Part shown: positions 1 through 64,000 of the stretch, piece after piece
Layout: each line of letters begins with the position of its first letter
How positions within the stretch are numbered: position 1 is the stretch's first letter
Source: a virus
Reading direction: 5' to 3' (one strand)
Length of the DNA stretch: 64,000 nt
IMG/VR virus record: IMGVR_UViG_3300035703_000009
Coordinates: 143,111-207,110 of that record
Made by a program: the position numbers and the translations under genes
Notes under the pieces: generated by a model
What the model saw: only the letters and a program-made list of their open reading frames with translations
What the model was told of the DNA's origin: nothing
Databases searched by the model: none

Positions 1-1621
1 AACCATTAGATGAGCTAATCACATTGCCTATTCCTCCACTAATAACCTGTGCATCACCACACACAACATTTTCGATTCCTCCTCCTATAACTGAACCCAG
101 CGAAAAATCACTAAAACCAGCTAGGCCGTTAATACAGTTTGAGTTTCCGCCGGCGACTGTTGCTGCATGCCCGCAAATCAGGTTATCCCCCCCGCTGCCT
201 ATATAATTTAGCACTCCAAAGATGTCGTTATTGAAGCCTCCAGCAACAGCTGATCCGCCGTCAATCACAGCATCGACTGTGAAGACAATGTCATCGACTC
301 CGCTGACTCCGCCGACGTCTGCACCGTCAATTGTTATAGTGTCGCCTACTTGATAGTTGACCCCGAGAGTATATGACCCCCATCCAGTAAGAGTATTGGT
401 CGCAATTATAACTTCAATCCCAGTTCCAAAACCAAGTCCGCTAGTCGTATTTGTCGGAAAATAATTTCCATCGACTGCGTTTGGAAAAGGTCCAGTCGAT
501 ATTGGGCTGATCATAATAGGCAGTCCCTCTCCGCTGACGTTGTGATTGGCTCCTCCACCTACGAAAGATCCCGGCGAAGTGATCGAGTTACAGGTACCAC
601 CAGCAATGGTCGAATAGTCACCAGATACCGTGTTACCGTCTCCACCTGAAATGGTAGAATAGTCTCCGATCGCAGAGTTTAAGTTGTCCTTACGAACAGC
701 TGACCCTGCTCCTGTGCCCAGGACGATGACTGCATCACTTGGTGAATCTATCTGAATAGTCGTCTTACCGTTGACTATGTCATCATTGATTACATAAGAT
801 ATGGTTGGAGTGGTGATAAAGTCGATTGTTGGATTTAAAGCGATTACTGAGCCGTCTAATTGCACCTCAAGTGAAGAGCCGGTCGCTGTCGCGGTCAGCT
901 CGTTAGTCACGGTGTTACGTGTCCAAGTAACCGATGCTGAATCCTGGATGATTTGGTCCATCAAATCATATAGCGAATTCTCAGTCAAATATAAATTAGT
1001 TGTTCCTTCTGCCAGATCATCAGTTGAAAAAGGAGTGAGTGAAACAGTAGGGAAAATACGATCCAATCCATCGACATGGGTCCAAGTTATCGCGTCTGGA
1101 CCGGTGCCCCTTCCTCCCTTATAGAGGACTGCTGCCATGCGGTCCTCGACCCTTTCGTCAGTGTAATAGAGATTGACTCCCTCAGCCAGGTTAGTGGTAG
1201 TAAAAGGAGCAAGGGTGACCCCAAGGGTCAACGTGTTTAGCGAGTCATCATATGCTTTTGTGATCCCTGTTCCATTTATGAGCAGTGCATTCACTCGATC
1301 ATCGACCCTTTCGTCAGTGTAATAGAGATTGACTCCCTCAGCCAGGTTAGTGGTAGTAAAAGGAGCAAGTGTCACATTTCCCTGTATTGTGTTTGGTGCA
1401 ATCGTAGTCCAATTAATACCCGTGCCGTCGATTATCGAAGGCGGAGTCAAGGCAACTGCACTTGCATCTTGAAAGGATACGTTGCCTGAGCCATCAGTCA
1501 CCAGGATCTGATTAGCTGCACCGTCTGCTGTAGGTAACGAGTATTCTCCAAAAATGGTTAGCTTACCTGATTTTATTTCTCCAAAGACTCGTAAGTCGCT
1601 ATATGCATTTGACTGACTCAT
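1..1621 (-). CDS. Tail fibre/adhesin with YadA-head-like repeats (partial, 3' end outside window)
   Basis: The frame is open from the ATG at 1621 to the window edge, about 540 residues. The N-terminal part has two copies of a motif of the form NLYYTDERV..., typical of phage fibre shafts. The C-terminal part has glycine-rich repeats of the type YSTIxGGxxN, as in YadA-like trimeric adhesin heads. Between them lies a small beta domain with GVNYQVGDTITIDGADVGG, which recurs in the fibre gene at 36750. The protein is probably a trimeric receptor-binding fibre. The start is 11 bases from the preceding fibre gene's stop, so the two are likely co-transcribed. The frame is long and repetitive, so coding is secure; the exact place in the virion is inferred. 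Confidence 0.85.
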   Translation of the reverse strand, partial: MSQSNAYSDLRVFGEIKSGKLTIFGEYSLPTADGAANQILVTDGSGNVSFQDASAVALTPPSIIDGTGINWTTIAPNTIQGNVTLAPFTTTNLAEGVNLYYTDERVDDRVNALLINGTGITKAYDDSLNTLTLGVTLAPFTTTNLAEGVNLYYTDERVEDRMAAVLYKGGRGTGPDAITWTHVDGLDRIFPTVSLTPFSTDDLAEGTTNLYLTENSLYDLMDQIIQDSASVTWTRNTVTNELTATATGSSLEVQLDGSVIALNPTIDFITTPTISYVINDDIVNGKTTIQIDSPSDAVIVLGTGAGSAVRKDNLNSAIGDYSTISGGDGNTVSGDYSTIAGGTCNSITSPGSFVGGGANHNVSGEGLPIMISPISTGPFPNAVDGNYFPTNTTSGLGFGTGIEVIIATNTLTGWGSYTLGVNYQVGDTITIDGADVGGVSGVDDIVFTVDAVIDGGSAVAGGFNNDIFGVLNYIGSGGDNLICGHAATVAGGNSNCINGLAGFSDFSLGSVIGGGIENVVCGDAQVISGGIGNVISSSNG

Positions 1622-1631
1622 TTATTCGTGC

Positions 1632-2963
1632 TTATATTTTTGAGTTGAATGTGATCACGCCTGCAGTGATGTTTATGGATGGAGTGATCGTTATTGTGTT
1701 ATCATTAACAAAGTTAAACGAGTAATCTTGGTCTCCGACATATGAGTTTCCATCACGAACCGCAAAGGTAAGGTTTTTGGTTCCTAAGTTATGGTTTATT
1801 GTTGCAGGGTTGCCTGAGGTTACTGAGAACGTCTTTGCGATTGACCTAAAGCTATCTCCCGTTGCCAGGTTAAGTATTGTGACCGACCCGCTGCCTAAGT
1901 TATTGAACTGTCCAGTTGGCTGCAGATCAAGCACGCCGTTTGCGATCACCACCTGACCATAGTTGTCTACTGTTCCTTCAACCGTAAAGTTGCCATATAA
2001 AAAGTATTGATAGTCTGCGCAAACAGTCAGAGTGTCGCCGACGCTGACTAGTTTCTTATTGCCCTTACAGCCTCCACCGCCGCCTCCACCAGAACAGTCT
2101 GCTGAAAGCACAATGACTTTTACTAGGTTCTTGTTTTGCGAAAGGGTGATGTTTACGCTGTTTGCTTGATAGCTATTGACGTATCCTGCAATCAGTTCAT
2201 TGGTCACAGTATCAATTAGCTGGACTTGAACACTGGTCGATCCTAAGTTGTGAGGAATCGCTTCCGGCACGTTTGCTGTAAAGTTCTTTAGGATGACGAA
2301 AGAGCAGCCGGTGCCTCCGCCTCCGCCGGTTCCACCAGCAGTGAGGTCAAAGACCTTACAGTTTTCGTCAGTATAATATAGAGTCTGAGTCGTAGGTACA
2401 GTTTCGGTCGCATAGCCTGGAGGACCTACCCAAATGATTCCAGTATTAGGTGTCGGACATCCTGGAATCGGAGGACTCCCAGCGAGCTCAATTAGGGTGA
2501 GGTATGACGAGTTACTATTGTCGGTCAAGCTTACCCAGCCGCGGCTCTGTAAGTAACCAATAAAGTCTTCTCCGAACTCTGGACGCTGGTTTTGGATGCC
2601 AGTGTAGATGACCTCACCAGGTACGCCTACTGTAGGCCAGTCGTTGAAATCGGTAAATCGTAAACGTTTGGTTTCTGCGACCTTGACCAAGAGTTCTTGG
2701 CCTTCAGCTCTACCTAGAGAGTCGATCGTAAACGTAGGAACGCCGTCAAGTTTTAAGCTAAGAGTGTCGGTAATATCGACAAAATCAAAGGTTCCTTTGT
2801 ATGCTTGAAAGCTATTCGTGACCTCATCGTACTTGATGTTATTCAAGAACTCCAAAGTTCCGCTCGACAAGCTACCGAAGTTAAGATTCGTTATGTCGAT
2901 GATGGAGGTTAAACTCGAGTTGGTTAACTTTCGAATAGCCTTTAAATTCTTATAGACAGGCAT
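1632..2963 (-). CDS. Putative tail fibre/virion appendage protein, 443 aa
   Basis: No clear family assignment. The protein carries the fibre-like LYYTDENCK motif near its middle, two polyglycine linkers (GGTGGGGG and SGGGGGGG), and two related segments of the form INHNLGT/IPHNLGS followed by beta-rich sequence, suggesting duplicated small beta domains at about residues 225-290 and 375-443. It sits directly upstream of the YadA-like fibre and has a late-type promoter at 2984-2992, so a structural role expressed late is likely. Glycine hinges suggest flexible linkers between modules. Confidence 0.7.
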   Translation of the reverse strand: MPVYKNLKAIRKLTNSSLTSIIDITNLNFGSLSSGTLEFLNNIKYDEVTNSFQAYKGTFDFVDITDTLSLKLDGVPTFTIDSLGRAEGQELLVKVAETKRLRFTDFNDWPTVGVPGEVIYTGIQNQRPEFGEDFIGYLQSRGWVSLTDNSNSSYLTLIELAGSPPIPGCPTPNTGIIWVGPPGYATETVPTTQTLYYTDENCKVFDLTAGGTGGGGGTGCSFVILKNFTANVPEAIPHNLGSTSVQVQLIDTVTNELIAGYVNSYQANSVNITLSQNKNLVKVIVLSADCSGGGGGGGCKGNKKLVSVGDTLTVCADYQYFLYGNFTVEGTVDNYGQVVIANGVLDLQPTGQFNNLGSGSVTILNLATGDSFRSIAKTFSVTSGNPATINHNLGTKNLTFAVRDGNSYVGDQDYSFNFVNDNTITITPSINITAGVITFNSKI

Positions 2964-2983
2964 CCACTACCCAATTATTTTTA

Positions 2984-2992
2984 TTATTTATT
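2984..2992 (-). promoter_or_regulatory. Late-type promoter for the 443-aa fibre gene
   Basis: AATAAATAA on the minus strand, 20 nt before the start codon at 2963. Confidence 0.5.
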
Positions 2993-3033
2993 AAGGAAGA
3001 CCGCAGCTAAGTTTAACTTAGAAAAGCGAACGA

Positions 3034-4356
3034 TCACTGCTTACTGATCACCTTGGTGCTAGAGTCTACCCTAGATGCCAAGGTAAACTGACCTCGGTTC
3101 ACTAAGCACTCACGAAGTTCGGCATTGATCTTCTTTTCTGCTGGATTATCAAGATAGCTTGAGCTAATCTCATTCAAGTCTCCCAAATAATTACAATCGA
3201 GTAGCTTTGAGCTCTTAATAAAGTTGTTTGAAAAGATGGTGCACTCAGAGAGTTTTGAGTTCTTTACCGTGCAGCCCTCAAAAAGACATAGCTTAGCATC
3301 AGCTGACACAGTACACTGATAGAATTCCACTCCCTCAATGAGCATGCCTCTGGAGACTTGAGCATCCTTTACTTGCAGTGCCTTGCGACGCCCATCATAA
3401 TTGATGACTCCCTCAGTCACTCCTCCGCCTAGGACCAGCTTAAAGAGCTTTTCCCTCAAGAGGTCATAGTTTGCCTCAATGATGCGTGAGTCGTTCCTTA
3501 GATCCACATAGATCTCTAAGTTAGGGTACTTGGAGCGAAAGTTAAGATAACTCTTAGTCGCATCAATCGCGTTCTTAAAGTTTTCAGTCAGAGTATAGAT
3601 CTGTCTTCTTTCCTCGATCGAGTACTCATAGTTGTTAGAAAGAGTGGCACATAGGTGTTCGATCACGAGGTTGATTGAGTCGACTGCCTCTTGCTTTTTG
3701 GCTTGATAGTCCTTACCTGCAATGTACTTGATTATCATGGTGTCACGGTCGATCTCTGAAAAGTCGTTTGCAAAAAAGTCAGAGGTAGGGAAGCTAAACT
3801 CAATTGGACTCATGCGTTCCACCAACCTCTCGGTCACGACCGTTGAAAAAAGGTTCTTGGGTTGAATGTAAGAAATCTGGTTGGTGTAAACGTGACCGCT
3901 CTCGTTTGAGCTGGCCGGCCACCATTCAAATAATTGCTTTTCGTTGAGCCCAAGCAAGTACTTAAACTTGTTTAGAGAGTGAACTTTCGTCGGCAGACCG
4001 ACACCATCCGTATTAAGCCGGATCTTCGTCGTCACTGCACATCGAGAAGTCGTGTAACCAATAGATTCGATCAGGTTCATCATCTTAAGCAGCATGTGAA
4101 CTGCCTCCTGATAAGGCATGAAACCCGTCGATAAGCTGGACTCTTTATAGCTATTTGAATAGACTGGAGCCAGCTTAAATGACTCGTGAGTAGGTTCGAA
4201 CTGATAGTTGATGTCAGTCGACCACTTCACGCCTTTACCAAGGGCTCGTGAGAGCTTGGCTGCAAGCTCACGCTTGTTCATTGGGGTAAAAAACTCAAAA
4301 ACGAAGGCCAGTTGTGAATTATCGTAAATCTCTTTGCTAGTGATAGCTTTAAACAT
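3034..4356 (-). CDS. Putative amidoligase-like protein, 440 aa
   Basis: The segment at residues ~82-112, with TGFMPYQEAVHMLLKM and a following SRCAVTTKIRLN, resembles the TGP(L/M)PY-EA...cGLHVHI-type core of phage amidoligase-family proteins (glutamine-synthetase-like fold), although the expected His is not evident. The C-terminal ~100 residues (VSRGMLIEGVEFYQC, LCLFEGCTVKNSKLSEC) look like a short right-handed beta-helix. The family would form amide bonds on an unknown substrate. Assignment is by motif recall only; coding is secure from length, promoter and position. Confidence 0.5.
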   Translation of the reverse strand: MFKAITSKEIYDNSQLAFVFEFFTPMNKRELAAKLSRALGKGVKWSTDINYQFEPTHESFKLAPVYSNSYKESSLSTGFMPYQEAVHMLLKMMNLIESIGYTTSRCAVTTKIRLNTDGVGLPTKVHSLNKFKYLLGLNEKQLFEWWPASSNESGHVYTNQISYIQPKNLFSTVVTERLVERMSPIEFSFPTSDFFANDFSEIDRDTMIIKYIAGKDYQAKKQEAVDSINLVIEHLCATLSNNYEYSIEERRQIYTLTENFKNAIDATKSYLNFRSKYPNLEIYVDLRNDSRIIEANYDLLREKLFKLVLGGGVTEGVINYDGRRKALQVKDAQVSRGMLIEGVEFYQCTVSADAKLCLFEGCTVKNSKLSECTIFSNNFIKSSKLLDCNYLGDLNEISSSYLDNPAEKKINAELRECLVNRGQFTLASRVDSSTKVISKQ

Positions 4357-4373
4357 GAGAAGCGTTCTTTATT

Positions 4374-4382
4374 CTATTTATA
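4374..4382 (-). promoter_or_regulatory. Late-type promoter for the amidoligase-like gene
   Basis: TATAAATAG on the minus strand, 17 nt upstream of the ATG at 4356; lies just past the lipoprotein terminator hairpin. Confidence 0.5.
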
Positions 4383-4386
4383 CGAA

Positions 4387-4412
4387 AAATGGGCCCCAAT
4401 TAGGGCCCATTT
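4387..4412 (-). terminator. Rho-independent terminator after the small lipoprotein gene
   Basis: A perfect 10-bp stem (4387-4396 with 4403-4412, core GGGCCC) with a 6-nt loop. On the minus strand it is followed by a run of five T. It separates the lipoprotein gene from the amidoligase-like gene. Confidence 0.8.
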
Positions 4413-4432
4413 AGATTCGGTGCGTTTCTGAA

Positions 4433-4612
4433 TTACTTGGCAGCTGTAGTATCGACTACAGTAACTGTGTCAACTGCTACCGGAGAGGCAGTATCAACAG
4501 CAACCGCAGTAGAATCAGCAGCAGTAGCATCAACAGTTGCGTCTGTTTTGCTTGTGCATGAAGCTACAGCCAAAACGACAAACAACGCGAAAAGAACAGT
4601 GATCTTCTTCAT
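4433..4612 (-). CDS. Small lipoprotein, 59 aa
   Basis: The minus strand encodes a 59-residue protein starting MKKITVLFALFVVLAVASC, a lipoprotein signal peptide with the lipobox AVASC at residues 15-19. The rest is an Ala/Thr/Val/Asp low-complexity tail. The +1 Cys would be acylated, so the product is probably exported to the host inner or outer membrane by the host lipoprotein pathway, for example for superinfection exclusion or lysis. It has its own terminator downstream and lies between tmRNA and the amidoligase-like gene. A plus-strand frame over the same bases is a shadow. Confidence 0.75.
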   Translation of the reverse strand: MKKITVLFALFVVLAVASCTSKTDATVDATAADSTAVAVDTASPVAVDTVTVVDTTAAK

Positions 4613-4649
4613 TAGTGTTGGTTATTTTTAAAGGTACAAATAGTCCCAG

Positions 4650-5087
4650 TGGACCCGTCGGGAATCGAACCCGAGTCTTGCTCAGCAAATCCAGAGGACT
4701 CATTCACAGGCTTAGTCAGTTTTACGACTCTGACAACCGTTTTGGTTTTCTGGGTAGTTTTTATGGTGAGTTTCCTTCTCACCCTCATGACGGCTTTCTA
4801 CATACCTACACGTCTATCCGTAGTGTCTTTGTCAACGATTTCGCCCCCTATATGTCGTTGATCTGGAACGCCCGTGGTCAGCCACAGCTATTAAGGGAGC
4901 CCTTCCAAGCTTGCACATTTGCTTTCGAAGGGTAAGTGCGACCCATTGCTTACGCGGCTATCGCCATTTCAGCACCAACAAAAGAGTTGCCGTTTAAATG
5001 ATTCGATAGGGGATTAAAGAGCTTCCATCTAGCTCTGCCTGCATCATCTCAAAGAACCTAGCTGCCAATCAATTCCTGGTCGAGCCC
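4650..5087 (-). ncRNA. ssrA: Phage transfer-messenger RNA (tmRNA)
   Basis: On the minus strand the 3' part has a T arm (TCGGG TTCGATT CCCGA) and the acceptor strand CGGGTCC; the 5' end GGGCTCG at 5081-5087 pairs with it over 7 bp (two G-U pairs). The 5' block GGAATTGATTGGC matches the GGATTCGACGGG region of known tmRNAs, and AAAACTGACTAAGC near the 3' end matches the conserved block before the T arm. The tag reading frame at 4950-4991 gives GNSFVGAEMAIAA and a stop. CCA is not encoded. The product would rescue stalled ribosomes and tag peptides for proteolysis. About 438 nt, somewhat longer than typical. Confidence 0.88.
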
Positions 5088-5153
5088 AATTAAATAGATC
5101 TTTTTTATCTATTTAGAGTATTTTACCTAAAAGTACTAAATTGGTTTTATGAG

Positions 5154-5162
5154 TATAAATAA
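5154..5162 (+). promoter_or_regulatory. Late promoter of the baseplate-terminase operon
   Basis: TATAAATAA, an exact match to the T4 late promoter core, 18 nt before the gp6 start. Confidence 0.65.
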
Positions 5163-5180
5163 ACTAAAGACTAAAAGTTA

Positions 5181-6842
5181 ATGGCAAGTGCAATTGACAA
5201 TTTTAAGGTCCTCAATCGACTCAGCATCTATATTGAGGACATCATGGGTCAGACCATCTCATACCTGTCTAATAGATTTAGCCAAAGTAAGACCGTGTTC
5301 ACGGCAGCTTCGCCATTCGGTCAGTTGCTACTGGTGGTGGAAAACCTGACACAATTAGTGTTTTACTATATTGAGGACTCCATCACTGAGTTGAACATAA
5401 ACGAGGCAACGAGGTTGACTTCAGTGTACTCATTAGCCGCTCTTTCTGGACATAACCCAAGCAGAGCGGTATCTGCGGTCGGTGAGATCAGTCTAAAGAC
5501 TAAGCCTGAGGTCATTGACGCTCCATACGACTTTGCGATCATTGCTAACTTAACTAAGCTCGCATGCTTAAACAACGGCTTGACATACATACTCGACCTA
5601 CCACAGGACGAGCTCAGGTTTCAATTGAACGGAGCCAACGATGGGATCAGGATGACAGTTCGTCAGGGAATCATCGAGACCCAGACAGTGACTGCACAGG
5701 GAATCCCAACCGATAGCTTCTCGATCGGCAGTCCACAGAACTTCTACGTTGATAACTTCTACGTCAACGTTTACGTAAACGGAGAAAAGTGGACTCGTTA
5801 CGACTCAATATTAGACATGCCACGCGGAGAAAAGGCATACCTAGTTAAGACCGGAATCACGAGCGGCATCGACCTATTTTTCGGAAATGGAAACTATGGC
5901 CTGATTCCACCAAAGGGAGCAGAGATCGCAGTCGAATACTTGGTGACAGAGGGAGCAAACGGTAACATCAGAACCAACGATCCATCTAAGATCCAATTCG
6001 AGTTCGTCGACACAGGCTTTAGCATATTAGGCGACGAAATCGACCTAAACCAATACATTACCATCGATCCTACTCATGCACCTTTCTTTGGGGCTAACCC
6101 AGAAGACTCTGCTTTGACTAGGCTCATTGCTCCAAGAATGTCGAAGAGCTTTGCTCTAGTCAATGCCGATCACTATGAAGTGCTGCTTAGAAAGCTAAAG
6201 CTCTTCTCAACAGTAAACGTCTATCTCGACCCGGAAGATAATCGTGTGCTCGATCTTTTCCTGATTCCAGACATCAGAAAGACTTTTAATACTGGACAAG
6301 ACTATTTTACGGCTGAACTGAACCGTTTCCTACTTACTGATTACCAAAAAAATGAGCTCTTACGCTACATCGAAAAGTCAGGTTCTAAGCTGATTTCAAC
6401 AGACATACGTATCGTTGATCCGATTCCAAGCCAATATGTGCTTAACATCTCGACCATTCTATTTGATGACATTGACATCGAGATCATCAAACGCGACATC
6501 TTAAATGCTCTTGGTACATTCTTTATTCAAAACACTCGCCGTAATAGGATTCCTAAGAGCGACCTGATCAAGATAGTCGAAGGAGTGAATGGAGTCGACT
6601 CAGTCTCTATTTACATCGTCTCCAAAAAGAACGAGGATGCAAAGAAGCTAAATGTTTCAGCGACAACAGTCGGACTTGACGAGTTCAATGACATCGTGAC
6701 AGAAAACAATGAACTACCCATAATCAAAGGCGGGTTCTCAGATCTATATGGAAATGCGTATGCGGACGGTCTGCCTGAAGACGCTCTCGGAGCAGTAAAC
6801 ATCCAGGTAAAATCGATAGTACCTCGTCCAAAAATCAAGTAA
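5181..6842 (+). CDS. Baseplate wedge protein, gp6/J-like, 553 aa
   Basis: Baseplate J/gp6-type wedge component: a middle beta-rich region with YGLIPPKGAEIAVEYLVTEG followed by NGNIRTNDPS, and a C-terminal region with the NADHYEVLLRKL, FSTVNVYLDPED and INALGTFF-like elements (here ILNALGTFFIQNTRR) that typify the family. In the virion it would form the ring that triggers sheath contraction. Length is near that of the T4-type protein (about 660) but shorter. First gene after a consensus late promoter; the 81-aa gene follows 2 nt later. No Shine-Dalgarno sequence is visible upstream. Confidence 0.85.
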   Translation: MASAIDNFKVLNRLSIYIEDIMGQTISYLSNRFSQSKTVFTAASPFGQLLLVVENLTQLVFYYIEDSITELNINEATRLTSVYSLAALSGHNPSRAVSAVGEISLKTKPEVIDAPYDFAIIANLTKLACLNNGLTYILDLPQDELRFQLNGANDGIRMTVRQGIIETQTVTAQGIPTDSFSIGSPQNFYVDNFYVNVYVNGEKWTRYDSILDMPRGEKAYLVKTGITSGIDLFFGNGNYGLIPPKGAEIAVEYLVTEGANGNIRTNDPSKIQFEFVDTGFSILGDEIDLNQYITIDPTHAPFFGANPEDSALTRLIAPRMSKSFALVNADHYEVLLRKLKLFSTVNVYLDPEDNRVLDLFLIPDIRKTFNTGQDYFTAELNRFLLTDYQKNELLRYIEKSGSKLISTDIRIVDPIPSQYVLNISTILFDDIDIEIIKRDILNALGTFFIQNTRRNRIPKSDLIKIVEGVNGVDSVSIYIVSKKNEDAKKLNVSATTVGLDEFNDIVTENNELPIIKGGFSDLYGNAYADGLPEDALGAVNIQVKSIVPRPKIK

Positions 6843-6844
6843 CC

Positions 6845-7090
6845 ATGGTAAAAGACAGCATATTCAGACCCATTTACAGTCGTCGAGAAAAGAGACTAAA
6901 CCTAGGCTTTCAGTACAAGGGACAGATCCTTAAAAAGACCCTTTCTGGCCAGATGTTTGGCGCCAATGATCTATTAGACACATACCTTGCTAAGGTCGAA
7001 AGCATAGTATATGAGTGGGTGGAAGCAGTAAAGCAAATAAAAATAAACGCAAATCCTGCTCTTGACAAATACGAAAGCAAGATTCGTTAA
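6845..7090 (+). CDS. Conserved-position hypothetical protein, 81 aa
   Basis: Not recognised. A basic N-terminal half (FRPIYSRREKRLNLGFQYKG) is followed by a helical C-terminal half. It starts 2 nt after gp6 and ends 9 nt before the terminase small subunit-like gene, so it is surely part of the late operon. A small baseplate or packaging accessory protein is possible, by position only. Confidence 0.65.
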   Translation: MVKDSIFRPIYSRREKRLNLGFQYKGQILKKTLSGQMFGANDLLDTYLAKVESIVYEWVEAVKQIKINANPALDKYESKIR

Positions 7091-7099
7091 TTCGACTAT

Positions 7100-7828
7100 A
7101 TGGCAAAACAGAAACCAGGCATGAGCCGAGAAAATAGAGCGCATCTTAGGGACGAGATCTCTTCTCTCCTAAGCTCAATCGGCCAAGAAAATCACGAAGA
7201 GCTCGTCGTGGACCAGGAGGTATCACAAGAGTTAAAAAAGGAAAGTCCTTATGACTTTGAGGAGATAAGCGCGCAGTTTACAAAAAAAGCTAGGGACATC
7301 ACTGACTCTCTTTTTAAGAACTTCGTCGATATAGGCGTGTTTGAAGACAACGATTATGCTCGCCATAAAAAAGAGATCGACACGATCAACATCTCAAACC
7401 TTTTCTTCCAATTAAAGACTCTCAAGATAACGATTATCAAGGTGATGGAGGAAATAACCTCAGGTAACACGCATCCACGTCTCATCGAGGTGATGGGTCA
7501 GTTACAAGACAAGATGGCCGACATCACGAAAATGCAGGCAAACTATATCATCTTTCTCGAAGAGACCTATCAAAAGCTTAATCGTGAAAAACCAGCAAAC
7601 GCAGACTCAACTAAGGTAGGCTCTAGTCCAGACGAAGGTCAATACTTTATCACGATCGGTACCAAGAACGCAATCAAGAGCCTTCCAAACGCTGGCCAGA
7701 AACCATATAAAGAATACGATCAATCTTTAATTGATCCCAGTCGCAAGGCCGATCTGATGCGTGAACGCAACATTCAGATCCAAGAGGACGATACTGAAGA
7801 CTTTATCGACCTTACTGAAATAATATAA
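7100..7828 (+). CDS. Putative terminase small subunit, gp16-like, 242 aa
   Basis: Directly precedes the large terminase by 3 nt. The centre (residues ~90-165) is predicted helical and coiled-coil-like (LKTLKITIIKVMEEI ... MQANYIIFLEETYQKL), as expected of the oligomerising core of T4 gp16; both ends are charged and probably disordered. Its role would be to regulate DNA entry and stimulate the motor ATPase. No sequence motif proves this, so the call rests on position and architecture. Confidence 0.6.
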   Translation: MAKQKPGMSRENRAHLRDEISSLLSSIGQENHEELVVDQEVSQELKKESPYDFEEISAQFTKKARDITDSLFKNFVDIGVFEDNDYARHKKEIDTINISNLFFQLKTLKITIIKVMEEITSGNTHPRLIEVMGQLQDKMADITKMQANYIIFLEETYQKLNREKPANADSTKVGSSPDEGQYFITIGTKNAIKSLPNAGQKPYKEYDQSLIDPSRKADLMRERNIQIQEDDTEDFIDLTEII

Positions 7829-7831
7829 TGT

Positions 7832-9808
7832 ATGAGAGATGTAATGTCAAATAGGGGGGCTTTTGTCTCTCGTAAAATATCAGCCATGAGCGGTGGAGAT
7901 GATGACATCAATACTTCAGTGTGGACTTCCCTTCGAATCAATAAGCTGCTTGAGGAAATCGAGAATGGACTCGACATCAAGGGCTTACATAACTCGCCGT
8001 TCAAGGACAACGACATCAACCTAAAGCGTGCAGGCCTACCATTTGAGTACACTCCAGAAGAGTGGGAAGAGTTGCGTAGGTGTAAAGAAGACATCATCTA
8101 CTTTGCATATAATTACTGCAACATCCAGACCAATAACGGAATCATGCTCATTAAAGACACAATGGGCTTACGCGACTTTCAAGAGCAGATCTTGCAGTCA
8201 TTTGATGCGAATCGACTAAACATCCTAATGGCCAGTCGTCAAATAGGTAAGTCCGTGACATCTGCTATCTTCATCCTTTGGTTTAGCCTATTCAATCCAG
8301 AAAAGACTTCGCTGATCGTTGCAGATAACTTTGTCACCACCAAGGAGCTCTTAGATAAGCTAAAGATCTCTCTTGAAGGTCTTCCGTTCTTCATGAAACC
8401 AGGCATCAAGCTCATCAACTCTGGAACGATCAAATTCGATAACGATAGCCGTGTGGTTGCAAGAACGACCACTAAGAAATCAGGTATCGGTCTCACTGTG
8501 AACTTGCTGTACATGGACGAGTTTGCCCACATTGACCCAACCAAGCTCGATGAGTTCTATCGCGCGATATTTCCAACGGTCACGGCCGACCCTAATGCAA
8601 AGATAATCATCACGTCCACACCAAACGGTAAGAACAAGTTTTGGGAGATTTGGACCGATGCTGTCGAGGGTAGAACAAGTTACGTGCCGATTCGAGTGGA
8701 CTGGTGGCAGGTTCCAGGCAGGGATGAGAAGTGGAAACAGGAGACCATTGCTGACCTTGGCTCAGTTGAAGACTTTAACCAAGAATACGGTCTACAGTTC
8801 TTCTCTTCTGACCAATTGCTCCTGGGGTCAAACGAGCTAAAGAAGATCTATAACATCCGAACCAATTACGAGAACTCCAGATTCACGCTGGACGAAGATC
8901 GTGCCTACATCAATGACTATCTAACCTTACATCCAAAGTATGCCAGACGAACGATCACTGACTTTAGGAATGACTCATCGAACTACCTATTCACTATTGA
9001 CACAGCAGACGGAGTCGGTGGTGACTATTCGGTGCTAAACATATTTAAGGCAGTCGCAATGCCGTTGTCAGAATTAATAAAGAAAAAAGAGTCCATTCGT
9101 AGCGAGATCGATACTGTGTCGCTAGTACAGGTCGGTACCTTTCGTACCAATGATCTTGACATCAACCAGTTCTCAGCGGCAGCTGAGTACATCATTTATA
9201 AGATCTTCAATCCTGAAAAGTGTAGGATCGTGTTAGAGATGAACCACAAGGGAGAGATCGTGTACAATAGGTTCTCAGACAACCCAAATTGTTGGACAGG
9301 ACAGTTTGTTCATACCAAGCACACCGAGATGGCAGTAAACGTCAAATTAGGTCTGCGACTCGGGCCAACCAATAAGATCAAGTACTGCGAACGATTCAAG
9401 TATCTAGCCACAATCAATAAGATCATTCCAAACGAATACTTGACCATCATGGAGCTAATGGCGTTCGGTAAGTCTAAGGGCGGAGTCTATCGAGGTCAAA
9501 ACGGTAATGACGACTTGGCAATGACATGCGTCAACCTAGCACCTCTATTCGATACTCAGCAGTTCTGGGACATTGCTTTCGATACCTATGAAAATTCTCC
9601 AGAAGCATACCGTAAGGAGGTAAAAGAAAAGATATTTGACGTGTACCGTGAAAACGGGTCAAAAAGTTTGTATGATTTTGATAGATTGAAACAGTTAAAT
9701 CATCTAAAGGATTCAGAGACCGGCAACTTTAAGATCTTACCAAACGTTTTTGACCTAACCTCATTAGAACACATGAAAAAAATTCAAAATAAATTTTTTA
9801 AGTCATAA
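7832..9808 (+). CDS. Terminase large subunit, gp17-like, 658 aa
   Basis: The packaging motor. The ATPase domain has Walker A ASRQIGKSVTSA (residues ~133-144, compare SRQLGKT of T4), Walker B LLYMDEFAHI (~225-234) and a following motif ITSTPNGKNKFWE (coupling motif). The nuclease domain has FTIDTADGVGGDYS (~388-401) and the late acidic NGNDDLAM (~557-564), the metal-binding triad of the RNase H-like headful nuclease. Length is near T4 gp17 (610). It cuts and translocates concatemeric DNA into proheads. Confidence 0.95.
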   Translation: MRDVMSNRGAFVSRKISAMSGGDDDINTSVWTSLRINKLLEEIENGLDIKGLHNSPFKDNDINLKRAGLPFEYTPEEWEELRRCKEDIIYFAYNYCNIQTNNGIMLIKDTMGLRDFQEQILQSFDANRLNILMASRQIGKSVTSAIFILWFSLFNPEKTSLIVADNFVTTKELLDKLKISLEGLPFFMKPGIKLINSGTIKFDNDSRVVARTTTKKSGIGLTVNLLYMDEFAHIDPTKLDEFYRAIFPTVTADPNAKIIITSTPNGKNKFWEIWTDAVEGRTSYVPIRVDWWQVPGRDEKWKQETIADLGSVEDFNQEYGLQFFSSDQLLLGSNELKKIYNIRTNYENSRFTLDEDRAYINDYLTLHPKYARRTITDFRNDSSNYLFTIDTADGVGGDYSVLNIFKAVAMPLSELIKKKESIRSEIDTVSLVQVGTFRTNDLDINQFSAAAEYIIYKIFNPEKCRIVLEMNHKGEIVYNRFSDNPNCWTGQFVHTKHTEMAVNVKLGLRLGPTNKIKYCERFKYLATINKIIPNEYLTIMELMAFGKSKGGVYRGQNGNDDLAMTCVNLAPLFDTQQFWDIAFDTYENSPEAYRKEVKEKIFDVYRENGSKSLYDFDRLKQLNHLKDSETGNFKILPNVFDLTSLEHMKKIQNKFFKS

Positions 9809-9841
9809 ATTATTTAGTATAGTATAACACTAGTAGCGACT

Positions 9842-10159
9842 ATGAAATCACTCAAGTTTAACGGCGACATCACACTAGAAGAAGTATTCAACGAGCACAA
9901 GGCGTTGATCTATGATAGTGTTGTGCACTCAATTAAAGAAAATTTATCTTCATCTAATTCAGATGATGTACCCATAATCGGTATCACTATCAATCAAGTC
10001 GAATATTCCATCAACCTGGGTCGAGATAAGTTTGATCGATCCTTAGCGCAAGCTATCTCTTTTTATGAGGAGCTTGAGGAATATGAGAAGTGTCAAATGT
10101 GCCTAACTCTTAAACAAGAACTTAAAAAAAATAAAGAAAAAGCCGCCAATGGGATTTGA
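9842..10159 (+). CDS. Hypothetical protein, 105 aa
   Basis: Not recognised. It overlaps the sigma-factor gene by 11 nt, suggesting translational coupling. Its C-terminal helix contains [17 protein letters not shown], which resembles the segment WFELREEYECCALV of the 125-aa early protein at 61882; the two may share a small helical domain. A TATA-like sequence (GTATAGTATAAC) lies in the 33-nt gap after the terminase gene. Confidence 0.7.
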
Positions 10160-10772
10160 AGAAACTAACCTAAGAAACAATGCACGCATCCAAGAAATCG
10201 CAGAAAAACTACTAACTGACGCAATTACCGAAAAAGAACGTAATGAGCTAGTCACGTTAATCTCACCTAAACTCAAGTATTTCATTTGGAAGTATTGCAA
10301 AAACGAATTTGACACCGAGGAATCCCTACAGTGGGCCCTAAAAAGAATCTTTAAAAACATCTCTCAATTCAACTTTAACAAGGGCAGGTTTACTACGTGG
10401 ATCTTTACCATTGCCCGTAATGAGACACTCTATTACCTTTTCTACAAGAAAAAGTACGCATGTCATGACATAGATGTCTGTCGCTCAGCAACTGACAGAC
10501 CTGATACTTCAGTCGACACTTTTGCGAACAATGTCGATATTGCCGAGCTATATTCAAAAACTCTCGAAGAGATCCATAAGCTCGAGGATCCTATTCTAAA
10601 GAACATCGCGATCGACAAGATGATAAATCTACACCGCGTAAAAGAGATTGCCGACCGCTACTCAATGAATGAAAATACAGTAAAGACTAAGCTGCGCAAG
10701 ATCAGAGTCGATATAAAAACAGCGGTGTTGAAAAATAATCCACATCTAGAAGAAAAAATCGAGTTCATATGA
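10149..10772 (+). CDS. ECF-type RNA polymerase sigma factor (late sigma candidate), 207 aa
   Basis: Region 2 is visible at residues ~35-100 with [29 protein letters not shown], the usual sigma2.3-2.4 pattern (here at ~75-103). Region 4 is at ~150-195 with a helix-turn-helix [32 protein letters not shown]. There is no region 1.1 or 3, so it is ECF-sized. Sitting between terminase and structural genes, it is the best candidate for the gp55 equivalent that reads the TATAAATAA late promoters. The following gene overlaps by 4 nt (ATGA). Confidence 0.88.
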
Positions 10773-11242
10773 AATTAAAAGAATTAAACCCAAAAATAGC
10801 TTATCACGAGCTTATCGAGTGCTTGGATGAATTCAAGCTCTATAAAAAATACAAGCAAATAATCTCAGATCTTCAGCAAGAAGGTCGACTTGAGGAAATA
10901 GGTTTCTCAGTAGATGATGACGCAAACCTTTACTTAGGAATTAATCTCAATCCAGAGTTGCTCATGTACTCTGAAACCTCACAAGAATCAGTTGAGTTAA
11001 GGCTCGTGAGCGAGAAAATGGGAAAGTATAACGACTTTTTGACCAAAGAAGGAATCCTAGACTCAGTGAAAATGGATTATGATAGAGTAAAGAATGACCA
11101 GTTTTACGGTTATGTCTTAAGGATCTCATTCAAATTTAAGAAGTACTCTGAGCAAAAATATAAAAGGTCAATCGCCCACCTAGTAGTAGCTGCTGCTCTC
11201 GCAGTAGGCGCCATAGTTACCACTGCTCTTCTACTCTTTTAA
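10769..11242 (+). CDS. C-tail-anchored membrane protein, 157 aa
   Basis: Not recognised. The soluble N-terminal ~130 residues are helical and charged; the last ~23 residues ([20 protein letters not shown]) form one transmembrane helix at the extreme C terminus, so the protein would be tail-anchored in the inner membrane. Its start overlaps the sigma-factor stop (ATGA). Function unknown. Confidence 0.75.
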
Positions 11243-11251
11243 AATAAATAA
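11243..11251 (+). promoter_or_regulatory. Late-type promoter before the 100-aa membrane protein
   Basis: AATAAATAA immediately after the preceding stop codon, only 8 nt before the ATG at 11260, so a transcript from it would be nearly leaderless. Confidence 0.4.
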
Positions 11252-11259
11252 ATTAAACT

Positions 11260-11562
11260 ATGAACACAATCATCACATTCTTAAAAGACAACGCGTGGAA
11301 AGTATCAACCGTTGTTTTCTTGCTCTTATTTTTATCAAAGGGCTGCACTAACACTAAACTTACCAAGCTAGAAGAAAAGACGATTTGTCTACAACGCAAA
11401 GTCGATTCTCTACAGTCAGACATTAGCTCTCGCCCAAGTAAAAAAGACGTGCGTGATGAAATGGAAAGAGTCATGTTTGACTATCTCATCTATGAAGATG
11501 ACTTAGACAAGGGAAAGACTAGCTTATCTGAAATCAAGAATAAAATCCAATCAAATGACTAA
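11260..11562 (+). CDS. Small membrane/lipoprotein-like protein with coiled coil, 100 aa
   Basis: An N-terminal hydrophobic segment (VSTVVFLLLFLSKGC, residues ~16-30) ends in a possible lipobox LSKGC, although Lys at -2 is atypical; otherwise it is a signal anchor. The rest is a coiled coil (KLEEKTICLQRKVDSLQ). Overlaps the next gene by 8 nt. One possibility is an envelope-spanning lysis accessory (spanin-like) but no partner proves it. Confidence 0.65.
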   Translation: MNTIITFLKDNAWKVSTVVFLLLFLSKGCTNTKLTKLEEKTICLQRKVDSLQSDISSRPSKKDVRDEMERVMFDYLIYEDDLDKGKTSLSEIKNKIQSND

Positions 11563-12343
11563 TTGGTTAAAAAATAACAAAAAGACTGTAATTAGGTTAG
11601 CCTTCCTGATCCCGATCATATCAGTCGCGATGATTTCTATCTCGCATGTTATTGGCTGGTATGACTTGGCAAACCCTGCGACTTGGGCCATCTACCTATC
11701 AGTCGCTGTTGAGATCGCAGCCATGTCTGCAATCGCAGCAGCATCTGTCAGGATCAAGGGATTCTCTGTGTGGTTCGTGTTTGGAATAGTGACTCTCATC
11801 CAGTTCATTGGAAACATCTACTTTAGTTACGTTGAGATCGACGTCACTTCACAGGGATTCAAAGACTGGATGGACTTAATTGCCCCAATCACCGATGCCA
11901 TGGGCAGCAGTGCAGAAGACATAGTCGCTCAGCGTAGATTCTTAGCGATATTAGAGGGCGGACTATTGCCGCTAATATCGTTGACCTGCTTACACTTCTT
12001 CATTGGATACGGTGAAGGTCAAGAGAGCCAGGTTCCAATCCCATCCGAGCCAACTACTGACTCTACTCCGACTGATACCCTTCCTGAGAAAGAACCGATT
12101 GACTCTCCTCAAGAAGTTTCAAATGAAGCAGACTCTACTACGAATATTGAGCAAACTCCTCAAATAGATAGTATAGAGGAGACTGTTGAATCTAGTCCGA
12201 TAAATGATGGAACAGTTCCAATGGAACCAGTAGATGACTCAGAAATGGTGGACTACTTACAGAAGCCAGAGGAACCTGCCAGATCTATCGGAGTGAAAGT
12301 AGAGCAGTTGAGCCAAAAGATGAAAAAAATCCTAGGTAAATGA
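11555..12343 (+). CDS. Polytopic membrane protein with acidic tail, 262 aa
   Basis: About four transmembrane segments in residues ~12-155 (RLAFLIPIISVAMISISHVIG; AIYLSVAVEIAAMSAIAAA; VWFVFGIVTLIQFIGNIYF; LLPLISLTCLHFFIGYG), then a Pro/Thr/Glu-rich cytosolic-looking tail and a short basic C terminus. Not recognised. Translationally coupled with genes on both sides (8-nt and 4-nt overlaps). Could be a phage envelope remodelling or holin-class protein; undetermined. Confidence 0.7.
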   Translation: MTNWLKNNKKTVIRLAFLIPIISVAMISISHVIGWYDLANPATWAIYLSVAVEIAAMSAIAAASVRIKGFSVWFVFGIVTLIQFIGNIYFSYVEIDVTSQGFKDWMDLIAPITDAMGSSAEDIVAQRRFLAILEGGLLPLISLTCLHFFIGYGEGQESQVPIPSEPTTDSTPTDTLPEKEPIDSPQEVSNEADSTTNIEQTPQIDSIEETVESSPINDGTVPMEPVDDSEMVDYLQKPEEPARSIGVKVEQLSQKMKKILGK

Positions 12344-12873
12344 TTAACCTAAATGAAGTATGCGATTGTTGTGGAGGAACCGAATCCCAACCGATACTCC
12401 AGTTATTTGATGATCGCTGCTTTAGAGTGGTCGAGGGAAAGGACGTACACGGAGAGTTTTGTTTAAAAGACTTTGCTTTTCCAGCAGACGGCTATTCTTG
12501 TATTGGACTAAACGTTGATACTGATGGCGGAGAGATCCTTATATTTGATAATAAGCTTGATACCCTTTCACCAAGTTCAGAGCTGATCTCCGGAGAGCTA
12601 TACGCTCGCGGAATACTGATTCGTATCGTCTATCCTACTTACGATAACAACGGTGAAAGCCTAACCTTGGCAGACAAGAGCATGAAACTGTACATTGAAA
12701 ACGGCGAGTCACTTGCTGGAATCGAGCTTCCTTTGTATGACCTTTTCACCATGTTTACCAATCCAAAGTCAAATAAGACAAGCGAGCTAATAAATAAAAT
12801 AAAGGTCGTCAATCCTAGCACCAAGTTCAAGATTCGAGTTGTTGCCCTGGTGATTTACGGCAAAGCTGACTAA
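12340..12873 (+). CDS. Hypothetical virion-region protein, 177 aa
   Basis: Not recognised. Cysteines CDCCGG at residues 8-13 could bind metal with a distant partner. The rest is predicted beta-rich. The gene overlaps the previous stop by 4 nt and lies 14 nt before another beta-rich protein; location between terminase and baseplate genes suggests a minor structural component. Confidence 0.65.
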   Translation: MINLNEVCDCCGGTESQPILQLFDDRCFRVVEGKDVHGEFCLKDFAFPADGYSCIGLNVDTDGGEILIFDNKLDTLSPSSELISGELYARGILIRIVYPTYDNNGESLTLADKSMKLYIENGESLAGIELPLYDLFTMFTNPKSNKTSELINKIKVVNPSTKFKIRVVALVIYGKAD

Positions 12874-12887
12874 AATAATATCACATA

Positions 12888-13298
12888 ATGACTCAAACTG
12901 GCTTTGAACTAATTGAACTGACTGCAGGAATAAACTATTCTCCTACTTTCGTTAGTACTGATAAAAGACTTCCTGCAAATGAAAAGACAACTATTGGTTA
13001 CTATCAGATCGGCGAGGTTGCACAATATGGATTTGCGCACGGTCCAGTTTTCAAGATAGAGTTCGTAAACCTATCAAGCATTGCTACTGCAACTCACGTG
13101 AAGATATGGGGACTCGGCAATCAAGATGATGCTGCTCCGCTCTATCCGATCACTTATTTTAACCCAAGTTACGGTAACACTAAGATCGCCATATGGTTAA
13201 AGAAATTTGAGTTTTGTGATAACGCAGGAAATCCAATAGAGGAAACCAATTACACAGTAGTCGGTTATAAAAAGAAAGCGATGCCGCTAGCTTGGTAA
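12888..13298 (+). CDS. Hypothetical beta-rich protein, 136 aa
   Basis: Not recognised. Predicted mostly beta strand with few charged residues. It may be a small tail, neck or decoration protein. The stop codon overlaps the next ATG (TAATG), indicating coupled translation. Confidence 0.6.
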   Translation: MTQTGFELIELTAGINYSPTFVSTDKRLPANEKTTIGYYQIGEVAQYGFAHGPVFKIEFVNLSSIATATHVKIWGLGNQDDAAPLYPITYFNPSYGNTKIAIWLKKFEFCDNAGNPIEETNYTVVGYKKKAMPLAW

Positions 13299-13753
13299 TG
13301 AAAAAAGTCAACGAAAATTCTGGATATGCTACTCGTGGTGATTTTACCAGAGGACTTCCTTTTTATGGAACCCAGGGAGACTTCAACTTCACGGTAGGTC
13401 GTAGCAAGTTTACTCCTGGTATATCAGTCAAACAGGTACCGCTATCTGACCTATCAGTTAAAGGCGATCCTGGCTTCTCTGACTTCGATATGAGTGTTAA
13501 TAAGCTTAAGACGTATTTTAGGCCTGGACATAGGGTGAGAGGCATCCTAGTTAACTCTCAACTAGAAAGTGAGAATGGCAAAATGGTGGTGGGTCGACTA
13601 CATAAGATCCAACCCGACTACTCTAATCAAAACATTCGAGTCTGGATCACAGACCCAAAGACTCTTGAGGTAAAGGAAATCTATCCTGAGACCGTCGAGA
13701 GAATCTACGAATCTCACCGAGCGCTAAGCTTTGACCAGTTCATCAATTCTTAA
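13298..13753 (+). CDS. Hypothetical structural-region protein with FINS tail, 151 aa
   Basis: Starting at the ATG at 13298, which overlaps the preceding stop; an upstream TTG at 13292 is less likely. A central FRPGHRVRGILVNSQLESENGKMVVGRL-like stretch (residues ~72-95) suggests an SH3-like barrel. The last residues are RALSFDQFINS, strikingly like the C-terminal end of the 615-aa protein (RILSFSKFIND) and like the N-terminal signal FSDFVNE seen on several other proteins here. Function unknown. Confidence 0.65.
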   Translation: MKKVNENSGYATRGDFTRGLPFYGTQGDFNFTVGRSKFTPGISVKQVPLSDLSVKGDPGFSDFDMSVNKLKTYFRPGHRVRGILVNSQLESENGKMVVGRLHKIQPDYSNQNIRVWITDPKTLEVKEIYPETVERIYESHRALSFDQFINS

Positions 13754-13818
13754 TTATGCAGGCCCTTTAAAACCTGCGCATACTTGACTCATATAAGATA
13801 AAAAATAGGGTTAATACT

Positions 13819-14805
13819 ATGCCAATAGATCCAGAAGAAGCAAAAAGGTTTCTCGATGAAGAAGATCGAAAGCATGGAGTCAATAATCTCGAAGTAGAAA
13901 AGAAAGAGCCAGAGAAGGTGACGAGCTTGGGTAAAGCCCAAAGCCACATGGATCTAGCATTATCTGCTGCCGAAGAGTCTCCATGGAAGCTACTAAGCTT
14001 CGAAGCTCTCCCATCCCAAGGGTTATTCTATCCTGAAGGAGCAGAGCTTCTCATTAGATCTGCGAAAGCCAAAGAAATACGTCACTGGTCGACAATCGAT
14101 GAGACCGATCCAATTGACGTTCGTGAAAAAATAAACTTTGTGCTCAATGCATGCACCAAGTTCAAGATCAAGGGCGTTCCCATGCCACTAAACCTCAATG
14201 ACTTTCTTGAGATCGACCGTTATCATCTCCTTTTTAGGATTTACGAGCTCACCTTTCCACACCAGGAAAACAAGTTATGGGCCTACATCAAGTGCGAGAA
14301 TACAAAGTGTGGTCACGTAACCAAGACCCAAGTCACCAGCCAAAACCTAATCGGTTTTAGGTACCCAGAAGAGGTGATGAAATGGTACTCGCCAGAAGAA
14401 AAGTGTTTTGTTATCAGTTCAGAAAAGCTAAATGAGACATTTAAGCTGTATTTACCGACGATCGGAATAAACAGCAAGTTCAAGAGTCGCAGGACGGCAG
14501 ACGAGCAAGCCAACATCGAGATCGACGAAGCCTTCTATAAATTCGGTCCATATCTAACCAACGAGTGGAGAAAGATCGATAACCAGAAACTAGCTGAACT
14601 CAGATTTAACTCTACCCTTTGGCAAGATAACAAATTCGTGTTCATACACAAGTTCACAAAGATGCTAGAGGAAGCAAGCCTAAATAAGGCAGCCAGCGTT
14701 TGTGAAAAGTGTAAGACACAGACTGAGAGTCACATTTTTTTGGGAGACAGCTTCACTGTCAAAGATATTTTCATTATTTCAGCTGGACTTGATGAACTTA
14801 TTTGA
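13819..14805 (+). CDS. Baseplate protein, PF12322-like (T4 gp26 type), 328 aa
   Basis: The segment LPSQGLFYPEGAELLIRSAK followed by KEIRHWSTIDETDP (residues ~64-97) is the pattern of the T4 base plate protein family, in which a 'LPSkGlfY' motif is followed by a helical domain. Two CxxxxC/CxxC pairs (CENTKC at ~155 and CEKCK at ~298) look like a split zinc ribbon, as found in several phage members. The protein probably helps assemble the baseplate hub. Followed by a 71-aa gene overlapping by 14 nt, the position of gp51-like genes in T4. Confidence 0.65.
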   Translation: MPIDPEEAKRFLDEEDRKHGVNNLEVEKKEPEKVTSLGKAQSHMDLALSAAEESPWKLLSFEALPSQGLFYPEGAELLIRSAKAKEIRHWSTIDETDPIDVREKINFVLNACTKFKIKGVPMPLNLNDFLEIDRYHLLFRIYELTFPHQENKLWAYIKCENTKCGHVTKTQVTSQNLIGFRYPEEVMKWYSPEEKCFVISSEKLNETFKLYLPTIGINSKFKSRRTADEQANIEIDEAFYKFGPYLTNEWRKIDNQKLAELRFNSTLWQDNKFVFIHKFTKMLEEASLNKAASVCEKCKTQTESHIFLGDSFTVKDIFIISAGLDELI

Positions 14806-15007
14806 GCTTAATGCTCGATTGGCGGTGAAGCTTGGTCAATCCATCGAAACCCTTTATAACCTAGAATACTTAGAGTATTCATATCTTCTCAACATCGTTA
14901 AAAAGGACATTGAGGACAAGAACGAAACTATTGTTAAGGAAGCAGACCAAGCTACGTCATCTGGACCGATTGAAGTTAATCTCCCGTCTCACCTGAGATT
15001 AAAATAA
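14792..15007 (+). CDS. Hypothetical protein overlapping the baseplate gene, 71 aa
   Basis: Starting at the ATG at 14792 inside the 3' end of the previous gene (14-nt overlap). A small, mainly helical protein (LEYLEYSYLLNIVKKDIEDK) with a polar tail. Function unknown; a baseplate hub assembly factor is possible from position only. Confidence 0.55.
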   Translation: MNLFELNARLAVKLGQSIETLYNLEYLEYSYLLNIVKKDIEDKNETIVKEADQATSSGPIEVNLPSHLRLK

Positions 15008-15011
15008 ATAA
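15003..15011 (+). promoter_or_regulatory. Late-type promoter for the 560-aa gene
   Basis: AATAAATAA overlapping the preceding stop codon, 17 nt before the GTG start at 15029. Confidence 0.45.
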
Positions 15012-15028
15012 ACAAAAGAATCATCGCA

Positions 15029-16711
15029 GTGGGAGAAAAACTCAGTAAATTCATTGAGCTATTTAATACAAATGCAGCAGCTTCTGTAGAAAGATCTAAG
15101 GTCACGCTCGATAAATTCACAGCAGTTAGAGAAATTGCACTAAAGCTTACTGCTCCAGTAAACGAAGAGTATAAAACGCTAGGCTCTCTTATTGAAAAAA
15201 TGATACCTGAGTCTGGTATACTAGACGACTCTCTTTTTCGCGAAGTCTACGCGAAAACTGAGCTTGAAAAGGAAGACAAAGCTGTCGTCTCTGACTTATT
15301 TAAGTTAAAATCTGCTCCTAATTCATATAATAAAGCAGTAAATATCAAGGAAAAAGGAGGCGAGTCATATTTTAACAGCCTCATGCAAGAAATAGGAAAT
15401 GCCATGTCTTCCTCAAGCCTCTCATTTGATGATGTAGTAGGCAAAGACATAAAGGGGTTCGTCGATTTTTTATATGAAGGAATTAACAGCTTACCTGAAG
15501 GGCCAGTCGATCTAAGTAGTCCTGAACTCTATGCCGCAGTGGTGGAAAACGGCACACCGATCGGTAAAAAAGAAGAGGCAAAGTCTTCTCCAGGAGCAAT
15601 AAATGAGGCCTTACCGAAAAAGGGAGAGGAAGTAGCTCCCAAGTTACCTTCAACATCTGCAGTCAATCCTGAAAAAGCTGCAGAGACTTTAAAGACCGAA
15701 GTCGAATCGACTAGCAGTCAAGTCACATCGGTCTCACCTGAAGTTCCAGCTGAACTTGAGAAAAAGGAAAAGCAGGCAATCAATATTAACATCGAGAAGC
15801 CTGAAGTTCCAAGCGAAATTACGACTACTCCAACCCAAGTCGTAAACCAAGGAAATCAATCTACGACAAGTGTCCAAAACACTACAGTAAATAGCGAAGT
15901 AACCACTCAGAATCAGACTAACTTAACGAGTGCACCAGCGTCTACTCAAATCAATGACATGTCTTCTAAAAAGACAGAGAACTCTAATCAAACGACTCTT
16001 GGCGGCTCAAAGAGCATTACACAACAGGCTCTTGAATTAGGCAAACAATATGGTTTCTCTGAAAAAGAATTAAAGGAACTTGCGTTAGGCTCAACCATAA
16101 ACTCGTCGACCTTAACTAATAAGATTGAAAGTTTAACCAAGAACCAGAGCAAGACTGCAACCTCTTCGACCGCTAACCAATTAAGTAGTTCGACTTCATC
16201 AATAAATGAGGGAGAAGAAGAGTCTGAAACTGCGACTAGTACCGACCAATCTATCATAAATGATGCTAAACCCAGCACAATGGCTAGTGGTGAAAAATTT
16301 GATGCTTTAGTCGCGACTGCAAAGAAGTATGGCATAAACACCGAGTCCTTTGAAAAATCCAAAGCCTCTTCGCAAGTAGAAGAACCAGAGGGCAATGAGG
16401 AAGTCAGTGCACAAAAGTCTGCTTTACCGCAGACTATGGAAGTAAGCAAGACTCAACAGACTCTACCGAGAGAGACTACCGTTGAACCAGTAGCACAAAA
16501 GCAGGCGACTGCTCTCGAGTCTCAAGCACAAGCACCAATCGAAGCTGTAGAAAAACCAGCCGATAGAATGAACGCTGCTCAGGCTAGCGAATCTAAACCT
16601 GCAGAGCAGGCAAAGCCTGCTCAAATGATAGACCTTTCTGGCTTAGAAAACAGAATGATGAGAATTGAGCACCTCTTGGCAAACACGCTAGAAGTTAAAA
16701 TAGTTGAATAA
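15029..16711 (+). CDS. Low-complexity Ser/Thr/Gln/Glu-rich protein, 560 aa
   Basis: GTG start. A helical N-terminal domain (residues ~1-165) is followed by about 350 residues of low-complexity S/T/Q/P/E-rich sequence, probably disordered, with two short repeated helical pieces of the form ALELGKQYGFSEKEL (~327) and LVATAKKYGINTESFE (~415). The last 30 residues form a short amphipathic helix ending LEVKIVE. Not recognised; perhaps a tail or baseplate scaffold. Overlaps the next gene by 1 nt. Confidence 0.65.
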   Translation: MGEKLSKFIELFNTNAAASVERSKVTLDKFTAVREIALKLTAPVNEEYKTLGSLIEKMIPESGILDDSLFREVYAKTELEKEDKAVVSDLFKLKSAPNSYNKAVNIKEKGGESYFNSLMQEIGNAMSSSSLSFDDVVGKDIKGFVDFLYEGINSLPEGPVDLSSPELYAAVVENGTPIGKKEEAKSSPGAINEALPKKGEEVAPKLPSTSAVNPEKAAETLKTEVESTSSQVTSVSPEVPAELEKKEKQAININIEKPEVPSEITTTPTQVVNQGNQSTTSVQNTTVNSEVTTQNQTNLTSAPASTQINDMSSKKTENSNQTTLGGSKSITQQALELGKQYGFSEKELKELALGSTINSSTLTNKIESLTKNQSKTATSSTANQLSSSTSSINEGEEESETATSTDQSIINDAKPSTMASGEKFDALVATAKKYGINTESFEKSKASSQVEEPEGNEEVSAQKSALPQTMEVSKTQQTLPRETTVEPVAQKQATALESQAQAPIEAVEKPADRMNAAQASESKPAEQAKPAQMIDLSGLENRMMRIEHLLANTLEVKIVE

Positions 16712-16956
16712 TGATTACTAAAGAACAAAAAGAACAGATCTTAGCGATACACCAAAAATATTCGAGCCTGCATGACCAACTAACTAACTTGACACAAGAA
16801 GCAGCTCTGCTAGAGCTGCGTAGGTCACAGCTTAGCCAGGAACTCGATGATACTCGTAAACTGGAAAAGGAGTTAATAAATAACATAGAACAACACACTG
16901 GTCAAAAGGTCGATCAGACGACCATCTTGAAAATAATTAACGAAGATGTTCAATAA
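16711..16956 (+). CDS. Short coiled-coil protein, 81 aa
   Basis: Almost wholly coiled coil (residues ~5-65, LTNLTQEAALLELRRSQLSQ). It starts on the last base of the preceding gene and overlaps the next by 11 nt, so all three are translated in a chain. A chaperone or scaffold role is possible; function unknown. Confidence 0.65.
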   Translation: MITKEQKEQILAIHQKYSSLHDQLTNLTQEAALLELRRSQLSQELDDTRKLEKELINNIEQHTGQKVDQTTILKIINEDVQ

Positions 16957-17743
16957 AGATAAATTTTTCACAGCTCTAATCATCATCTTGATTCTGCTGT
17001 TAATCTTTTTTGCCTGGAGAATGGAAGGCATGCGTAATGACGCACAGCGTCAAACCGATGAGCTTAAGAAGTCGATAATCGCTTCAGACAAGCTAGTCCA
17101 AGAATCGAATGGCAGCTATGCAAAGCTCGTTGACTATTACAAGACTGAGCGTGACCTAGTGAAAGAGCTAAAAGGCCAGAACTCAGACTTGGCCAAGGAC
17201 ATCAAAAAACAAGACGAGCGCATACTTAGTTTGACCTCTGCTGTAGTCACCTTTAAAGGAATACTTGAGGAGGGTATGGGCAAGTTCAATCCAAACGACT
17301 CTAATCAAATCGACATGGCCTTACGCTACCCGGACGCAACTAAACCGTTTGCAAAATGGGACGGTTATGTTAACACTAAGACTGCTAAATACAATGGTAA
17401 CTGGAGCTTTGATAAGCTACCAATTCAGATCGTTCTGACTGAGGAAAAAAGAGGTCTATGGAAGAACCGAATCGTTGGACCTGACTGGTTTATCGTCGAT
17501 TCTCTACAAGTCAATAGCTTGCCTCCAGACAAATATGCTTCAAACACTGAAAAGAAATTACAAATGATTGTAGGAGTAGATTATCTAAAACCTCTATCTA
17601 ATAAAAACGCTTGGGGATCAATAGGTGTCGGAGTGGGTCTTAATATATTACGTCAACATAACGTGATAGTAAGAGCAACCACCAACCAAGAGGTAGGAGT
17701 AGGTTACTACTACACAGTTAAGTCCTTTAAAAAGAACAAATAA
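16946..17743 (+). CDS. Membrane-anchored coiled-coil protein with C-terminal beta domain, 265 aa
   Basis: One N-terminal transmembrane helix (FFTALIIILILLLIFFAW, residues ~7-24), a coiled coil to ~100, then a beta-rich domain (~130-265) ending with GVGVGLNILRQHN and VGVGYYYTV, alternating patterns like outer-membrane-protein strands. This periplasm-spanning design fits an envelope-associated phage protein (for example spanin-like), but no family is recognised. Confidence 0.6.
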   Translation: MFNKDKFFTALIIILILLLIFFAWRMEGMRNDAQRQTDELKKSIIASDKLVQESNGSYAKLVDYYKTERDLVKELKGQNSDLAKDIKKQDERILSLTSAVVTFKGILEEGMGKFNPNDSNQIDMALRYPDATKPFAKWDGYVNTKTAKYNGNWSFDKLPIQIVLTEEKRGLWKNRIVGPDWFIVDSLQVNSLPPDKYASNTEKKLQMIVGVDYLKPLSNKNAWGSIGVGVGLNILRQHNVIVRATTNQEVGVGYYYTVKSFKKNK

Positions 17744-19743
17744 TGATGAGAACTAGTCGTTTTGTAAACTTAAGTTCATATTGTGTTGTCGAATACATGT
17801 TCGATCAGTTAGGATCGTTAAATTTTTACACAGATGACTTTATCCTTATTGAAAATGCAAATGCAGATACTCATCAGATATTTAATGATGACTCTTCATA
17901 TCACATCACGAAGAACATCAAGGACCTAACTGCTGTGCCTATTGGCAAGAACACGTACGCATATCTTGATAGCGAAAAGGTTCCAAACTATCTAAATTAC
18001 GATACTAACATCACCCAGACTCTGCTGAGCGGATATAACGTGGTAATGGATCAAGTGCGTTTTCACTTCGTTGCGGGTTTTGACTTCGATAACTTTGAGG
18101 CCTTAATGCTTAGCGTAAAACACCTTGAGAACGACGGCAAGTCCCACCTGTTTGCAAACATTCTATTGGCGCCTGAGACTTCAGCTGAAATGATTAGCTT
18201 TAATCCTAAGCCTCTGTTCTTAGGCAATGCGCTCTATGATCGTTACATCGACATCCTGGTGCCGTCCATTAAAAACATCAATGACGAGTATAAGACTGCT
18301 CCTGTGCAGGCAAACACTTTTGCAGCAAAGATAACTCCAACTAACACGGGGTACAAAGGGTTTATCTATAACAATCCGCTCTATATCGGGTTGGCAGAGT
18401 GTGGTACTCGTAAGTCAATATTCACTAACGTCGGTGTCACATACGATGCGTTTGAAGTAACTGAATACTTTGAGGCTTCTCTTTCTCAAACCAATGAGTT
18501 TGATAACGTTGGTGCCTATATCAACGAGGCAGTTAACGGCGATTATCTTGAATTCTACATGACCTACTATTCTGGCTTCCCAGAGGAAATAATCTCGACT
18601 CTAAATGCTCGTAACCCAGCAGATGATTGGATCATCATCCACCAATTGAGCGTGTTTGAGCAGATCGGTAGCTCCTTCAATAATACTGCAAGGTTCGTCT
18701 TCTTCCAAGAGGACAGATATGATGAGCCTAATGTCTTTAGACCTGTACTGAGAAACGCTAACGAGGCGGTCAGCATGTCAATCGACTACTTGGGCAGGTT
18801 AGTGAATCGTCGAAACGGCGAGCAGATCATTCGGGAGGCTTCTTTCTCCTTGATTTCTCCCAAGAAATACGGTAGAAAGCTAATCACCATTCCTCTATTA
18901 GATAAACCACAGTCACAAAGGATCTATAATAAGATCATCAAGAAAGACTTTGAAGCGACTAAGCTATTCATTGAACCGCCTTTAGCAAATGCTTTTGCCA
19001 ACTTGACTGGAAGTTCAACGACTAGCTCGACCAACACTACGACTACTGTCACCCAATACGTGCCAATATTCTTTAACAATAACAACATCTCAATAGCTAA
19101 CGTAAGTTCACTAATAAAGGTTTCAGACTCAAATGAGGAACCTGTGTTTGGACCTGGAAAGTTAAGATTTGTGTTGTCTCCATTTGACAATGTCATTAAA
19201 TTAAAAGTATTCACCTCAAACTCTAGTTCAAGTTCAACTAAGCTCGTGCAACTAGACCTAAACATCAATTCGTCTACGTATCAACTGGTGTTTGAGACTA
19301 ACTCTGGACAGGTTACAGTGAATAATAGCGGAGACGCAAAGCTAGAAAACCTATCCACTGGTACACTAGTCTTTAACTTGGCTAAAAAAGATGCCAAGGC
19401 CGTGCTTTCATCAACTATCCGAACAGTTAGCTTAGTCTCAGTCTCACAGGACCGTAAACAGACGCTAATCTATTCTGGTGAATGGAGAAAGTCTAGCGAG
19501 CAAGCAGATGTCGATGCAGCAATCGCTGAGGCAGTCGAAAACAGTAAAACTAATCAACTCGTCCAAGACACGCTCAACGAGATCTTAAAAAAGAACACAG
19601 ATAATCTGGATGCGACAAGCATCTCGACTGCGATCAAAGAAGTAGCGACTAGGACGAAAGCTGAGGCAATCGTGCCGACTGTTAACAAGTTTGGAGTAGT
19701 TTACTCTAAAGGAATTCAAGTAACTTCGTCAAACCTTAAATAA
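17743..19743 (+). CDS. Large putative virion structural protein, 666 aa
   Basis: Not recognised. The N-terminal two-thirds is mixed alpha/beta; residues ~420-445 are a Ser/Thr/Asn linker (TGSSTTSSTNTTTTVTQ), followed by beta-rich sequence and a helical C terminus (~585-640). Size, late location and adjacency to the baseplate genes suggest a tail or baseplate component. The start ATG overlaps the previous stop. Confidence 0.65.
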   Translation: MMRTSRFVNLSSYCVVEYMFDQLGSLNFYTDDFILIENANADTHQIFNDDSSYHITKNIKDLTAVPIGKNTYAYLDSEKVPNYLNYDTNITQTLLSGYNVVMDQVRFHFVAGFDFDNFEALMLSVKHLENDGKSHLFANILLAPETSAEMISFNPKPLFLGNALYDRYIDILVPSIKNINDEYKTAPVQANTFAAKITPTNTGYKGFIYNNPLYIGLAECGTRKSIFTNVGVTYDAFEVTEYFEASLSQTNEFDNVGAYINEAVNGDYLEFYMTYYSGFPEEIISTLNARNPADDWIIIHQLSVFEQIGSSFNNTARFVFFQEDRYDEPNVFRPVLRNANEAVSMSIDYLGRLVNRRNGEQIIREASFSLISPKKYGRKLITIPLLDKPQSQRIYNKIIKKDFEATKLFIEPPLANAFANLTGSSTTSSTNTTTTVTQYVPIFFNNNNISIANVSSLIKVSDSNEEPVFGPGKLRFVLSPFDNVIKLKVFTSNSSSSSTKLVQLDLNINSSTYQLVFETNSGQVTVNNSGDAKLENLSTGTLVFNLAKKDAKAVLSSTIRTVSLVSVSQDRKQTLIYSGEWRKSSEQADVDAAIAEAVENSKTNQLVQDTLNEILKKNTDNLDATSISTAIKEVATRTKAEAIVPTVNKFGVVYSKGIQVTSSNLK

Positions 19744-19770
19744 TCTCGTCACTATTTAACCAGAAATAGA

Positions 19771-19779
19771 GATAAATAA
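19771..19779 (+). promoter_or_regulatory. Late-type promoter for the frameshifted structural gene
   Basis: GATAAATAA, 19 nt upstream of the ATG at 19799. Confidence 0.55.
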
Positions 19780-19798
19780 AAAAAATAAGCTCTACGAA

Positions 19799-21636
19799 AT
19801 GACTAACTTCGTAAAAAACGTTCTAACTGAACTAAAAACTAACGAAACACTTAAAACGCAACCATTGGTTAAGATTCTCACACAATCGATAGAAAAGTCG
19901 ATCGTGCTGGGAGAAAGCGAAGCCAGCGTTTATCATAACCTAAAGACCGGGCTTGCTGCTGTTAACGAGCAAGTAAAGGATGCAAGCTTATCTGCGATCC
20001 TAGAACAATTTAGCAAAAACGAGGTCACCACTGATTCTAAGTATGCTGCTCTTGCAAAAGAGGTAAACTTGGCTGCCCGAATAGGTGCAGTAAAAGCAAC
20101 TAAAGCATACTCTGATCCGACTGTAAAGTCCATCGTTGAATCTTTTGAAAAGGCTATCGCGAGCGGAGCTCCAGATTTCTTAGGCTGCTCTGATTTTATT
20201 AGAGTATTTGAAAAGTACTCATACAATCCAGAAGTAAAGGCCGAAATCACAAAAGTTAACGATTACCTGGTAGAAAACGAAGCTAAGATTCACATGCTAC
20301 ACGCGATCAATTACTTTGAGTCACTAAGAACTCCTCTTTACACAGGATTGATCTCTGACTTAAAGGAAATGTTGGTCAATGAGAATTATACAGCAGACAT
20401 CCTCAAGCTAAAGTATGGCACCATGGTTCCAGCATTAACTCCTTTGATCCAGTCTCTACGTGTGGTTGAATCTAAGTCAACTGGAGCTTTTACCCTAGGT
20501 GAAGGAACAGTTGAGACTAAGATTAGCAACCTAATTGCTCCAGCAGTTAAGACTGAAGACGGAGTGATTGTCTATGCAGATAATCGATTTCTTTCGATCA
20601 GAGAAGCCAAAGGCTTAACTGGAAACGAGATCAAAGTTCACCTGGACGAGAACTACAAGATCGCTGACTTTAACCCAGAATACGTAAAGTCAACTCACCC
20701 TGATTTTTATGCTCTATGCGAAGCATTTGCAACTCTCGGTTTCAGCAAGACATCTGATCAATTAGGAGTTGAGAGCACTGCTATTCGTAGCTTTAAGCTC
20801 GCATTCAAGATGAACGAAAGCCATGAACTGGACGTTTATATCAATGACAATAAAGTTGAGTCTCTCGACAAGGTAAACGTTTCTGAGTCCCTAGTTTTTG
20901 AAAACACCGGAATAAAAGAAAGAGTTTCACGCCTCATCGAAAAGTCTAGCGAGATCTGTAACTTTGAGTTCATTAAAGAAGCGACCAACGATCGCTTGCT
21001 TAAGGACGCAATTGTCTTAAACCTAAACGACACATATTTCGTTTGTGAAAAATTAAACACAGCAGATCGCAAGTGGTTTGGAGTAGACGAATACCAATTA
21101 TATGAATTTTTTGCACGTAACTTTGGCTACGACATTAGCTCAGTATTCAAAACCAAGATCGAAGAAACAGTCGCTGAGATCCAAAAGATCGAGGAGACAA
21201 AGAAGAACATACTAGCGAACATCGAAAAACTTGAGACATCTGTTGCTAAGTTAAACGAAACCTGCACATCAAAGGGATTGGACCCATCTGAAGTAAGCGA
21301 ACTTGAAGCAATTAAAGAAGACATCGAAAGGAAGATTCACGAACTCAAACAAAGCTACATTGCAATCGATCTTTACAAAAAAAAAGAATTAGCCTAAACG
21401 AACAAGCAGACGGTTATCAAAGCAAGAACAAGTTCAAGATCGGCGAAACAGTAGAGGTAGGTGAAAGGTTAGGCAAAGTAACATCAATCAATAACCTTAG
21501 CGGAGAATACTTGGTCATGATAGGTTCAAAGAACCACAGATTTAAGGAAGCCCAACTAGCTAAAGCGATTCAAAAGAAAGCCAAGAAAAAAGACCTTACT
21601 CGCAAGAAGAAACCAGCCGAAACGAAAAATATTTAA
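19799..21636 (+). CDS. Putative structural protein with probable -1 frameshift extension (532 aa, or about 612 aa after shift)
   Basis: The zero frame ends with TAA at 21395-21397. Just before it is a run of nine A then G (21377-21386), read as AAA AAA AAA GAA, a good -1 slippery site. In the -1 frame an open stretch runs from 21385 to TAA at 21634-21636 (83 residues) and has no plausible start of its own before an internal ATG far downstream. The extension has an SH3-like look (KIGETVEVGERLGKVTSI ... RFKEAQLAKA) and a Lys-rich end. A terminator follows 2 nt after its stop, marking it as the transcript end. The body is helical with a C-terminal coiled coil. An insertion error in the A run is the alternative. 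Confidence 0.7.
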
Positions 21637-21637
21637 A

Positions 21638-21659
21638 GGGAGCACTAGCTCCCTTTTTT
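21638..21659 (+). terminator. Rho-independent terminator
   Basis: GGGAGC ACTA GCTCCC followed by six T; begins right after the stop of the frameshift extension. Confidence 0.85.
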
Positions 21660-21732
21660 ATTTTAGCCAGTTTTTAGTATTGTAATCAAAACTGACCACC
21701 CAGAATACAGTATAATAACTAAACACCATTTG

Positions 21733-22551
21733 ATGGACACAAGAATAGACTTTGAAACCGCAAAAAAGTACGACCAGATCGACTTAATTGACCGCCAGAC
21801 AGATTACGGTACTGTAAAACTTTATGTACGCAAAGGACTTAACGAGGTAAAATACAACGTTGGTCAAAACTTCACTAAGAAAGCAAACGGTGGCGAATAC
21901 ATCGCGCCATTTGTGTCAAAAAAGATCGGAAGCCCACTAAACGTCAATGAAGCTCTCAATAAAGAGGACGTGTGGTTGGACATCGGTGGCCACCTGGGAT
22001 TCTTTGCTATTCGCATGCTAAAACAGTTTCCAAAGATTCGTAAGGTCGTGTCATATGAAGCTCTGCCGCATAACGTTAGCTTTGAATTAGAGAACGTGAA
22101 GCTCAATGGAATGGAGGCTCAGTGTGAGGTCATCCAAAAGGCCATCGTTCCAAACGACTCACCGACAATCAGTTTCTTTATTTCCAGCGATTCTGGCAAG
22201 CACTCAATCCTGCCGGTAAAGGGTCGTGAGAACATCACCGTGCCTGCTATCAACATCAATGATGCCATCAAGCAAAGTGGAGCGACCGCCATCAAGATGG
22301 ATGTAGAAGGTGCCGAATATCATCTTATTAAGGCGGTAACTGACTGGTCACAGATCAGAGTTGCCGTAGTCGAGTGGCACTTTAATGCAATGCGAACCTT
22401 GACCAAGGACAAGAATTATCGAGTTACCTTGTTCCAAGAGATCATCGACATCTTCAAGCAGAACGGTTTCGATACTATTCGCACACTACCTAACGTTGAG
22501 TACGGTAAGAACTTCATCACTCACTTTGTAGCCATCAAGACCGGTGCATAA
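21733..22551 (+). CDS. FkbM-family methyltransferase, 272 aa
   Basis: SAM-dependent methyltransferase. Motif I is VWLDIGGHLGFFAIRML (residues ~81-97) and the family signature IKMDVEGAEYHLI lies at ~193-205. Substrates of this family are usually sugar hydroxyls or amino groups in glycans. Starts at the ATG at 21733 (an in-frame TTG precedes it). Its stop overlaps the glycosylase gene; a glycosyltransferase follows, so it may act on sugar modifications of DNA or surface glycans. Confidence 0.85.
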   Translation: MDTRIDFETAKKYDQIDLIDRQTDYGTVKLYVRKGLNEVKYNVGQNFTKKANGGEYIAPFVSKKIGSPLNVNEALNKEDVWLDIGGHLGFFAIRMLKQFPKIRKVVSYEALPHNVSFELENVKLNGMEAQCEVIQKAIVPNDSPTISFFISSDSGKHSILPVKGRENITVPAININDAIKQSGATAIKMDVEGAEYHLIKAVTDWSQIRVAVVEWHFNAMRTLTKDKNYRVTLFQEIIDIFKQNGFDTIRTLPNVEYGKNFITHFVAIKTGA

Positions 22552-22960
22552 CAGTCCATATGGCCTACTCCAAGAAATATACCACGAGCATCCATGGCGG
22601 ACGCTCGTGTGTTGTATTATGCTAAACTGCACTTCTCGTAAGCAAGTAGATCGGGTTCGCGATGAGTTTTTTCGTATGTACCCAGATCCATTAGAAGCTG
22701 AACGCGCAGATCCTACCGAAATGGCCGAGTTAATCGCTCCGCTTGGTTTCAAGAACAGGCGAACTAAGACCATAATACGCTTCTCGAGTGACTGGATGAC
22801 CCTGGATTGGTCCGAACCCAGCGAATTATATGGAATAGGTAAGTACGGACAGGATTCATGGGAGATATTCCAAAAGGGAAACCTGGATGTGGAGCCAACT
22901 GACGGCGTCCTTAACAAATACTTGGCTTGGGCTAGAACTCAACCTCAAAACCAGATATAA
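22544..22960 (+). CDS. HhH DNA glycosylase of MBD4 type, 138 aa
   Basis: The whole protein follows the C-terminal glycosylase domain of MBD4: start LLQEIYHEHPWRTLVCCIMLNCTS (first 10 residues after the GTG start are short), then LIAPLGFKNRRTKTIIRFS, the helix-hairpin-helix end ELYGIGKYGQDSWEIF (~93-108), and the catalytic Asp in VEPTDGVLNKYLAWA (~116-130). Known members remove T or U from mismatches, or modified pyrimidines. No Fe-S cluster cysteines are visible. GTG start overlapping the methyltransferase by 8 nt. A role in DNA repair or in discriminating modified bases is likely. Confidence 0.8.
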   Translation: MHNSPYGLLQEIYHEHPWRTLVCCIMLNCTSRKQVDRVRDEFFRMYPDPLEAERADPTEMAELIAPLGFKNRRTKTIIRFSSDWMTLDWSEPSELYGIGKYGQDSWEIFQKGNLDVEPTDGVLNKYLAWARTQPQNQI

Positions 22961-22966
22961 GATAGC

Positions 22967-24049
22967 ATGAAAGCATTTTACGCGTATTTTGGTCTGCTTG
23001 ACCTACACACAATTGACTCTCCAGGCCATTCACTTTATCAGTTAGGCTTGATGGACTCCATTCGCTTGGAATTTGGAGTCGAAAAATTCGATTTCTTTTC
23101 TTACTATCCGGAAGACTTACAAGCGGCTGAATTATTGCGCCACGAAAAATATCCAGATAATGCGCTGGGCCACCTTTTTACTGGCTATCGAGAATCGATG
23201 ATCGATACGTATGGACTGATGCTGGAAGAATCTCTACTTCGCATCAAAAACAAGGAATACTCTCACGTCTTTCTCAAGGCCAGGTTCAGAAACATCTCCA
23301 CTCTTACTAAGAAGTGGAAGGATGCTGCTGCCTTTGAAAAGCTGATTAGCATGGCAATCGATGCCGGCTACTCTGCGGACGAAATAATCATCCTAGACAC
23401 CGACCTTTCCCTGCCTCCATCTTTTTACACAAAATACAGCGACAAAGTCACAGTTAAAATTCCATCAATCGATTTTAAGGGAATCTCAGATAGGTTCCTA
23501 AATGACTGTGTTGCAATCCACAAAGCCGCAGATTATTCTACTCGTGCCGTTTCTTCAGTGTTTTACGGTAACATCAACACTTCTAATTATAAGAGCGGCA
23601 ACTCTAAGAGCGAGATGCTAAGCGAAGCTCTATGCTATTTCTTTTCGAGAGTCGATTACTTTAGCGACGACTTTACGATAATCGGAAAGAGCAGCGACTT
23701 TGACGAGATCACTACTAGTGGAGTCTCCGGAATCTATCGAAACTCTCGATCTGCAATCTGGCATGCACTAGAGAAAAACCTCATCATGCTCAATGTGACC
23801 AAGGACAAGTACAACGAGAAGAAGTTTATTCCAGCCAGGATATATGAGGCAATGATCTTCGGCATGATTCCAGTCTCATATAAGTTTAACTTCCTATGCG
23901 AGACATTTTCTTTTAACACTATCGAAGATCTCAATGAGATAGTGCAATACTTAAACGAGTGCGAGCCAGAAGACCTAAAGAAAGCCTACTTACGATTCGT
24001 AAAAGACTATCAAGAATATGTAGACGGCAAACATGAACTGCCGTTCTAA
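22967..24049 (+). CDS. Putative glycosyltransferase, 360 aa
   Basis: The C-terminal part carries FIPARIYEAMIFGMIPVSYKF (residues ~287-307), the E-x(7) donor-binding arrangement (RxYEAxxxGxxPV) of GT-B glycosyltransferases including phage DNA glucosyltransferases. The N-terminal half is a Rossmann-like domain without a clear motif. With the adjacent FkbM methyltransferase and DNA glycosylase it may belong to DNA hypermodification, or to glycan decoration. Substrate unknown. Confidence 0.6.
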   Translation: MKAFYAYFGLLDLHTIDSPGHSLYQLGLMDSIRLEFGVEKFDFFSYYPEDLQAAELLRHEKYPDNALGHLFTGYRESMIDTYGLMLEESLLRIKNKEYSHVFLKARFRNISTLTKKWKDAAAFEKLISMAIDAGYSADEIIILDTDLSLPPSFYTKYSDKVTVKIPSIDFKGISDRFLNDCVAIHKAADYSTRAVSSVFYGNINTSNYKSGNSKSEMLSEALCYFFSRVDYFSDDFTIIGKSSDFDEITTSGVSGIYRNSRSAIWHALEKNLIMLNVTKDKYNEKKFIPARIYEAMIFGMIPVSYKFNFLCETFSFNTIEDLNEIVQYLNECEPEDLKKAYLRFVKDYQEYVDGKHELPF

Positions 24050-24057
24050 ATAAATAA
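24049..24057 (+). promoter_or_regulatory. Late-type promoter for the 615-aa protein
   Basis: AATAAATAA that begins inside the preceding stop codon, 16 nt before the ATG at 24074. Confidence 0.5.
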
Positions 24058-24073
24058 TAAGAAAGGCTAATTA

Positions 24074-25921
24074 ATGCATAGTTTTTCTGAATATTTACAT
24101 CACACTTCTCCTGAACCTCAAATCACTAAGCTATTTGAAACAGCAGGTCCAGTCTTTTCATCTCGCTTGACTCTAGAAAACTTTGACTTTGAGGTCAATG
24201 CAATCAACGAGTTCGAGAATCTACTTCCCAATTCATTTGACTTGCACTTAGACATGATCCTTACTGGAGGGTCTACTCTAGTCTCTCAATACTACCATGA
24301 TCTCGCTAGTGGCAAAGAAAAAATGTTTGAAAAGATTAGAGAATCGGTTAATTCTTCTGACTTTGAAAAGATTAACGAGTCTCTTAAAAGCCTACACACC
24401 GTGCTTAAGGAAAAATACTCTCATCTCATTGAGCAGGCAGCGATTGACTTTGACAGTAAGTTTGGAGACATAACCAATGATGCAGTAATCGATGCTGCAC
24501 TAAAGGGAGCCCCAGAAACCACTGCAGATAAGAGCAAAGTCATATCAATGCTTAAGGACCTATGGAATGGTCTAACTGATGATGGCGATTGGTTATCAGT
24601 CTCTCAACTTTTGCTGGACATAGTTGGAATCTTTGATCCATTTGGGGTCGCAGATGGTATCAACGCGATGATTTACTTTAAGAGAGGAAGGTGGTTGCTT
24701 GGAGCAATATCAGTAGTCTCTGCTCTTATTCCATACGGCGGTGATGCTCTTAAATTACTAAAGCTTGGCAAGACTGGCAAGTATGCCGAAGAAGTCGTGA
24801 TGTACACAATCAAAGGCGGTCGTGGAGCTGCTCAAAAGGCACTACAAAGAATTCCAGTAAAAGACCGAGGAGCAGTGATGAAAGCGTTATCATATATCGC
24901 TCGCGTCCTTCCATCGGCTATGTCAAAAGCCAGTGCAGCAATCTCTTCGTTTTTTGGCAAGTACTTAGCAAGGTATACTAAATGGATTCCAGGAATGGAA
25001 AACTTTTTTAATGGAATCGCAAAAAGATTTTCTGGCTATGCTAAGAAAATGGACGATCTCGTAAAAGACCTCAAGTACGCTCAAGGAACCCTAATTAAAG
25101 CGGCTGATGCTACTGCTGACCTTGCCAAGGCAGCTAAACGTGGTGCTAAGATGGAAATAGACTCAGCTAGCGGGCTAATTCGTCTCTATAACGCTGAAGG
25201 CAAAGTGATCAGAGAATTTTCAGAAGAATTCCTAAAGAAGTCTAAGTTTTGGAGCACACTCGGCAAAAATCCTATTGTGAGAAACGTGTCTACTGCTGAG
25301 GACCTAGTTAAGTATTATAATGGAATCGCAAAGGTTACTCCATCCCTGTTTTCGTCAGTTGCCAAGATATTTTCAGTTATTCATAAAGGAGCAGTTGGCA
25401 GTTCTAAATTTACGATATTTGTCGGAAAACAGATAATTAAGATGGCAACTGGTCAAACTGCTGAAGAACTTGGAATCCCAGACGAACAGTCAGAGTTTTA
25501 CGGTGCTGACTTTTTAAACAATGCAGTACAAAAAAAGATAGATGAAGAAAGAAAAAAAGGCGTAAACTATCCAGCAGTAGTGACCTTTGACTCAGCAAAC
25601 GACGAAGACTATCAAACTATCACTAAGTATCAAAACGATTGGGCGAAAATAGTAGGCGGACCTGAAGTCATCCCAGTCATGTATGATAAATTTGGAGACG
25701 CTGAGTTAAAACAAGAATTCAATGACTTTTGGAGCAAAGTAGGAAAAGGTGAGATAAAAAGAGATGCCTCAGGCAACTTAATCAAAGGTGAGCCAGCTCC
25801 AGTAAATAAAGTCGTAAAAGAGGTTCCTAATCTACGCTCGACTGACTGGTATCGGGAAGCTTTTCCTCAGGTACCCAATGAATCACGCATACTATCATTC
25901 AGTAAATTTATCAACGACTAA
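24074..25921 (+). CDS. Probable internal virion protein with pre-toxin-TG-like segment, 615 aa
   Basis: N-terminal MHSFSEYL...ITKLFE followed by TAG fits the capsid-targeting peptide discussed under findings. Residues ~175-235 contain LLDIVGIFDPFGVADGINAM and a hydrophobic SVVSALIPYGGDALKLL, the pattern of pre-toxin TG regions and of large phage-internal proteins. The rest is helical and Lys-rich. The C terminus RILSFSKFIND resembles the same signal again. It may be carried in the capsid and injected; no toxin domain is recognised. Last base overlaps the next start. Confidence 0.65.
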   Translation: MHSFSEYLHHTSPEPQITKLFETAGPVFSSRLTLENFDFEVNAINEFENLLPNSFDLHLDMILTGGSTLVSQYYHDLASGKEKMFEKIRESVNSSDFEKINESLKSLHTVLKEKYSHLIEQAAIDFDSKFGDITNDAVIDAALKGAPETTADKSKVISMLKDLWNGLTDDGDWLSVSQLLLDIVGIFDPFGVADGINAMIYFKRGRWLLGAISVVSALIPYGGDALKLLKLGKTGKYAEEVVMYTIKGGRGAAQKALQRIPVKDRGAVMKALSYIARVLPSAMSKASAAISSFFGKYLARYTKWIPGMENFFNGIAKRFSGYAKKMDDLVKDLKYAQGTLIKAADATADLAKAAKRGAKMEIDSASGLIRLYNAEGKVIREFSEEFLKKSKFWSTLGKNPIVRNVSTAEDLVKYYNGIAKVTPSLFSSVAKIFSVIHKGAVGSSKFTIFVGKQIIKMATGQTAEELGIPDEQSEFYGADFLNNAVQKKIDEERKKGVNYPAVVTFDSANDEDYQTITKYQNDWAKIVGGPEVIPVMYDKFGDAELKQEFNDFWSKVGKGEIKRDASGNLIKGEPAPVNKVVKEVPNLRSTDWYREAFPQVPNESRILSFSKFIND

Positions 25922-26769
25922 TGAGGCTTAAGAAATTCCTAGAATATACTGACCTGCACTCAAAGGATCCAAAGACCTTTGAGAAAAGAGTAATATTTGC
26001 CTCGCCTGACAAGTATGCTGTCACCATGTTTGAAGAGGTAGACTCAGCTGAAAGCCTTGTCAACTATCCAGATAGACCGATCGTCCTATGGGGAGGCATG
26101 CACCTCAAACCTACCCTAATCAACGAGAATAAAAATCATGTCTTCAATCAAAGGCCGCTACCGACTAGCAAACAGATAGTGCTTGATCTAGAAGGCTCAG
26201 AGTTTTTACCAAAGAGCACCAAGGAAAGAGCAAACGTCCACTCGCTAAAGTTCCCAATAGTTGGCTGGCAAGGAGACGAGCCCATCGACTTTAGAACATA
26301 TGGCAAATACAAGAAGTCAGAACAACAGTTCGATCGGTTTAGCGAGAAGGTCACTCCAGTGACCCGATTTGACGTCATAATCTTTAGAGAAGAACCAATA
26401 CACTTACAAGAAAGGGTTAACCAGATGGGCTTCGATGTTGACGAGAAGAGGTTCTATCGAATGGATCAAGTAAAGAAGATCGCAAAGTCAATCCATGAAA
26501 AGTACTCACCGGACTTTTACCAAGCAACACTAATCGATGACAGTCAGAAGTTGTACCTAGAGTCAGTCTCGACATCAGCTAAACTGTCGCCTTCTCAGCT
26601 AACAAAGATGTATGAAAAGGCATATGAAAGTCACTACGAGACTAGACTACCACACTGGTTCAAACAACAACTTTTTGAAAAACACATAAAACCATATTAC
26701 GTTTCTAGGTACTTAGATGCAGCTCTGCTTAAACCTAAGAGCGCGATCGACTTTAAAAAATACACATAA
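25921..26769 (+). CDS. Hypothetical protein, 282 aa
   Basis: Not recognised. Begins MRLKKFLEYTDLHSK, reminiscent of the N-terminal signal on neighbouring proteins though without an obvious LNE-type cleavage site (KTFE at ~21 is possible). Otherwise globular mixed alpha/beta, basic. Overlaps the 615-aa gene by one base and is followed 2 nt later by the bS21 gene. Confidence 0.6.
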   Translation: MRLKKFLEYTDLHSKDPKTFEKRVIFASPDKYAVTMFEEVDSAESLVNYPDRPIVLWGGMHLKPTLINENKNHVFNQRPLPTSKQIVLDLEGSEFLPKSTKERANVHSLKFPIVGWQGDEPIDFRTYGKYKKSEQQFDRFSEKVTPVTRFDVIIFREEPIHLQERVNQMGFDVDEKRFYRMDQVKKIAKSIHEKYSPDFYQATLIDDSQKLYLESVSTSAKLSPSQLTKMYEKAYESHYETRLPHWFKQQLFEKHIKPYYVSRYLDAALLKPKSAIDFKKYT

Positions 26770-26771
26770 TT

Positions 26772-26963
26772 GTGTTAACAATCAACTGCGAAAACAAGAA
26801 AATAGAAATGGTCCTAAAGGAGTATCGCAAGCGCATGGAAGCAAGCGGCACACACAAAGAGATGATAAAACGTAAGACCTTTACTAAACCTTCTGAAAAG
26901 AGGAGAGCGCAAATATTATCCGCAAAATATAGAGCAAAGCATGTTAATCAAGAAGTTCAGTGA
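26772..26963 (+). CDS. rpsU: Ribosomal protein bS21 homologue, 63 aa
   Basis: Whole-length match in pattern to Bacteroidetes bS21: residues KKIEMVLKEYRKRMEASGT, then MIKRKTFTKPSEKRRAQI and the basic tail LSAKYRAKHV. It would replace host bS21 at the 30S platform next to the anti-Shine-Dalgarno end of 16S rRNA, where Bacteroidetes bS21 helps hide that sequence. GTG start; the 3' end overlaps the NUDIX gene by 23 nt, so the two are coupled. Phage bS21 genes are known from large phages; effect here is inferred. Confidence 0.85.
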   Translation: MLTINCENKKIEMVLKEYRKRMEASGTHKEMIKRKTFTKPSEKRRAQILSAKYRAKHVNQEVQ

Positions 26964-27432
26964 TTTCGTTAACGAATCCGAAGACCTTAGTAACCTTGCT
27001 GCAGGAGTAGCGATCGTTTGGAACAACAAGATCTTACTTGTGCACCCGACTGGTGCCTCCTGGAAAAGAGGCACATGTGGAATCCCAAAGGGTAGCATGA
27101 AAGAGGATGAGGATCCAGTAGAGAGCGCCATTCGTGAGCTTGCTGAGGAGACCGGAATCTCCCTGACCCCAGATCAACTCGAAAAGTCTCCATATATCGT
27201 CGAGATCTACAGCAAACGCCGACACACCACTCGACTGCTCACCTACTTTTTATGCAAGATCGAAGACCTTTCGCAGATAGGCCTCGCTTCAGAGAAGATA
27301 CCTAAAGATCAATTACAATTGGAAGAGGTGGACTGGGCAAAATTCGTCTCTGCCGAGGAAGCATATCCACTAGTCACTCAAGCCCAACTAATCATCTTGG
27401 ACAGACATCTTACCCTTAGCTCAAATAAATAA
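26941..27432 (+). CDS. NUDIX hydrolase with capsid-targeting-like N terminus, 163 aa
   Basis: The Nudix box is complete at residues ~52-74: G-x5-E-x7-REL-x-EETGI (GSMKEDEDPVESAIRELAEE...). It hydrolyses a nucleoside diphosphate linked to X; substrate unknown (candidates: capped RNA, NAD, Ap4A, oxidised dNTPs). The N-terminal MLIKKFSDFVNE followed by SED is the same short peptide seen on other proteins here, so the enzyme may be packaged and injected. Overlaps bS21 by 23 nt. Confidence 0.88.
   Translation: MLIKKFSDFVNESEDLSNLAAGVAIVWNNKILLVHPTGASWKRGTCGIPKGSMKEDEDPVESAIRELAEETGISLTPDQLEKSPYIVEIYSKRRHTTRLLTYFLCKIEDLSQIGLASEKIPKDQLQLEEVDWAKFVSAEEAYPLVTQAQLIILDRHLTLSSNK
27424..27432 (+). promoter_or_regulatory. 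Late-type promoter for the peptidoglycan hydrolase
   Basis: AATAAATAA ending in the stop codon of the NUDIX gene, 15 nt before the next ATG. Confidence 0.5.
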
Positions 27433-27447
27433 CTAAAAGAAGCTAGG

Positions 27448-28713
27448 ATGAGCTATTTACTATCATATCAAAATTGGGCAAAATTAAACGAACAGAAGGA
27501 TATTTCGCAGCTTTCCAATCATGAACAACGGTTAGTAAACAGGTTCATTAGAAAAATAGAAAACGACGACTCAATCTCGGATCTAATCGATAGAAAGGAC
27601 GAGCTGCCTACCGTCGATCCTACTGAGCTTGAAAAACTAGCTCAAAATCTTAGCATCGATGCTAACACCCTAAACGACTGGATAGCCGGTCGACGTGATG
27701 ACTCAGAGTTTATCAGATCGATCGCTCAAAACCTACTCCAACAAGGATCTTCTAGGCAAGGTCTCAAACAAGCACTAAAATCAGCTGATCCAGTCACACA
27801 GCTTGCCGACATTGCTGCTGGCCAGAAAATGCTTAAGCTCGGCTCTACTGGAGAAGACGTAAGGACGATACAGCAAAAGCTATATGATCTAGGTTTCATG
27901 GACTCTGAGCCTACTGGTTCGTTTGACAACGAGACCGATGCTGCCGTTCGTGAATTTCAAAAATCCAAAGACATTGGAGTCGACGGAATAGTCGGACCCA
28001 TCACCTACTCTCAGCTCTATGGCATCAAATTAAAGCCAATAGTCGACCTTAGCGGTTCAGACTATGAGTCAATCGTCAAGTCGGTGATCGATAACTTAGA
28101 GGGAGGGTATTATCACCCTAACATGAGGCAAAAAGATCCAGGTAAGTTCTCAGCATATGGACGATCTGGCGAGACCTTGTTCGGCCTCGATCGCTTTGCT
28201 GGACATGGTCTTTTTTATTCCACTCCAAGGATAGGTAAGGATCCAGTAAGTGACCTTGAGAACATTGAAAGCGATAAGTACCAATATAAGTCTAATGACG
28301 CAAAGGAGTTTTGGGAAACCATTGATTCAGCTAACGCAAAAGATAGCTGGCCTTGGAACTATCGCGGAGGTCAATATGAAAACAAGTTAGAAGAGTTGGC
28401 AGGTAAGATCATGCGTCCTGAGTTTGAGTCATTATTCGGTCAATACCTTTCTCGTCCAGCACAAGAGATCGTGAAACACGACCCTCGGCTAATGTATCAC
28501 TTCGTGTATGCTGCATGGAACGGCTCAGGTTGGTTTAAAAAATTCGCTCGGGACGTCAGCACAGCCGTGTCAAATGGAACAACTGATCCTGCGATATTAG
28601 CGAAGATTGCAATAGACTCTAGAACAAAGGAGGGGCTATCTGACGGATCTGCTCCAAACCAGTTAATCGCTCAAGGCGGTAAAAAGATTGAAAAAATGTT
28701 TGGCATGGCGTAA
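27448..28713 (+). CDS. Peptidoglycan-binding/hydrolase-like protein, 421 aa
   Basis: N-terminal MSYLLSYQNWAKLNE then QKD is a targeting-like peptide. Residues ~130-192 form a classic PG_binding_1 domain (LKLGSTGEDVRTIQQKLYDL ... GIVGPITYSQL). The C-terminal ~210 residues (EGGYYHPNMRQKDPGKFSAY at ~218; YAAWNGSGWFKKFARD at ~353) look like a muramidase related to GH108-type enzymes, with Glu at ~218 as the possible acid. It may open the cell wall at infection rather than act as the endolysin, given the virion-type N terminus. Confidence 0.75.
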   Translation: MSYLLSYQNWAKLNEQKDISQLSNHEQRLVNRFIRKIENDDSISDLIDRKDELPTVDPTELEKLAQNLSIDANTLNDWIAGRRDDSEFIRSIAQNLLQQGSSRQGLKQALKSADPVTQLADIAAGQKMLKLGSTGEDVRTIQQKLYDLGFMDSEPTGSFDNETDAAVREFQKSKDIGVDGIVGPITYSQLYGIKLKPIVDLSGSDYESIVKSVIDNLEGGYYHPNMRQKDPGKFSAYGRSGETLFGLDRFAGHGLFYSTPRIGKDPVSDLENIESDKYQYKSNDAKEFWETIDSANAKDSWPWNYRGGQYENKLEELAGKIMRPEFESLFGQYLSRPAQEIVKHDPRLMYHFVYAAWNGSGWFKKFARDVSTAVSNGTTDPAILAKIAIDSRTKEGLSDGSAPNQLIAQGGKKIEKMFGMA

Positions 28714-28755
28714 ACCTTGACCTTCTTCCTAGTAAAAAAGCATAAACATTTACAA

Positions 28756-29250
28756 ATGGAAGAAATTACTATCGTAGAAGAAACTACCCCGCAAACTGAA
28801 CCTCTAGAGCCTCAGGCTGAAACTCAATCACCAGAACAACCCAAGACCAAAAAAGAGATTCTTAGCGATCTTTTGACCAGTCGCACTGGAACATTTGACT
28901 TAAAGATCACCCATGCTGACCTAAAGTATCTCAAGAACACGATGCAGTCAAAAGTTGAATGGAAGGGCCCAAACGAGGCATATCTCACAATAATGACCAT
29001 TCTAACCCTGTCGAATGCGTTAGATGAAATGAATCCAAAGGCGACAGAAGCAGTCACTGTCAAGTTACCTTCGTCCACGTTTGAGTCGTTAAACTACTTC
29101 CTAAATAAGATAAGCGGCACTGGTCTCGACTCTGCGCAACGTCTTTTTTCTGCCACCATGATCCTGCGTCCTACTATCGAAGCAATCAAAAAGCTTGATG
29201 CCGAGATTGACACACTTAAAGAGGAGCTAAAAACTGAGGAAAAATCTTAA
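28756..29250 (+). CDS. Hypothetical helical protein, 164 aa
   Basis: Starting at the ATG at 28756; the longer open frame upstream lacks a good start. A Glu/Thr/Pro-rich N terminus is followed by a helical domain (LKYLKNTMQSK, YLTIMTILTLSNALDEM) and ends with a coiled coil (IKKLDAEIDTLKEEL). It lies just before the acidic prohead-core-like gene; it may be a scaffold or core component. Confidence 0.6.
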   Translation: MEEITIVEETTPQTEPLEPQAETQSPEQPKTKKEILSDLLTSRTGTFDLKITHADLKYLKNTMQSKVEWKGPNEAYLTIMTILTLSNALDEMNPKATEAVTVKLPSSTFESLNYFLNKISGTGLDSAQRLFSATMILRPTIEAIKKLDAEIDTLKEELKTEEKS

Positions 29251-29257
29251 GAGTTTA

Positions 29258-29266
29258 GATAAATAA
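29258..29266 (+). promoter_or_regulatory. Late-type promoter for the acidic core protein
   Basis: GATAAATAA, 17 nt before the ATG at 29284. Confidence 0.55.
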
Positions 29267-29283
29267 TAAAAAATTAAACGAAA

Positions 29284-29721
29284 ATGAAAGTTCAAAATTT
29301 TGCAGGCTTCATGAAAACTCGTGCAACCGGAAAAGTTAACGAAGAGGATAACTTTCCAGCATTCGATAATATGACTAGCGAAACAATGTATGGTGGAACA
29401 CCTAACGGTTTTGCAAACGAATATGATGCCGACCGAAACGCAGTAGACTTTGGAGCTAATCCAGAGGAAGAAGAAACACCGGAACTTGATGAGACTCCAG
29501 AAGGAGAGGAAGGAGCTGAAGGTGAAGATGAGCAAGAGGAAGTGACTCTTGAAGACCTAAAAGCCATGATCGATGAGCTAACCGAAAGAGTTGAAAAACT
29601 TGAAGGAGGTGGTGAAGAGGAAGAAGGCGAAGAGGGAGCTGAAGGAGAAGGCGAAGAGGGAGCTGAAGGAGAAGCTGCAGAGGGAGAAGAAGGAGCCGAA
29701 GGCGAAGAAGCTGCAAAGTAA
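29284..29721 (+). CDS. Highly acidic prohead-core-like protein, 145 aa
   Basis: More than one third Glu/Asp. Residues ~60-80 and ~105-145 are runs of EEGAEGE repeats flanking a short coiled coil (LEDLKAMIDELTERVEKLEG). N-terminal MKVQNFAGFMKTRATGKVNE then EDN fits a targeting/cleavage peptide. Comparable in character to T4 gp67, a very acidic prohead core protein cut up by the maturation protease. The repetitive GAA/GAG tract gives long false frames on the other strand. Followed by a terminator. Confidence 0.65.
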   Translation: MKVQNFAGFMKTRATGKVNEEDNFPAFDNMTSETMYGGTPNGFANEYDADRNAVDFGANPEEEETPELDETPEGEEGAEGEDEQEEVTLEDLKAMIDELTERVEKLEGGGEEEEGEEGAEGEGEEGAEGEAAEGEEGAEGEEAAK

Positions 29722-29742
29722 TAAGATCCTATAGAAAATTTA

Positions 29743-29775
29743 AAATGGGCGGACGTTAATCGACTGCCCATTTTT
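29743..29775 (+). terminator. Rho-independent terminator after the acidic core gene
   Basis: AAATGGGC at 29743-29750 pairs with GCCCATTT at 29766-29773, followed by a T-rich run. Confidence 0.75.
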
Positions 29776-29780
29776 ATTTT

Positions 29781-29789
29781 AATAAATAA
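29781..29789 (+). promoter_or_regulatory. Late-type promoter before the DUF192 gene
   Basis: AATAAATAA right after the terminator and 5 nt before the ATG at 29795. Confidence 0.45.
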
Positions 29790-29794
29790 TCAAT

Positions 29795-30232
29795 ATGAGT
29801 CACACACAATCTCCCAAACACCTGCCCTTATTTGAGGCATTCTGTAAAAAGGTGCAAATGGACGAGCTGCCAGTCGAAGCCAAGATCGGTGGAGTCCCGC
29901 TCAATCTAAAGGCTCTGACTACTCCTGCTAGCCAAGCAAAAGGTTACATGGGAGCAGAGAATGAACCTACTGAAAGTGAGGGTCTGCTTTTCGTTTACGA
30001 CAAACCCATGCCTCTCAACTTTTGGATGAAGAACGTCAAGTTTCCGCTCGACATCATTTTTTTTGACTCAGATCGTAAGTACACCGGCCACCAGACGATG
30101 GCTCCACACGCAGGAGAAGCCGATCATGTGCTGCCTAGATACTCCAGTAAAAAGCCAGCTCAATTCGCAGTTGAAGTATGCAAAGGGTGGTGTGATAAAC
30201 ACCTCAAAGATGGAGCTACACTAAACTTTTAA
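29795..30232 (+). CDS. DUF192-family protein, 145 aa
   Basis: The DUF192 pattern is clear: GYMGAENEPTESEGLLFVYDKP, then LNFWMKNVKFPLDIIFFDSD (residues ~75-94). Family function is not established. N-terminal HLPLFE then AFCKK could be another targeting-type peptide (ending LFE). Positioned between the core-like gene and DUF2452, in the internal-protein block. Confidence 0.75.
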   Translation: MSHTQSPKHLPLFEAFCKKVQMDELPVEAKIGGVPLNLKALTTPASQAKGYMGAENEPTESEGLLFVYDKPMPLNFWMKNVKFPLDIIFFDSDRKYTGHQTMAPHAGEADHVLPRYSSKKPAQFAVEVCKGWCDKHLKDGATLNF

Positions 30233-30262
30233 GCTAAGATATTTTTTTGTATAATAGCTATA

Positions 30263-30709
30263 ATGCTGGATCCAACTGAAAAAAACGAAAAATTAATGCC
30301 TCTATATCCTGGGCTCTTGCCTTATGGACACACAGTTGGCGCACCAGCATTTAAGCCCACTGAAATGGGAGTGATCGTAAGCAAGTCGGTACAGGCCATG
30401 AATGAGCAGCTAGAGATTCAAAAAGAACAGATCATACAACAACTTGAATTACTTAAGAAACAGTATGCTGATCTAGAGGAGAGACGAATCATTTCAAACC
30501 TAATATATTCAGCTGAAATTAAATTTAAACCTGATCCAGGCCACAATTATTATCTTTATGCTAGAGAAGACACTTCTGTTTTTCTTACGCTAATCGCTCC
30601 CACCGAGTGGAATAGATCTAATGTTAAATACCTTGCAACCGTTAAGCAACTACATGATCTGACTTGGCAAGTAACACATAGATCTAATGAATTTGAAACT
30701 AAACGCTAA
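30263..30709 (+). CDS. DUF2452-like protein, 148 aa
   Basis: The C-terminal half has the family-like features YSAEIKFKPDPGHNYYLYAR and LTLIAPTEWNRSN (residues ~85-122), preceded by a coiled coil (MNEQLEIQKEQIIQQLELLKK, partial). The family is common in Flavobacteria; function unknown. An AT-rich TTTGTATAATAGC sequence just upstream (30246-30258) may be a promoter of early/middle type. Confidence 0.6.
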   Translation: MLDPTEKNEKLMPLYPGLLPYGHTVGAPAFKPTEMGVIVSKSVQAMNEQLEIQKEQIIQQLELLKKQYADLEERRIISNLIYSAEIKFKPDPGHNYYLYAREDTSVFLTLIAPTEWNRSNVKYLATVKQLHDLTWQVTHRSNEFETKR

Positions 30710-30713
30710 TAAT

Positions 30714-31994
30714 ATGTTAAACGATTTTGTAAGTCTAAGAGAGTTTGTCACCTTGATGAATGAGTCAAACTCCACCAATCATAAAGTCGAAGTGCTGACT
30801 CGGTATAAGGATCATCAGTTCATTCGACAGGTCTTACTTTATACATATCATCCCTACAAACAATTTGGAGTCTCGGCTGATAACTTAAAGAAGCGCCGCG
30901 AGCTTATCGCCCCATCTAATCTATATCCTAACCTTTTTCAACTGCTCGACGATCTTAACGATCGAAACATTACTGGCCACCATGCAATTGAGGCGACCAA
31001 CACATTCATCCGTGAGTGGCAGGAATATGCTGATCTTATTTTTCAAGTAATCGACCGAAATCTTGAGACCAGGGCGACTACCGCAATAATCAATCGCGTG
31101 ATGCCCGGACTCATTCCTACATTTAGCGTCGCACTGGCTCACGACATCAATAAAGTAAAGAAGATCGACCTGTTCGACGGTACGTGGTATGTTTCTCGCA
31201 AGCTCGATGGAGTAAGGTGCATTGCAATCGTACGAAATGGAGCAGTTCAATTCTTCTCCAGAAATGGCAAGCCCTTTGAAACACTAGCCAATGTAGAGAA
31301 GGAAATCGCGCGCCTGGGGATCGATGACTGTGTATTAGATGGAGAAATATGCCTCATGAAAGAAGACGGATCTGATGACTTCCAGGGAATCCTGAAGGAG
31401 ATTCAGCGTAAAGACCATACTATTCAAAACCCAAAGTTTTGGGTGTTCGACCAATTAAGCCTTAACGAATTCGACTCTTGCGTGGGTCAAGTACCTCTTT
31501 CTGCTCGCTTGAAACGCATGCAATTTGAAGGTGAAGTTATTGAAGCACTACCTCAATACAAAATACTTTCTAAAGAATCGCTGGACTCTCTAAAAAAACA
31601 GTCTAGGGACAAGTGCTGGGAAGGACTGATCGCGAGACGTGATGTTGGATATGAAGGAGACCGTACTAAAAACATGTTGAAGCTAAAGGAGATGCATGAT
31701 GCTGAGTACGTGGTCTTAGAGGCAGTCATGGGACCGCAAAGGGTAATAGTTGAGGGTCGCGAGGTAGAGGAGCAGATGCTCAGCGCCGTGATTATTGAGC
31801 ATAAGGGAGGCAGTGTGCAGGTCGGAAGCGGGTTCTCACTAGAGGAAAGACGACGTTACTATCACAACCCTGAAGAAATAGTCGGATGCTCAATCAACGT
31901 ACAGTATTTTGAGGAAACTGTCGATCAAGAGGGTAAAAATTCACTGAGATTTCCAGTATTTAAAGCCAATCATGGCAAAACTAGAGAAGTTTAA
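30714..31994 (+). CDS. ATP-dependent DNA ligase with targeting-like N terminus, 426 aa
   Basis: Nucleotidyltransferase motif I is SRKLDGVRCIA (Lys ~169 adenylated), motif III-like FFSRNGKPFETL, motif IV LDGEICLM (~213), motif V EGLIARRDVGYEG followed by MLKLKEMHDAEYV (~295-330), then an OB fold. It seals nicks with ATP. Starting at the ATG at 30714, 4 nt after the previous stop, gives MLNDFVSLREFVTLMNE then SNS, which matches the signal peptide on other internal proteins; an in-frame ATG at 30687 is less likely. Confidence 0.85.
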   Translation: MLNDFVSLREFVTLMNESNSTNHKVEVLTRYKDHQFIRQVLLYTYHPYKQFGVSADNLKKRRELIAPSNLYPNLFQLLDDLNDRNITGHHAIEATNTFIREWQEYADLIFQVIDRNLETRATTAIINRVMPGLIPTFSVALAHDINKVKKIDLFDGTWYVSRKLDGVRCIAIVRNGAVQFFSRNGKPFETLANVEKEIARLGIDDCVLDGEICLMKEDGSDDFQGILKEIQRKDHTIQNPKFWVFDQLSLNEFDSCVGQVPLSARLKRMQFEGEVIEALPQYKILSKESLDSLKKQSRDKCWEGLIARRDVGYEGDRTKNMLKLKEMHDAEYVVLEAVMGPQRVIVEGREVEEQMLSAVIIEHKGGSVQVGSGFSLEERRRYYHNPEEIVGCSINVQYFEETVDQEGKNSLRFPVFKANHGKTREV

Positions 31995-32010
31995 ATAGTA
32001 CAACAATACA

Positions 32011-32235
32011 ATGGGATTTAATAAATGGTACGTGCCTGCTTTGCCTGATCTTAAAGAAATGTATGAAGATATGGGACACTCAGAGTTTATCAAGCTTGCA
32101 TATCGTAGGGACGCATTCATTGGACCCACAGATTCAATAGATTTCATTAACCAATTACTTAAAAAAGAACAAGAAAAATGTATTACATCGCAAAAATCAA
32201 ATTTGAAACGTTCGACGAAAAGACTGGACGAGTAA
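32011..32235 (+). CDS. Hypothetical protein, 74 aa
   Basis: A compact N-terminal region (NKWYVPALPDLKEMYEDMG, FIKLAYRRDAFIGPTDSIDF) reads like a real small helical domain. The last ~19 residues overlap the next gene by 58 nt in another frame and are Lys/Ser-rich, so the true end might be altered by a frameshift. Function unknown. Confidence 0.55.
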   Translation: MGFNKWYVPALPDLKEMYEDMGHSEFIKLAYRRDAFIGPTDSIDFINQLLKKEQEKCITSQKSNLKRSTKRLDE

Positions 32236-32378
32236 GAAAGACTTACGAACAATACTTAGTGGAAGCCAACTCGGTTTCTGAAGCTGAAGAAAAACTAAAA
32301 GTCAAGTTTAAGGACTCAATCGCAGACTCTGCAGTCGTTTCTGTACAGGAGTCTAAATTCATGGGCGTAATAAAGTAA
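32178..32378 (+). CDS. DUF4494-like protein, 66 aa
   Basis: Pattern IAKIKFETFDEKTGRVRKTY then EQYLVEANSVSEAEEKL matches DUF4494, a small protein family of Bacteroidetes and their phages. Function unknown. Overlaps the preceding gene by 58 nt, an unusual amount for this tightly packed but mostly 1-14-nt-overlap genome. Confidence 0.65.
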   Translation: MYYIAKIKFETFDEKTGRVRKTYEQYLVEANSVSEAEEKLKVKFKDSIADSAVVSVQESKFMGVIK

Positions 32379-32383
32379 TCTAA

Positions 32384-32689
32384 ATGAAATACTTGCCAAC
32401 TTCTACTGCTGAAAAGGTGTATAAGCTGCTCCAGAGTAAACTTGGAGCCAATTCTGATCACTACGAGAGTGAAGCATTCATATTCCATTATGGAGTCATT
32501 AACGATGCACCAAAGGATCACAAGTTAAAGTGTAGAGATGGAGTCGACCGTACGTTCTACTGCAACGAAAAGAAGCAGATGTGGGTCACCGGCCCAGGAA
32601 CAGAGCAGGTCAACTCAATCTTACGACACATGCATAAGGAGCTGGTAGAAGCCCAACAGCTCGGCGAGTTTAACATAGTCACCGCATGA
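32384..32689 (+). CDS. Hypothetical protein, 101 aa
   Basis: Not recognised. Small globular alpha/beta protein (KCRDGVDRTFYCNEKKQMWV in the middle), no membrane segments. It overlaps the 142-aa gene by 4 nt and is part of the run leading into thymidylate synthase. Confidence 0.6.
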   Translation: MKYLPTSTAEKVYKLLQSKLGANSDHYESEAFIFHYGVINDAPKDHKLKCRDGVDRTFYCNEKKQMWVTGPGTEQVNSILRHMHKELVEAQQLGEFNIVTA

Positions 32690-33114
32690 GACTTGAAGTG
32701 CCAAAGGAAAAGGATCCTACATTCGGAACCATCTTTTTTCAAGCGATATCCGAAGGTCTGACCGACCTCAAGCTTGAGAACGGAAAGTGGCCTAATACGA
32801 TTCTTTTTTGCGGTCCTTTGGGCGAAGAGCTATTTGACCACCTAACCGAACTCAGTTGGGACATGACGACATTCAATCCCACTAAGGGCGGCGGCCTTGT
32901 CAATAAGATCAGGGTCGAGTACTCAAAGCCAATATCGCAGATCGAAGAGCGAGGAGGTACAGTCTTTGACGAGGCGCTCTCAACCAAGACCTTAAATGGA
33001 ATTCCCGATGCCAGGACAATGGCAAAAATACAGACAGCTTATTCAAACCTTGCATACACGATCGAGCGATCAGTTCGACCTAGCTATGAGATAAAACTAT
33101 TTCGAAAAAAATGA
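32686..33114 (+). CDS. Hypothetical protein, 142 aa
   Basis: Not recognised. Mixed alpha/beta with PNTILFCGPLGEELFDHL at residues ~36-53. Start overlaps the preceding stop and its stop overlaps the thyA start (ATGA), so it is translationally coupled to thymidylate synthase. Confidence 0.6.
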   Translation: MRLEVPKEKDPTFGTIFFQAISEGLTDLKLENGKWPNTILFCGPLGEELFDHLTELSWDMTTFNPTKGGGLVNKIRVEYSKPISQIEERGGTVFDEALSTKTLNGIPDARTMAKIQTAYSNLAYTIERSVRPSYEIKLFRKK

Positions 33115-34235
33115 ACACACTAGACAAACAATATCAAGACCTACTTGCTACTATTTTAGAACATGGCGTGACCAAGAAGGATCGCACTGGAACTGGAACT
33201 ACCTCCATTTTCGGTTACACCATTCGACACAACATGAAGCAAGGATTTCCATTACTTACCACCAAGAAAATTCACTTTAAATCAGTAGTAACTGAACTGC
33301 TTTGGTTTCTACAAGGTAGAACAGATTTGAAATGGTTGTTGGATAATGGTAATACTATTTGGGTCGGAGACGCATATAAGCATTTCACTAATGAAGTTAA
33401 TTATATTATTGATGGATATAGGAGCGGCGATATTTTAGGAACGCAACCACATATTGAAGCATTGTTTAGTAACACAAATGAACTCATACCTCTTACGAAA
33501 GAAGAATTCATCAACAAAATCAAAACAGATGATGAGTTTGCTAAGAAGTGGGGGTCACTCGGAAAGATATATGGACATCAATGGAGAAGTTGGGGCGAAA
33601 GAAGGCACGATTCAATCGATAACGAGTACGTTATTGGTATAGACCAAATCCAAAACTTAATTAACAAGTTAAAAAACAATCCTGATGATAGAAGAATGAT
33701 GGTCACCGCTTGGAACCCGTCAGAAGTTGAAAGTTGTGTTTTGCCACCTTGTCATTATGGGTTTCAAGTTTATACAAGAGAGCTAACGTGGGAAGAACAA
33801 GTTCAATGGGTTATGAAGAACACTAACGTTGAATGGGAAAATCTTTATATAGTAGAAGAAATAGCCAAACCGTCTACCCCAACTAGAGCAATCTCTTTAA
33901 TGTGGAATCAGAGAAGTGTGGATACACCACTTGGTTTACCATTCAATATAGCATCTTATGGTTTGCTATTAGAAATCATTGCTAAGATTGTGAATATGGT
34001 TCCTGATGAATTAATCGGTAATTTAGGTGATACGCACATTTATTCAAATCAAATTGATGGGTGTAAAGAACAATTAACACGAGAAGTGTTTGATCTACCT
34101 ACATTAGTTCATTCAAAAACTGATGACTTTTGGAGATCATTTGATGTTAGTCTATTTGGTCATTTAGATACTAACGATTTTAGAGTCGAAAATTACAAAT
34201 CAGGTGATACAATTCATTTCCCTCTTAGCAACTAA
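33111..34235 (+). CDS. thyA: Thymidylate synthase, 374 aa
   Basis: Converts dUMP to dTMP with methylene-tetrahydrofolate. Visible elements: DRTGTGTTSIFG, FPLLTTKKIHFKSVVTELLWFL, catalytic Cys in VLPPCHYGFQ (~215), and LGLPFNIASYG with the Asn that selects dUMP over dCMP (~280), then GDTHIYSNQID. It is about 110 residues longer than E. coli ThyA owing to insertions at ~115-145 and ~225-260. The gene is visibly more AT-rich than its neighbours, suggesting recent acquisition. Confidence 0.93.
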   Translation: MNTLDKQYQDLLATILEHGVTKKDRTGTGTTSIFGYTIRHNMKQGFPLLTTKKIHFKSVVTELLWFLQGRTDLKWLLDNGNTIWVGDAYKHFTNEVNYIIDGYRSGDILGTQPHIEALFSNTNELIPLTKEEFINKIKTDDEFAKKWGSLGKIYGHQWRSWGERRHDSIDNEYVIGIDQIQNLINKLKNNPDDRRMMVTAWNPSEVESCVLPPCHYGFQVYTRELTWEEQVQWVMKNTNVEWENLYIVEEIAKPSTPTRAISLMWNQRSVDTPLGLPFNIASYGLLLEIIAKIVNMVPDELIGNLGDTHIYSNQIDGCKEQLTREVFDLPTLVHSKTDDFWRSFDVSLFGHLDTNDFRVENYKSGDTIHFPLSN

Positions 34236-34265
34236 GTCAATTGCTAAGTTGAGCATAATTATTAA

Positions 34266-34274
34266 GATAAATAA
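34266..34274 (+). promoter_or_regulatory. Late-type promoter for the 107-aa gene
   Basis: GATAAATAA, 16 nt before the ATG at 34291. Confidence 0.55.
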
Positions 34275-34290
34275 CTAAAAAACTAGTACA

Positions 34291-34614
34291 ATGGCAGCAT
34301 TTAACACAATTCACGTATTTGGCTTTGGTGATGTTCAAGCAATAGGAGAAAAAAACGGAACCGTAAAAGCAGACACCCTGACCAAATTAGCGGCTTTCGT
34401 TGACCACATCAAAACCTTTAAGCCAGAAGACGTAGTTCTTACTGACTATCACGTAATCCACATCTTCAACGGAATGGACGTTCGTTACCTAGGTAAAGGC
34501 ACTGATGACAAGAAGGACAAGACTTCTTTTTCAGTTAAGATCTCAGAAGTTGACTCAACTTCCCTAAACGATTTTACAGCTGAGCTGCTTGCAGCGATCC
34601 CTGACGAGGCATAA
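34291..34614 (+). CDS. Fibre-flanking paralogue 1, 107 aa
   Basis: Paralogue of the 105-aa protein at 38178: both start with (A/S)xFNTIHVFGFG and share the core FVDHIK(T/G)FKP followed by DYHVIHIFN, roughly half identical overall. Function unknown. Because the pair brackets the two repeat fibres, it may be a fibre attachment, chaperone or capsid decoration protein. It has its own late promoter and is followed by a terminator. Confidence 0.75.
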   Translation: MAAFNTIHVFGFGDVQAIGEKNGTVKADTLTKLAAFVDHIKTFKPEDVVLTDYHVIHIFNGMDVRYLGKGTDDKKDKTSFSVKISEVDSTSLNDFTAELLAAIPDEA

Positions 34615-34738
34615 TCTTACCTAAAACCGAACAAAATGATCTATATTGAATGGGGCGAAAAGTCTTCAAAGAAGGATCATAATATTATGATGCAGACACA
34701 TGTACAGTAAAGATCGTGTGCTACTCAATCTTAATCAA

Positions 34739-34766
34739 GAAGGGACTCGAATGGGCCCTTTTTTTT
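34739..34766 (+). terminator. Probable terminator before the repeat fibre genes
   Basis: AAGGG ... CCCTT stem (34739-34744 with about 34755-34760) followed by eight T; the loop is imperfectly paired, so strength is uncertain. Confidence 0.5.
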
Positions 34767-34802
34767 GTTTAGGTTAAGCTCGAGGTAGGGCTAGCCCAAT
34801 TA

Positions 34803-34811
34803 GATAAATAA
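34803..34811 (+). promoter_or_regulatory. Late-type promoter for the 638-aa fibre
   Basis: GATAAATAA, 15 nt before the ATG at 34827. Confidence 0.55.
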
Positions 34812-34826
34812 AATAAAAGTGCCGAC

Positions 34827-36743
34827 ATGCAGTATAGATCAGGCGTAGAGATCCCAAAGGTCTCATTTTCAGACATAGATTACACCCAAATAAATTCCAA
34901 CGCGTTCTTTATTGGGTTCGACCTCGATAACTTGGGCAAGCTCTCAAAGATCGACGAGTTTGGTAACATCACCGCGATCGAGGGAGCCGGCGGAGGCAGC
35001 TCAATTATGATTGAGGACAGTGGGTTAGGCTCAACTGTTCGTATCAATAACTGTAATTCGGCAAGCGACTGCTTTTCAACAGTCAGTGGAGGTTGCTGTA
35101 ATACTATTAATGCTTTTACAACATGTTCAGGCTATATCGTATTTGGAAATACAATCGGTGGTGGTCAATGTAATACAATAAATTCAAATAGTGCTTATTA
35201 TGGAAATGCTGGTGGTGTTACAATAGCAGGTGGTTTTAACAATACAACATGTTCAAACTATTATGGGTTTAATACCATAGGTGGCGGTTGTAACAACACG
35301 GCATCGGGTGATGCTTCCACAGTGGGTGGCGGGGTTAACAACCCGGCATCGGGTGATGCTTCCACAGTGGGTGGCGGGGTTAACAACACGGCATCGGGTT
35401 CTATTTCCACAGTGGGTGGCGGGGTTAACAACACGGCATCGGGTGATGCTTCCACAGTGGGTGGCGGTTTAAACAACACGGCATCGAGTGCTTGTTCCAC
35501 AGTTGGTGGCGGATATAACAACACAGCATCGGGTTATTGTTTTTCCACAGTAAGTGGTGGATATTGTAATGCCGCATCATGCGATAATTCAACCGTAAGT
35601 GGCGGTAGAAACAACACGGCATCGGGTTCTATTTCCACAGTGGGTGGCGGTAGAGAAAACACGGCATTAAGTAATTATTCCACAATCGGTGGCGGTGAGA
35701 GCAATACCGCATCGGGTTATCATTCCACAGTTGGTGGCGGTATAGGCAACACAGCATCATGTAATTCTTCCACAGTTGGTGGCGGAGATAGCAATACGGC
35801 ATCAAATTGTACTTCAACAGTAAGTGGTGGTTATGGTAATAATGCATCAAGTAATGGTTCAACAGTAAGTGGTGGGGCTGGTAATACAGCATCATGTGAT
35901 TATTCAACAGTAGGTGGTGGTAGAAATAATACTTCATCTGGTTATAATACAACAGTAAGTGGTGGTTATAATAATACTGCGTCAGGTTGTAGTTCAACAG
36001 TAAGTGGTGGTTATGGTAATACTATTAATGCTTTTACAACATGTTCAGGTTACAGTGTATATGGAAATACCATAGGTGGTGGTCAACAAAATACAATAAA
36101 TTCAAATAGTGCTTGTTACGGAAATGCTGGTGGCGTTACAATAGCTGGTGGTTTTAACAATACAACATGTTCAGGTTTTTATGGGTTTAATACCATAGGT
36201 GGCGGTTGTAATAATATCGCATCGGCTAACTTTTCAACAGTAGGCGGCGGTAGACAAAACACGGCATCGGGTAGTTATTCCACAGTTAGTGGAGGATATG
36301 TCAACACGGCATCGAGTAATTTTTCCACAGTCGGTGGCGGTCAGCTTAACACGGTATCGGGTGGTTGTTCCACAGTCGGTGGCGGTTTAGGCAACACGGC
36401 ATCGGGTTCTATTTCCACAGTCGGTGGCGGTTTAGGCAACACGGCATCGGGTTCTATTTCCACAGTAGGTGGCGGTAGACAAAACACGGCATCGGGTTGC
36501 TGTTCCACAGTTAGTGGCGGTTTTTGCAACACGGCATCGGGTTGTAATTCATCGATCTTAGGCGGAACTACCAATAATACTAACTCATGTAGCTGTGCAA
36601 TGATTGTTGGTAGCAATATCACTGCAAACCGTGCTTGTGCAACTTTCGTCAACAACTTATCCATCATGAATATTCCAACTTCATCTGCTGGTTTACCTGC
36701 AGGCGCGATCTATAGTGATAGTTGTGTTCTAAAAATAGTGTAA
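34827..36743 (+). CDS. Repeat fibre/adhesin with YadA-head-like 15-residue repeats, 638 aa
   Basis: N-terminal attachment module YRSGVEIPKVSFSD ... NLGKLSKIDEFGNIT (residues ~2-50), then about 30 repeats of the form STVGGGxNNTASGxx, as in the beta-roll head of YadA-like trimeric adhesins, then a cap (MIVGSNITANRACATFVNNL) and a short C terminus. The loop positions are often Cys. Likely a trimeric receptor-binding fibre. A ~195-bp segment at 35099-35293 is repeated at 36017-36211. Followed 6 nt later by a shorter homologue. Confidence 0.85.
   Translation: MQYRSGVEIPKVSFSDIDYTQINSNAFFIGFDLDNLGKLSKIDEFGNITAIEGAGGGSSIMIEDSGLGSTVRINNCNSASDCFSTVSGGCCNTINAFTTCSGYIVFGNTIGGGQCNTINSNSAYYGNAGGVTIAGGFNNTTCSNYYGFNTIGGGCNNTASGDASTVGGGVNNPASGDASTVGGGVNNTASGSISTVGGGVNNTASGDASTVGGGLNNTASSACSTVGGGYNNTASGYCFSTVSGGYCNAASCDNSTVSGGRNNTASGSISTVGGGRENTALSNYSTIGGGESNTASGYHSTVGGGIGNTASCNSSTVGGGDSNTASNCTSTVSGGYGNNASSNGSTVSGGAGNTASCDYSTVGGGRNNTSSGYNTTVSGGYNNTASGCSSTVSGGYGNTINAFTTCSGYSVYGNTIGGGQQNTINSNSACYGNAGGVTIAGGFNNTTCSGFYGFNTIGGGCNNIASANFSTVGGGRQNTASGSYSTVSGGYVNTASSNFSTVGGGQLNTVSGGCSTVGGGLGNTASGSISTVGGGLGNTASGSISTVGGGRQNTASGCCSTVSGGFCNTASGCNSSILGGTTNNTNSCSCAMIVGSNITANRACATFVNNLSIMNIPTSSAGLPAGAIYSDSCVLKIV
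35099..36211 (+). repeat. Internal direct repeat pair in fibre gene (35099-35293 and 36017-36211)
   Basis: The two ~195-bp segments are highly similar at a fixed offset of 918 bp and encode NTINAFTTCSGY...GGGQ...NTINSNSA...GNAGGVTIAGGFNNTTCS. They are AT-rich, whereas the 45-bp repeats between them (35281-35760) are GC-richer. This suggests intragenic duplication or gene conversion. Confidence 0.85.
35307..36545 (+). repeat. 45-bp coding tandem repeats
   Basis: Units of 45 bp with core TCCACAGT.GGTGGCGG and AACACGGCATCGGGT, many nearly identical, each coding 15 residues. They interleave with more diverged AT-rich units at 35810-36000. High identity makes unit gain and loss by recombination likely. 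Confidence 0.9.
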
Positions 36744-36749
36744 TAATAA

Positions 36750-38141
36750 ATGTACAAATCAGGCATAGAAATTCCAAAAGTAGACTTTTCAATCATCAGC
36801 TGTAACCGGATTGCGGCTGGCAGCTACTTTATCGGTTTCAACCTTGGAAACAGCGGTAAGCTCTCAAAGATGGACTGTAACGGCATCATCACCGTGATCG
36901 AGGGAGCCGGCTCTTCGATCTATGAAGAGGACTCTGGTGTTAGCTCAGCCCTGCGTACGGGTGCAGGTTCGGTTCCGAGTGACTATGCGACGGTGAGCGG
37001 CGGTCAGTGCAACCTAATCACGGCTCCAAGCGGCGGAGCTACTAGCTGGCTAGTGACTCAGAACCCGGCGAATCCAATCGATTATAGTGACGCGGTCACC
37101 CAAGACTCGACCACTGGAGCCGGTGTAGGCGCAGCTATCCTCATCGACATTGTTGCCGGTACAACATCAGTAAATCTAACGTTCAATCCAGGCCAAGGCT
37201 ATCAGGTAGGAGATCTCATCACGATATTAGGCTCGCAAGTCGGCGGCTCAGACGGAGTAGATGACGTCATCCTGCAAGTCGATTCAGTATTTTCAGGCAG
37301 TTCGTTTATTGGATCCGGCTGCTCAAACTCAATCGCTGGCTTGGGATCGTCAATCGTTGGTGGAGTGGGTAACACAATCGACCAAGGCGGTTATGGTTCG
37401 TTCATTGGAGGTGGTAACGATAACTTAGTGTGTGCTCCGTATGGAACTGTCGCAGGCGGGCTTAATAACGTATCGACTAACGTAGGATCGTCAATAGTTG
37501 GTGGAGCATTTAACACTACTTCTGAAACAGGTTCAACCGTAGGTGGCGGGGTTAACAACACGTCATCGGGTTTTTTTTCAACAGTAGGTGGCGGTGAGAG
37601 CAATACCGCATCGTGTTGTTTTTCAACAGTAGGTGGCGGAGGTGCCAACACGGCATCGGGTTATTATTCCACAGTTAGTGGCGGCGGAAGCAACACGGCA
37701 TCAAATCAATATTCCACAGTTAGTGGTGGTAGACAAAACACGGCATTATGTTGTTATTCCACAGTTAGTGGCGGTTTTTGCAACACGGCATCGAGTTATT
37801 CTTCCACAGTGGGTGGCGGTAAATGCAACACGTCATCATGTGATTCTTCCACAGTAAGTGGCGGATTTAGCAACACAGCATCGGGTTATTATTCCACAGT
37901 TAGTGGCGGATGTAGAAACACGGCATCGGGTAGTTATTCCGGCATATTAGGTGGTCAAGGTAACAATATTTGTGGTTGTAACTGTAGCTTCATCGTTGGT
38001 AGCAATATATGTGCTGACCGTACATGTACAACGTTTGTTAACACATTATCAGTAAAGAACATGCCGACTGAATCTGATCTGCCTTTACCTAGCGGAGTGA
38101 TCTATCTTTGCACAGGTGATGGGACGCTAAGAATCGCCTAA
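36750..38141 (+). CDS. Repeat fibre/adhesin, shorter homologue, 463 aa
   Basis: Same N-terminal module as the preceding gene (YKSGIEIPKVDFS ... GKLSKMDCNG) and the same C-terminal cap (FIVGSNICADRTCTTFVNTL). Between them an inserted beta domain with GYQVGDLITILGSQVGGSDG (residues ~150-170) is shared with the partial fibre at 1-1621, followed by ~14 glycine-rich 15-residue repeats. Probably a second receptor-binding fibre or an alternative tip; the domain sharing shows module exchange between the three fibre genes. Confidence 0.85.
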   Translation: MYKSGIEIPKVDFSIISCNRIAAGSYFIGFNLGNSGKLSKMDCNGIITVIEGAGSSIYEEDSGVSSALRTGAGSVPSDYATVSGGQCNLITAPSGGATSWLVTQNPANPIDYSDAVTQDSTTGAGVGAAILIDIVAGTTSVNLTFNPGQGYQVGDLITILGSQVGGSDGVDDVILQVDSVFSGSSFIGSGCSNSIAGLGSSIVGGVGNTIDQGGYGSFIGGGNDNLVCAPYGTVAGGLNNVSTNVGSSIVGGAFNTTSETGSTVGGGVNNTSSGFFSTVGGGESNTASCCFSTVGGGGANTASGYYSTVSGGGSNTASNQYSTVSGGRQNTALCCYSTVSGGFCNTASSYSSTVGGGKCNTSSCDSSTVSGGFSNTASGYYSTVSGGCRNTASGSYSGILGGQGNNICGCNCSFIVGSNICADRTCTTFVNTLSVKNMPTESDLPLPSGVIYLCTGDGTLRIA

Positions 38142-38148
38142 ATTATCA

Positions 38149-38157
38149 GATAAATAA
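38149..38157 (+). promoter_or_regulatory. Late-type promoter for the 105-aa gene
   Basis: GATAAATAA, 20 nt before the ATG at 38178. Confidence 0.55.
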
Positions 38158-38177
38158 TAAAAACAATCACGATAGCG

Positions 38178-38495
38178 ATGAGCACATTCAACACAATACA
38201 CGTATTTGGATTTGGAAAGATCCAGGTGGTAAAAGAAAACGGCGGAACGCTAGACTCTTCTGCAGTAACTTCCTTAGCTACTTTTGTTGACCACATCAAG
38301 GGATTTAAACCAGCTGACGTCACACTAAGCGACTATCACGTGATCCACATTTTCAATAATTTTGACATCAAGTACTTGGGTAAGAATGATGGTAATTTCA
38401 AGGTAAAGAATCAATTTAGCGTAAAGCTTAGCGACGTAGACGCAACTATCTACAATAACTTCGTGAACGAGGTAATTTCCATGTTACCGGCTTAA
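38178..38495 (+). CDS. Fibre-flanking paralogue 2, 105 aa
   Basis: Paralogue of the 107-aa protein at 34291 (same FNTIHVFGFG start and DYHVIHIFN core). Last gene of the rightward block; its stop overlaps the stop of the convergent sulfotransferase gene by 4 nt. Function unknown; see the first paralogue. Confidence 0.75.
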   Translation: MSTFNTIHVFGFGKIQVVKENGGTLDSSAVTSLATFVDHIKGFKPADVTLSDYHVIHIFNNFDIKYLGKNDGNFKVKNQFSVKLSDVDATIYNNFVNEVISMLPA

Positions 38496-39310
38496 TAGTA
38501 CTTAAACTCGTCGTAGAACCACTTGTAATTGGTCTTAATCCAGTTACTAGCATATGTTCCTAACACTTCCTTGTAATTTTCCTTTAGAGGTTCGATTTTC
38601 GTACGAATCTGGTGATCGCCATAGATGCCATACACCTCATCATCCTCTTGAGTTATCTGCTCAACTCGATCGAAGTCATGCTCATAATAAGGCACGCCTA
38701 AATACTCGTATACTCTAGCCATTTCTTTGGCAGGGTTGCTAGTAAATTCCTCAAACTTAATGAATAGCATCTTCTTGTTGATTCCCTCCTTAAAGATCTG
38801 CTGCAATCGTTCGACGGCAAGCCCAACAGGCTGACTCTGTGCCCAAATGTCGATGCGTTTCTCGGTGGTGGTGCCTTGCATCGCTGCGTGGTTCACTATT
38901 CCTGAGTCCTTATCCTGGTTCTTTCTAAAGTTCTTCTCCATAGATGCAAAGACTCCGCGTAGGTCTCGTACCATGCACACTATCTTGGGATCCGGATAGA
39001 AGGAATTAAGGAAGCCATAGTGAATGCCCCAACCGCGGCTCTTGTCCAAGACGTATGGTTTATCAGTTATCTCATTGAAGAAACCAGTTAATCCAGCATT
39101 GCAGAATCCTGCAAATCCCTTGCGCATCAGGGATGAATCCTGGGCCTTAAATTCAGGCGAGTTAGTGTAATTATTACGTGCAGCGTAGACTAACTCTAGG
39201 AGGCCTGAAGTAGGCGTCACATAGAATTTTGGGTTCTGACCCATCACGTTCTGGAAAAGGGTGGAACCTGCACGTGGCAGGCTCGCTTGAAAAAAGATCT
39301 TTTGTACCAT
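38492..39310 (-). CDS. PAPS-dependent sulfotransferase, 272 aa
   Basis: The 5'-phosphosulfate loop is ASLPRAGSTLFQNVM (residues ~8-22) and the 3'-phosphate site is IVCMVRDLRGVFASMEKNF (~108-126), the two PAPS-binding signatures. A Sulfotransfer-type C terminus follows (YEYLGVPYYEHDF). It would move sulfate from PAPS to an acceptor, most likely a sugar. It overlaps the GT9-like gene by one base and is the last gene of a cassette with APS kinase, the enzyme that makes PAPS. Confidence 0.85.
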   Translation of the reverse strand: MVQKIFFQASLPRAGSTLFQNVMGQNPKFYVTPTSGLLELVYAARNNYTNSPEFKAQDSSLMRKGFAGFCNAGLTGFFNEITDKPYVLDKSRGWGIHYGFLNSFYPDPKIVCMVRDLRGVFASMEKNFRKNQDKDSGIVNHAAMQGTTTEKRIDIWAQSQPVGLAVERLQQIFKEGINKKMLFIKFEEFTSNPAKEMARVYEYLGVPYYEHDFDRVEQITQEDDEVYGIYGDHQIRTKIEPLKENYKEVLGTYASNWIKTNYKWFYDEFKYY

Positions 39311-40194
39311 TAGATTTGATTTATTGAGTTGAGCACCTCTGAGCTGTCAAAGATGTTAAGGTCGGTGAGCGGACACTCATGCAAGTTGCCGTGGAATCCA
39401 TAGTCGAACAAGTAGCTGTCGGGCAGCTTAAAGTCCTCTGGTAGGTTCGCGCAGACGTTGTTGTGTATCGAGTAACCAAATATCTTCGGTGAGGTACCGA
39501 TCCATAATACTGTAGAAGGTAGCTTTAAGGCAGCGGCTGCGTGCTGCAAGCATGAGTCAATGAGCACTCTCTTGCTAGAGTAAAGCAGCAAAGAAAATAG
39601 CTCCATATTAGACATTGGTGCAAATATCGCTTCTGCTCCAGGAACGGCTTGTCCCTGCTCTCTACACACTTGGATGATGTGATACTGACCTGAAAAAGCC
39701 TTCACTATCTCTTCGACTAGAGAAAACGGCATGTCTCGAGTCCATGAATATGGATATGGTTGGTCTTTGATCGGGCCGCCATTGGATTGGATGACCATGA
39801 TCGGTCGATTGCGAGTCCATTTAGTGTAGCCATACTGACGCTGCCGAATGTTGAACACCAGATCTGGGCTCTCGCCTTCGTATTTTAAGTCGTATAGCTT
39901 ACACCAGTTCTCGACAAGAGATAACTGTTTGTGCACGTGCTCGGTGGTAAAATAGGGCTCGTGCTTAAAGATCAAGGTGTCCTGATCCTTAATGTAGTCC
40001 TGATAAAAGTATGGAGTGGCACCGATGCGATACACTCGATCAATGAATCCCAGATTCAAAAAGATCTCTGGATAGGCACACACCACAATGAGCTTACGAT
40101 CGGGGTGGTTATTTTTGATGCACTGGGCAACGGCAGTTGCCGCTACATGCTTACCGAGTCCTCCCTCGATGTGAAACAAGCAGTATTTGTTCAT
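39310..40194 (-). CDS. GT9-like glycosyltransferase, 294 aa
   Basis: N-terminal IEGGLGKHVAATAVAQCIK (residues ~9-27) and C-terminal YSSKRVLIDSCLQHAAAALKLPSTVLWIGTSP (in part; ~210-240) follow the layout of ADP-heptose-type (GT9) transferases, where a D/S-x-x-x-H-A motif binds the donor. Its acceptor may be the glycan sulfated by the neighbouring enzyme. Both ends overlap adjacent genes, showing one operon. Confidence 0.75.
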   Translation of the reverse strand: MNKYCLFHIEGGLGKHVAATAVAQCIKNNHPDRKLIVVCAYPEIFLNLGFIDRVYRIGATPYFYQDYIKDQDTLIFKHEPYFTTEHVHKQLSLVENWCKLYDLKYEGESPDLVFNIRQRQYGYTKWTRNRPIMVIQSNGGPIKDQPYPYSWTRDMPFSLVEEIVKAFSGQYHIIQVCREQGQAVPGAEAIFAPMSNMELFSLLLYSSKRVLIDSCLQHAAAALKLPSTVLWIGTSPKIFGYSIHNNVCANLPEDFKLPDSYLFDYGFHGNLHECPLTDLNIFDSSEVLNSINQI

Positions 40195-40601
40195 GGGTTA
40201 GCTTTATTTTTTAGCAGCTCAATCAATAGATTGTGAGCATTTATATCTACTAAGGATTTCCATTCAGTTTCTCCAGATAGCACCTGTCTACGAATTTCTG
40301 TCGCAGAGATATTAGCGGTTACTTGGTCTACCTGGATCTCCTTTACTTCATAACCGACCCCTCTACCGTAATTCACGCTGGCTATGTCAGGTATGATTAT
40401 CACCTTGACGAGAGGGTTTCCTCGATAAATCTCTTCCCATAGCCGCTTGACTTCCTCTGCAGATAGCGGGTTCTTGTCGTCTGGTTCAACGTCGCGAACT
40501 GCAATTAGCACTGGCAGCCCCCGGTCTAGGTATTCTTTAAAGATTGTCTGGTGGCCTTTGTGCGGAGACTGATAGCGACCGATAAAAAGGTTGTATACCA
40601 T
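40191..40601 (-). CDS. Nucleotidyltransferase (HxGH adenylyl/cytidylyl type), 136 aa
   Basis: GRYQSPHKGHQTIF (residues ~8-21) carries the HxGH motif and ISATEIRRQVLSGE (~103-116) the ISxTxxR motif, which together bind ATP or CTP. Small size fits the cytidylyltransferase-like family. The YGRGVGYEVKEI segment at ~80 recalls versions that occur beside APS kinase in phages. Whether it activates a sugar, nicotinamide nucleotide or sulfate is not decided by the sequence. Confidence 0.75.
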   Translation of the reverse strand: MVYNLFIGRYQSPHKGHQTIFKEYLDRGLPVLIAVRDVEPDDKNPLSAEEVKRLWEEIYRGNPLVKVIIIPDIASVNYGRGVGYEVKEIQVDQVTANISATEIRRQVLSGETEWKSLVDINAHNLLIELLKNKANP

Positions 40602-40607
40602 AATTAT

Positions 40608-40853
40608 TTAAGTTTTTATTTTCTTGACACCAAAGGGTATAGCGTACCAAATTCGTTCGTGTATGTAATATGTGATAATCTTAACGAAAAAATCGGCTGT
40701 TCCTATTGATAATCCTAAGTTTATATCATGGGTGACTAATGTTGCAATTAGAGAGGTGATACTTGACGAATATAGTCGATAAGTAATAGACTTTAGTAGA
40801 TGGCGTTTATGGCTAATCCATGTGTCATGGTTAGAAGATAGTTGACTATTCAT
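40608..40853 (-). CDS. DUF2061-family small membrane protein, 81 aa
   Basis: LLKSITYRLYSSSITSLIAT and FFVKIITYYIHERIWYAIPFG (residues ~19-77) match DUF2061, a two-helix membrane protein often found next to sulfate-activation genes. It overlaps the APS kinase start by 8 nt, strengthening that link. Role unknown, perhaps supporting sulfate supply. Confidence 0.8.
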   Translation of the reverse strand: MNSQLSSNHDTWISHKRHLLKSITYRLYSSSITSLIATLVTHDINLGLSIGTADFFVKIITYYIHERIWYAIPFGVKKIKT

Positions 40854-41274
40854 TAGTAAGGTAATCTACTATTTTTTGAATGCACTCGTCCAACTTAAAG
40901 TCAGTGTTGACTGCTAAGTAGTCGTGTTGAGGCACTGCATAGTCTTTCACAAAGAAGTCTTCGCGACCTCTAATTTGATTGGTGTTGAGGAAGATCTCAA
41001 ACACTCTTGCCGAACTCTTTAGCTCTTCGCGTAAGTCTTCGTATGGACTGACCATTGCTAGTATGGCGACATGGTTTTTTGCAGAAAGGAATCGCGCTAT
41101 GTTATATGCATTGGTTAGGTTGCGACGACGACCTTCCTCACTATAGTCCTTGTTCTTAAAGATTTCTCGGAGCTCGTCACCGTCTATTCTGATGGAGTTA
41201 GGTATCAGTTTTTCAAGTTCTCGTGCGATTGTAGTCTTGCCTGAGCCAGGCTGGCCAATCAAGTGAATTATCAT
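40846..41274 (-). CDS. cysC: Adenylylsulfate (APS) kinase, 142 aa
   Basis: Walker A GQPGSGKTTIARELE (residues ~6-20), the DGDELREIF motif (~31-39), SEEGRRRNLTNAYNIARFL and the family's AMVSPYEDLREELK (~76-89). It phosphorylates APS to PAPS, the sulfate donor used by the sulfotransferase at the other end of the operon. Slightly shorter than cellular CysC (~200), lacking part of the C terminus. First gene of the minus-strand cassette. Confidence 0.88.
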   Translation of the reverse strand: MIIHLIGQPGSGKTTIARELEKLIPNSIRIDGDELREIFKNKDYSEEGRRRNLTNAYNIARFLSAKNHVAILAMVSPYEDLREELKSSARVFEIFLNTNQIRGREDFFVKDYAVPQHDYLAVNTDFKLDECIQKIVDYLTNE

Positions 41275-41349
41275 GTAAGTTAAACTTTTTTAGAGGCGAG
41301 AGTATATAGTTATACTGTATGTGAATCTTGAAGTTTCATCACCTAACTC

Positions 41350-41358
41350 AATAAATAA
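41350..41358 (+). promoter_or_regulatory. Late-type promoter for the 74-aa membrane protein
   Basis: AATAAATAA, 10 nt before the ATG at 41369. Confidence 0.5.
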
Positions 41359-41368
41359 ACTTAACAAA

Positions 41369-41593
41369 ATGTCTATAAAAAACCTAGCTACGATGTTGAC
41401 CGCACTCCTCTTATTTTGTCTACACGCTCTATATAGAGCGTTCGAATTGAAGTTCGGTTGGTTTTTTGTGAACGGTAATAAGCGCGAAGCATGGCAGAGA
41501 TACTTAGAGAAAAAATACGGCGCACAAGCAAATAAAGATCAATCGTTTAGACAGTTTTTTCGCCAACAATTATCTAGGTTCAAGAAAAAGTAG
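41369..41593 (+). CDS. Small membrane protein with basic tail, 74 aa
   Basis: Starting at the ATG at 41369, chosen because a late-type motif sits 10 nt upstream. One hydrophobic segment (MLTALLLFCLHALYRAF, residues ~9-25) and a strongly basic tail (FRQFFRQQLSRFKKK). Function unknown; small cationic membrane proteins of this kind are common in phages. Confidence 0.6.
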   Translation: MSIKNLATMLTALLLFCLHALYRAFELKFGWFFVNGNKREAWQRYLEKKYGAQANKDQSFRQFFRQQLSRFKKK

Positions 41594-41648
41594 TACATTA
41601 GCTCCATAATTATTTTTTACAAAACTTAAAACTTTTTCCAAAAGTTAG

Positions 41649-41657
41649 TATAAATAA
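41649..41657 (+). promoter_or_regulatory. Promoter inside the RNA region, element 1
   Basis: TATAAATAA preceded by AAACTTAAAACTTTTT; the same pairing of an AAAxTTxAAACTTT element with TATAAATAA occurs at 45838-45875 and 47279-47315. Confidence 0.55.
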
Positions 41658-41679
41658 CTAAAAATTGAAACAACCTTCA

Positions 41680-41766
41680 ATGAAAGCTCACAAAAATATG
41701 ATTACGTTAGATTTCAGCCTTCCAGTTGAGGTGGGGACAGATCGTGAGTGTTTATTTAGGAGTTGA
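41680..41766 (+). CDS. Possible 28-residue peptide leading the tRNA array
   Basis: MKAHKNMITLDFSLPVEVGT... ends at TGA 41764-41766, between a TATAAATAA motif and a terminator. Too short to judge by composition; it may equally be a noncoding leader. Confidence 0.3.
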   Translation: MKAHKNMITLDFSLPVEVGTDRECLFRS

Positions 41767-41790
41767 GATTTATCAGCATAAGATATTGAA

Positions 41791-41820
41791 AACCTCAACC
41801 CATAAAGTTGAGGTTTTTTT
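41791..41820 (+). terminator. Rho-independent terminator before the first tRNA
   Basis: AACCTCAAC (41791-41799) pairs with GTTGAGGTT (41807-41815), then T run. Confidence 0.8.
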
Positions 41821-41834
41821 GTTTTTAATAACTC

Positions 41835-41906
41835 GGTCCATTGGTGTAGTGGCTAACATTCATCCCTGTCACGGATGCGCCGCGAGTTCGATTCTCGCAT
41901 GGACCG
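41835..41906 (+). tRNA. tRNA-Asp(GTC)
   Basis: Acceptor GGTCCAT/ATGGACC; anticodon loop CTGTCAC; T loop TTCGATT. CCA not encoded. Confidence 0.93.
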
Positions 41907-41933
41907 CAGAAACATTTTGTTCTTTGAAAAAAT

Positions 41934-42006
41934 GCCGAGGTAGCTCAGTTGGGAGAGCATGAGACTCATAAACTCAAGGTCAGCAGTTCGATCCTGCTTC
42001 TCGGTA
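41934..42006 (+). tRNA. tRNA-Met(CAT)
   Basis: Acceptor GCCGAGG/TCTCGGT (two G-U pairs); anticodon loop CTCATAA. Could be elongator Met or a lysidine-type Ile. Confidence 0.88.
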
Positions 42007-42019
42007 CGAAAGATAAAAT

Positions 42020-42093
42020 TGCGGGGTAGAGAAGCGGTCATCTCGGAAGTCTCATAAGCTTCAGATCGGAGGTTCGAATCCTCCCTCACGCAA
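42020..42093 (+). tRNA. tRNA-Met(CAT), second copy
   Basis: Acceptor TGCGGGG/TCACGCA with one internal mismatch; anticodon arm GAAGT CTCATAA GCTTC. Ends 5 nt before the first permuted unit. Confidence 0.8.
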
Positions 42094-42097
42094 CTAA

Positions 42098-42251
42098 GTC
42101 AGTAGCAACGTAAAAGTTACTTCGAAATCCATCATAAGGAAGGGGTCGGTGGTTCGAATCCATCTCTCGGCACTATATTAAAAACTCATGCCGAGATAGC
42201 TCAGTGGTCTAGAGCACTTTAAAGAAAAACACTTTTGCACTTTTCTCTGAC
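42098..42251 (+). ncRNA. Scaffold RNA A carrying a circularly permuted tRNA-Met(CAT)
   Basis: Outer helix GTCAG (42098-42102) / CTGAC (42247-42251); internal-loop TAGCAACG and TTTTCT; second helix AAAAGT / ACTTTT; then TACTTC. Inside, the tRNA 3' part (42129-42172: CC, loop ATCATAA, GGAAG, T arm, TCTCGGC, A) precedes the 5' part (42190-42219: GCCGAGA, D arm, GAGC, A, CTT). Joining them restores CTTCC/GGAAG and a perfect acceptor GCCGAGA/TCTCGGC, a normal 74-nt tRNA. Breakpoint: anticodon stem. Confidence 0.8.
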
Positions 42252-42291
42252 AAAATTTTAAAAGTTCGATCACGTGTAGTACTGTATCAAC

Positions 42292-42660
42292 ATGAATGCA
42301 CTAACCGACCGTCTGCTGGAACTGCCAGCCACAATCGCAGAAAATCAACGTCAGATCTTAGATTTGAGCGGTGACCTGCAACTGGTCTCAAACAACATCG
42401 TTGAGATTGAGACCAAGATAAAACTTTCTATTGCCGCAAAAGTAGATGATGCTGGCAAGAAAGTTTACTCGAATGCCGACGCAAGGGAAGCTGCCTTTGC
42501 AGAAGCTGCTGCTGACGACTTTGAGCTCATTGAGCTTAAGGACGCTCGTGACAAGAAGGAGAAGAGCCTTCAGTTGCTAAAGATCGAGTATGAAAAGCTT
42601 AGCAACGAACAGCGAAACATCCGTGCAACGTTATATTTTCTTGCCGGAAAGAGCGAATAA
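42292..42660 (+). CDS. Coiled-coil protein, 122 aa
   Basis: Mostly helical: an N-terminal coiled coil (ALTDRLLELPATIAENQRQI, residues ~3-22), a short KKVYSNADAREAAFAE segment, and a C-terminal coiled coil. This layout is common among small phage proteins of unknown role. It stands between permuted unit A and the Ro60 gene, so it may be co-transcribed with Ro60 and could be a partner. Confidence 0.7.
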   Translation: MNALTDRLLELPATIAENQRQILDLSGDLQLVSNNIVEIETKIKLSIAAKVDDAGKKVYSNADAREAAFAEAAADDFELIELKDARDKKEKSLQLLKIEYEKLSNEQRNIRATLYFLAGKSE

Positions 42661-42753
42661 AAAGTTTTCAATAAACTGAAAATGTTACGATAAACCAAGT
42701 AAGTTAATCAAACACAAGTAAGTTTAAAAAAATAAAAACCTTGTACTAAAATT

Positions 42754-49124: not shown

Positions 49125-49206
49125 GGCTTTGTGGAGAAACGGGTAGACTCGCCATCTTGAGGGGGTGGTGCTAACATGCATGAGGGTTCGAATCCCTCCA
49201 AAGTCA
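49125..49206 (+). tRNA. tRNA-Leu(GAG)
   Basis: Class II; acceptor GGCTTTG/CAAAGTC; anticodon arm CCATC TTGAGGG GGTGG. Confidence 0.85.
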
Positions 49207-49212
49207 CAATAA

Positions 49213-49284
49213 GGTCGCTTGGCCGAGAGGCGAGGCGCAGATCTGCAAAATCTGTATACACTGGTTCAAATCCAGTAGCGACCT
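49213..49284 (+). tRNA. tRNA-Cys(GCA)
   Basis: Acceptor GGTCGCT/AGCGACC; anticodon arm CAGAT CTGCAAA ATCTG; discriminator T as usual for Cys. Linear counterpart of permuted unit C. Confidence 0.92.
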
Positions 49285-49295
49285 CAAACATACAC

Positions 49296-49370
49296 ACGGG
49301 AGTAGCTCAGATGGTAGAGCAGCGGTCTCCAAAACCGAAGGTCGATCGGGTTCGAATCCCTCCTTCCGTG
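49296..49370 (+). tRNA. tRNA-Trp(CCA)
   Basis: Acceptor ACGGGAG/CTTCCGT; anticodon loop CTCCAAA; T stem only partly paired. Confidence 0.88.
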
Positions 49371-49379
49371 CATGAATAT

Positions 49380-49451
49380 GGGCACATAGCTCAGAGGTAG
49401 AGCAATCGGCTGTTAACCGATTGGTCGTAGGTTCGACTCCTGCTGTGCCCG
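49380..49451 (+). tRNA. tRNA-Asn(GTT)
   Basis: Acceptor GGGCACA/TGTGCCC; anticodon arm ATCGG CTGTTAA CCGAT; CCA encoded. Confidence 0.93.
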
Positions 49452-49463
49452 CCATATTTTAAC

Positions 49464-49534
49464 TGTCTCCTCGTCTAATGGCAGGACATCTGATTTTGGC
49501 TCAGATAATTGAGGTTCGAATCCTTGGGAGACAA
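49464..49534 (+). tRNA. tRNA-Gln(TTG)
   Basis: Acceptor TGTCTCC/GGAGACA; anticodon arm TCTGA TTTTGGC TCAGA. Confidence 0.9.
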
Positions 49535-49541
49535 CTATAAT

Positions 49542-49615
49542 GGGGAATTAGCTCAGTTGGCTAGAGCATCTGCTTTGCAAGCAGAGGGTCATCGGTTCGA
49601 GTCCGATATTCTCCA
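49542..49615 (+). tRNA. tRNA-Ala(TGC)
   Basis: Acceptor GGGGAAT/ATTCTCC; anticodon arm TCTGC TTTGCAA GCAGA. Confidence 0.93.
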
Positions 49616-49622
49616 CAAACTT

Positions 49623-49696
49623 AGGCATTTAGCTCATTTGGTTAGAGCGCCGATCTGATACGTCGGAGGTGCCCGGTTCGACTCCGGGATTGCCTA
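49623..49696 (+). tRNA. tRNA-Ile(GAT)
   Basis: Acceptor AGGCATT/ATTGCCT; anticodon arm CCGAT CTGATAC GTCGG. Confidence 0.92.
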
Positions 49697-49706
49697 CTCA
49701 ACATAA

Positions 49707-49792
49707 GGAAGGATGGCAGAGTTGGTCTATCGCGTCAGTCTTGAAAACTGAAGGTCCTCCGGGATCCGTGGGTTCGAATCCCACTCCTTCCT
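49707..49792 (+). tRNA. tRNA-Ser(TGA)
   Basis: Class II; acceptor GGAAGGA/TCCTTCC; anticodon arm TCAGT CTTGAAA ACTGA; CCA encoded. Confidence 0.93.
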
Positions 49793-49810
49793 CCATAGTA
49801 TAATAAAAGC

Positions 49811-50302
49811 ATGGAAAAGAAAATTACCGAAATGTCAGAGGAAGAGTTTAAAGCCTTCGCTGATCAGCAAAAGCAAGAGGCTAAACTCAAGCGACAAGAA
49901 GGTCATCTCAAGTTGTGGAATAACCTACCTAAGTTTGAGTCGATATGGCAGGTTCCTCAGCTGCCTCAAGTAGAGGATCCTGAGGTTTGGAAGAGCTTCT
50001 ATGTAGTGAAACTTATCGAGGCTGGAGCGATTCCCAAGAGCCTCCTAAAGGATCAGGAATACTATATAGGAGATCATCGTCGAGCTCAAGTTGCACAGTG
50101 GCGCGCTGAGAAAAATAAGTTCGTGTACATGCGCAGTAAATTTAGTCATGTCTTTGAGGATGAGTGCAACCATTTTGAAGACGACGACAGATTCTCTCTA
50201 TTCGTTCCGATTGCAATAGCAACGAGAGAGCAGTTCGAAAAGAACGATGCCACTGGAAGCGTACCCAATGATGGCAAAGGGGCGAGCTTGCTAAGCTTGT
50301 AG
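49811..50302 (+). CDS. Hypothetical protein ending inside a tRNA gene, 163 aa
   Basis: Not recognised. Charged helical N terminus (EEEFKAFADQQKQEAKLKRQ) then a domain with IWQVPQLPQVEDPEVWKSFY. The last ~16 codons lie inside tRNA-Ser(GCT) and the stop is in its variable arm, so the end was probably remodelled when the tRNA came to lie there. A TATAATAAAAGC box at 49799 precedes the ATG. Confidence 0.65.
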   Translation: MEKKITEMSEEEFKAFADQQKQEAKLKRQEGHLKLWNNLPKFESIWQVPQLPQVEDPEVWKSFYVVKLIEAGAIPKSLLKDQEYYIGDHRRAQVAQWRAEKNKFVYMRSKFSHVFEDECNHFEDDDRFSLFVPIAIATREQFEKNDATGSVPNDGKGASLLSL

Positions 50303-50346
50303 GTCGGCTAAAAACCGGCGAGTGGGGTCGGCACCCACCGCTTCCG
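50255..50346 (+). tRNA. tRNA-Ser(GCT)
   Basis: Class II; acceptor GGAAGCG/CGCTTCC; anticodon arm CGAGC TTGCTAA GCTTG; variable arm TCGGC...GCCGG-like; T stem GTGGG/CCCAC but an atypical T loop GTCGGCA. Overlaps the preceding CDS by 48 nt. Confidence 0.78.
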
Positions 50347-50351
50347 CACTA

Positions 50352-50439
50352 GGAGAATTACTCAAGTGGCCGAAGAGACCGTCTTGGAAAGGCGGCAGGT
50401 CGAGCGATCGATGCGTAGGTTCGAATCCTACATTCTCCG
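50352..50439 (+). tRNA. tRNA-Ser(GGA)
   Basis: Class II; acceptor GGAGAAT/ATTCTCC; anticodon arm CCGTC TTGGAAA GGCGG. Confidence 0.92.
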
Positions 50440-50446
50440 CACACAT

Positions 50447-50518
50447 GGAGTCTATAGTTTAATGGTAAAATAGGAGATTGTGGTTCTCTCGTTACGAGTT
50501 CGATTCTCGTTAGACTCC
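50447..50518 (+). tRNA. tRNA-His(GTG)
   Basis: Acceptor GAGTCTA/TAGACTC with the extra G(-1):C73 pair of tRNA-His; anticodon loop TTGTGGT. Last tRNA of the array. Confidence 0.92.
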
Positions 50519-50525
50519 CACTTAT

Positions 50526-51458
50526 TTAGCTTCCAACAATGGCCAATGCCTCGTCTGGAGATATTCCAACCTTTCCAAAAAGATCGTAAGTAGTGACGAT
50601 TGCACGTGCCGCAAGGCGACGCCGTATGTCATTAGGATAGTTGTAACCCACCATTTCTTTTTGAAAATTGATTAGGTCTGAGATGAATGACTTGATGTCT
50701 TCACGTGAGGAGTTTGATTGAGCTCTTTGTTTGAATCCGTCGATGATCGAATTGACACGCTCGCTAAACTCAGCAAGGCTGAGTGACTTTCGATCGAACG
50801 GCACTGCACTCTCTAGCACGAGCACATTAAGCTCATACACTATTTTTTTACGTAAAGCCTCAGAAAGTTCATTAGCGAATCGCGTTTTATCCTCCTTATT
50901 GGGTGAAAGAAAAGCCTTTTCGATGTTTTGCTCATTGCGTAAGAATGCTTCAGCCGATTCGAGCGACGTCCTTGAAACCATGATAGAGTCTATCTTTCTT
51001 ATGTATGGAGCGGACCTAACGATCTCATCGACGATGTCTGGATCTTCCAGCTCAAAGTCTCCTTCTTTAAGTATGAATGTCGCTTTCTTGTTTCCGACTG
51101 AAGACACTTGAGAAAAGACGTTGCTTATCAAGGCTATTAGGTTAGGATAGGTTATGACTGAGGATTGACTGTATTTTGTCTGAATAGTTAAGGGCTCGGT
51201 CGCGCCAACCTCTGAAAAAATGTCGAAAGACTCTTCTTCGTTCAAGACGATGGTGAACTTATCTGGATATGCTGCCTCTAGCTTACACACGGTCGAGATA
51301 GAATCGATTGCTCGCTCGATTGCCTTTATGACAAGCTCATTCAAGTCGAGTTGATCCTTAAACTTGACGGTAAAGTACACAGCATCAATTTTACTCGACT
51401 CGCTCTCATAGAGCCAGTCTGAGTAGCCGAGTAGTTCAATTGATTGTTTATTGACCAT
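50526..51458 (-). CDS. Putative internal virion protein, 310 aa
   Basis: Starts at the ATG at 51458 (an ATG 15 nt earlier is also possible). N-terminal IELLGYSDWLYE then SES fits the targeting-type peptide found on neighbouring genes. The body is mostly helical and not recognised. Overlaps the stop of the 183-aa gene by 11 nt, so translation is coupled. Confidence 0.65.
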   Translation of the reverse strand: MVNKQSIELLGYSDWLYESESSKIDAVYFTVKFKDQLDLNELVIKAIERAIDSISTVCKLEAAYPDKFTIVLNEEESFDIFSEVGATEPLTIQTKYSQSSVITYPNLIALISNVFSQVSSVGNKKATFILKEGDFELEDPDIVDEIVRSAPYIRKIDSIMVSRTSLESAEAFLRNEQNIEKAFLSPNKEDKTRFANELSEALRKKIVYELNVLVLESAVPFDRKSLSLAEFSERVNSIIDGFKQRAQSNSSREDIKSFISDLINFQKEMVGYNYPNDIRRRLAARAIVTTYDLFGKVGISPDEALAIVGS

Positions 51459-51999
51459 AATAGATGAAATCAAAACCTTTTGCAGAGATTAAGTCAATCA
51501 TAGAAGATCCGATGCCTTCATATATTGGAGTCTTAGTTTCACGATCAATCATAGCACAACGATCTGAATCCAGGTCGAATAACGCTAATAATTTGTGATG
51601 ACGATACTCAAAGGTGAAACCTAAGGTTCCGCCATTAATCATATATTTGACGTCCTGTGCGCCAGCACCTTCAAAAAAATTCTTGATGTTTTGAATGTCT
51701 TGTTGCGAAGTTATCTCGAGCTGCTCTTCTTGCGTGAATTCAAGTCCTTTTAGCTCTCCTTCAGGAGTAACCTGGGCCTTGCCTAGCTCATCGTGTTGTT
51801 CGTTAACAAAGTCATTAAACTTGAGCACAAAGCCTTCCTTAATGTCCTTATGTTTAGTTGCAGCAAAGTCTTTTAGCTTCTCGGCTGACATGCTCTTTGC
51901 GAGCTCCTTTACTTTCTTGCTTGCACCCTTTGCTTTGCCACGCTTTTGAGCAAGGGCCATGCCGAAGAGTTTTTGTTGAGATATAGTTTGTGCTGGCAT
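51448..51999 (-). CDS. DUF3008-like N terminus fused to an internal-virion-type protein, 183 aa
   Basis: Residues 1-55 (SQQKLFGMALAQKRGKAKGA, KSMSAEKLKDFAATKHKDI) match DUF3008, normally a free ~60-residue protein. Then LKFNDFVNE followed by QHD (residues ~59-70) repeats the N-terminal signal of other proteins here, and a C-terminal alpha/beta domain follows. If the signal is cleaved after VNE, the DUF3008 part would be released. An unusual fusion. Ends 1 nt after the 595-aa gene's stop. Confidence 0.7.
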   Translation of the reverse strand: MPAQTISQQKLFGMALAQKRGKAKGASKKVKELAKSMSAEKLKDFAATKHKDIKEGFVLKFNDFVNEQHDELGKAQVTPEGELKGLEFTQEEQLEITSQQDIQNIKNFFEGAGAQDVKYMINGGTLGFTFEYRHHKLLALFDLDSDRCAMIDRETKTPIYEGIGSSMIDLISAKGFDFIYYGQ

Positions 52000-52000
52000 A

Positions 52001-53788
52001 TTAGATGTCGAACCAAGTAGCTGGTATTAAATAATTTTTTCCTTTCTTGTCAGGCGTAGCAATTTTCCAAAAAACTCCACTAGCCAACTTTCCAGCTTCT
52101 AACGCTTTCTTGGTTTTATCAATTGCTGCAGTTATCTGCTCTTTGTCTGGGCCGCTAAGTTTTGCAACATATGGATCGATGTTCTTTTGTAGCCAAGGAA
52201 TGTAAACGTTGGTTAGTGCCAGAGTCTCATCGTCATCTAGGCTTCCCTTATATTTGGCGAACATCTTTTTTTGTTCGTCACGGTCTTCACTAACTCCTTT
52301 CCAAAAATCTAAAAGAGCATCTGAAATACGTTGCGCGTTATTGGTAGAACCTTCCGCTGATTTATTTGAAGCTTGTGTTTCTCCTGAGCTAGGCGTCGCA
52401 GAGTATGCTTTAATAGTTGAAGAGTATGCGTCCATGTCGAAACCTTCAACTAATGAACCTGTGAGAGTTAAGTAGCTCTCATCGATCTTTTCAGTCTGGA
52501 TCTTGGTGATCAGTTCTGCAGTGATCGTTGAACCGCTCTTATCTGATAAACCAAAGCCTGCTTTAAGGCCTGCGATTAGTTTTTCAGTAGTAGGCCCATA
52601 TGCACCGTCCGCTCCAAAACCTGCGAATTTCTTGTATACTGGGCTATTTGCAAGCTTCTTAGCGAACTTGTCAATGATTAACTGTTGGACTTTCTTTAGT
52701 TCAGCATCGCCCTTTGCGACCTTACCCTTAACGAAACCTCCGTCTGGAACCTTGATGTCGCCAGTAGTCGGAGCAGCTGTCGCTCCTCCGCCGATAGCCT
52801 TTAGGAACTCGTCCATCTTAAAATCAGCAGGAAGAGTCACCTTAGCTGCCTTTGAGGTGTCGGTGTCTTCTTCTTGTTCGAATATTGCCCTTCCGTCCAG
52901 CCCTAAATAGAACTTAGATGAGTTTTGAGCAGTAGTTGCAGGGGTTGCTGTTGCTGCAGTTAGTGTCGCTAGTTTATCTACAACGAATTGATTGATTAGT
53001 GTGCGATCCTTCTTTCTACCGTACTTGTCAGTGAATTGGTTGACTCCGACGCCAGCCATTAGTCCCTTAATTAGGGCACTAGCATTATCTCCGATCTTTT
53101 TTGCAGAGAGCTCATCAGCAGCCTTGCCTAGGATTTCTTTGGCTTTAGCGTCGGTGAATGGGTTTGCGATCGAAAGTCCAGCAACTGTGCTATCGATCAT
53201 CTTAAATAGAGGAGTGTCAGCTCCTAAAGCGCCTAAGTTAGCGATCGCGACTGGCTGCTCCAGTTTTACTGGACCTGTCGGCTGAGCTTGCGCTTGAGCC
53301 GTGCTTTGCGAAAGAGAAGCATCAGAAGCACCTAAGATAGTCTTTGCAGCAGGTGTCTGAGCCGCTTGAGTTGCTTGGGCGTCAGATAGAAGCTTGGTAT
53401 CGGGAGTGACTCCTTTAAAATCTGTTCTTTTCTGTAGAGAAAATATCACTACTTGACGACGATCAGATTCTTTCTTCACGTTGTAAGTAAAGAAGTTGTC
53501 CTTATAGAAAGAGTTGATGTCCTGCAGTTGGGGATATTCTCTGGCAAAGTCAGTGCCGTCATGGGTCTTTAAGAAAGTGACGAGAGCGGCTGGTAGGTTT
53601 GGATCGATCGTGCCGTCCTGCTTGACCATGTCATAGTCATTGACAGCTTTTACCTTGATGTTGTTGGAGTCAACGTATTTCACCTTTACTTTATGGGTGG
53701 TGCCGTTTACCGGCTCGCGTTCAACCACGTCCCAAAGGAGTCCTTCGTTAACTGAACCCCAACTTTTATAGTCTAAAATAATACTCAT
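52001..53788 (-). CDS. Putative internal virion protein with peptidoglycan-binding-like segments, 595 aa
   Basis: N-terminal MSIILDYKSWGSVNE then GLL is a clear case of the shared peptide. The rest is Ala/Thr/Lys-rich with low-complexity linkers (~140-170). The part KLANSPVYKKFAGFGADGAY then GPTTEKLIAGLKAGFGL (residues ~375-415) has the layout of a peptidoglycan-binding repeat. May be an injected wall-interacting protein. Late promoter at 53806-53814. Confidence 0.65.
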   Translation of the reverse strand: MSIILDYKSWGSVNEGLLWDVVEREPVNGTTHKVKVKYVDSNNIKVKAVNDYDMVKQDGTIDPNLPAALVTFLKTHDGTDFAREYPQLQDINSFYKDNFFTYNVKKESDRRQVVIFSLQKRTDFKGVTPDTKLLSDAQATQAAQTPAAKTILGASDASLSQSTAQAQAQPTGPVKLEQPVAIANLGALGADTPLFKMIDSTVAGLSIANPFTDAKAKEILGKAADELSAKKIGDNASALIKGLMAGVGVNQFTDKYGRKKDRTLINQFVVDKLATLTAATATPATTAQNSSKFYLGLDGRAIFEQEEDTDTSKAAKVTLPADFKMDEFLKAIGGGATAAPTTGDIKVPDGGFVKGKVAKGDAELKKVQQLIIDKFAKKLANSPVYKKFAGFGADGAYGPTTEKLIAGLKAGFGLSDKSGSTITAELITKIQTEKIDESYLTLTGSLVEGFDMDAYSSTIKAYSATPSSGETQASNKSAEGSTNNAQRISDALLDFWKGVSEDRDEQKKMFAKYKGSLDDDETLALTNVYIPWLQKNIDPYVAKLSGPDKEQITAAIDKTKKALEAGKLASGVFWKIATPDKKGKNYLIPATWFDI

Positions 53789-53805
53789 TAGAAAAGTCTT
53801 TTTTG

Positions 53806-53814
53806 TTATTTATC
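53806..53814 (-). promoter_or_regulatory. Late-type promoter for the 595-aa gene operon
   Basis: GATAAATAA on the minus strand, 17 nt from the ATG at 53788. Confidence 0.55.
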
Positions 53815-53880
53815 TTTACGTTTTGTCTGAGTTTTAGTATCTTAACTATACAATCACTGTTTAACCAAAAAACAAAAGCC

Positions 53881-54453
53881 ATGAAAAAGTTAATTGCAAT
53901 AGCATTCTTTGCAGTAGCCTTCTCGAGTCAAGCTCAAACGAGGCTAGATACCTTGATCTTCAATAAGGTAAACGAATATCGCGCTGAAAATAACTTATCA
54001 AAAATACAGTGGTCCACAGCTGCACACTGTGTTGCTAAGAACCAAGCTGAATACTGCTCTAGGGTAAAATATGTGCTACATGATCAAATAGACAGCACAG
54101 TAAACGACTCAACCTTTCAGATTGAACCAGATTTTGCAAGGAGATTCACAAAGTGTGGAATTGGTGGAGACTCAACAGTTCACACCATTGCTGAGAACTT
54201 GTTAGTTTGTGTCGATACTACTGATAAACAAGATGAGAGTTTTGAAGCAATTGCTGACCGAACTTTGATAGGTTGGAAAACTTCTCCGAACCATAATGCA
54301 ATGATGCTAATGAAAGATTTGAAATTTGCATCGATCGCACACGTAATTAGCAATAGCTATGTAAAAACCGGATTTGACTTCATTGAGATGGTAGAATACT
54401 CAATAGCTGTTACAGGTAAGGCATATTACATCGCATTGGACGCGCACGATTGA
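53881..54453 (+). CDS. Secreted CAP-domain protein, 190 aa
   Basis: Starts at the ATG at 53881, giving the signal peptide MKKLIAIAFFAVAFSSQAQ (cleavage after QA or AQ, typical of Bacteroidetes). The mature part is a CAP/SCP domain: IFNKVNEYRAENNLSKIQWS, the His in AAHCVAKNQAEYC, AENLLV and GWKTSPNHNAMMLMKDLKFA. CAP proteins are exported and of varied function. It lies alone on the plus strand between minus-strand virion genes, perhaps a host-interaction cargo gene. Confidence 0.85.
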   Translation: MKKLIAIAFFAVAFSSQAQTRLDTLIFNKVNEYRAENNLSKIQWSTAAHCVAKNQAEYCSRVKYVLHDQIDSTVNDSTFQIEPDFARRFTKCGIGGDSTVHTIAENLLVCVDTTDKQDESFEAIADRTLIGWKTSPNHNAMMLMKDLKFASIAHVISNSYVKTGFDFIEMVEYSIAVTGKAYYIALDAHD

Positions 54454-55026
54454 TTACTTAAGAGTCTGTGTGCCAGTTCCTGTTTTTACATCTCCAGTAG
54501 TTCCGACCTTAGCTGCAGCTTGTGTGTTACCTCCGCCAGAAGCCCTTCCTTTGGTGTCTTTTACTTTCATAGTCTGATCAGTTGTTCTTTTTAACTTTTG
54601 GATTGAAAATCTTACAAGAGCGGAAGCAGTTGCTCGACCAAAGATGCCATCATTAAAAGGTTTTGTCTTGTCTTCAGTAGTAGTGAAAGTTTTATAGTCT
54701 GAGTTATTCATTAGATCCTCTTGGAATTTCTTGATCTTATCGTTTGGCTGAGCATATCCTTTGTTTTTGAAGAATTGAATTGCTTTATCAAACTGATCTG
54801 TAGTTAAAGCCTCGAGCTTTTGTCCATATTCAGCAAGAGTCAGCTCATCAACATTTCCTAAAAGGCTAGGAATAAACTCAGAGTTAAATATTTTCATGAT
54901 TTTCATAGACTCTGGATCGTTTGTCCACGTCTTTATAATTGGTTTAGGTTCAGTCGGGTTAGTTGAAGCTGGCGCAGCCGCTTGTTGCTCGTTTAATTTT
55001 TTCCATTTTGAAAAATCTAAGATCAT
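54454..55026 (-). CDS. Peptidoglycan-binding-like protein with targeting peptide, 190 aa
   Basis: N-terminal MILDFSKWKKLNE then QQA, nearly the same as in the 101-aa protein at 58212. A Pro/Ala linker follows, then a helical region with KIKKFQEDLMNNSDYKTF and FNDGIFGRATASALVRFSI (residues ~105-150), which has the GxxGxxTxxAL pattern of peptidoglycan-binding repeats. Gly/Ala/Thr-rich C terminus. Its stop abuts the CAP gene's stop. Confidence 0.7.
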   Translation of the reverse strand: MILDFSKWKKLNEQQAAAPASTNPTEPKPIIKTWTNDPESMKIMKIFNSEFIPSLLGNVDELTLAEYGQKLEALTTDQFDKAIQFFKNKGYAQPNDKIKKFQEDLMNNSDYKTFTTTEDKTKPFNDGIFGRATASALVRFSIQKLKRTTDQTMKVKDTKGRASGGGNTQAAAKVGTTGDVKTGTGTQTLK

Positions 55027-55044
55027 TTTTCTCTAAGTTTTTTA

Positions 55045-55053
55045 TTATTTATC
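55045..55053 (-). promoter_or_regulatory. Late-type promoter for the 190-aa gene
   Basis: GATAAATAA on the minus strand, 18 nt from the ATG at 55026. Confidence 0.55.
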
Positions 55054-55070
55054 TGCCGACTTTGAAGAAT

Positions 55071-55784
55071 TTACTTAATGGAGTAAATTTCATCAGCCAA
55101 TCCCAAGTCAATCGTTTCCTGAGGAGTGAGGATGGTGTCATAGTTTAGCATTTCCTGTAGGTAGCCTCTGACATGTTCGCGCTTTTGGTCAAGATCGCCG
55201 GTCAGGGTGACCTTCTTGCGAGCCCTTTGCGGATATTCAAGCTCGTTCTGCTTTTGTAAGATGGAAGTCAGTACCTTGGCCAGGTGACCGTCACCCATCG
55301 CGCTCTCCTTCACCATCATCGAGTCCAAGTAGATGTTCTCCATCTGGTGATTGATGCGCTTGCCCTCATCGGCCCACTTGTAAACGATCTTTGCGTGACC
55401 GGTCTTGCCGTCGTATCCGTAATGGATCATGAATCTTGAATTAGGCATCATCACGCGGTGGTCGGCCGACTGTAGGATGACGCTGCCCATGCTCATTGCG
55501 TAGCCATAGACCTTAATCGTGACCTCACATGGAGAACAATTGATTGCATCATAGATGGCCATGCCGTGATACCAGTCTCCTCCTGGATTATTCATGATGA
55601 CAGTTATCGGCTTACTGTTCTTGGATTCTAAAACGTGCATGCCCTTGACAAAGTACTCGGCCATGAAGTTATCGACGCCAGTCTCATTGCCTTCCCAGTC
55701 TGAGTTTGTGCTGCCCATGTAAAGGGTTCGAGTTGACTGGTCGAGGCTGAGGTCAAACCACTTTTCGGATTCTCTAACTATCAT
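55071..55784 (-). CDS. ClpP-like serine protease, 237 aa
   Basis: ClpP/crotonase fold: ITVIMNNPGGDWYHGMAIYD (residues ~60-79), catalytic Ser in GYAMSMGSVILQSA (~97-110), catalytic His in RFMIHYGYDG (~121-130), and the third residue probably Asp ~175. It could be the prohead/internal-protein processing protease that cleaves the shared N-terminal peptides, or a host-hijacking ClpP. Late promoter at 55817-55825 argues for a virion role. Confidence 0.8.
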   Translation of the reverse strand: MIVRESEKWFDLSLDQSTRTLYMGSTNSDWEGNETGVDNFMAEYFVKGMHVLESKNSKPITVIMNNPGGDWYHGMAIYDAINCSPCEVTIKVYGYAMSMGSVILQSADHRVMMPNSRFMIHYGYDGKTGHAKIVYKWADEGKRINHQMENIYLDSMMVKESAMGDGHLAKVLTSILQKQNELEYPQRARKKVTLTGDLDQKREHVRGYLQEMLNYDTILTPQETIDLGLADEIYSIK

Positions 55785-55816
55785 AGAGGCACTGGTTATT
55801 TTGAGGTGCTATATGT

Positions 55817-55825
55817 TTATTTATA
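55817..55825 (-). promoter_or_regulatory. Late-type promoter for the ClpP-like gene
   Basis: TATAAATAA on the minus strand, 32 nt from the ATG at 55784, the longest spacing seen in this window. Confidence 0.5.
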
Positions 55826-55879
55826 CCCTTAGCTGGCCTGAAGTTTTTTGGTTGCAGTCGAATCATGTATTATTACTAC

Positions 55880-56731
55880 ATGAGAAGGTTAAAGATTGAG
55901 GAAAGGTACACCAATCGCACCCAAGCAGTGAACCTTTACTTTAATGACGTGAGTCACTATCAAAGGGTCTCAGAGTCAGAAGAAATCGAGCTGGCCACAC
56001 GCATTCGGGCCGGCGATTCAAAAGCGCTAGATCGGCTGGTAAAGGCCAACCTGAGATTCGTCATCTCGGTGGCAAAGCAATACACCCAGAACAGCTCAAT
56101 GTTGCTTGATTTTATTTCACAAGGAAACATTGGGCTCATCGAAGCCGCCAAAAAATACGATCCTAGCCTGGGATTTAGGTTCATCACCTATGCAGTGTGG
56201 TTCATTCGCAAGGAGATACTGGCGTATTATGAGTCCTCGACCAAGACTATCAAGCAGCCTATCAAGGTCAAGCTTGACTTGTGCCGAGCCAAAAAGGCTG
56301 AAGAGCGTCTTGAGATGAGGCTTGAACGCAAGCCGACACTCGAAGAGGTTTGCATTGAGCTCGCAGCCACCGGCAAGAAGATGGACGAGGATCGACTAGA
56401 GATCCTTAAGCGCGGTGAGATCGAGCTGACTCCATTCGACTCTAAAAAAAATGAAGATGACTGGCAGCCGGTTGACTGGCTAACGACTGCCGACTCGGAT
56501 TTTGCAGAGTTTGAGCGAAGGCATGGCAGCCAGGTGGAGACTCTATTGAGCACGCTAAATCCTATTGAACGCGAGATAGTAGAAAAACACTTGGGACTGA
56601 CCGACTGTATCAAAATAGGCCTAGTGACCCTGTGCAGGGAGCACGGCAAGTCGAATGAATGGGCCAGGGCAGTCTATCTGCGGGCGATTCGTAAAATGCA
56701 GGTAACTTACAACAAAATGAAAAAGATATGA
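55880..56731 (+). CDS. RpoD-like sigma factor of Bacteroidetes type, 283 aa
   Basis: Starts at the ATG at 55880 (MRRLKIEERYTNR, aligning with the MRQLKI start of Bacteroidetes RpoD); an ATG 15 nt upstream is in frame. Region 2: ELATRIRAGDSKALDRLVKANLRFVISVAKQY and GNIGLIEAAKKYDPSLGFRF (residues ~40-100), ITYAVWFIRKEIL (~101). Regions 3 and 4 follow, the latter (~215-275) weaker and diverged. It would redirect host RNA polymerase. Divergently arranged from the ClpP-like gene. Confidence 0.9.
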   Translation: MRRLKIEERYTNRTQAVNLYFNDVSHYQRVSESEEIELATRIRAGDSKALDRLVKANLRFVISVAKQYTQNSSMLLDFISQGNIGLIEAAKKYDPSLGFRFITYAVWFIRKEILAYYESSTKTIKQPIKVKLDLCRAKKAEERLEMRLERKPTLEEVCIELAATGKKMDEDRLEILKRGEIELTPFDSKKNEDDWQPVDWLTTADSDFAEFERRHGSQVETLLSTLNPIEREIVEKHLGLTDCIKIGLVTLCREHGKSNEWARAVYLRAIRKMQVTYNKMKKI

Positions 56732-57189
56732 ATAGTTTTAGAGTATTCTTTAAGGACGTGGACCCCGACACAGGTCTGCTCTCGCAAGTGGTCCAGATGT
56801 GCGCTTGCGATTTTGAGCTCGATGCCAAGTGCATACAAGCCGCCCTCTCACACCATGACTGTGAAAATCCCAACCGCGACTATTACGTCGTTACAGGCGA
56901 ACCCAAAGCGGAAGTCATCCTGGCCATCGCCGACTCGGGTCAGCTTGAGATGGTGCGTAAGTTTCAGGAGTGGTGTGCTGTTCGAGGCGTGCGATGCATC
57001 ATAGGCTTTGGACAAGGCGACACTGAGCACTTCATCAAATTGCTAAAGGATGCAGGCCAAGCTTACATGCTCACGGTGTTAAGCCAGAGCGAGGAGTTAG
57101 CCTGGATTTATGCGTTGAATTGGGAGCTAAGAATGTCGACCTTTGAGGACGAGCAGGACTTTGACACCATTGTGTCGCTGCTTCAGTGA
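56728..57189 (+). CDS. Hypothetical protein coupled to the sigma factor, 153 aa
   Basis: Start overlaps the sigma-factor stop by 4 nt (ATGA), so they are co-expressed. Mixed alpha/beta (VRCIIGFGQGDTEHFIKLLK), no motif recognised. It could be a regulator or an anti-sigma partner, which is only an inference from coupling. Its stop overlaps the convergent 117-aa gene by 7 nt. Confidence 0.6.
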   Translation: MNSFRVFFKDVDPDTGLLSQVVQMCACDFELDAKCIQAALSHHDCENPNRDYYVVTGEPKAEVILAIADSGQLEMVRKFQEWCAVRGVRCIIGFGQGDTEHFIKLLKDAGQAYMLTVLSQSEELAWIYALNWELRMSTFEDEQDFDTIVSLLQ

Positions 57190-57536
57190 TCGAGCCTGAT
57201 TAGGAGCTCGCCCAACACCTCGATCTTACCCATCACCTTTTGAAATCGAACCTGTGCGCCGTGGTCGAACTTGGCCAGGATGGAATCTAATTCTGCCTGT
57301 AGGCCTTTCACCTCCTGCTTGGCCGCGTCTGTCTTGAACTTACCGGCTGCTGCCTTCTTGTAGTACGGCAGCTTGACCACAAAGTGGTGATAGGTCAGCA
57401 TCGCAATCCCGCCCTTGCTCTTTGCAGCATCGACGATTTTGCTCGCGCCGTCATGACGCTTTTGTGCAAAGTCTTCAAAGGAGTCGGTGGACTCGGCTTC
57501 AAATAAAAAATCTTCGTATAGTTGAATTAGTTGCAT
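57183..57536 (-). CDS. Small internal-virion-type protein, 117 aa
   Basis: N-terminal MQLIQLYEDFLFE then AES fits the shared peptide (ending LFE). The rest is helical and basic, with a long C-terminal coiled coil (~75-110). Not recognised otherwise. Late-type motif immediately upstream. Confidence 0.65.
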   Translation of the reverse strand: MQLIQLYEDFLFEAESTDSFEDFAQKRHDGASKIVDAAKSKGGIAMLTYHHFVVKLPYYKKAAAGKFKTDAAKQEVKGLQAELDSILAKFDHGAQVRFQKVMGKIEVLGELLIRLDH

Positions 57537-57541
57537 ATTGT

Positions 57542-57550
57542 TTATTTATT
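57542..57550 (-). promoter_or_regulatory. Late-type promoter for the 117-aa gene
   Basis: AATAAATAA within a run of three overlapping TAAA repeats on the minus strand, 5 nt from the ATG at 57536. Confidence 0.45.
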
Positions 57551-57622
57551 TATTATGCCTAGGAATCTTCTCAGTCGATTACCGGCAGGCAATGATTCTA
57601 CAAAAGGCACGGCACCCAGGGA

Positions 57623-58210
57623 TCATTTTTTAAAAATAAGATACCTTTTAATGTCGTTGCTTGAGGGTCGAGAGTTTTCAAACGCATACACCTCCTCGTG
57701 ACTTGTGTACCATAGGGTCTTTTTAAAGCCGCTTGGCACGCGAGCTCCAGAAGGCATCACCCGTGGCTCGCCCTTGAACTCGACGTCGATGCGTACCAGC
57801 ACTGGGAAGGAGTCGGCCAGTGCCCTTTCCCTAGATTCTAACAGTCGCCAGGGTCCGCGGTTGAGTCCTTCCTGTTGGAGTGCACAATTGACGTAGGAAA
57901 AGGTGGAGCGCAGGGCCAGTGAATCACAAGCAAAGTCTGCAGCTGGGGCCATGTGGCCCTTGTCCCACTCGTTGTTGTAGTAGTCAGCATCGATAGAGGT
58001 CTGCACGCCCGCCTCTGGATAAAAATCGAGGCCCTTGCGTGAGTACTTCCCCTCAGTGCACATTACCACATATTCCACCCAAACGGGTGCCCTGAACTGC
58101 TCAGAGTAGCCCACCTTGTAGTGGCCCTTGTCGACGACCTTAAGCTGTTGTGAGCCGCCGAATGCAGTGCAGACGAGCAGCAGTGCTAGGGTTAGAGAGG
58201 AGCGCAGCAT
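57623..58210 (-). CDS. Exported DNA/RNA non-specific endonuclease, 195 aa
   Basis: Starts at the ATG at 58210, giving the signal peptide MLRSSLTLALLLVCTAFGGS. The catalytic motif is DKGHMAPAADF (residues ~86-96; DRGH in most members, so Arg is replaced by Lys) and the Mg-binding Asn lies in VNCALQQEGLNRGPW (~113-127). This beta-beta-alpha-metal nuclease family cuts DNA and RNA. Export suggests activity in the periplasm or outside. Ends just after the 101-aa gene's stop in the same operon. Confidence 0.88.
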   Translation of the reverse strand: MLRSSLTLALLLVCTAFGGSQQLKVVDKGHYKVGYSEQFRAPVWVEYVVMCTEGKYSRKGLDFYPEAGVQTSIDADYYNNEWDKGHMAPAADFACDSLALRSTFSYVNCALQQEGLNRGPWRLLESRERALADSFPVLVRIDVEFKGEPRVMPSGARVPSGFKKTLWYTSHEEVYAFENSRPSSNDIKRYLIFKK

Positions 58211-58211
58211 C

Positions 58212-58517
58212 TTAGAACCACTTTTCAAAAAATCCCAACTGGTCGTCGAAGAGTTCGGCGTCCTTTGGTGACTTTTTTCGCATCGCATCGACGGTGTCCG
58301 GTCCCCAGACCCCATCAGTCGGCCACACGCCGAGCTGTGCCTGGTACTTGGTGATGGCCTCCTCAGTGCTCTTACCGGCGAGCCCGTCCTCCTTTAGCCG
58401 TTGGCCTGCCTGGTCAGTGATGCCCTTTTTGTTGAGGAAGCGCTGCACCTGCATGGTGCGTTTGGCCTCTTCGCTCTGCTCGTTGAGCCGGGTCCAGCCT
58501 TTAAAATCTAGGATCAT
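58212..58517 (-). CDS. Peptidoglycan-binding domain protein with targeting peptide, 101 aa
   Basis: N-terminal MILDFKGWTRLNE then QSE, followed by a peptidoglycan-binding-like domain: QRFLNKKGITDQ (residues ~26-37), EDGLAGKSTEEAITKYQAQL and GVWPTDGVWGPDTVDAM (~43-80). It ends 1 nt before the nuclease start codon. Probably a small virion-associated wall-binding protein. Confidence 0.75.
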   Translation of the reverse strand: MILDFKGWTRLNEQSEEAKRTMQVQRFLNKKGITDQAGQRLKEDGLAGKSTEEAITKYQAQLGVWPTDGVWGPDTVDAMRKKSPKDAELFDDQLGFFEKWF

Positions 58518-58536
58518 CGTATTGGGTTAGTTTAGT

Positions 58537-58545
58537 TTATTTATC
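58537..58545 (-). promoter_or_regulatory. Late-type promoter overlapping the stop of the LRV gene
   Basis: GATAAATAA on the minus strand, beginning in the stop codon of the upstream gene; 19 nt from the ATG at 58517. Confidence 0.55.
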
Positions 58546-58860
58546 GATCCACTCGTCGCCAAGAGCCCAGCTAGTGAGGTCCTCTGGCCAGTTGGGGTGC
58601 AGAGCTGCCTGCTCGGCGACCAGCGGCGAGGAGTCCTGGGCCAGCATGAATAGGATCTCGACTGGGGTGCTAGGGTTGATGGCCAACTGAAAGCGTACAT
58701 GCGCTTTGGGGTCCTGGGCAAGTCGCTTCATGAGCCACAGGGGCAGGCTTGGGTGCTGGGCGGCCTGCCAACGATAGCCGTCCAGCCGTGAGAGGGCCAT
58801 CTCCTCCAGCCCCAGCTCATCGGCGGACTCGTGTAATCTATATCTCTCTATCTTTATCAT
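58537..58860 (-). CDS. Leucine-rich-repeat-variant (LRV) protein, 107 aa
   Basis: Three repeats of about 24 residues: AAQHPSLPLWLMKRLAQDP, FQLAINPSTPVEILFMLAQDS and EQAALHPNWPEDLTSWA, the LRV pattern (N/HPxxPxxxLxxLAxD). Such alpha/3-10 solenoids bind protein. N-terminal KIERYRLHE then SAD could be a targeting peptide. Its stop is inside the next promoter; its start overlaps the 67-aa gene's stop by 1 nt. Confidence 0.7.
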   Translation of the reverse strand: MIKIERYRLHESADELGLEEMALSRLDGYRWQAAQHPSLPLWLMKRLAQDPKAHVRFQLAINPSTPVEILFMLAQDSSPLVAEQAALHPNWPEDLTSWALGDEWIDK

Positions 58861-59063
58861 CAGCTCTTAAGGTACTCTATCTTTTGCGGGCAGAGCTGCA
58901 CCATGCCACTGGCCTCGTACGGAAAGCTGCCGACGCTCTTTTTTATTAGCGCGTCGCGTGGGTCGGGCACCCGTACAGGTGTCAGCGGACCCCTTTGCAC
59001 CGGTTCCTGTGCACTGGTGTCACGGCGGATCAGCTTACCGGAAAATGGGCCTGGCACTATCAT
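58860..59063 (-). CDS. Hypothetical protein, 67 aa
   Basis: Not recognised; Pro/Arg-rich N terminus (PGPFSGKLIRRDTSAQEPVQ) and a C-terminal helix. First gene of the leftward operon, with a late-type motif at 59069-59077 just upstream. GC-rich like the adjoining noncoding region, so coding is somewhat uncertain. Confidence 0.5.
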   Translation of the reverse strand: MIVPGPFSGKLIRRDTSAQEPVQRGPLTPVRVPDPRDALIKKSVGSFPYEASGMVQLCPQKIEYLKS

Positions 59064-59068
59064 CTGGA

Positions 59069-59077
59069 TTATTTATC
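59069..59077 (-). promoter_or_regulatory. Late-type promoter at the left edge of the noncoding region
   Basis: GATAAATAA on the minus strand, 5 nt from the ATG at 59063. Confidence 0.5.
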
Positions 59078-59288
59078 CCAAAAAAGCCAGGAGAAGCACC
59101 AGCGGCCATGGGGGATTTTTCGTCAATGCAGAGGGATCACTTTCTAGGGGAAACCACCTTGACTTAAGTAAACTGACCCCACCGCACTCGCAACGGGTAG
59201 AGGTCTCTTGCACGTAGACATAAGACGATAAGAGATAGACCCAAAAAAAGCCAGAAATCACCCTAGCCGGCCATGGGGGTTTTTTTAC
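59078..59288. repeat. Duplicated GC-rich element (59078-59119 and 59246-59288)
   Basis: Two copies of a ~42-bp element, each beginning CCCAAAAAA(A)GCCAG and ending GGCCATGGGGG plus a T run. The flanking A and T runs with GGCC pairing could make weak terminators on either strand. No gene is seen between them; a GGTCTCT motif lies at 59202. Confidence 0.6.
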
Positions 59289-59394
59289 CCAGGAGAGGGG
59301 ACCAAAAACCAAACGCGCGGGGGCCCCAAGGTTTCCCATGCCAGGGGAGAGAAGGGATTACTGGAGCGGGCTGCCTATAGTTACAAAATTTAAC

Positions 59395-59580
59395 TCGTCT
59401 TCCAGCTAGCCTGTCTAGCTAGCCCTGGATAGCCTGTCCAGCAGGCGCTCCAGGCAGGCCTCCAGGAGGCGCCTGGCAGGCCCTGGCAGTAGCCAGGCAG
59501 GCCCCTGGAGGCTAGCAGTCCAGCAGCCGGGCAGGCTACTGCCCCTGGAGGCACTTTTTTCGGCCTGCAGCTGGCCAAGC
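59395..59580. other. Very GC-rich, self-complementary noncoding tract
   Basis: Dense repetition of CCAGGC, CAGGCC and CTGGAGG words with many short inverted repeats (for example CTAGCTAG and CAGGCGCC...). Composition is unlike the rest of the window. Open frames here look like artefacts of the composition. Lies beside the phased GGTCTCT array. Confidence 0.6.
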
Positions 59581-59602
59581 TTAGGTATTAACCGGTCTAG
59601 CA

Positions 59603-60371
59603 GGTCTCTAAGTTCTCCTTGTTGTGCTAGTCTGCCCGATCAGCTGGGTCTCTACTGGATTCTTGACCAGTCTAAGCTAGTCCAGCTTGGATCCACCCGA
59701 GTCTCTGCTCCCTGTCGAGTAATACCAAGAAGAAGACATGGTTAATCCGACCGGGTCTCTACTCCGCTAATCATAGCTGGCGGTAGGTTATGTGCTCGGC
59801 TACGATCAGGCAAATCGGTCTCTGGTCTAAAAACCTTACTTCCTAGCTGGAATCCGATTAATCCGACCGGGGTCTCTAAGTTCTCCTTGTTGTGCTAGTC
59901 TACCCGATCCGCTGGGTCTCTGCCTAAAGAATCCCAACCCGTTGCCGCTTGAATCCGGAATTACTGTGGGTCTCTGGCCGGTCGCTTGTCCAGGATTAGG
60001 AAAATAGGAAGAATTAAATCTGTGATCAGACCCATTATATCTAGTCTCTGGCCTAAGTAGTTGTCTAAGCTGTGCAGGAATCAGGCCCCTATACTGGATC
60101 TCTGGCCTAAGCAGTTGTCTAATTAGACCAGCCATCTTTTGGGTCTCTGGTGCCAGGCCGGACAGGGGGCGCCAGGGTTAATGCTGGCTCAGAGTAGGGC
60201 CAGAGACCAAAAAGATGTCTTTAGATGTCAGGAAGAAGTCTTAACTAGTTGGCCAGAGACCTTGGTCTAGGCTGGATTTATTGGCTTGGAAAGTTACATA
60301 TCCCGAGCAGAAACTCTTTTGCCTAGAAGAATTAACCGCGGACTGCAGCTGCTAGCCTGAGCATGGTCTCT
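59603..60371. repeat. Phased GGTCTCT array in the noncoding region (origin candidate)
   Basis: GGTCTCT or a one-base variant occurs at 59603, 59647, 59700, 59754, 59817, 59871, 59915, 59969, 60043, 60097, 60142 and 60365 on the plus strand and inverted at 60202 and 60255. Spacings are 44, 53, 54, 63, 54, 44, 54, 74, 54, 45 bp, close to whole helical turns. A 51-bp block (59603-59653) recurs at 59871-59921 with two mismatches. No coding sequence is seen from 59064 to 60514, between divergent gene blocks. Confidence 0.75.
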
Positions 60372-60514
60372 ACAGAGAAGCTTGGTTAAGCTCGCCCTTG
60401 GGTCAAGGACTGGACACAAAAACTCGCGACGCTATAAAAAACTTTTTTGTGCCTTTATTTTAACTCTTGCGCCGGCCTGCCCGTTAAATAAAAATAAAAC
60501 CAGAAATTAACCTA

Positions 60515-60796
60515 ATGAAGAAGCTTATCCTCCTCTCTCTGCTCCTCCTGAGCCTGGCAGCCTGCCGTCCGCTGAGGCTTGCCCTAGATCCAAACCAACA
60601 CCAACGTGTTGTGCTGCTCAAGATGCTGGAACCCGGCTCTCAGGCCGAGTGGCCGATTCGCGACCTAACTGCTAGGGCCGTGCTAGTGCAGACTCTGCAT
60701 GACGGCAAGGAGTTGTGGACTCGAGACTGGTGTGCATGCATCACCGATGACTGGCAGCCAGGAGACACGGTCACTGCGGTGTTATTTCAACGTTGA
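60515..60796 (+). CDS. Small lipoprotein, 93 aa
   Basis: MKKLILLSLLLLSLAAC is a lipoprotein signal peptide with lipobox SLAAC (Cys at residue 17). The mature domain is small and beta-rich with WCACITDDWQPGDTVTAVLF at the end. First gene right of the noncoding region; an AT-rich TAAATAAAAATAAAAC leader precedes it. Probably envelope-located; function unknown. Confidence 0.75.
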   Translation: MKKLILLSLLLLSLAACRPLRLALDPNQHQRVVLLKMLEPGSQAEWPIRDLTARAVLVQTLHDGKELWTRDWCACITDDWQPGDTVTAVLFQR

Positions 60797-60993
60797 CCCC
60801 TAGCTTTACGACTCAGCACCCACCAGCCGGCGAAGAAGACGGCGGACAGCAGGTAAAAACAAAGAGAGGCGCCCCAGTAGGAGCCAGTGAGCCGCACCGT
60901 CAGGGCGTATAAAGCGTCGAAGCCGAGCGGGTTGAAAAAGGTGCCGAGCACTAGGCAGACACCGGCAAGCTTGTCTCTGGTGGTTCTTTTCAT
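60787..60993 (-). CDS. Small two-helix membrane protein, 68 aa
   Basis: Two hydrophobic segments (LAGVCLVLGTFFNPLGFDAL and SLCFYLLSAVFFAGWWVL) separated by a short loop, with basic ends. Antisense to the plus-strand block and overlapping the lipoprotein's 3' end by 10 nt. No family recognised. Plausible but not certain. Confidence 0.5.
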   Translation of the reverse strand: MKRTTRDKLAGVCLVLGTFFNPLGFDALYALTVRLTGSYWGASLCFYLLSAVFFAGWWVLSRKARGQR

Positions 60994-61140
60994 CTGGGTC
61001 CATGCTAAAAAGATTTGGGCCAGTGCTTGGTGTATCCAGCGATCTCTGGCACCGGAACGTATTCGTCCAGTTAAGATATTATCTATTCCTTGAATCTAGG
61101 ATTCCGGCGGTCTCTGATCAGAGCCGAAAAATAGTTGTCA

Positions 61141-61180
61141 AAAAAGTTTTTAGTTGTCAGAAAATTTTGTTATATTTACT
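61141..61180 (+). promoter_or_regulatory. Early promoter copy 1
   Basis: AAGTTTTTAGTTGTC followed by a spacer and TTTTGTTATATTTAC. Expression of the 56-aa membrane peptide at 61199; leader of about 19 nt. Confidence 0.75.
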
Positions 61181-61198
61181 TTATAAAACAAAAAGAAC

Positions 61199-61369
61199 AT
61201 GAGAAAAATAGTTAGATGGATTATCTTTTTACCTGCAATTCCTTTCATCGTCCTTGAGACAGTGTTCGCAGACCCGTTCAGGTTTAGGATAAAGAAGGAT
61301 GGATTTAGCATCGGCATCTTTTGGATAACACTCATCTTTTTGATCAGTCATTTCATCATTAACTTGTAA
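61199..61369 (+). CDS. Small membrane protein, 56 aa
   Basis: MRKIVRWIIFLPAIPFIVLE ... FWITLIFLISHFIINL: two hydrophobic segments around a short basic loop (RFRIKKDG). Directly behind an early promoter, with an AT-rich leader AAACAAAAAGAAC. Function unknown; a host-takeover membrane peptide is possible. Confidence 0.7.
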   Translation: MRKIVRWIIFLPAIPFIVLETVFADPFRFRIKKDGFSIGIFWITLIFLISHFIINL

Positions 61370-61408
61370 CACAAGCATAACACACCAAGAAAGACTAGAT
61401 AAATCGCC

Positions 61409-61579
61409 ATGAAAAAATATCACATCGTATTCTTTGAAAGCAAAGCAGACCGCATTTCTACTGGAATCAGCCTCGAAGCCAAGGACGAGCTGCAGGCCCT
61501 GGAGATCTTTCGACAGAAAAGACCGACCGCAATATTCCTTCACCTAGTCAGCCCAGAAATGAGGTCACTCGTTTCCTGA
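61409..61579 (+). CDS. Hypothetical small protein, 56 aa
   Basis: MKKYHIVFFESKADRISTGI then LEAKDELQALEIFRQKRPTA: a compact beta-alpha-type fold seems likely. Follows the membrane peptide and is followed by a 10-bp hairpin (61605-61631, GCAGGGAGCC/GGCTCCCTGC). A GATAAATCG sequence just upstream resembles the late motif imperfectly. Confidence 0.65.
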   Translation: MKKYHIVFFESKADRISTGISLEAKDELQALEIFRQKRPTAIFLHLVSPEMRSLVS

Positions 61580-61604
61580 CCAAGATCGTTTACTCCGTAG
61601 TCCA

Positions 61605-61631
61605 GCAGGGAGCCCATTAGCGGCTCCCTGC
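61605..61631 (+). terminator. Possible terminator hairpin in the early block
   Basis: GCAGGGAGCC pairs perfectly with GGCTCCCTGC around CATTAGC, but only a weak T-containing tail (GCCGTTTA) follows. Confidence 0.5.
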
Positions 61632-61657
61632 GCCGTTTATGGAAACTTCGTCCAAAG

Positions 61658-61885
61658 ATGGAGTACATTATTCATATGAAGATAGAGACCAAAGAAGAGG
61701 CAATGTCCTTTATCGAAGAATATTATAAGTCGATCGACCAGCCGACACCAAAGATCAGTGACATCCAAGTCTTACACAGTGACTCTGCGTTGAGTACCAT
61801 TCGTTATCAAGTGCATGCAGAACCGGTGAGCATCACTCAGACCATCAAGATAGTCGGCTATAATCCACCGACTCTGCTGCAATGA
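61658..61885 (+). CDS. Hypothetical early protein, 75 aa
   Basis: Not recognised. Small alpha/beta protein (KEEAMSFIEEYYKSIDQP, TIRYQVHAEPVSITQTI). Stop overlaps the next start by 4 nt (ATGA). Confidence 0.6.
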   Translation: MEYIIHMKIETKEEAMSFIEEYYKSIDQPTPKISDIQVLHSDSALSTIRYQVHAEPVSITQTIKIVGYNPPTLLQ

Positions 61886-62259
61886 CACCGGAAGAAATCG
61901 ACGACATCATCACCGAGTCAAGGGCACACCGATTGGAATCCATCGGAAACAAGCTGCTCTCTGGTCTGGACAGGTCAGAGGAATCGCTGCTCAAGTTCAG
62001 TTGGGAGCTGGAAGAAGAGCTTAACGATAGTCTCTACACCGCGCTGGACCTGATGGGCTGGAGCGAAGTCCTGCTCTGGGCCGACTTTAGAGAGCTGGAA
62101 CAGGACCTAGCTTGCTTACTTACCTGGTTTGAGTTGCGCGAGGAGTATGAGTGCTGTGCACTGGTCCAGCAAGCGCAGGCTTGGCTCTCTGCAAAGCTGA
62201 CATTCATCGCCCAAGAGATAAAGAACGGTGTCGACCCGACGAGCCTAATAGGAATATAA
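61882..62259 (+). CDS. Hypothetical helical protein, 125 aa
   Basis: Almost entirely helical and Leu/Glu-rich. The stretch LLTWFELREEYECCALVQQA resembles the C-terminal helix of the 105-aa protein at 9842. Coupled to the preceding gene (ATGA overlap). Function unknown. Confidence 0.6.
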   Translation: MTPEEIDDIITESRAHRLESIGNKLLSGLDRSEESLLKFSWELEEELNDSLYTALDLMGWSEVLLWADFRELEQDLACLLTWFELREEYECCALVQQAQAWLSAKLTFIAQEIKNGVDPTSLIGI

Positions 62260-62273
62260 AAACAAGATACATT

Positions 62274-62522
62274 ATGACATATCCATTACACAAACTAGTG
62301 AATGCAGAGGACTATCCAGACGGCCAGACTAGAGTCTGGGGCCGCTGTAAAATAACTAACAAAATCCACGAGTGCTGGGTGCCGACCATCGGCTTGGAAG
62401 CTTGGCAGCGCGGCGAGAAGATTCAGCTGGCCATGAACGGCGTCTCTGCTGGGGACAGAGAATTCGTGAAGAGCGGCATCTCGCCCGACGGCTGGGACGA
62501 GCTCTTCGGTGATCCGGCTTAA
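62274..62522 (+). CDS. Hypothetical protein, 82 aa
   Basis: Starting at the ATG at 62274, 14 nt after the preceding stop. Contains TRVWGRCKITNKIHECWVPT and ISPDGWDELFG; small beta-rich fold likely. Not recognised. Confidence 0.65.
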   Translation: MTYPLHKLVNAEDYPDGQTRVWGRCKITNKIHECWVPTIGLEAWQRGEKIQLAMNGVSAGDREFVKSGISPDGWDELFGDPA

Positions 62523-62543
62523 CGTGACTCTAAACTCAACAAC

Positions 62544-62702
62544 ATGAAATGGTTAATAATCTCATATCTTAGCGTCGCCCTGCTCTTTGTGGCTCTGGTG
62601 TTGATCAGTAACCGAGCGGAGAAGCTCTCGTCTGACAACAAGTTTCGTCAGTGGTGGGAGCGAAACGTCTGCTCCTTCAAGGACATGGATGGCAGGTGGT
62701 AG
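62544..62702 (+). CDS. Single-pass membrane protein, 52 aa
   Basis: One N-terminal transmembrane helix (LIISYLSVALLFVALVLIS) and a short cytosolic tail with WWERNVCSF. Function unknown. Confidence 0.6.
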   Translation: MKWLIISYLSVALLFVALVLISNRAEKLSSDNKFRQWWERNVCSFKDMDGRW

Positions 62703-62729
62703 CCCTCTGCTGCAAAAATAAAGTAGCGC

Positions 62730-62767
62730 AAAAGTTTTTTAGTGTCAGCTTTTTTTGTTATATTAGC
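62730..62767 (+). promoter_or_regulatory. Early promoter copy 2 (variant)
   Basis: AAGTTTTTTAGTGTC followed by TTTTTGTTATATTAGC; differs from the other three copies at the start of the second box. Precedes the 51-aa gene at 62785. Confidence 0.65.
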
Positions 62768-62784
62768 CATCTAAAACAAATAAC

Positions 62785-62940
62785 ATGTATACACTAAACT
62801 GCAATTACTACACTAAGTCATTCTCAACGCTAGAGGCGCTGATCGACGACGTCATCAACAACGGCATGGACCCCAACTGCGAAGTCCTCAGAGACGGCCA
62901 ACCCACTGGCCAAGCGATCATCGAATTTATCCAATTTTAG
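62785..62940 (+). CDS. Hypothetical small protein, 51 aa
   Basis: MYTLNCNYYTKSFSTLEALI ... VLRDGQPTGQAIIEFI: reads like a small phage protein with a beta-alpha-beta pattern. Its stop is followed directly by early promoter copy 3. Confidence 0.65.
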   Translation: MYTLNCNYYTKSFSTLEALIDDVINNGMDPNCEVLRDGQPTGQAIIEFIQF

Positions 62941-62954
62941 CAAAAAAAAAGTTG

Positions 62955-62994
62955 CCAAAAAGTTTTTAGTTGTCGCGAATTTTTGTTATATTTA
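62955..62994 (+). promoter_or_regulatory. Early promoter copy 3
   Basis: AAGTTTTTAGTTGTC then TTTTTGTTATATTTAC; drives the SH3-barrel-like gene at 63013. Confidence 0.75.
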
Positions 62995-63012
62995 CTCTAT
63001 AAAACAAAAGAC

Positions 63013-63264
63013 ATGAACTTAAGACCAATCACCGCATCGGACCTTAAACGTGCGCTCGCCAGAGGAGTCGTGCAATTCGCTTTCAAAAAGCTCGGCGGCG
63101 AGCTTCGCACCGCAGTCGGAACCACCAACCTCTCGAGCATACCTGTGCAGAGTCACCCAAAGGGAGCCCGACCGGCTTCTGAAAAGGTGGTCTGCTTTTT
63201 TGACATCGAAAAACGCGAGTGGCGAGCAGCAAGCGTTAATTCAGAAATCTTTATTAACCACTAA
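63013..63264 (+). CDS. SH3-beta-barrel (DUF2693-like) protein, 83 aa
   Basis: Starting at the ATG at 63013. The pattern QFAFKKLGGELRTAVGTTN then KVVCFFDIEKREWRAASV (residues ~21-75) fits the small SH3-like proteins widespread in Bacteroidetes phages (F-x-K-x-x-G-x-x-R-x-A-x-G-T ... V-x-x-F-D). Function unknown. Confidence 0.7.
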   Translation: MNLRPITASDLKRALARGVVQFAFKKLGGELRTAVGTTNLSSIPVQSHPKGARPASEKVVCFFDIEKREWRAASVNSEIFINH

Positions 63265-63273
63265 TTCCCAACC

Positions 63274-63594
63274 ATGAGAGAAGAACTTAGCCTGGCCCCA
63301 GTGCCAATCGATGAGCCGTGTGCCCAGCTTGGAGACCCGGACTACCCGACTCGCGCTCGCAAGGAGTGCCGTGCATTCATCAACCAGCTAACTCGCGAGT
63401 TTGGAGAGCCGCCCAGCGGCGCTCGCCTCAAGATTACCCAGAACCCGCATGACTTCGGCACCTACCTCGATGTGGAGGTCCAGTTCGACGACTCCGTAGA
63501 AGAGGCTGCTGAGTGGGCATATAAGGTAGAGGCAAACCTACCCGCCAACTGGGATGAGGCCGCCTTGGCAGAGCTGGCTGAGCCTACTCCGTAG
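63274..63594 (+). CDS. Hypothetical protein, 106 aa
   Basis: Not recognised. Pro-rich start, then an alpha/beta domain (ARLKITQNPHDFGTYLDVEV). GC-rich compared with the AT-rich gene that follows. Confidence 0.6.
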   Translation: MREELSLAPVPIDEPCAQLGDPDYPTRARKECRAFINQLTREFGEPPSGARLKITQNPHDFGTYLDVEVQFDDSVEEAAEWAYKVEANLPANWDEAALAELAEPTP

Positions 63595-63607
63595 TAAAAA
63601 ATAGTCC

Positions 63608-63648
63608 TCAAAAAGTTTTTAGTTGTCAGAAAATTTTGTTATATTTAC
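63608..63648 (+). promoter_or_regulatory. Early promoter copy 4
   Basis: AAAAAGTTTTTAGTTGTC and TTTTGTTATATTTAC, identical to copy 1 over the core. Confidence 0.75.
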
Positions 63649-63688
63649 ACTAACGGACACAGATAAAAACATTTTAAAATCAATTTAT

Positions 63689-63985
63689 ATGAAAATCACA
63701 TATTTAGGAAAAGAATTAGATATAACTAAAGAACACGAACTCAATTCAAATAATGAGTTTGGATTTAAGGTTGATATTAAATATACTGATGAAAGTTGGT
63801 ATCCAACCAAAGAAGATACTGCATATAATTGTACGGAAGTACATCATTTATGGAGTTTAGATTATATGGGTGGTACTTCAATTGCTTTCGAAAGTAATAT
63901 TCACTCTACTGGATTTACGAGAAGAATAGATACAATCGAATCAGTAAATATAGAATTAGCAAATAAATTGTATGACAGCTATTAA
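63689..63985 (+). CDS. Hypothetical protein, 98 aa
   Basis: Starting at the ATG at 63689. MKITYLGKELDITKEHELNS ... LWSLDYMGGTSIAFESNIHS; beta-rich. Strikingly AT-rich compared with the genes before it, suggesting recent acquisition. Function unknown. Confidence 0.65.
   Translation: MKITYLGKELDITKEHELNSNNEFGFKVDIKYTDESWYPTKEDTAYNCTEVHHLWSLDYMGGTSIAFESNIHSTGFTRRIDTIESVNIELANKLYDSY

Positions 63986-64000: not shown

What the first reader, a model, noticed from the sequence alone, without database searches (positions are those of the whole stretch)
41835..50518. A near-complete tRNA set, all 20 amino acids, with an initiator-type tRNA
I count 34 linear tRNA or tRNA-like genes covering every amino acid, including Leu x4, Ser x3 and an fMet-type tRNA with C1-A72. 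Some CCA ends are encoded and others are not, pointing to mixed origins. Together with tmRNA and bS21 this suggests strong translational independence.
Basis: seen in the sequence. Interest (0 to 1): 0.7.

Follow-up and report, generated by a model that had tools for sequence, protein, structure and literature searches.

The report
Phage tRNA array hiding Ro60-Y RNAs
A large phage does carry tRNAs for all 20 amino acids, but mixed in with them it has a gene for the RNA-surveillance protein Ro60 and several small RNAs that copy the tRNA shape in differently rearranged forms, one of which ordinary software counts as a tRNA.

Summary
The tRNA array is real: ARAGORN genes and Rfam 34 tRNAs at 41835-50519. 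Two of the 35 are not decoding tRNAs, yet all 20 amino acids remain covered. The initiator tRNA is 45085-45159.

The larger result is inside the array. Gene 42754-44487 encodes Ro60 (TROVE + vWA; Foldseek top 13 all Ro60/Rsr). Around it lie five RNAs on one Ro60-type frame: lower stem, conserved internal loop, upper stem, then UUACUUC. They are the only matches to the 5' frame motif in the 207-kb record. Similar elements occur in 25 of 27 viral Ro60 loci. Four carry a tRNA fold opened at four different places, i.e. different circular permutations; one is short. The 'tRNA-Cys' at 44669 is one of them. In related phages this element has nine 'anticodons' in 11 sequences, including stop and SeC, while U33 and the anticodon stem stay conserved.

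I read them as bacterial Y RNAs, new variants of a known kind. 'Translational independence' is only partly supported. Two further unclassified RNAs (45530-45741, 45747-45822) were noticed.

The parts
41835..50519 (+). tRNA array: 35 ARAGORN genes, of which I accept 33 as decoding tRNAs
45085..45159 (+). initiator-type tRNA-fMet (C1-A72, GGG/CCC anticodon stem)
42754..44487 (+). Ro60 (Rsr-like) protein, 577 aa, TROVE + Ro60 vWA domain with DxSxS (D405, S407, S409)
   Evidence: Pfam PF05731 33.1 bits (cutoff 23), PF25045 31.7 bits (cutoff 27.7); Foldseek top 13 all Ro60/Rsr; alignment
42098..42251 (+). Y RNA 'type B': tRNA body permuted, Y frame inserted in the anticodon stem between positions 29 and 30; acceptor open, 3' end A-C then an 18-nt AU-rich linker
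   Evidence: Rfam YrlA RF02553 30.7 bits, E 3.2e-5, below gathering 69
44541..44619 (+). short Y RNA without tRNA-like domain, directly 3' of Ro60
44650..44775 (+). Y RNA 'type A': unpermuted tRNA-like domain, acceptor shortened and followed by a GAAA-capped hairpin; ARAGORN calls it tRNA-Cys (44669-44743)
44787..44921 (+). Y RNA 'type C': order T arm, acceptor (closed by 4 nt), D arm, anticodon arm; opened in the variable region
45310..45446 (+). Y RNA 'type D': order anticodon-side hairpin, T arm, acceptor (closed by 6 nt), D arm; opened between D and anticodon arms
   Evidence: (28.7 bits tRNA, just under threshold)
45530..45741 (+). conserved pseudoknotted ~210-nt RNA lying in the spacer between two tRNA-type genes (side observation)
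45747..45822 (+). tRNA-like 'shell': acceptor, D and T arms with encoded CCA but no standard anticodon arm; ARAGORN 'His atg' (side observation)
46401..46901 (+). HNH endonuclease inside the array
48421..49035 (+). SegE-type GIY-YIG endonuclease inside the array

Best explanation
The array is a decoding tRNA set with a Ro60 ribonucleoprotein system embedded in it. The phage makes its own Ro60 ring protein and at least five Y RNAs. Each Y RNA folds its two ends into a stem with a conserved internal loop and UUACUUC, the proposed Ro60-binding handle, and four display a tRNA-shaped head. The heads are opened at different points of the tRNA: at the acceptor (linear), in the variable region, between D and anticodon arms, and inside the anticodon stem. 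They are not decoding tRNAs: the triplet in the anticodon position drifts while loop shape and stem pairing are kept. Shown here: the protein family, the frame, its covariation, its link to Ro60 genes, and the tRNA-like heads. Inferred from bacterial Ro60/YrlA work: Ro60 binds the handle, and the head docks tRNA-handling partners (modifying enzymes, or a host exonuclease such as PNPase) onto the ring. My preferred function, about 40% likely, is surveillance and protection of the phage tRNA pool late in infection, with heads acting as docking sites and as decoys for enzymes that attack tRNAs.
For: Ro60 by Pfam, profile search of PDB sequences and predicted fold, mean pLDDT 80, Foldseek top 13 all Ro60/Rsr including a Thermus phage Ro60. 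The 5' frame pattern hits 5 places in the 207-kb record, all five elements, 0 reverse, control 0 forward and 1 reverse. The same search rule finds 70 elements in 27 viral Ro60 loci against 1 on the reverse strand and 1 in five Markov shuffles; 25 of 27 loci have one, median distance to Ro60 492 nt. Covariation: type A, 22 of 36 pairs with changes on both sides, shuffled mean 7.4; type B, 23 of 34, shuffled mean 13.0. Circularised heads: ARAGORN of 48 as tRNA, 0 of 2400 shuffles; 9 of 48 when left linear. Anticodon triplets: 9 kinds in 11 type A, 6 kinds in 9 type B, U33 in 20 of 20. Type B is a significant but sub-threshold match to Rfam YrlA, E 3.2e-5.
Against: No element passes a curated Y RNA model: YrlA 30.7 bits against 69 needed, and type A only 13.4 bits (E 9.6) to the Deinococcus Y RNA. 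No binding, expression or partner was tested. Elements were picked partly by stem pairing, so the pairing totals are not independent. 11 of 48 long heads are not called tRNA even when circularised. Two of 27 Ro60 loci (L017, L018, short contigs) show no element, and two contigs with the motif (L069, L071) show no Ro60 in the stretch held. RNAfold alone does not favour all five: z-scores -0.99 to -3.14. No PNPase or RtcB link was shown; RtcB is absent from the record.
Confidence: 0.8

Rival explanations
1. Permuted tRNA genes: the elements are tRNA genes in scrambled order, cut out and joined to give working tRNAs, as in some algae and archaea (recalled); the frame would be a splicing structure.
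For: Type B heads restore a perfect 5-bp anticodon stem across the insertion in 9 of 9 sequences, with compensatory changes, keep a 7-bp acceptor, start the 3' end with A-C in 9 of 9 and ACCA in 3 of 9, and have AU-rich linkers of 17-22 nt suited to end trimming.
Against: Anticodon triplets drift between relatives and do not fit the tRNA body. 17 of 26 permuted heads have the acceptor closed by 2-10 nt (I set aside one more row, L016_11780, as a misparsed type A). The same frame carries short heads without any tRNA. No RtcB, and the PF09414 matches in the record are below the cut-off; the one in the window is a DNA ligase.
Confidence: 0.07
2. Decoys only: the tRNA-shaped heads exist chiefly to occupy anticodon nucleases or other tRNA-attacking defences, Ro60 merely stabilising them.
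For: Conserved U33 loop and stem with freely varying triplets fits a bait that must look like many anticodon loops; this idea is raised for YrlA as a competitive inhibitor of an anticodon nuclease in PMC7790460 (passages read).
Against: Only two head types carry an anticodon-like loop of standard form; short Y RNAs have none. Ro60 is kept at 34-79% identity in all 27 loci, more than a stabiliser needs. No nuclease was tested.
Confidence: 0.3
3. Ordinary tRNA array with a few degenerate tRNA pseudogenes near an unrelated Ro60 gene.
For: ARAGORN and Rfam accept one of the elements as a plain tRNA.
Against: Frame conservation, covariation and clustering beside Ro60 across 25 of 27 loci.
Confidence: 0.03

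Closest known systems
Bacterial Y RNA YrlA (Rfam RF02553; Salmonella, PDB 6CU1)
   Same: Stem from both ends plus a tRNA-like domain that is a circular permutation of tRNA (passages read: PMC8394870, PMC11472068), encoded beside rsr. Type B matches RF02553 end to end at E 3.2e-5.
   Different: Below the family's gathering score; a complete anticodon arm in types A-C; several Y RNAs per phage with different opening points; the description I read gives one form with D, T and acceptor arms.
Phage Ro60/Rsr proteins (Thermus phage phiLo 9l5y; 'Ro-like RNA binding protein' of Streptomyces and Gordonia phages; TROVE proteins of crAss-like phages)
   Same: Same protein family; 81 INPHARED records have a relative.
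   Different: All under 60% identity; best is an uncultured 635-kb phage at 32%.
Bacteroidota Rsr loci (Saprospiraceae MAGs)
   Same: Same UUACUUC frame beside Ro60, some heads permuted (L036, L041, L051).
   Different: Fewer elements found per locus; Ro60 about 30-34% identical.
Huge-phage tRNA arrays
   Same: Near-complete tRNA sets in large phages are known (PMC7824862 passages, give up to mean 22 per genome in a subgroup).
   Different: 33 decoding tRNAs for all 20 amino acids here.

Membership tests
Ro60/Rsr protein | TROVE domain over curated cut-off | tested here: met
   33.1 bits, cut-off 23
Ro60/Rsr protein | C-terminal Ro60 vWA domain with DxSxS | tested here: met
   31.7 bits, cut-off 27.7; D405, S407, S409 invariant in 14 sequences
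Ro60/Rsr protein | Ro60 fold | tested here: met
   Foldseek E 5e-14 to 6e-10 to 13 Ro60/Rsr chains, TM about 0.5-0.6, large rmsd
Ro60/Rsr protein | binds Y RNA | not testable with these tools
   needs biochemistry
Bacterial Y RNA | encoded beside Ro60 | tested here: met
   5 elements within 2 kb here; 25 of 27 loci
Bacterial Y RNA | stem formed by 5' and 3' ends with an internal loop | tested here: met
   covariation
Bacterial Y RNA | tRNA-like domain in at least one member | tested here: met
   37 of 48 heads, 0 of 2400 shuffles
Rfam YrlA RF02553 | score at or above gathering (69 bits) | tested here: not met
   30.7 bits for type B; no match listed for the 44640-44930 stretch with types A and C
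Bacterial Y RNA | substrate of tRNA-modifying enzymes; tethers PNPase | not testable with these tools
   needs biochemistry
Permuted tRNA gene | stable identity of the anticodon | tested here: not met
   6 triplets in 9 type B sequences
Permuted tRNA gene | joined mature tRNA | not testable with these tools
   needs tRNA sequencing
Complete decoding tRNA set | all 20 amino acids | tested here: met
   after removing 44669 and 45747
Complete decoding tRNA set | all 61 sense codons by strict wobble | tested here: not met
   55 of 61

The most novel reading that the evidence does not exclude
The phage runs a second, non-decoding tRNA layer. Ro60 holds a family of tRNA mimics that sample several circular permutations of the tRNA fold, and the type B members are matured by RNase P and 3' trimming at their open acceptor into two-piece, CCA-ended, possibly charged tRNAs clipped to Ro60 through the anticodon stem. 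Together with the pseudoknotted spacer RNA and the anticodon-less shell RNA this would be a dedicated system to keep translation going when host tRNAs are destroyed.
Probability: 0.2. Interest if true: 0.85.

Novelty: new variant of a known kind. Interest (0 to 1): 0.66.

Why it matters
It shows that phages with large tRNA arrays can carry a Ro60 RNP system with several Y RNAs, and that one handle can present the tRNA fold opened at four different points, which makes the question 'what does the tRNA head of a Y RNA do' testable by comparing natural permutations. It also has a practical side: tRNA finders miscall these RNAs. In the window and 27 related loci 25 of 540 ARAGORN calls fall inside Y frames, including 5 of the 6 stop-, SeC- or Pyl-type calls listed for those loci; in one deposited phage, csAssE-Sib, two annotated tRNAs lie inside Y frames. 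Claims of phage suppressor or SeC tRNAs should be checked against this frame.

Tried and rejected
Rejected: that the frame is a group I intron or small ribozyme (no Rfam match). Rejected: that the RNA ligase matches support tRNA splicing; the window one is a DNA ligase and the other (record position 24461) was not examined further. Tried without result: strict two-sided DNA patterns for Y RNAs in viral contigs gave 3 + 3 stretches only, four of them on contigs already held or overlapping them. Nearest linear tRNAs to nine of the Y heads gave no clear donor, 47-57 identical positions of 66-83. No conserved neighbour gene was found beside 56 distinct shell RNAs; the largest family reached 5 of 56. 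The 210-nt RNA has no blastn match in 50,697 phage records and no Rfam match besides tRNA-related ones and chance-level rows in L105. Paper searches showed no paper on several permutations of Y RNA heads in one genome, but the key papers (Chen 2014, Sim and Wolin 2018, Sim 2020) are not held, so this is weak; what I know of them is recalled or from citing passages.

Rows dropped before counts: 30 of 105 candidate frames scored under 15; 33 of 121 seed hits of the 210-nt RNA lacked a recognised 3' end and 9 more were over 225 nt, then redundancy was removed to 47, to which the window was added for the 48-row alignment; L016_11780 was set aside as misparsed and L004_1990 ('noT') counted by hand from the alignment as open.

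Full report
1. The observation. ARAGORN gives 35 tRNA genes at 41835-50519, all on the + strand; Rfam gives 34 tRNAs over threshold and a tmRNA at 4647-5087. All 20 amino acids, four Leu and three Ser tRNAs, and an initiator type at 45085-45159 are there. Seven of the 35 end in encoded CCA (ends printed). The finding is therefore confirmed, with two corrections: 44669-44743 and 45747-45822 are not decoding tRNAs (below). Amino-acid coverage is unchanged.

2. How complete the set is. On 53 non-overlapping ORFs of at least 120 codons in the window, strict wobble reads 55 of 61 sense codons; the rest are 64 per 1000 codons. One of the CAU tRNAs (47537) looks to me like tRNA-Ile2, from memory of the E. 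coli sequence only. The record (207,110 bases, an IMG/VR virus record) shows no match to the CCA-adding enzyme, SmpB or RtcB families while the same searches find them in 10, 10 and 9 of 14 control genomes. So the set is near-complete but not self-sufficient, with the caution that the record may be a fragment.

3. Ro60. Gene 42754-44487 passes Pfam cut-offs for TROVE and the Ro60 vWA domain. A profile of 14 viral sequences finds five PDB sequences, all Ro60, Rsr or TROVE proteins. The AlphaFold2 model (mean pLDDT 80.4, pTM 0.64) has as its 13 matches with E below 0.001 only Ro60/Rsr chains, among them the Ro60 of Thermus phage phiLo.

4. The frame. Reading the sequence around Ro60 showed segments with tRNA arms in the wrong order, each bracketed by the same pair of sequences. 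A rule made from these (TRGYRA-type box, 8-nt stem, TTACTT, partner stem, pyrimidine-rich tail, lower stem) finds 75 elements: 5 in the window and 70 in 27 viral Ro60 loci. The same rule gives 1 on the reverse strands and 1 in five first-order Markov shuffles of those loci. In the whole record the simple 5' pattern has five hits, exactly these five elements. 25 of 27 loci have at least one; 36 of 70 elements lie within 500 nt of Ro60. Among 60 distinct frames the upper stem pairs in 447 of 480 positions, against a mean of 316 and maximum of 348 when strands are re-dealt; selection on pairing inflates this, so the reverse-strand and shuffle controls matter more. The frame also occurs next to Ro60 in Bacteroidota MAGs, crAss-like phages and an actinophage.

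5. The heads. In the window there are four tRNA-like heads and one short one. Type A (44650-44775) is a linear tRNA with a shortened acceptor followed by a GAAA hairpin. Type B (42098-42251) has the frame inserted between positions 29 and 30 of the anticodon stem. Type C (44787-44921) runs T arm, acceptor, D arm, anticodon arm. Type D (45310-45446) runs anticodon-side hairpin, T arm, acceptor, D arm. These are four opening points of one fold. Joined end to start, 37 of 48 long heads are called tRNA by ARAGORN, 0 of 2400 shuffles; only 9 of 48 as they stand. Covariation on hand-drawn structures is strong: type A 93.9% of cells paired against 82.7% shuffled, type B 97.7% against 75.2%. The alignments were not fitted to the structures, but the structures were drawn from the window sequence.

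6. Not decoding. The orthologous type A element just 3' of Ro60 reads GCA, TAA, TTA, TCA, ATC, TTT, TTC, TAG or GAT in 11 sequences, with the anticodon stem paired in all 11 (4 of 5 pairs with compensatory change) and U33 in all 11; type B reads six triplets in nine sequences, U33 in all nine. This explains ARAGORN's tRNA-Cys here and tRNA-Stop and tRNA-SeC in relatives. 25 of 540 ARAGORN calls in the window and the 27 loci lie inside frames; this is a lower bound, since L013:11027-11160, a type A element with ATACTTC instead of TTACTTC, escaped the rule.

7. Open and closed acceptors. Of 26 permuted heads parsed by script, 9 have acceptor linkers of 16 nt or more and 17 of 2-10 nt, none between. 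The nine type B elements of the alignment all continue the acceptor with A-C, three with ACCA, like the phage's own tRNA genes. A Bacteroidota element has a 100-nt linker (L041). This suggests, but does not show, that type B acceptors are trimmed to real tRNA ends.

8. Mechanism. By analogy with passages on YrlA and the RYPER complex (PMC8394870; PMC8058203; PMC7790460), Ro60 should bind the frame, and the head should recruit tRNA enzymes or a nuclease. For a phage that brings 33 tRNAs, I favour tRNA surveillance with decoy action; this step is inference. Four TATAAATA boxes lie in or just before the array (7 in the window, 2.1 expected), which I recall as the T4 late promoter, so late expression is likely but untested.

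9. Novelty. Phage and bacterial Y RNAs near Ro60 and their tRNA mimicry are known (recalled abstract of Chen 2014; cited in PMC12282133 and PMC7765460, passages). That the known YrlA domain is a circular permutation is in PMC11472068 (passages). What I did not find in the searches listed under Tried and rejected is several permutations on one frame in one genome, the anticodon drift with conserved U33, or the suppressor/SeC miscalls. Type B scores 30.7 bits with RF02553 against a gathering score of 69, so I file the set as a new variant.

10. Side findings. A ~210-nt RNA at 45530-45741 has relatives in at least 123 loci by nhmmer (129 hits, 120 full-length; many were collected by its own 17-nt seed). 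307 tRNAs within 400 nt are all on its strand, none opposite. In 35 of 88 seed hits with both ends it starts exactly 2 nt after a tRNA, in 48 of 88 it ends 4-8 nt before one. A structure with a pseudoknot shows 17 of 36 pairs with compensatory change, shuffled mean 11.1, and 115 cells against 28.6. It may be freed from the transcript by tRNA processing at both ends (inference). Next to it, 45747-45822 is a tRNA-like with Leu-type acceptor, D and T arms but no standard anticodon arm. A scan for the strict Leu-type shell gave 93 occurrences with 56 distinct inserts in 44 groups, where most rows print twice, only the two L206 rows pass an anticodon-arm test that 70 of 71 Leu/Ser tRNAs pass. Note that the control used the known anticodon to accept and a wider offset range, so it is generous. 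The window member is a variant of this shell, not a strict match. Neither RNA was identified.

Noticed in passing
45530-45741 (+); relatives in L016, L018-L021 and L080-L199: Conserved, pseudoknotted ~210-nt RNA that fits exactly into the spacer between two tRNA genes; no Rfam match in the stretches scanned and no blastn match of one relative in 50,697 phage records.
   Followed up: partly
45747-45822 (+); L082, L177, L186, L198, L200-L291: tRNA-like 'shell' RNAs: constant Leu-type acceptor, D and T arms around a hypervariable insert in place of the anticodon arm; 93 strict occurrences, 56 distinct inserts, mostly solitary in diverse viral contigs with no shared neighbour gene.
   Followed up: partly
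41649, 45867, 47307, 48391 (+): TATAAATA boxes in or just before the array, like T4 late promoters (recalled); 7 in the window, 2.1 expected.
   Followed up: no
4647-5087 (-): tmRNA (51.8 bits) in a record with no SmpB match.
   Followed up: no
L063 4633-4705 and 4778-4851: Phage csAssE-Sib (OR575929.1): annotated tRNA-Tyr and tRNA-Lys lie inside Y RNA frames beside its Ro60 gene.
   Followed up: partly
42019-42092 (+): Second initiator-like CAT tRNA with a poor acceptor stem, 72% identical to the fMet gene; similar copies in relatives.
   Followed up: no
33111-34235 (+): Thymidylate synthase of 374 aa spanning a 266-position Pfam profile, so about 100 aa are inserted.
   Followed up: no
L041 1405-1614: Bacteroidota Y RNA-like element with a 100-nt linker between the two acceptor strands.
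   Followed up: no

What the first reader, a model, noticed from the sequence alone, without database searches (positions are those of the whole stretch)
59603..60371. Helically phased GGTCTCT array, candidate replication origin or nucleoprotein site
At least 12 direct and 2 inverted copies are spaced by 44, 53/54, 63 or 74 bp, steps of about one helical turn, so bound proteins would face the same side. Blocks between motifs are reused (a 51-bp block repeated 268 bp apart), suggesting unit shuffling at the motif. The array lies in the only long noncoding stretch, between divergent operons.
Basis: partly seen in the sequence, partly recalled or inferred. Interest (0 to 1): 0.75.

Follow-up and report, generated by a model that had tools for sequence, protein, structure and literature searches.

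The report
Phased activator-site array heading phage early genes
A cluster of a dozen copies of the word GGTCTCT in an uncultured giant phage is a conserved landing strip, present at the same place in at least eight related phage contigs, for an unknown DNA-binding protein that also appears to sit at fixed helical distances upstream of these phages' early-gene promoters.

Summary
The array is real. There are 11 exact GGTCTCT copies (9 direct, 2 inverted) plus 3 near-copies in about 0.8 kb; 0.2-0.3 are expected. It is the densest 7-mer cluster in the 207-kb phage contig, and its steps are near whole helical turns.

The origin idea found no support: cumulative GC skew is flat at the array and turns near 113 kb.

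Relatives give the meaning. A conserved 24-nt box 0.2 kb left of the array recovers the same noncoding locus in 7 other phage contigs, plus a diverged one: box, GC-rich tract, multi-site array, at the head of a one-strand run of short genes. In that run the same word, GTCTCY, precedes the Bacteroidota-type -7 element TATATTTA at quantised distances (94 of 97 sites at 40-41, 49-52, 59-61 or 70 bp; reversed-pattern control zero). The window's first such promoter has it at 61 bp. One relative uses GTCTCC in both promoters and array; a more distant one uses [C/G]GCTC in both.

Best reading: a cluster of sites for the protein that acts, class-I-activator-like, at these phages' early promoters. The protein and the array's effect (enhancer, sink or origin) remain unproven.

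The parts
59374..59397 (+). conserved box CCTATAGTYACAAAATTTARCTCG that marks the locus in relatives
   Evidence: finds 7 homologous loci in viral contigs; alignment A2
59398..59600 (.). GC-rich CTAG/CAGG tract; its first ~60 nt are conserved in relatives
   Evidence: alignments A1 and A2; no covariation support as an RNA
59603..60150 (+). main run of 11 direct sites (GTCTCT at 59604, 59648, 59701, 59755, 59818, 59872, 59916, 59970, 60044, 60143; ATCTCT at 60098)
60202..60208 (-). inverted GGTCTCT site
60255..60261 (-). inverted GGTCTCT site, 53 bp from the other inverted one
60365..60371 (+). last direct GGTCTCT of the array
59603..59653 (+). 51-bp block, copy 1 (copy 2 at 59871-59921, 96% identical)
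61109..61115 (+). GGTCTCT; its GTCTCT starts 61 bp upstream of the -7 element of the first clear early promoter
61154..61179 (+). early promoter: TTGTC (-33-like, 61154-61158) and TATATTTAC (-7-like, 61171-61179)
   Evidence: sequence; pattern match in own genome
60515..60796 (+). first ORF right of the array: 93 aa with a lipoprotein-like signal peptide; unknown function
   Evidence: no Pfam match
58537..58860 (-). first ORF left of the array, leftward: LRV-repeat protein

Best explanation
The array is a cluster of recognition sites for one sequence-specific DNA-binding protein, not yet identified and perhaps phage-encoded. The same protein binds a single GTCTCY site upstream of many promoters in the phages' rightward (early) gene block. 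At those promoters the site begins at about -52, -62, -72 or -82 relative to the inferred start site, always on one helical face, so the bound protein would help the host's Bacteroidota-type RNA polymerase in the manner of a class I activator. At the boundary between the leftward and rightward gene blocks the sites are multiplied, 2-13 per genome and whole helical turns apart. A one-faced nucleoprotein array would form at the head of the early block and act as an enhancer or master control of it. SHOWN: array, conserved locus, quantised distance to the -7 element, one orientation, matched motif change in array and promoters. INFERRED: that a protein binds, that it activates, that the genes are early, and that the array acts on transcription.
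For: (1) In 7 relatives GTCTCYN{39,69}TATATTTA matches 112 times, 111 of them on one strand of their genome; 0 matches to the reversed pattern. (2) Pooled without the near-duplicate genome: 97 sites within 36-100 bp, of which 94 are at 40-41, 49-52, 59-61 or 70 bp; best period 10.25, R 0.93. (3) ATG follows TATATTTA by about 31-34 nt, so these are gene promoters. (4) Box + GC-rich tract + array recur at one locus in 7 other contigs. Array steps pooled over genomes fit 10.44-10.46 bp, with none of 20,000 random sets as good. In G052 and G031 the array lies on the 10.5-bp lattice of the first promoter's own site (R 0.93, 0.92). (5) Matched change: G051 uses GTCTCC in 24 of 28 promoters and in 3 of 4 array sites; G037 uses [C/G]GCTC at 50, 58-60 and 70 bp in 15 of 22 promoters and in its array. 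(6) The window's own first early promoter has the site at 61 bp. (7) CRP at class I promoters shows the same dependence, with peaks at -60.5/-61.5, -71.5/-72.5 and -81.5/-82.5 and troughs at -66.5 and -76.5 (PMC6301791).
Against: No binding protein identified: Pfam scans of 20 early-region proteins of G031 gave a sigma factor and a resolvase but no obvious activator. The window contig ends 2.8 kb after its first such promoter; it holds only one promoter with the site, and its two other TATATTTAC promoters lack an exact one. The window array fits 10.75 bp better than 10.5, and the G007 array is not significantly phased. The window array is about 0.8 kb from the first clear promoter, unlike in most relatives. 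The conserved box and GC-rich tract are not explained by this model.
Confidence: 0.68

Rival explanations
1. Replication origin. The box, the GC-rich tract and the site array form an origin; as at some T4 origins, an activator-dependent promoter at its edge would supply the RNA primer.
For: A conserved noncoding locus at a transcription divergence, a phased multi-site array and a promoter at its edge in most relatives. One promoter each in G031 and G052 has an unusually long distance to an ATG (89 and 55 nt against 31-34), probably the first one beside the array.
Against: Cumulative GC skew does not turn at the array; it peaks near 113 kb, next to a TATAGTA repeat cluster. The same motif serves about 95 single-site promoters, which an initiator site would not.
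Confidence: 0.15
2. Sink or silencer. The array titrates or stores the regulator, or the regulator represses early genes through a one-faced nucleoprotein complex.
For: Copy number varies (2 to 13) while the locus is kept. Inverted pairs GTCTCT-N10-AGAGAC occur in G031, as for a dimeric repressor.
Against: Promoter sites sit at upstream, class-I-activator-like distances rather than over the -33/-7 elements.
Confidence: 0.17
3. Other DNA role: packaging, partition or methylation mark (GTCTC is a known restriction recognition word).
For: Clustered short sites in phage noncoding DNA are typical of such elements (general knowledge).
Against: The terminase gene is 50 kb away in the window. Helical spacing to promoters and the motif change shared by array and promoters in G051 and G037 do not follow from these roles.
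Confidence: 0.06
4. RNA-level element: the word acts in a transcript (terminator, processing or sponge).
For: The GC-rich neighbouring tract folds strongly.
Against: Ten-bp quantisation relative to promoters is a DNA-helix signature. No Rfam family; the conserved core has almost no compensatory pairs.
Confidence: 0.04

Closest known systems
Class I transcription activation (E. coli CRP at -61.5/-71.5/-82.5)
   Same: One upstream site per promoter, with activity expected only at distances one helical turn apart (PMC6301791)
   Different: Direct, non-palindromic 6-7-bp word; phage genomes; Bacteroidota-type promoter; multi-site array at a separate locus; protein unknown
T4 MotA/AsiA middle promoters
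   Same: T4-like-terminase phages redirecting host RNA polymerase with a short DNA word
   Different: From general knowledge the MotA box is centred near -30 and replaces the -35 contact; here the word is 40-70 bp upstream of the -7 element, at several helical registers, with a TTG(-33)-like element kept
Phage Mu enhancer and phi29 p4/p6 nucleoprotein control regions (from general knowledge)
   Same: Multiple phased sites forming a control complex in a phage genome
   Different: No sequence relation tested or seen; here the sites also occur singly at dozens of promoters
Iteron-type origins (lambda O, P4 crr, P1; from general knowledge)
   Same: Direct repeats at near-helical spacing in noncoding DNA
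   Different: Iterons are usually longer or close-packed; this word's main home is promoters; GC skew does not support an origin

Membership tests
Class I activator regulon | site upstream of the core promoter, not overlapping it, at distances differing by helical turns | tested here: met
   94 of 97 sites at 40-41, 49-52, 59-61 or 70 bp from TATATTTA
Class I activator regulon | site orientation fixed relative to the promoter | tested here: met
   promoter-linked sites are on the promoter strand; inverted copies are scarce within 100 bp
Class I activator regulon | identified activator contacting the RNA polymerase alpha C-terminal domain | not testable with these tools
   no protein identified
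Bacteroidota primary-sigma promoter | TAnnTTTG at -7 and TTTG near -33 (PMC7366714) | tested here: inconclusive
   TATATTTAC with an ATTGT-like element upstream in the consensus; the last letters are AC rather than G
Replication origin (iteron type) | GC-skew turn at the site | tested here: not met
   flat at 203 kb, turn near 113 kb
Replication origin (iteron type) | repeats confined to the origin and the initiator gene's promoter | tested here: not met
   same word at about 95 promoters of relatives
T4 MotA-type middle promoter | activator box near -30 replacing the -35 element | tested here: not met
   word lies 40-70 bp upstream of the -7 element and a -33-like element is present

The most novel reading that the evidence does not exclude
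A jumbo-phage clade carries its own class-I-type activator that directs host RNA polymerase to dozens of single-gene early promoters through helically phased upstream sites. An expandable one-faced array of the same sites at the boundary of the two gene blocks works as a phage enhancer, and the protein's specificity and all its sites, array included, have changed together in a sister lineage.
Probability: 0.35. Interest if true: 0.8.

Novelty: new variant of a known kind. Interest (0 to 1): 0.66.

Why it matters
If true, this is a whole phage regulon read from sequence alone: about 95 promoters with an upstream word at strictly helical distances, a dedicated multi-site array, and a linked change of the word in array and promoters of sister phages. 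It would make the early programme of uncultured jumbo phages of Bacteroidota testable, offer a natural data set for class I activation outside Proteobacteria, and pose a clear hunt for the protein that binds it.

Tried and rejected
Rfam search of 56-64 kb: only chance-level hits. Covariation of the conserved core: 3 of 15 pairs with any compensatory change, covariation term unfavourable, so no RNA claim. BLAST of the locus against phage isolates: no match. Scan for GGTCTCT triples in viral contigs: mostly coding repeats with spacings in multiples of 9 or 18 bp, none like this array. Exact unit sequence in viral contigs: none. Sigma-factor query for neighbours: none; ClpP query: relatives without this locus in the same gene order. 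The first single pair in G031 was not accepted as evidence on its own, because the expected chance number is about one; its context led on. L256 and L316 are chance hits of the box. Pattern scan of bacterial genomes: 20 single scattered hits, no host regulon visible. Isolates PTm1, pT24, PAU and C48C1: no promoter-linked sites.

Full report
WHAT IS THERE. The window is the last 64 kb of a 207,110-bp linear viral contig. The phage has a T4-type large terminase whose nearest isolate relatives include jumbo phages of Tenacibaculum, and it has 35 tRNA genes in this window. GGTCTCT occurs 9 times direct and twice inverted in 59603-60371, with three more direct copies at one mismatch. The local expectation is 0.2-0.3; 29 further copies are spread over the rest of the contig; no other 7-mer clusters so strongly. 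Steps are 44-74 bp and near whole turns; the run is coherent at 10.75 bp (P about 1e-4 with a free period) but drifts against 10.5 bp.

ORIGIN TEST. Cumulative GC skew over the contig rises to about 113 kb, falls to about 165 kb and rises again to a plateau at the array. There is no turn at the array. A dense TATAGTA repeat cluster sits at the 113-kb turn and would be the better origin candidate.

THE SAME LOCUS IN RELATIVES. From terminase relatives two long contigs, G031 and G007, were read and found to hold GTCTCT preferentially in noncoding DNA. Both contain a noncoding locus like that of the window: a box CCTATAGTYACAAAATTTARCTCG (window 59374-59397), a GC-rich CTAG/CAGG tract, then GTCTCT sites. 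A scan with 19 bases of the box returned eight stretches, of which seven are this locus: G031, G050 (a near copy of G031), G051, G052, G053, G054 and G007. L256 is a chance hit. A degenerate scan added G037 with a diverged box and one more chance hit. Array steps in these genomes are mostly 31-32, 51-55, 62-63, 66, 85 and 94 bp. Pooled with the window's they fit 10.44-10.46 bp per turn, and none of 20,000 random sets did as well, also after removing homologous or duplicated steps.

THE WORD AT PROMOTERS. The block of short genes to the right of the locus carries promoters with TATATTTA(C) and a TTG-like element upstream. This resembles the Bacteroidota type, given as TAnnTTTG at -7 and TTTG near -33 for Bacteroides (PMC7366714). 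An ATG follows at 31-34 nt. GTCTCY lies upstream on the same strand at strictly quantised distances. In seven genomes 112 matches were found against none for the reversed pattern; the only match against its genome's majority strand is G052:52785. Without the near-duplicate genome, 97 promoters have a site within 36-100 bp, of which 94 are at 40-41, 49-52, 59-61 or 70 bp. With a start site about 12 nt after the first T of TATATTTA (inferred), the site begins near -52, -62, -72 or -82. This is the signature of class I activation: CRP acts strongly at -60.5/-61.5, -71.5/-72.5 and, less, -81.5/-82.5 and hardly at -66.5 or -76.5 (PMC6301791). The window's own first promoter of this kind (61171) has GGTCTCT with GTCTCT starting 61 bp upstream. 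The contig stops 2.8 kb later, so the rest of this phage's early block cannot be counted.

ARRAY AND PROMOTERS CHANGE TOGETHER. In G051 promoter sites are GTCTCC in 24 of 28 cases against a minority elsewhere, and its array is 3 of 4 GTCTCC. In the more distant G037 promoters carry [C/G]GCTC at 50, 58-60 or 70 bp (15 of 22), and its locus carries seven TCGCTC/GGCTC sites where 0.8 are expected. In G052 and G031 the array sites and the first promoter's own site lie on one 10.5-bp lattice (R 0.93 and 0.92). These facts link array and promoters to one DNA-binding activity.

HOW IT PROBABLY WORKS. A protein recognising GTCTCY binds one site per early promoter on the face from which it can touch host RNA polymerase. 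It also binds a cluster of sites at the boundary of the leftward and rightward gene blocks, forming a one-faced complex upstream of the first early promoter. Binding, activation and the array's effect are inferred. The matched change of the word suggests a phage-coded protein rather than a host one, but 20 early proteins of G031 showed no obvious candidate apart from a sigma factor and a resolvase, and the virion may carry it in.

LIMITS. Contigs are fragments; timing ('early') is by analogy; the window's array is further from its first clear promoter than in most relatives; the G007 array is not significantly phased. Four isolates with related terminases lack promoter-linked sites, so there is no cultured example yet. 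The paper searches made here found no description of such a regulon; only open-licence papers were searched.

Noticed in passing
G000:C1:113,100-113,260 (L221:13,100-13,260); also G044:C1:132,976-133,190: Cluster of TATAGTA/TACTATA repeats at the turning point of the contig's cumulative GC skew; a similar cluster occurs in the relative G044. Possible replication origin.
   Followed up: partly
window 61592, 63586; G031 66.5-88.7 kb (17 copies); G037 78-103 kb (16 copies): ACTCCGTAG(T) is a second repeated, one-strand word, often intergenic and just after terminator-like hairpins, at several places about 40 bp before a GTCTCT site. Function unknown.
   Followed up: partly
G031 63285-63306, 66597-66618, 68772-68793: Palindromes GTCTCT-N10-AGAGAC (or GGAGAC), some with a central GAATTC: a possible two-half-site form of the same recognition word.
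   Followed up: no
window 59374-59460: Box plus CTAG-rich core is more conserved than the array itself, but shows no RNA covariation; its role is unexplained.
   Followed up: partly
window 55865-56731 and L226:17667-18386: Sigma-70-like proteins encoded by the phage and, within the early block, by its relative.
   Followed up: no
window 60515-60796: Small lipoprotein-like ORF directly right of the array; an early superinfection-exclusion lipoprotein is one possibility.
   Followed up: no
loci L086-L205: Many viral contigs carry coding repeats with GGTCTCT at multiples of 18 bp, readable as Gly-Ser-Leu-type hexapeptide repeats.
   Followed up: no
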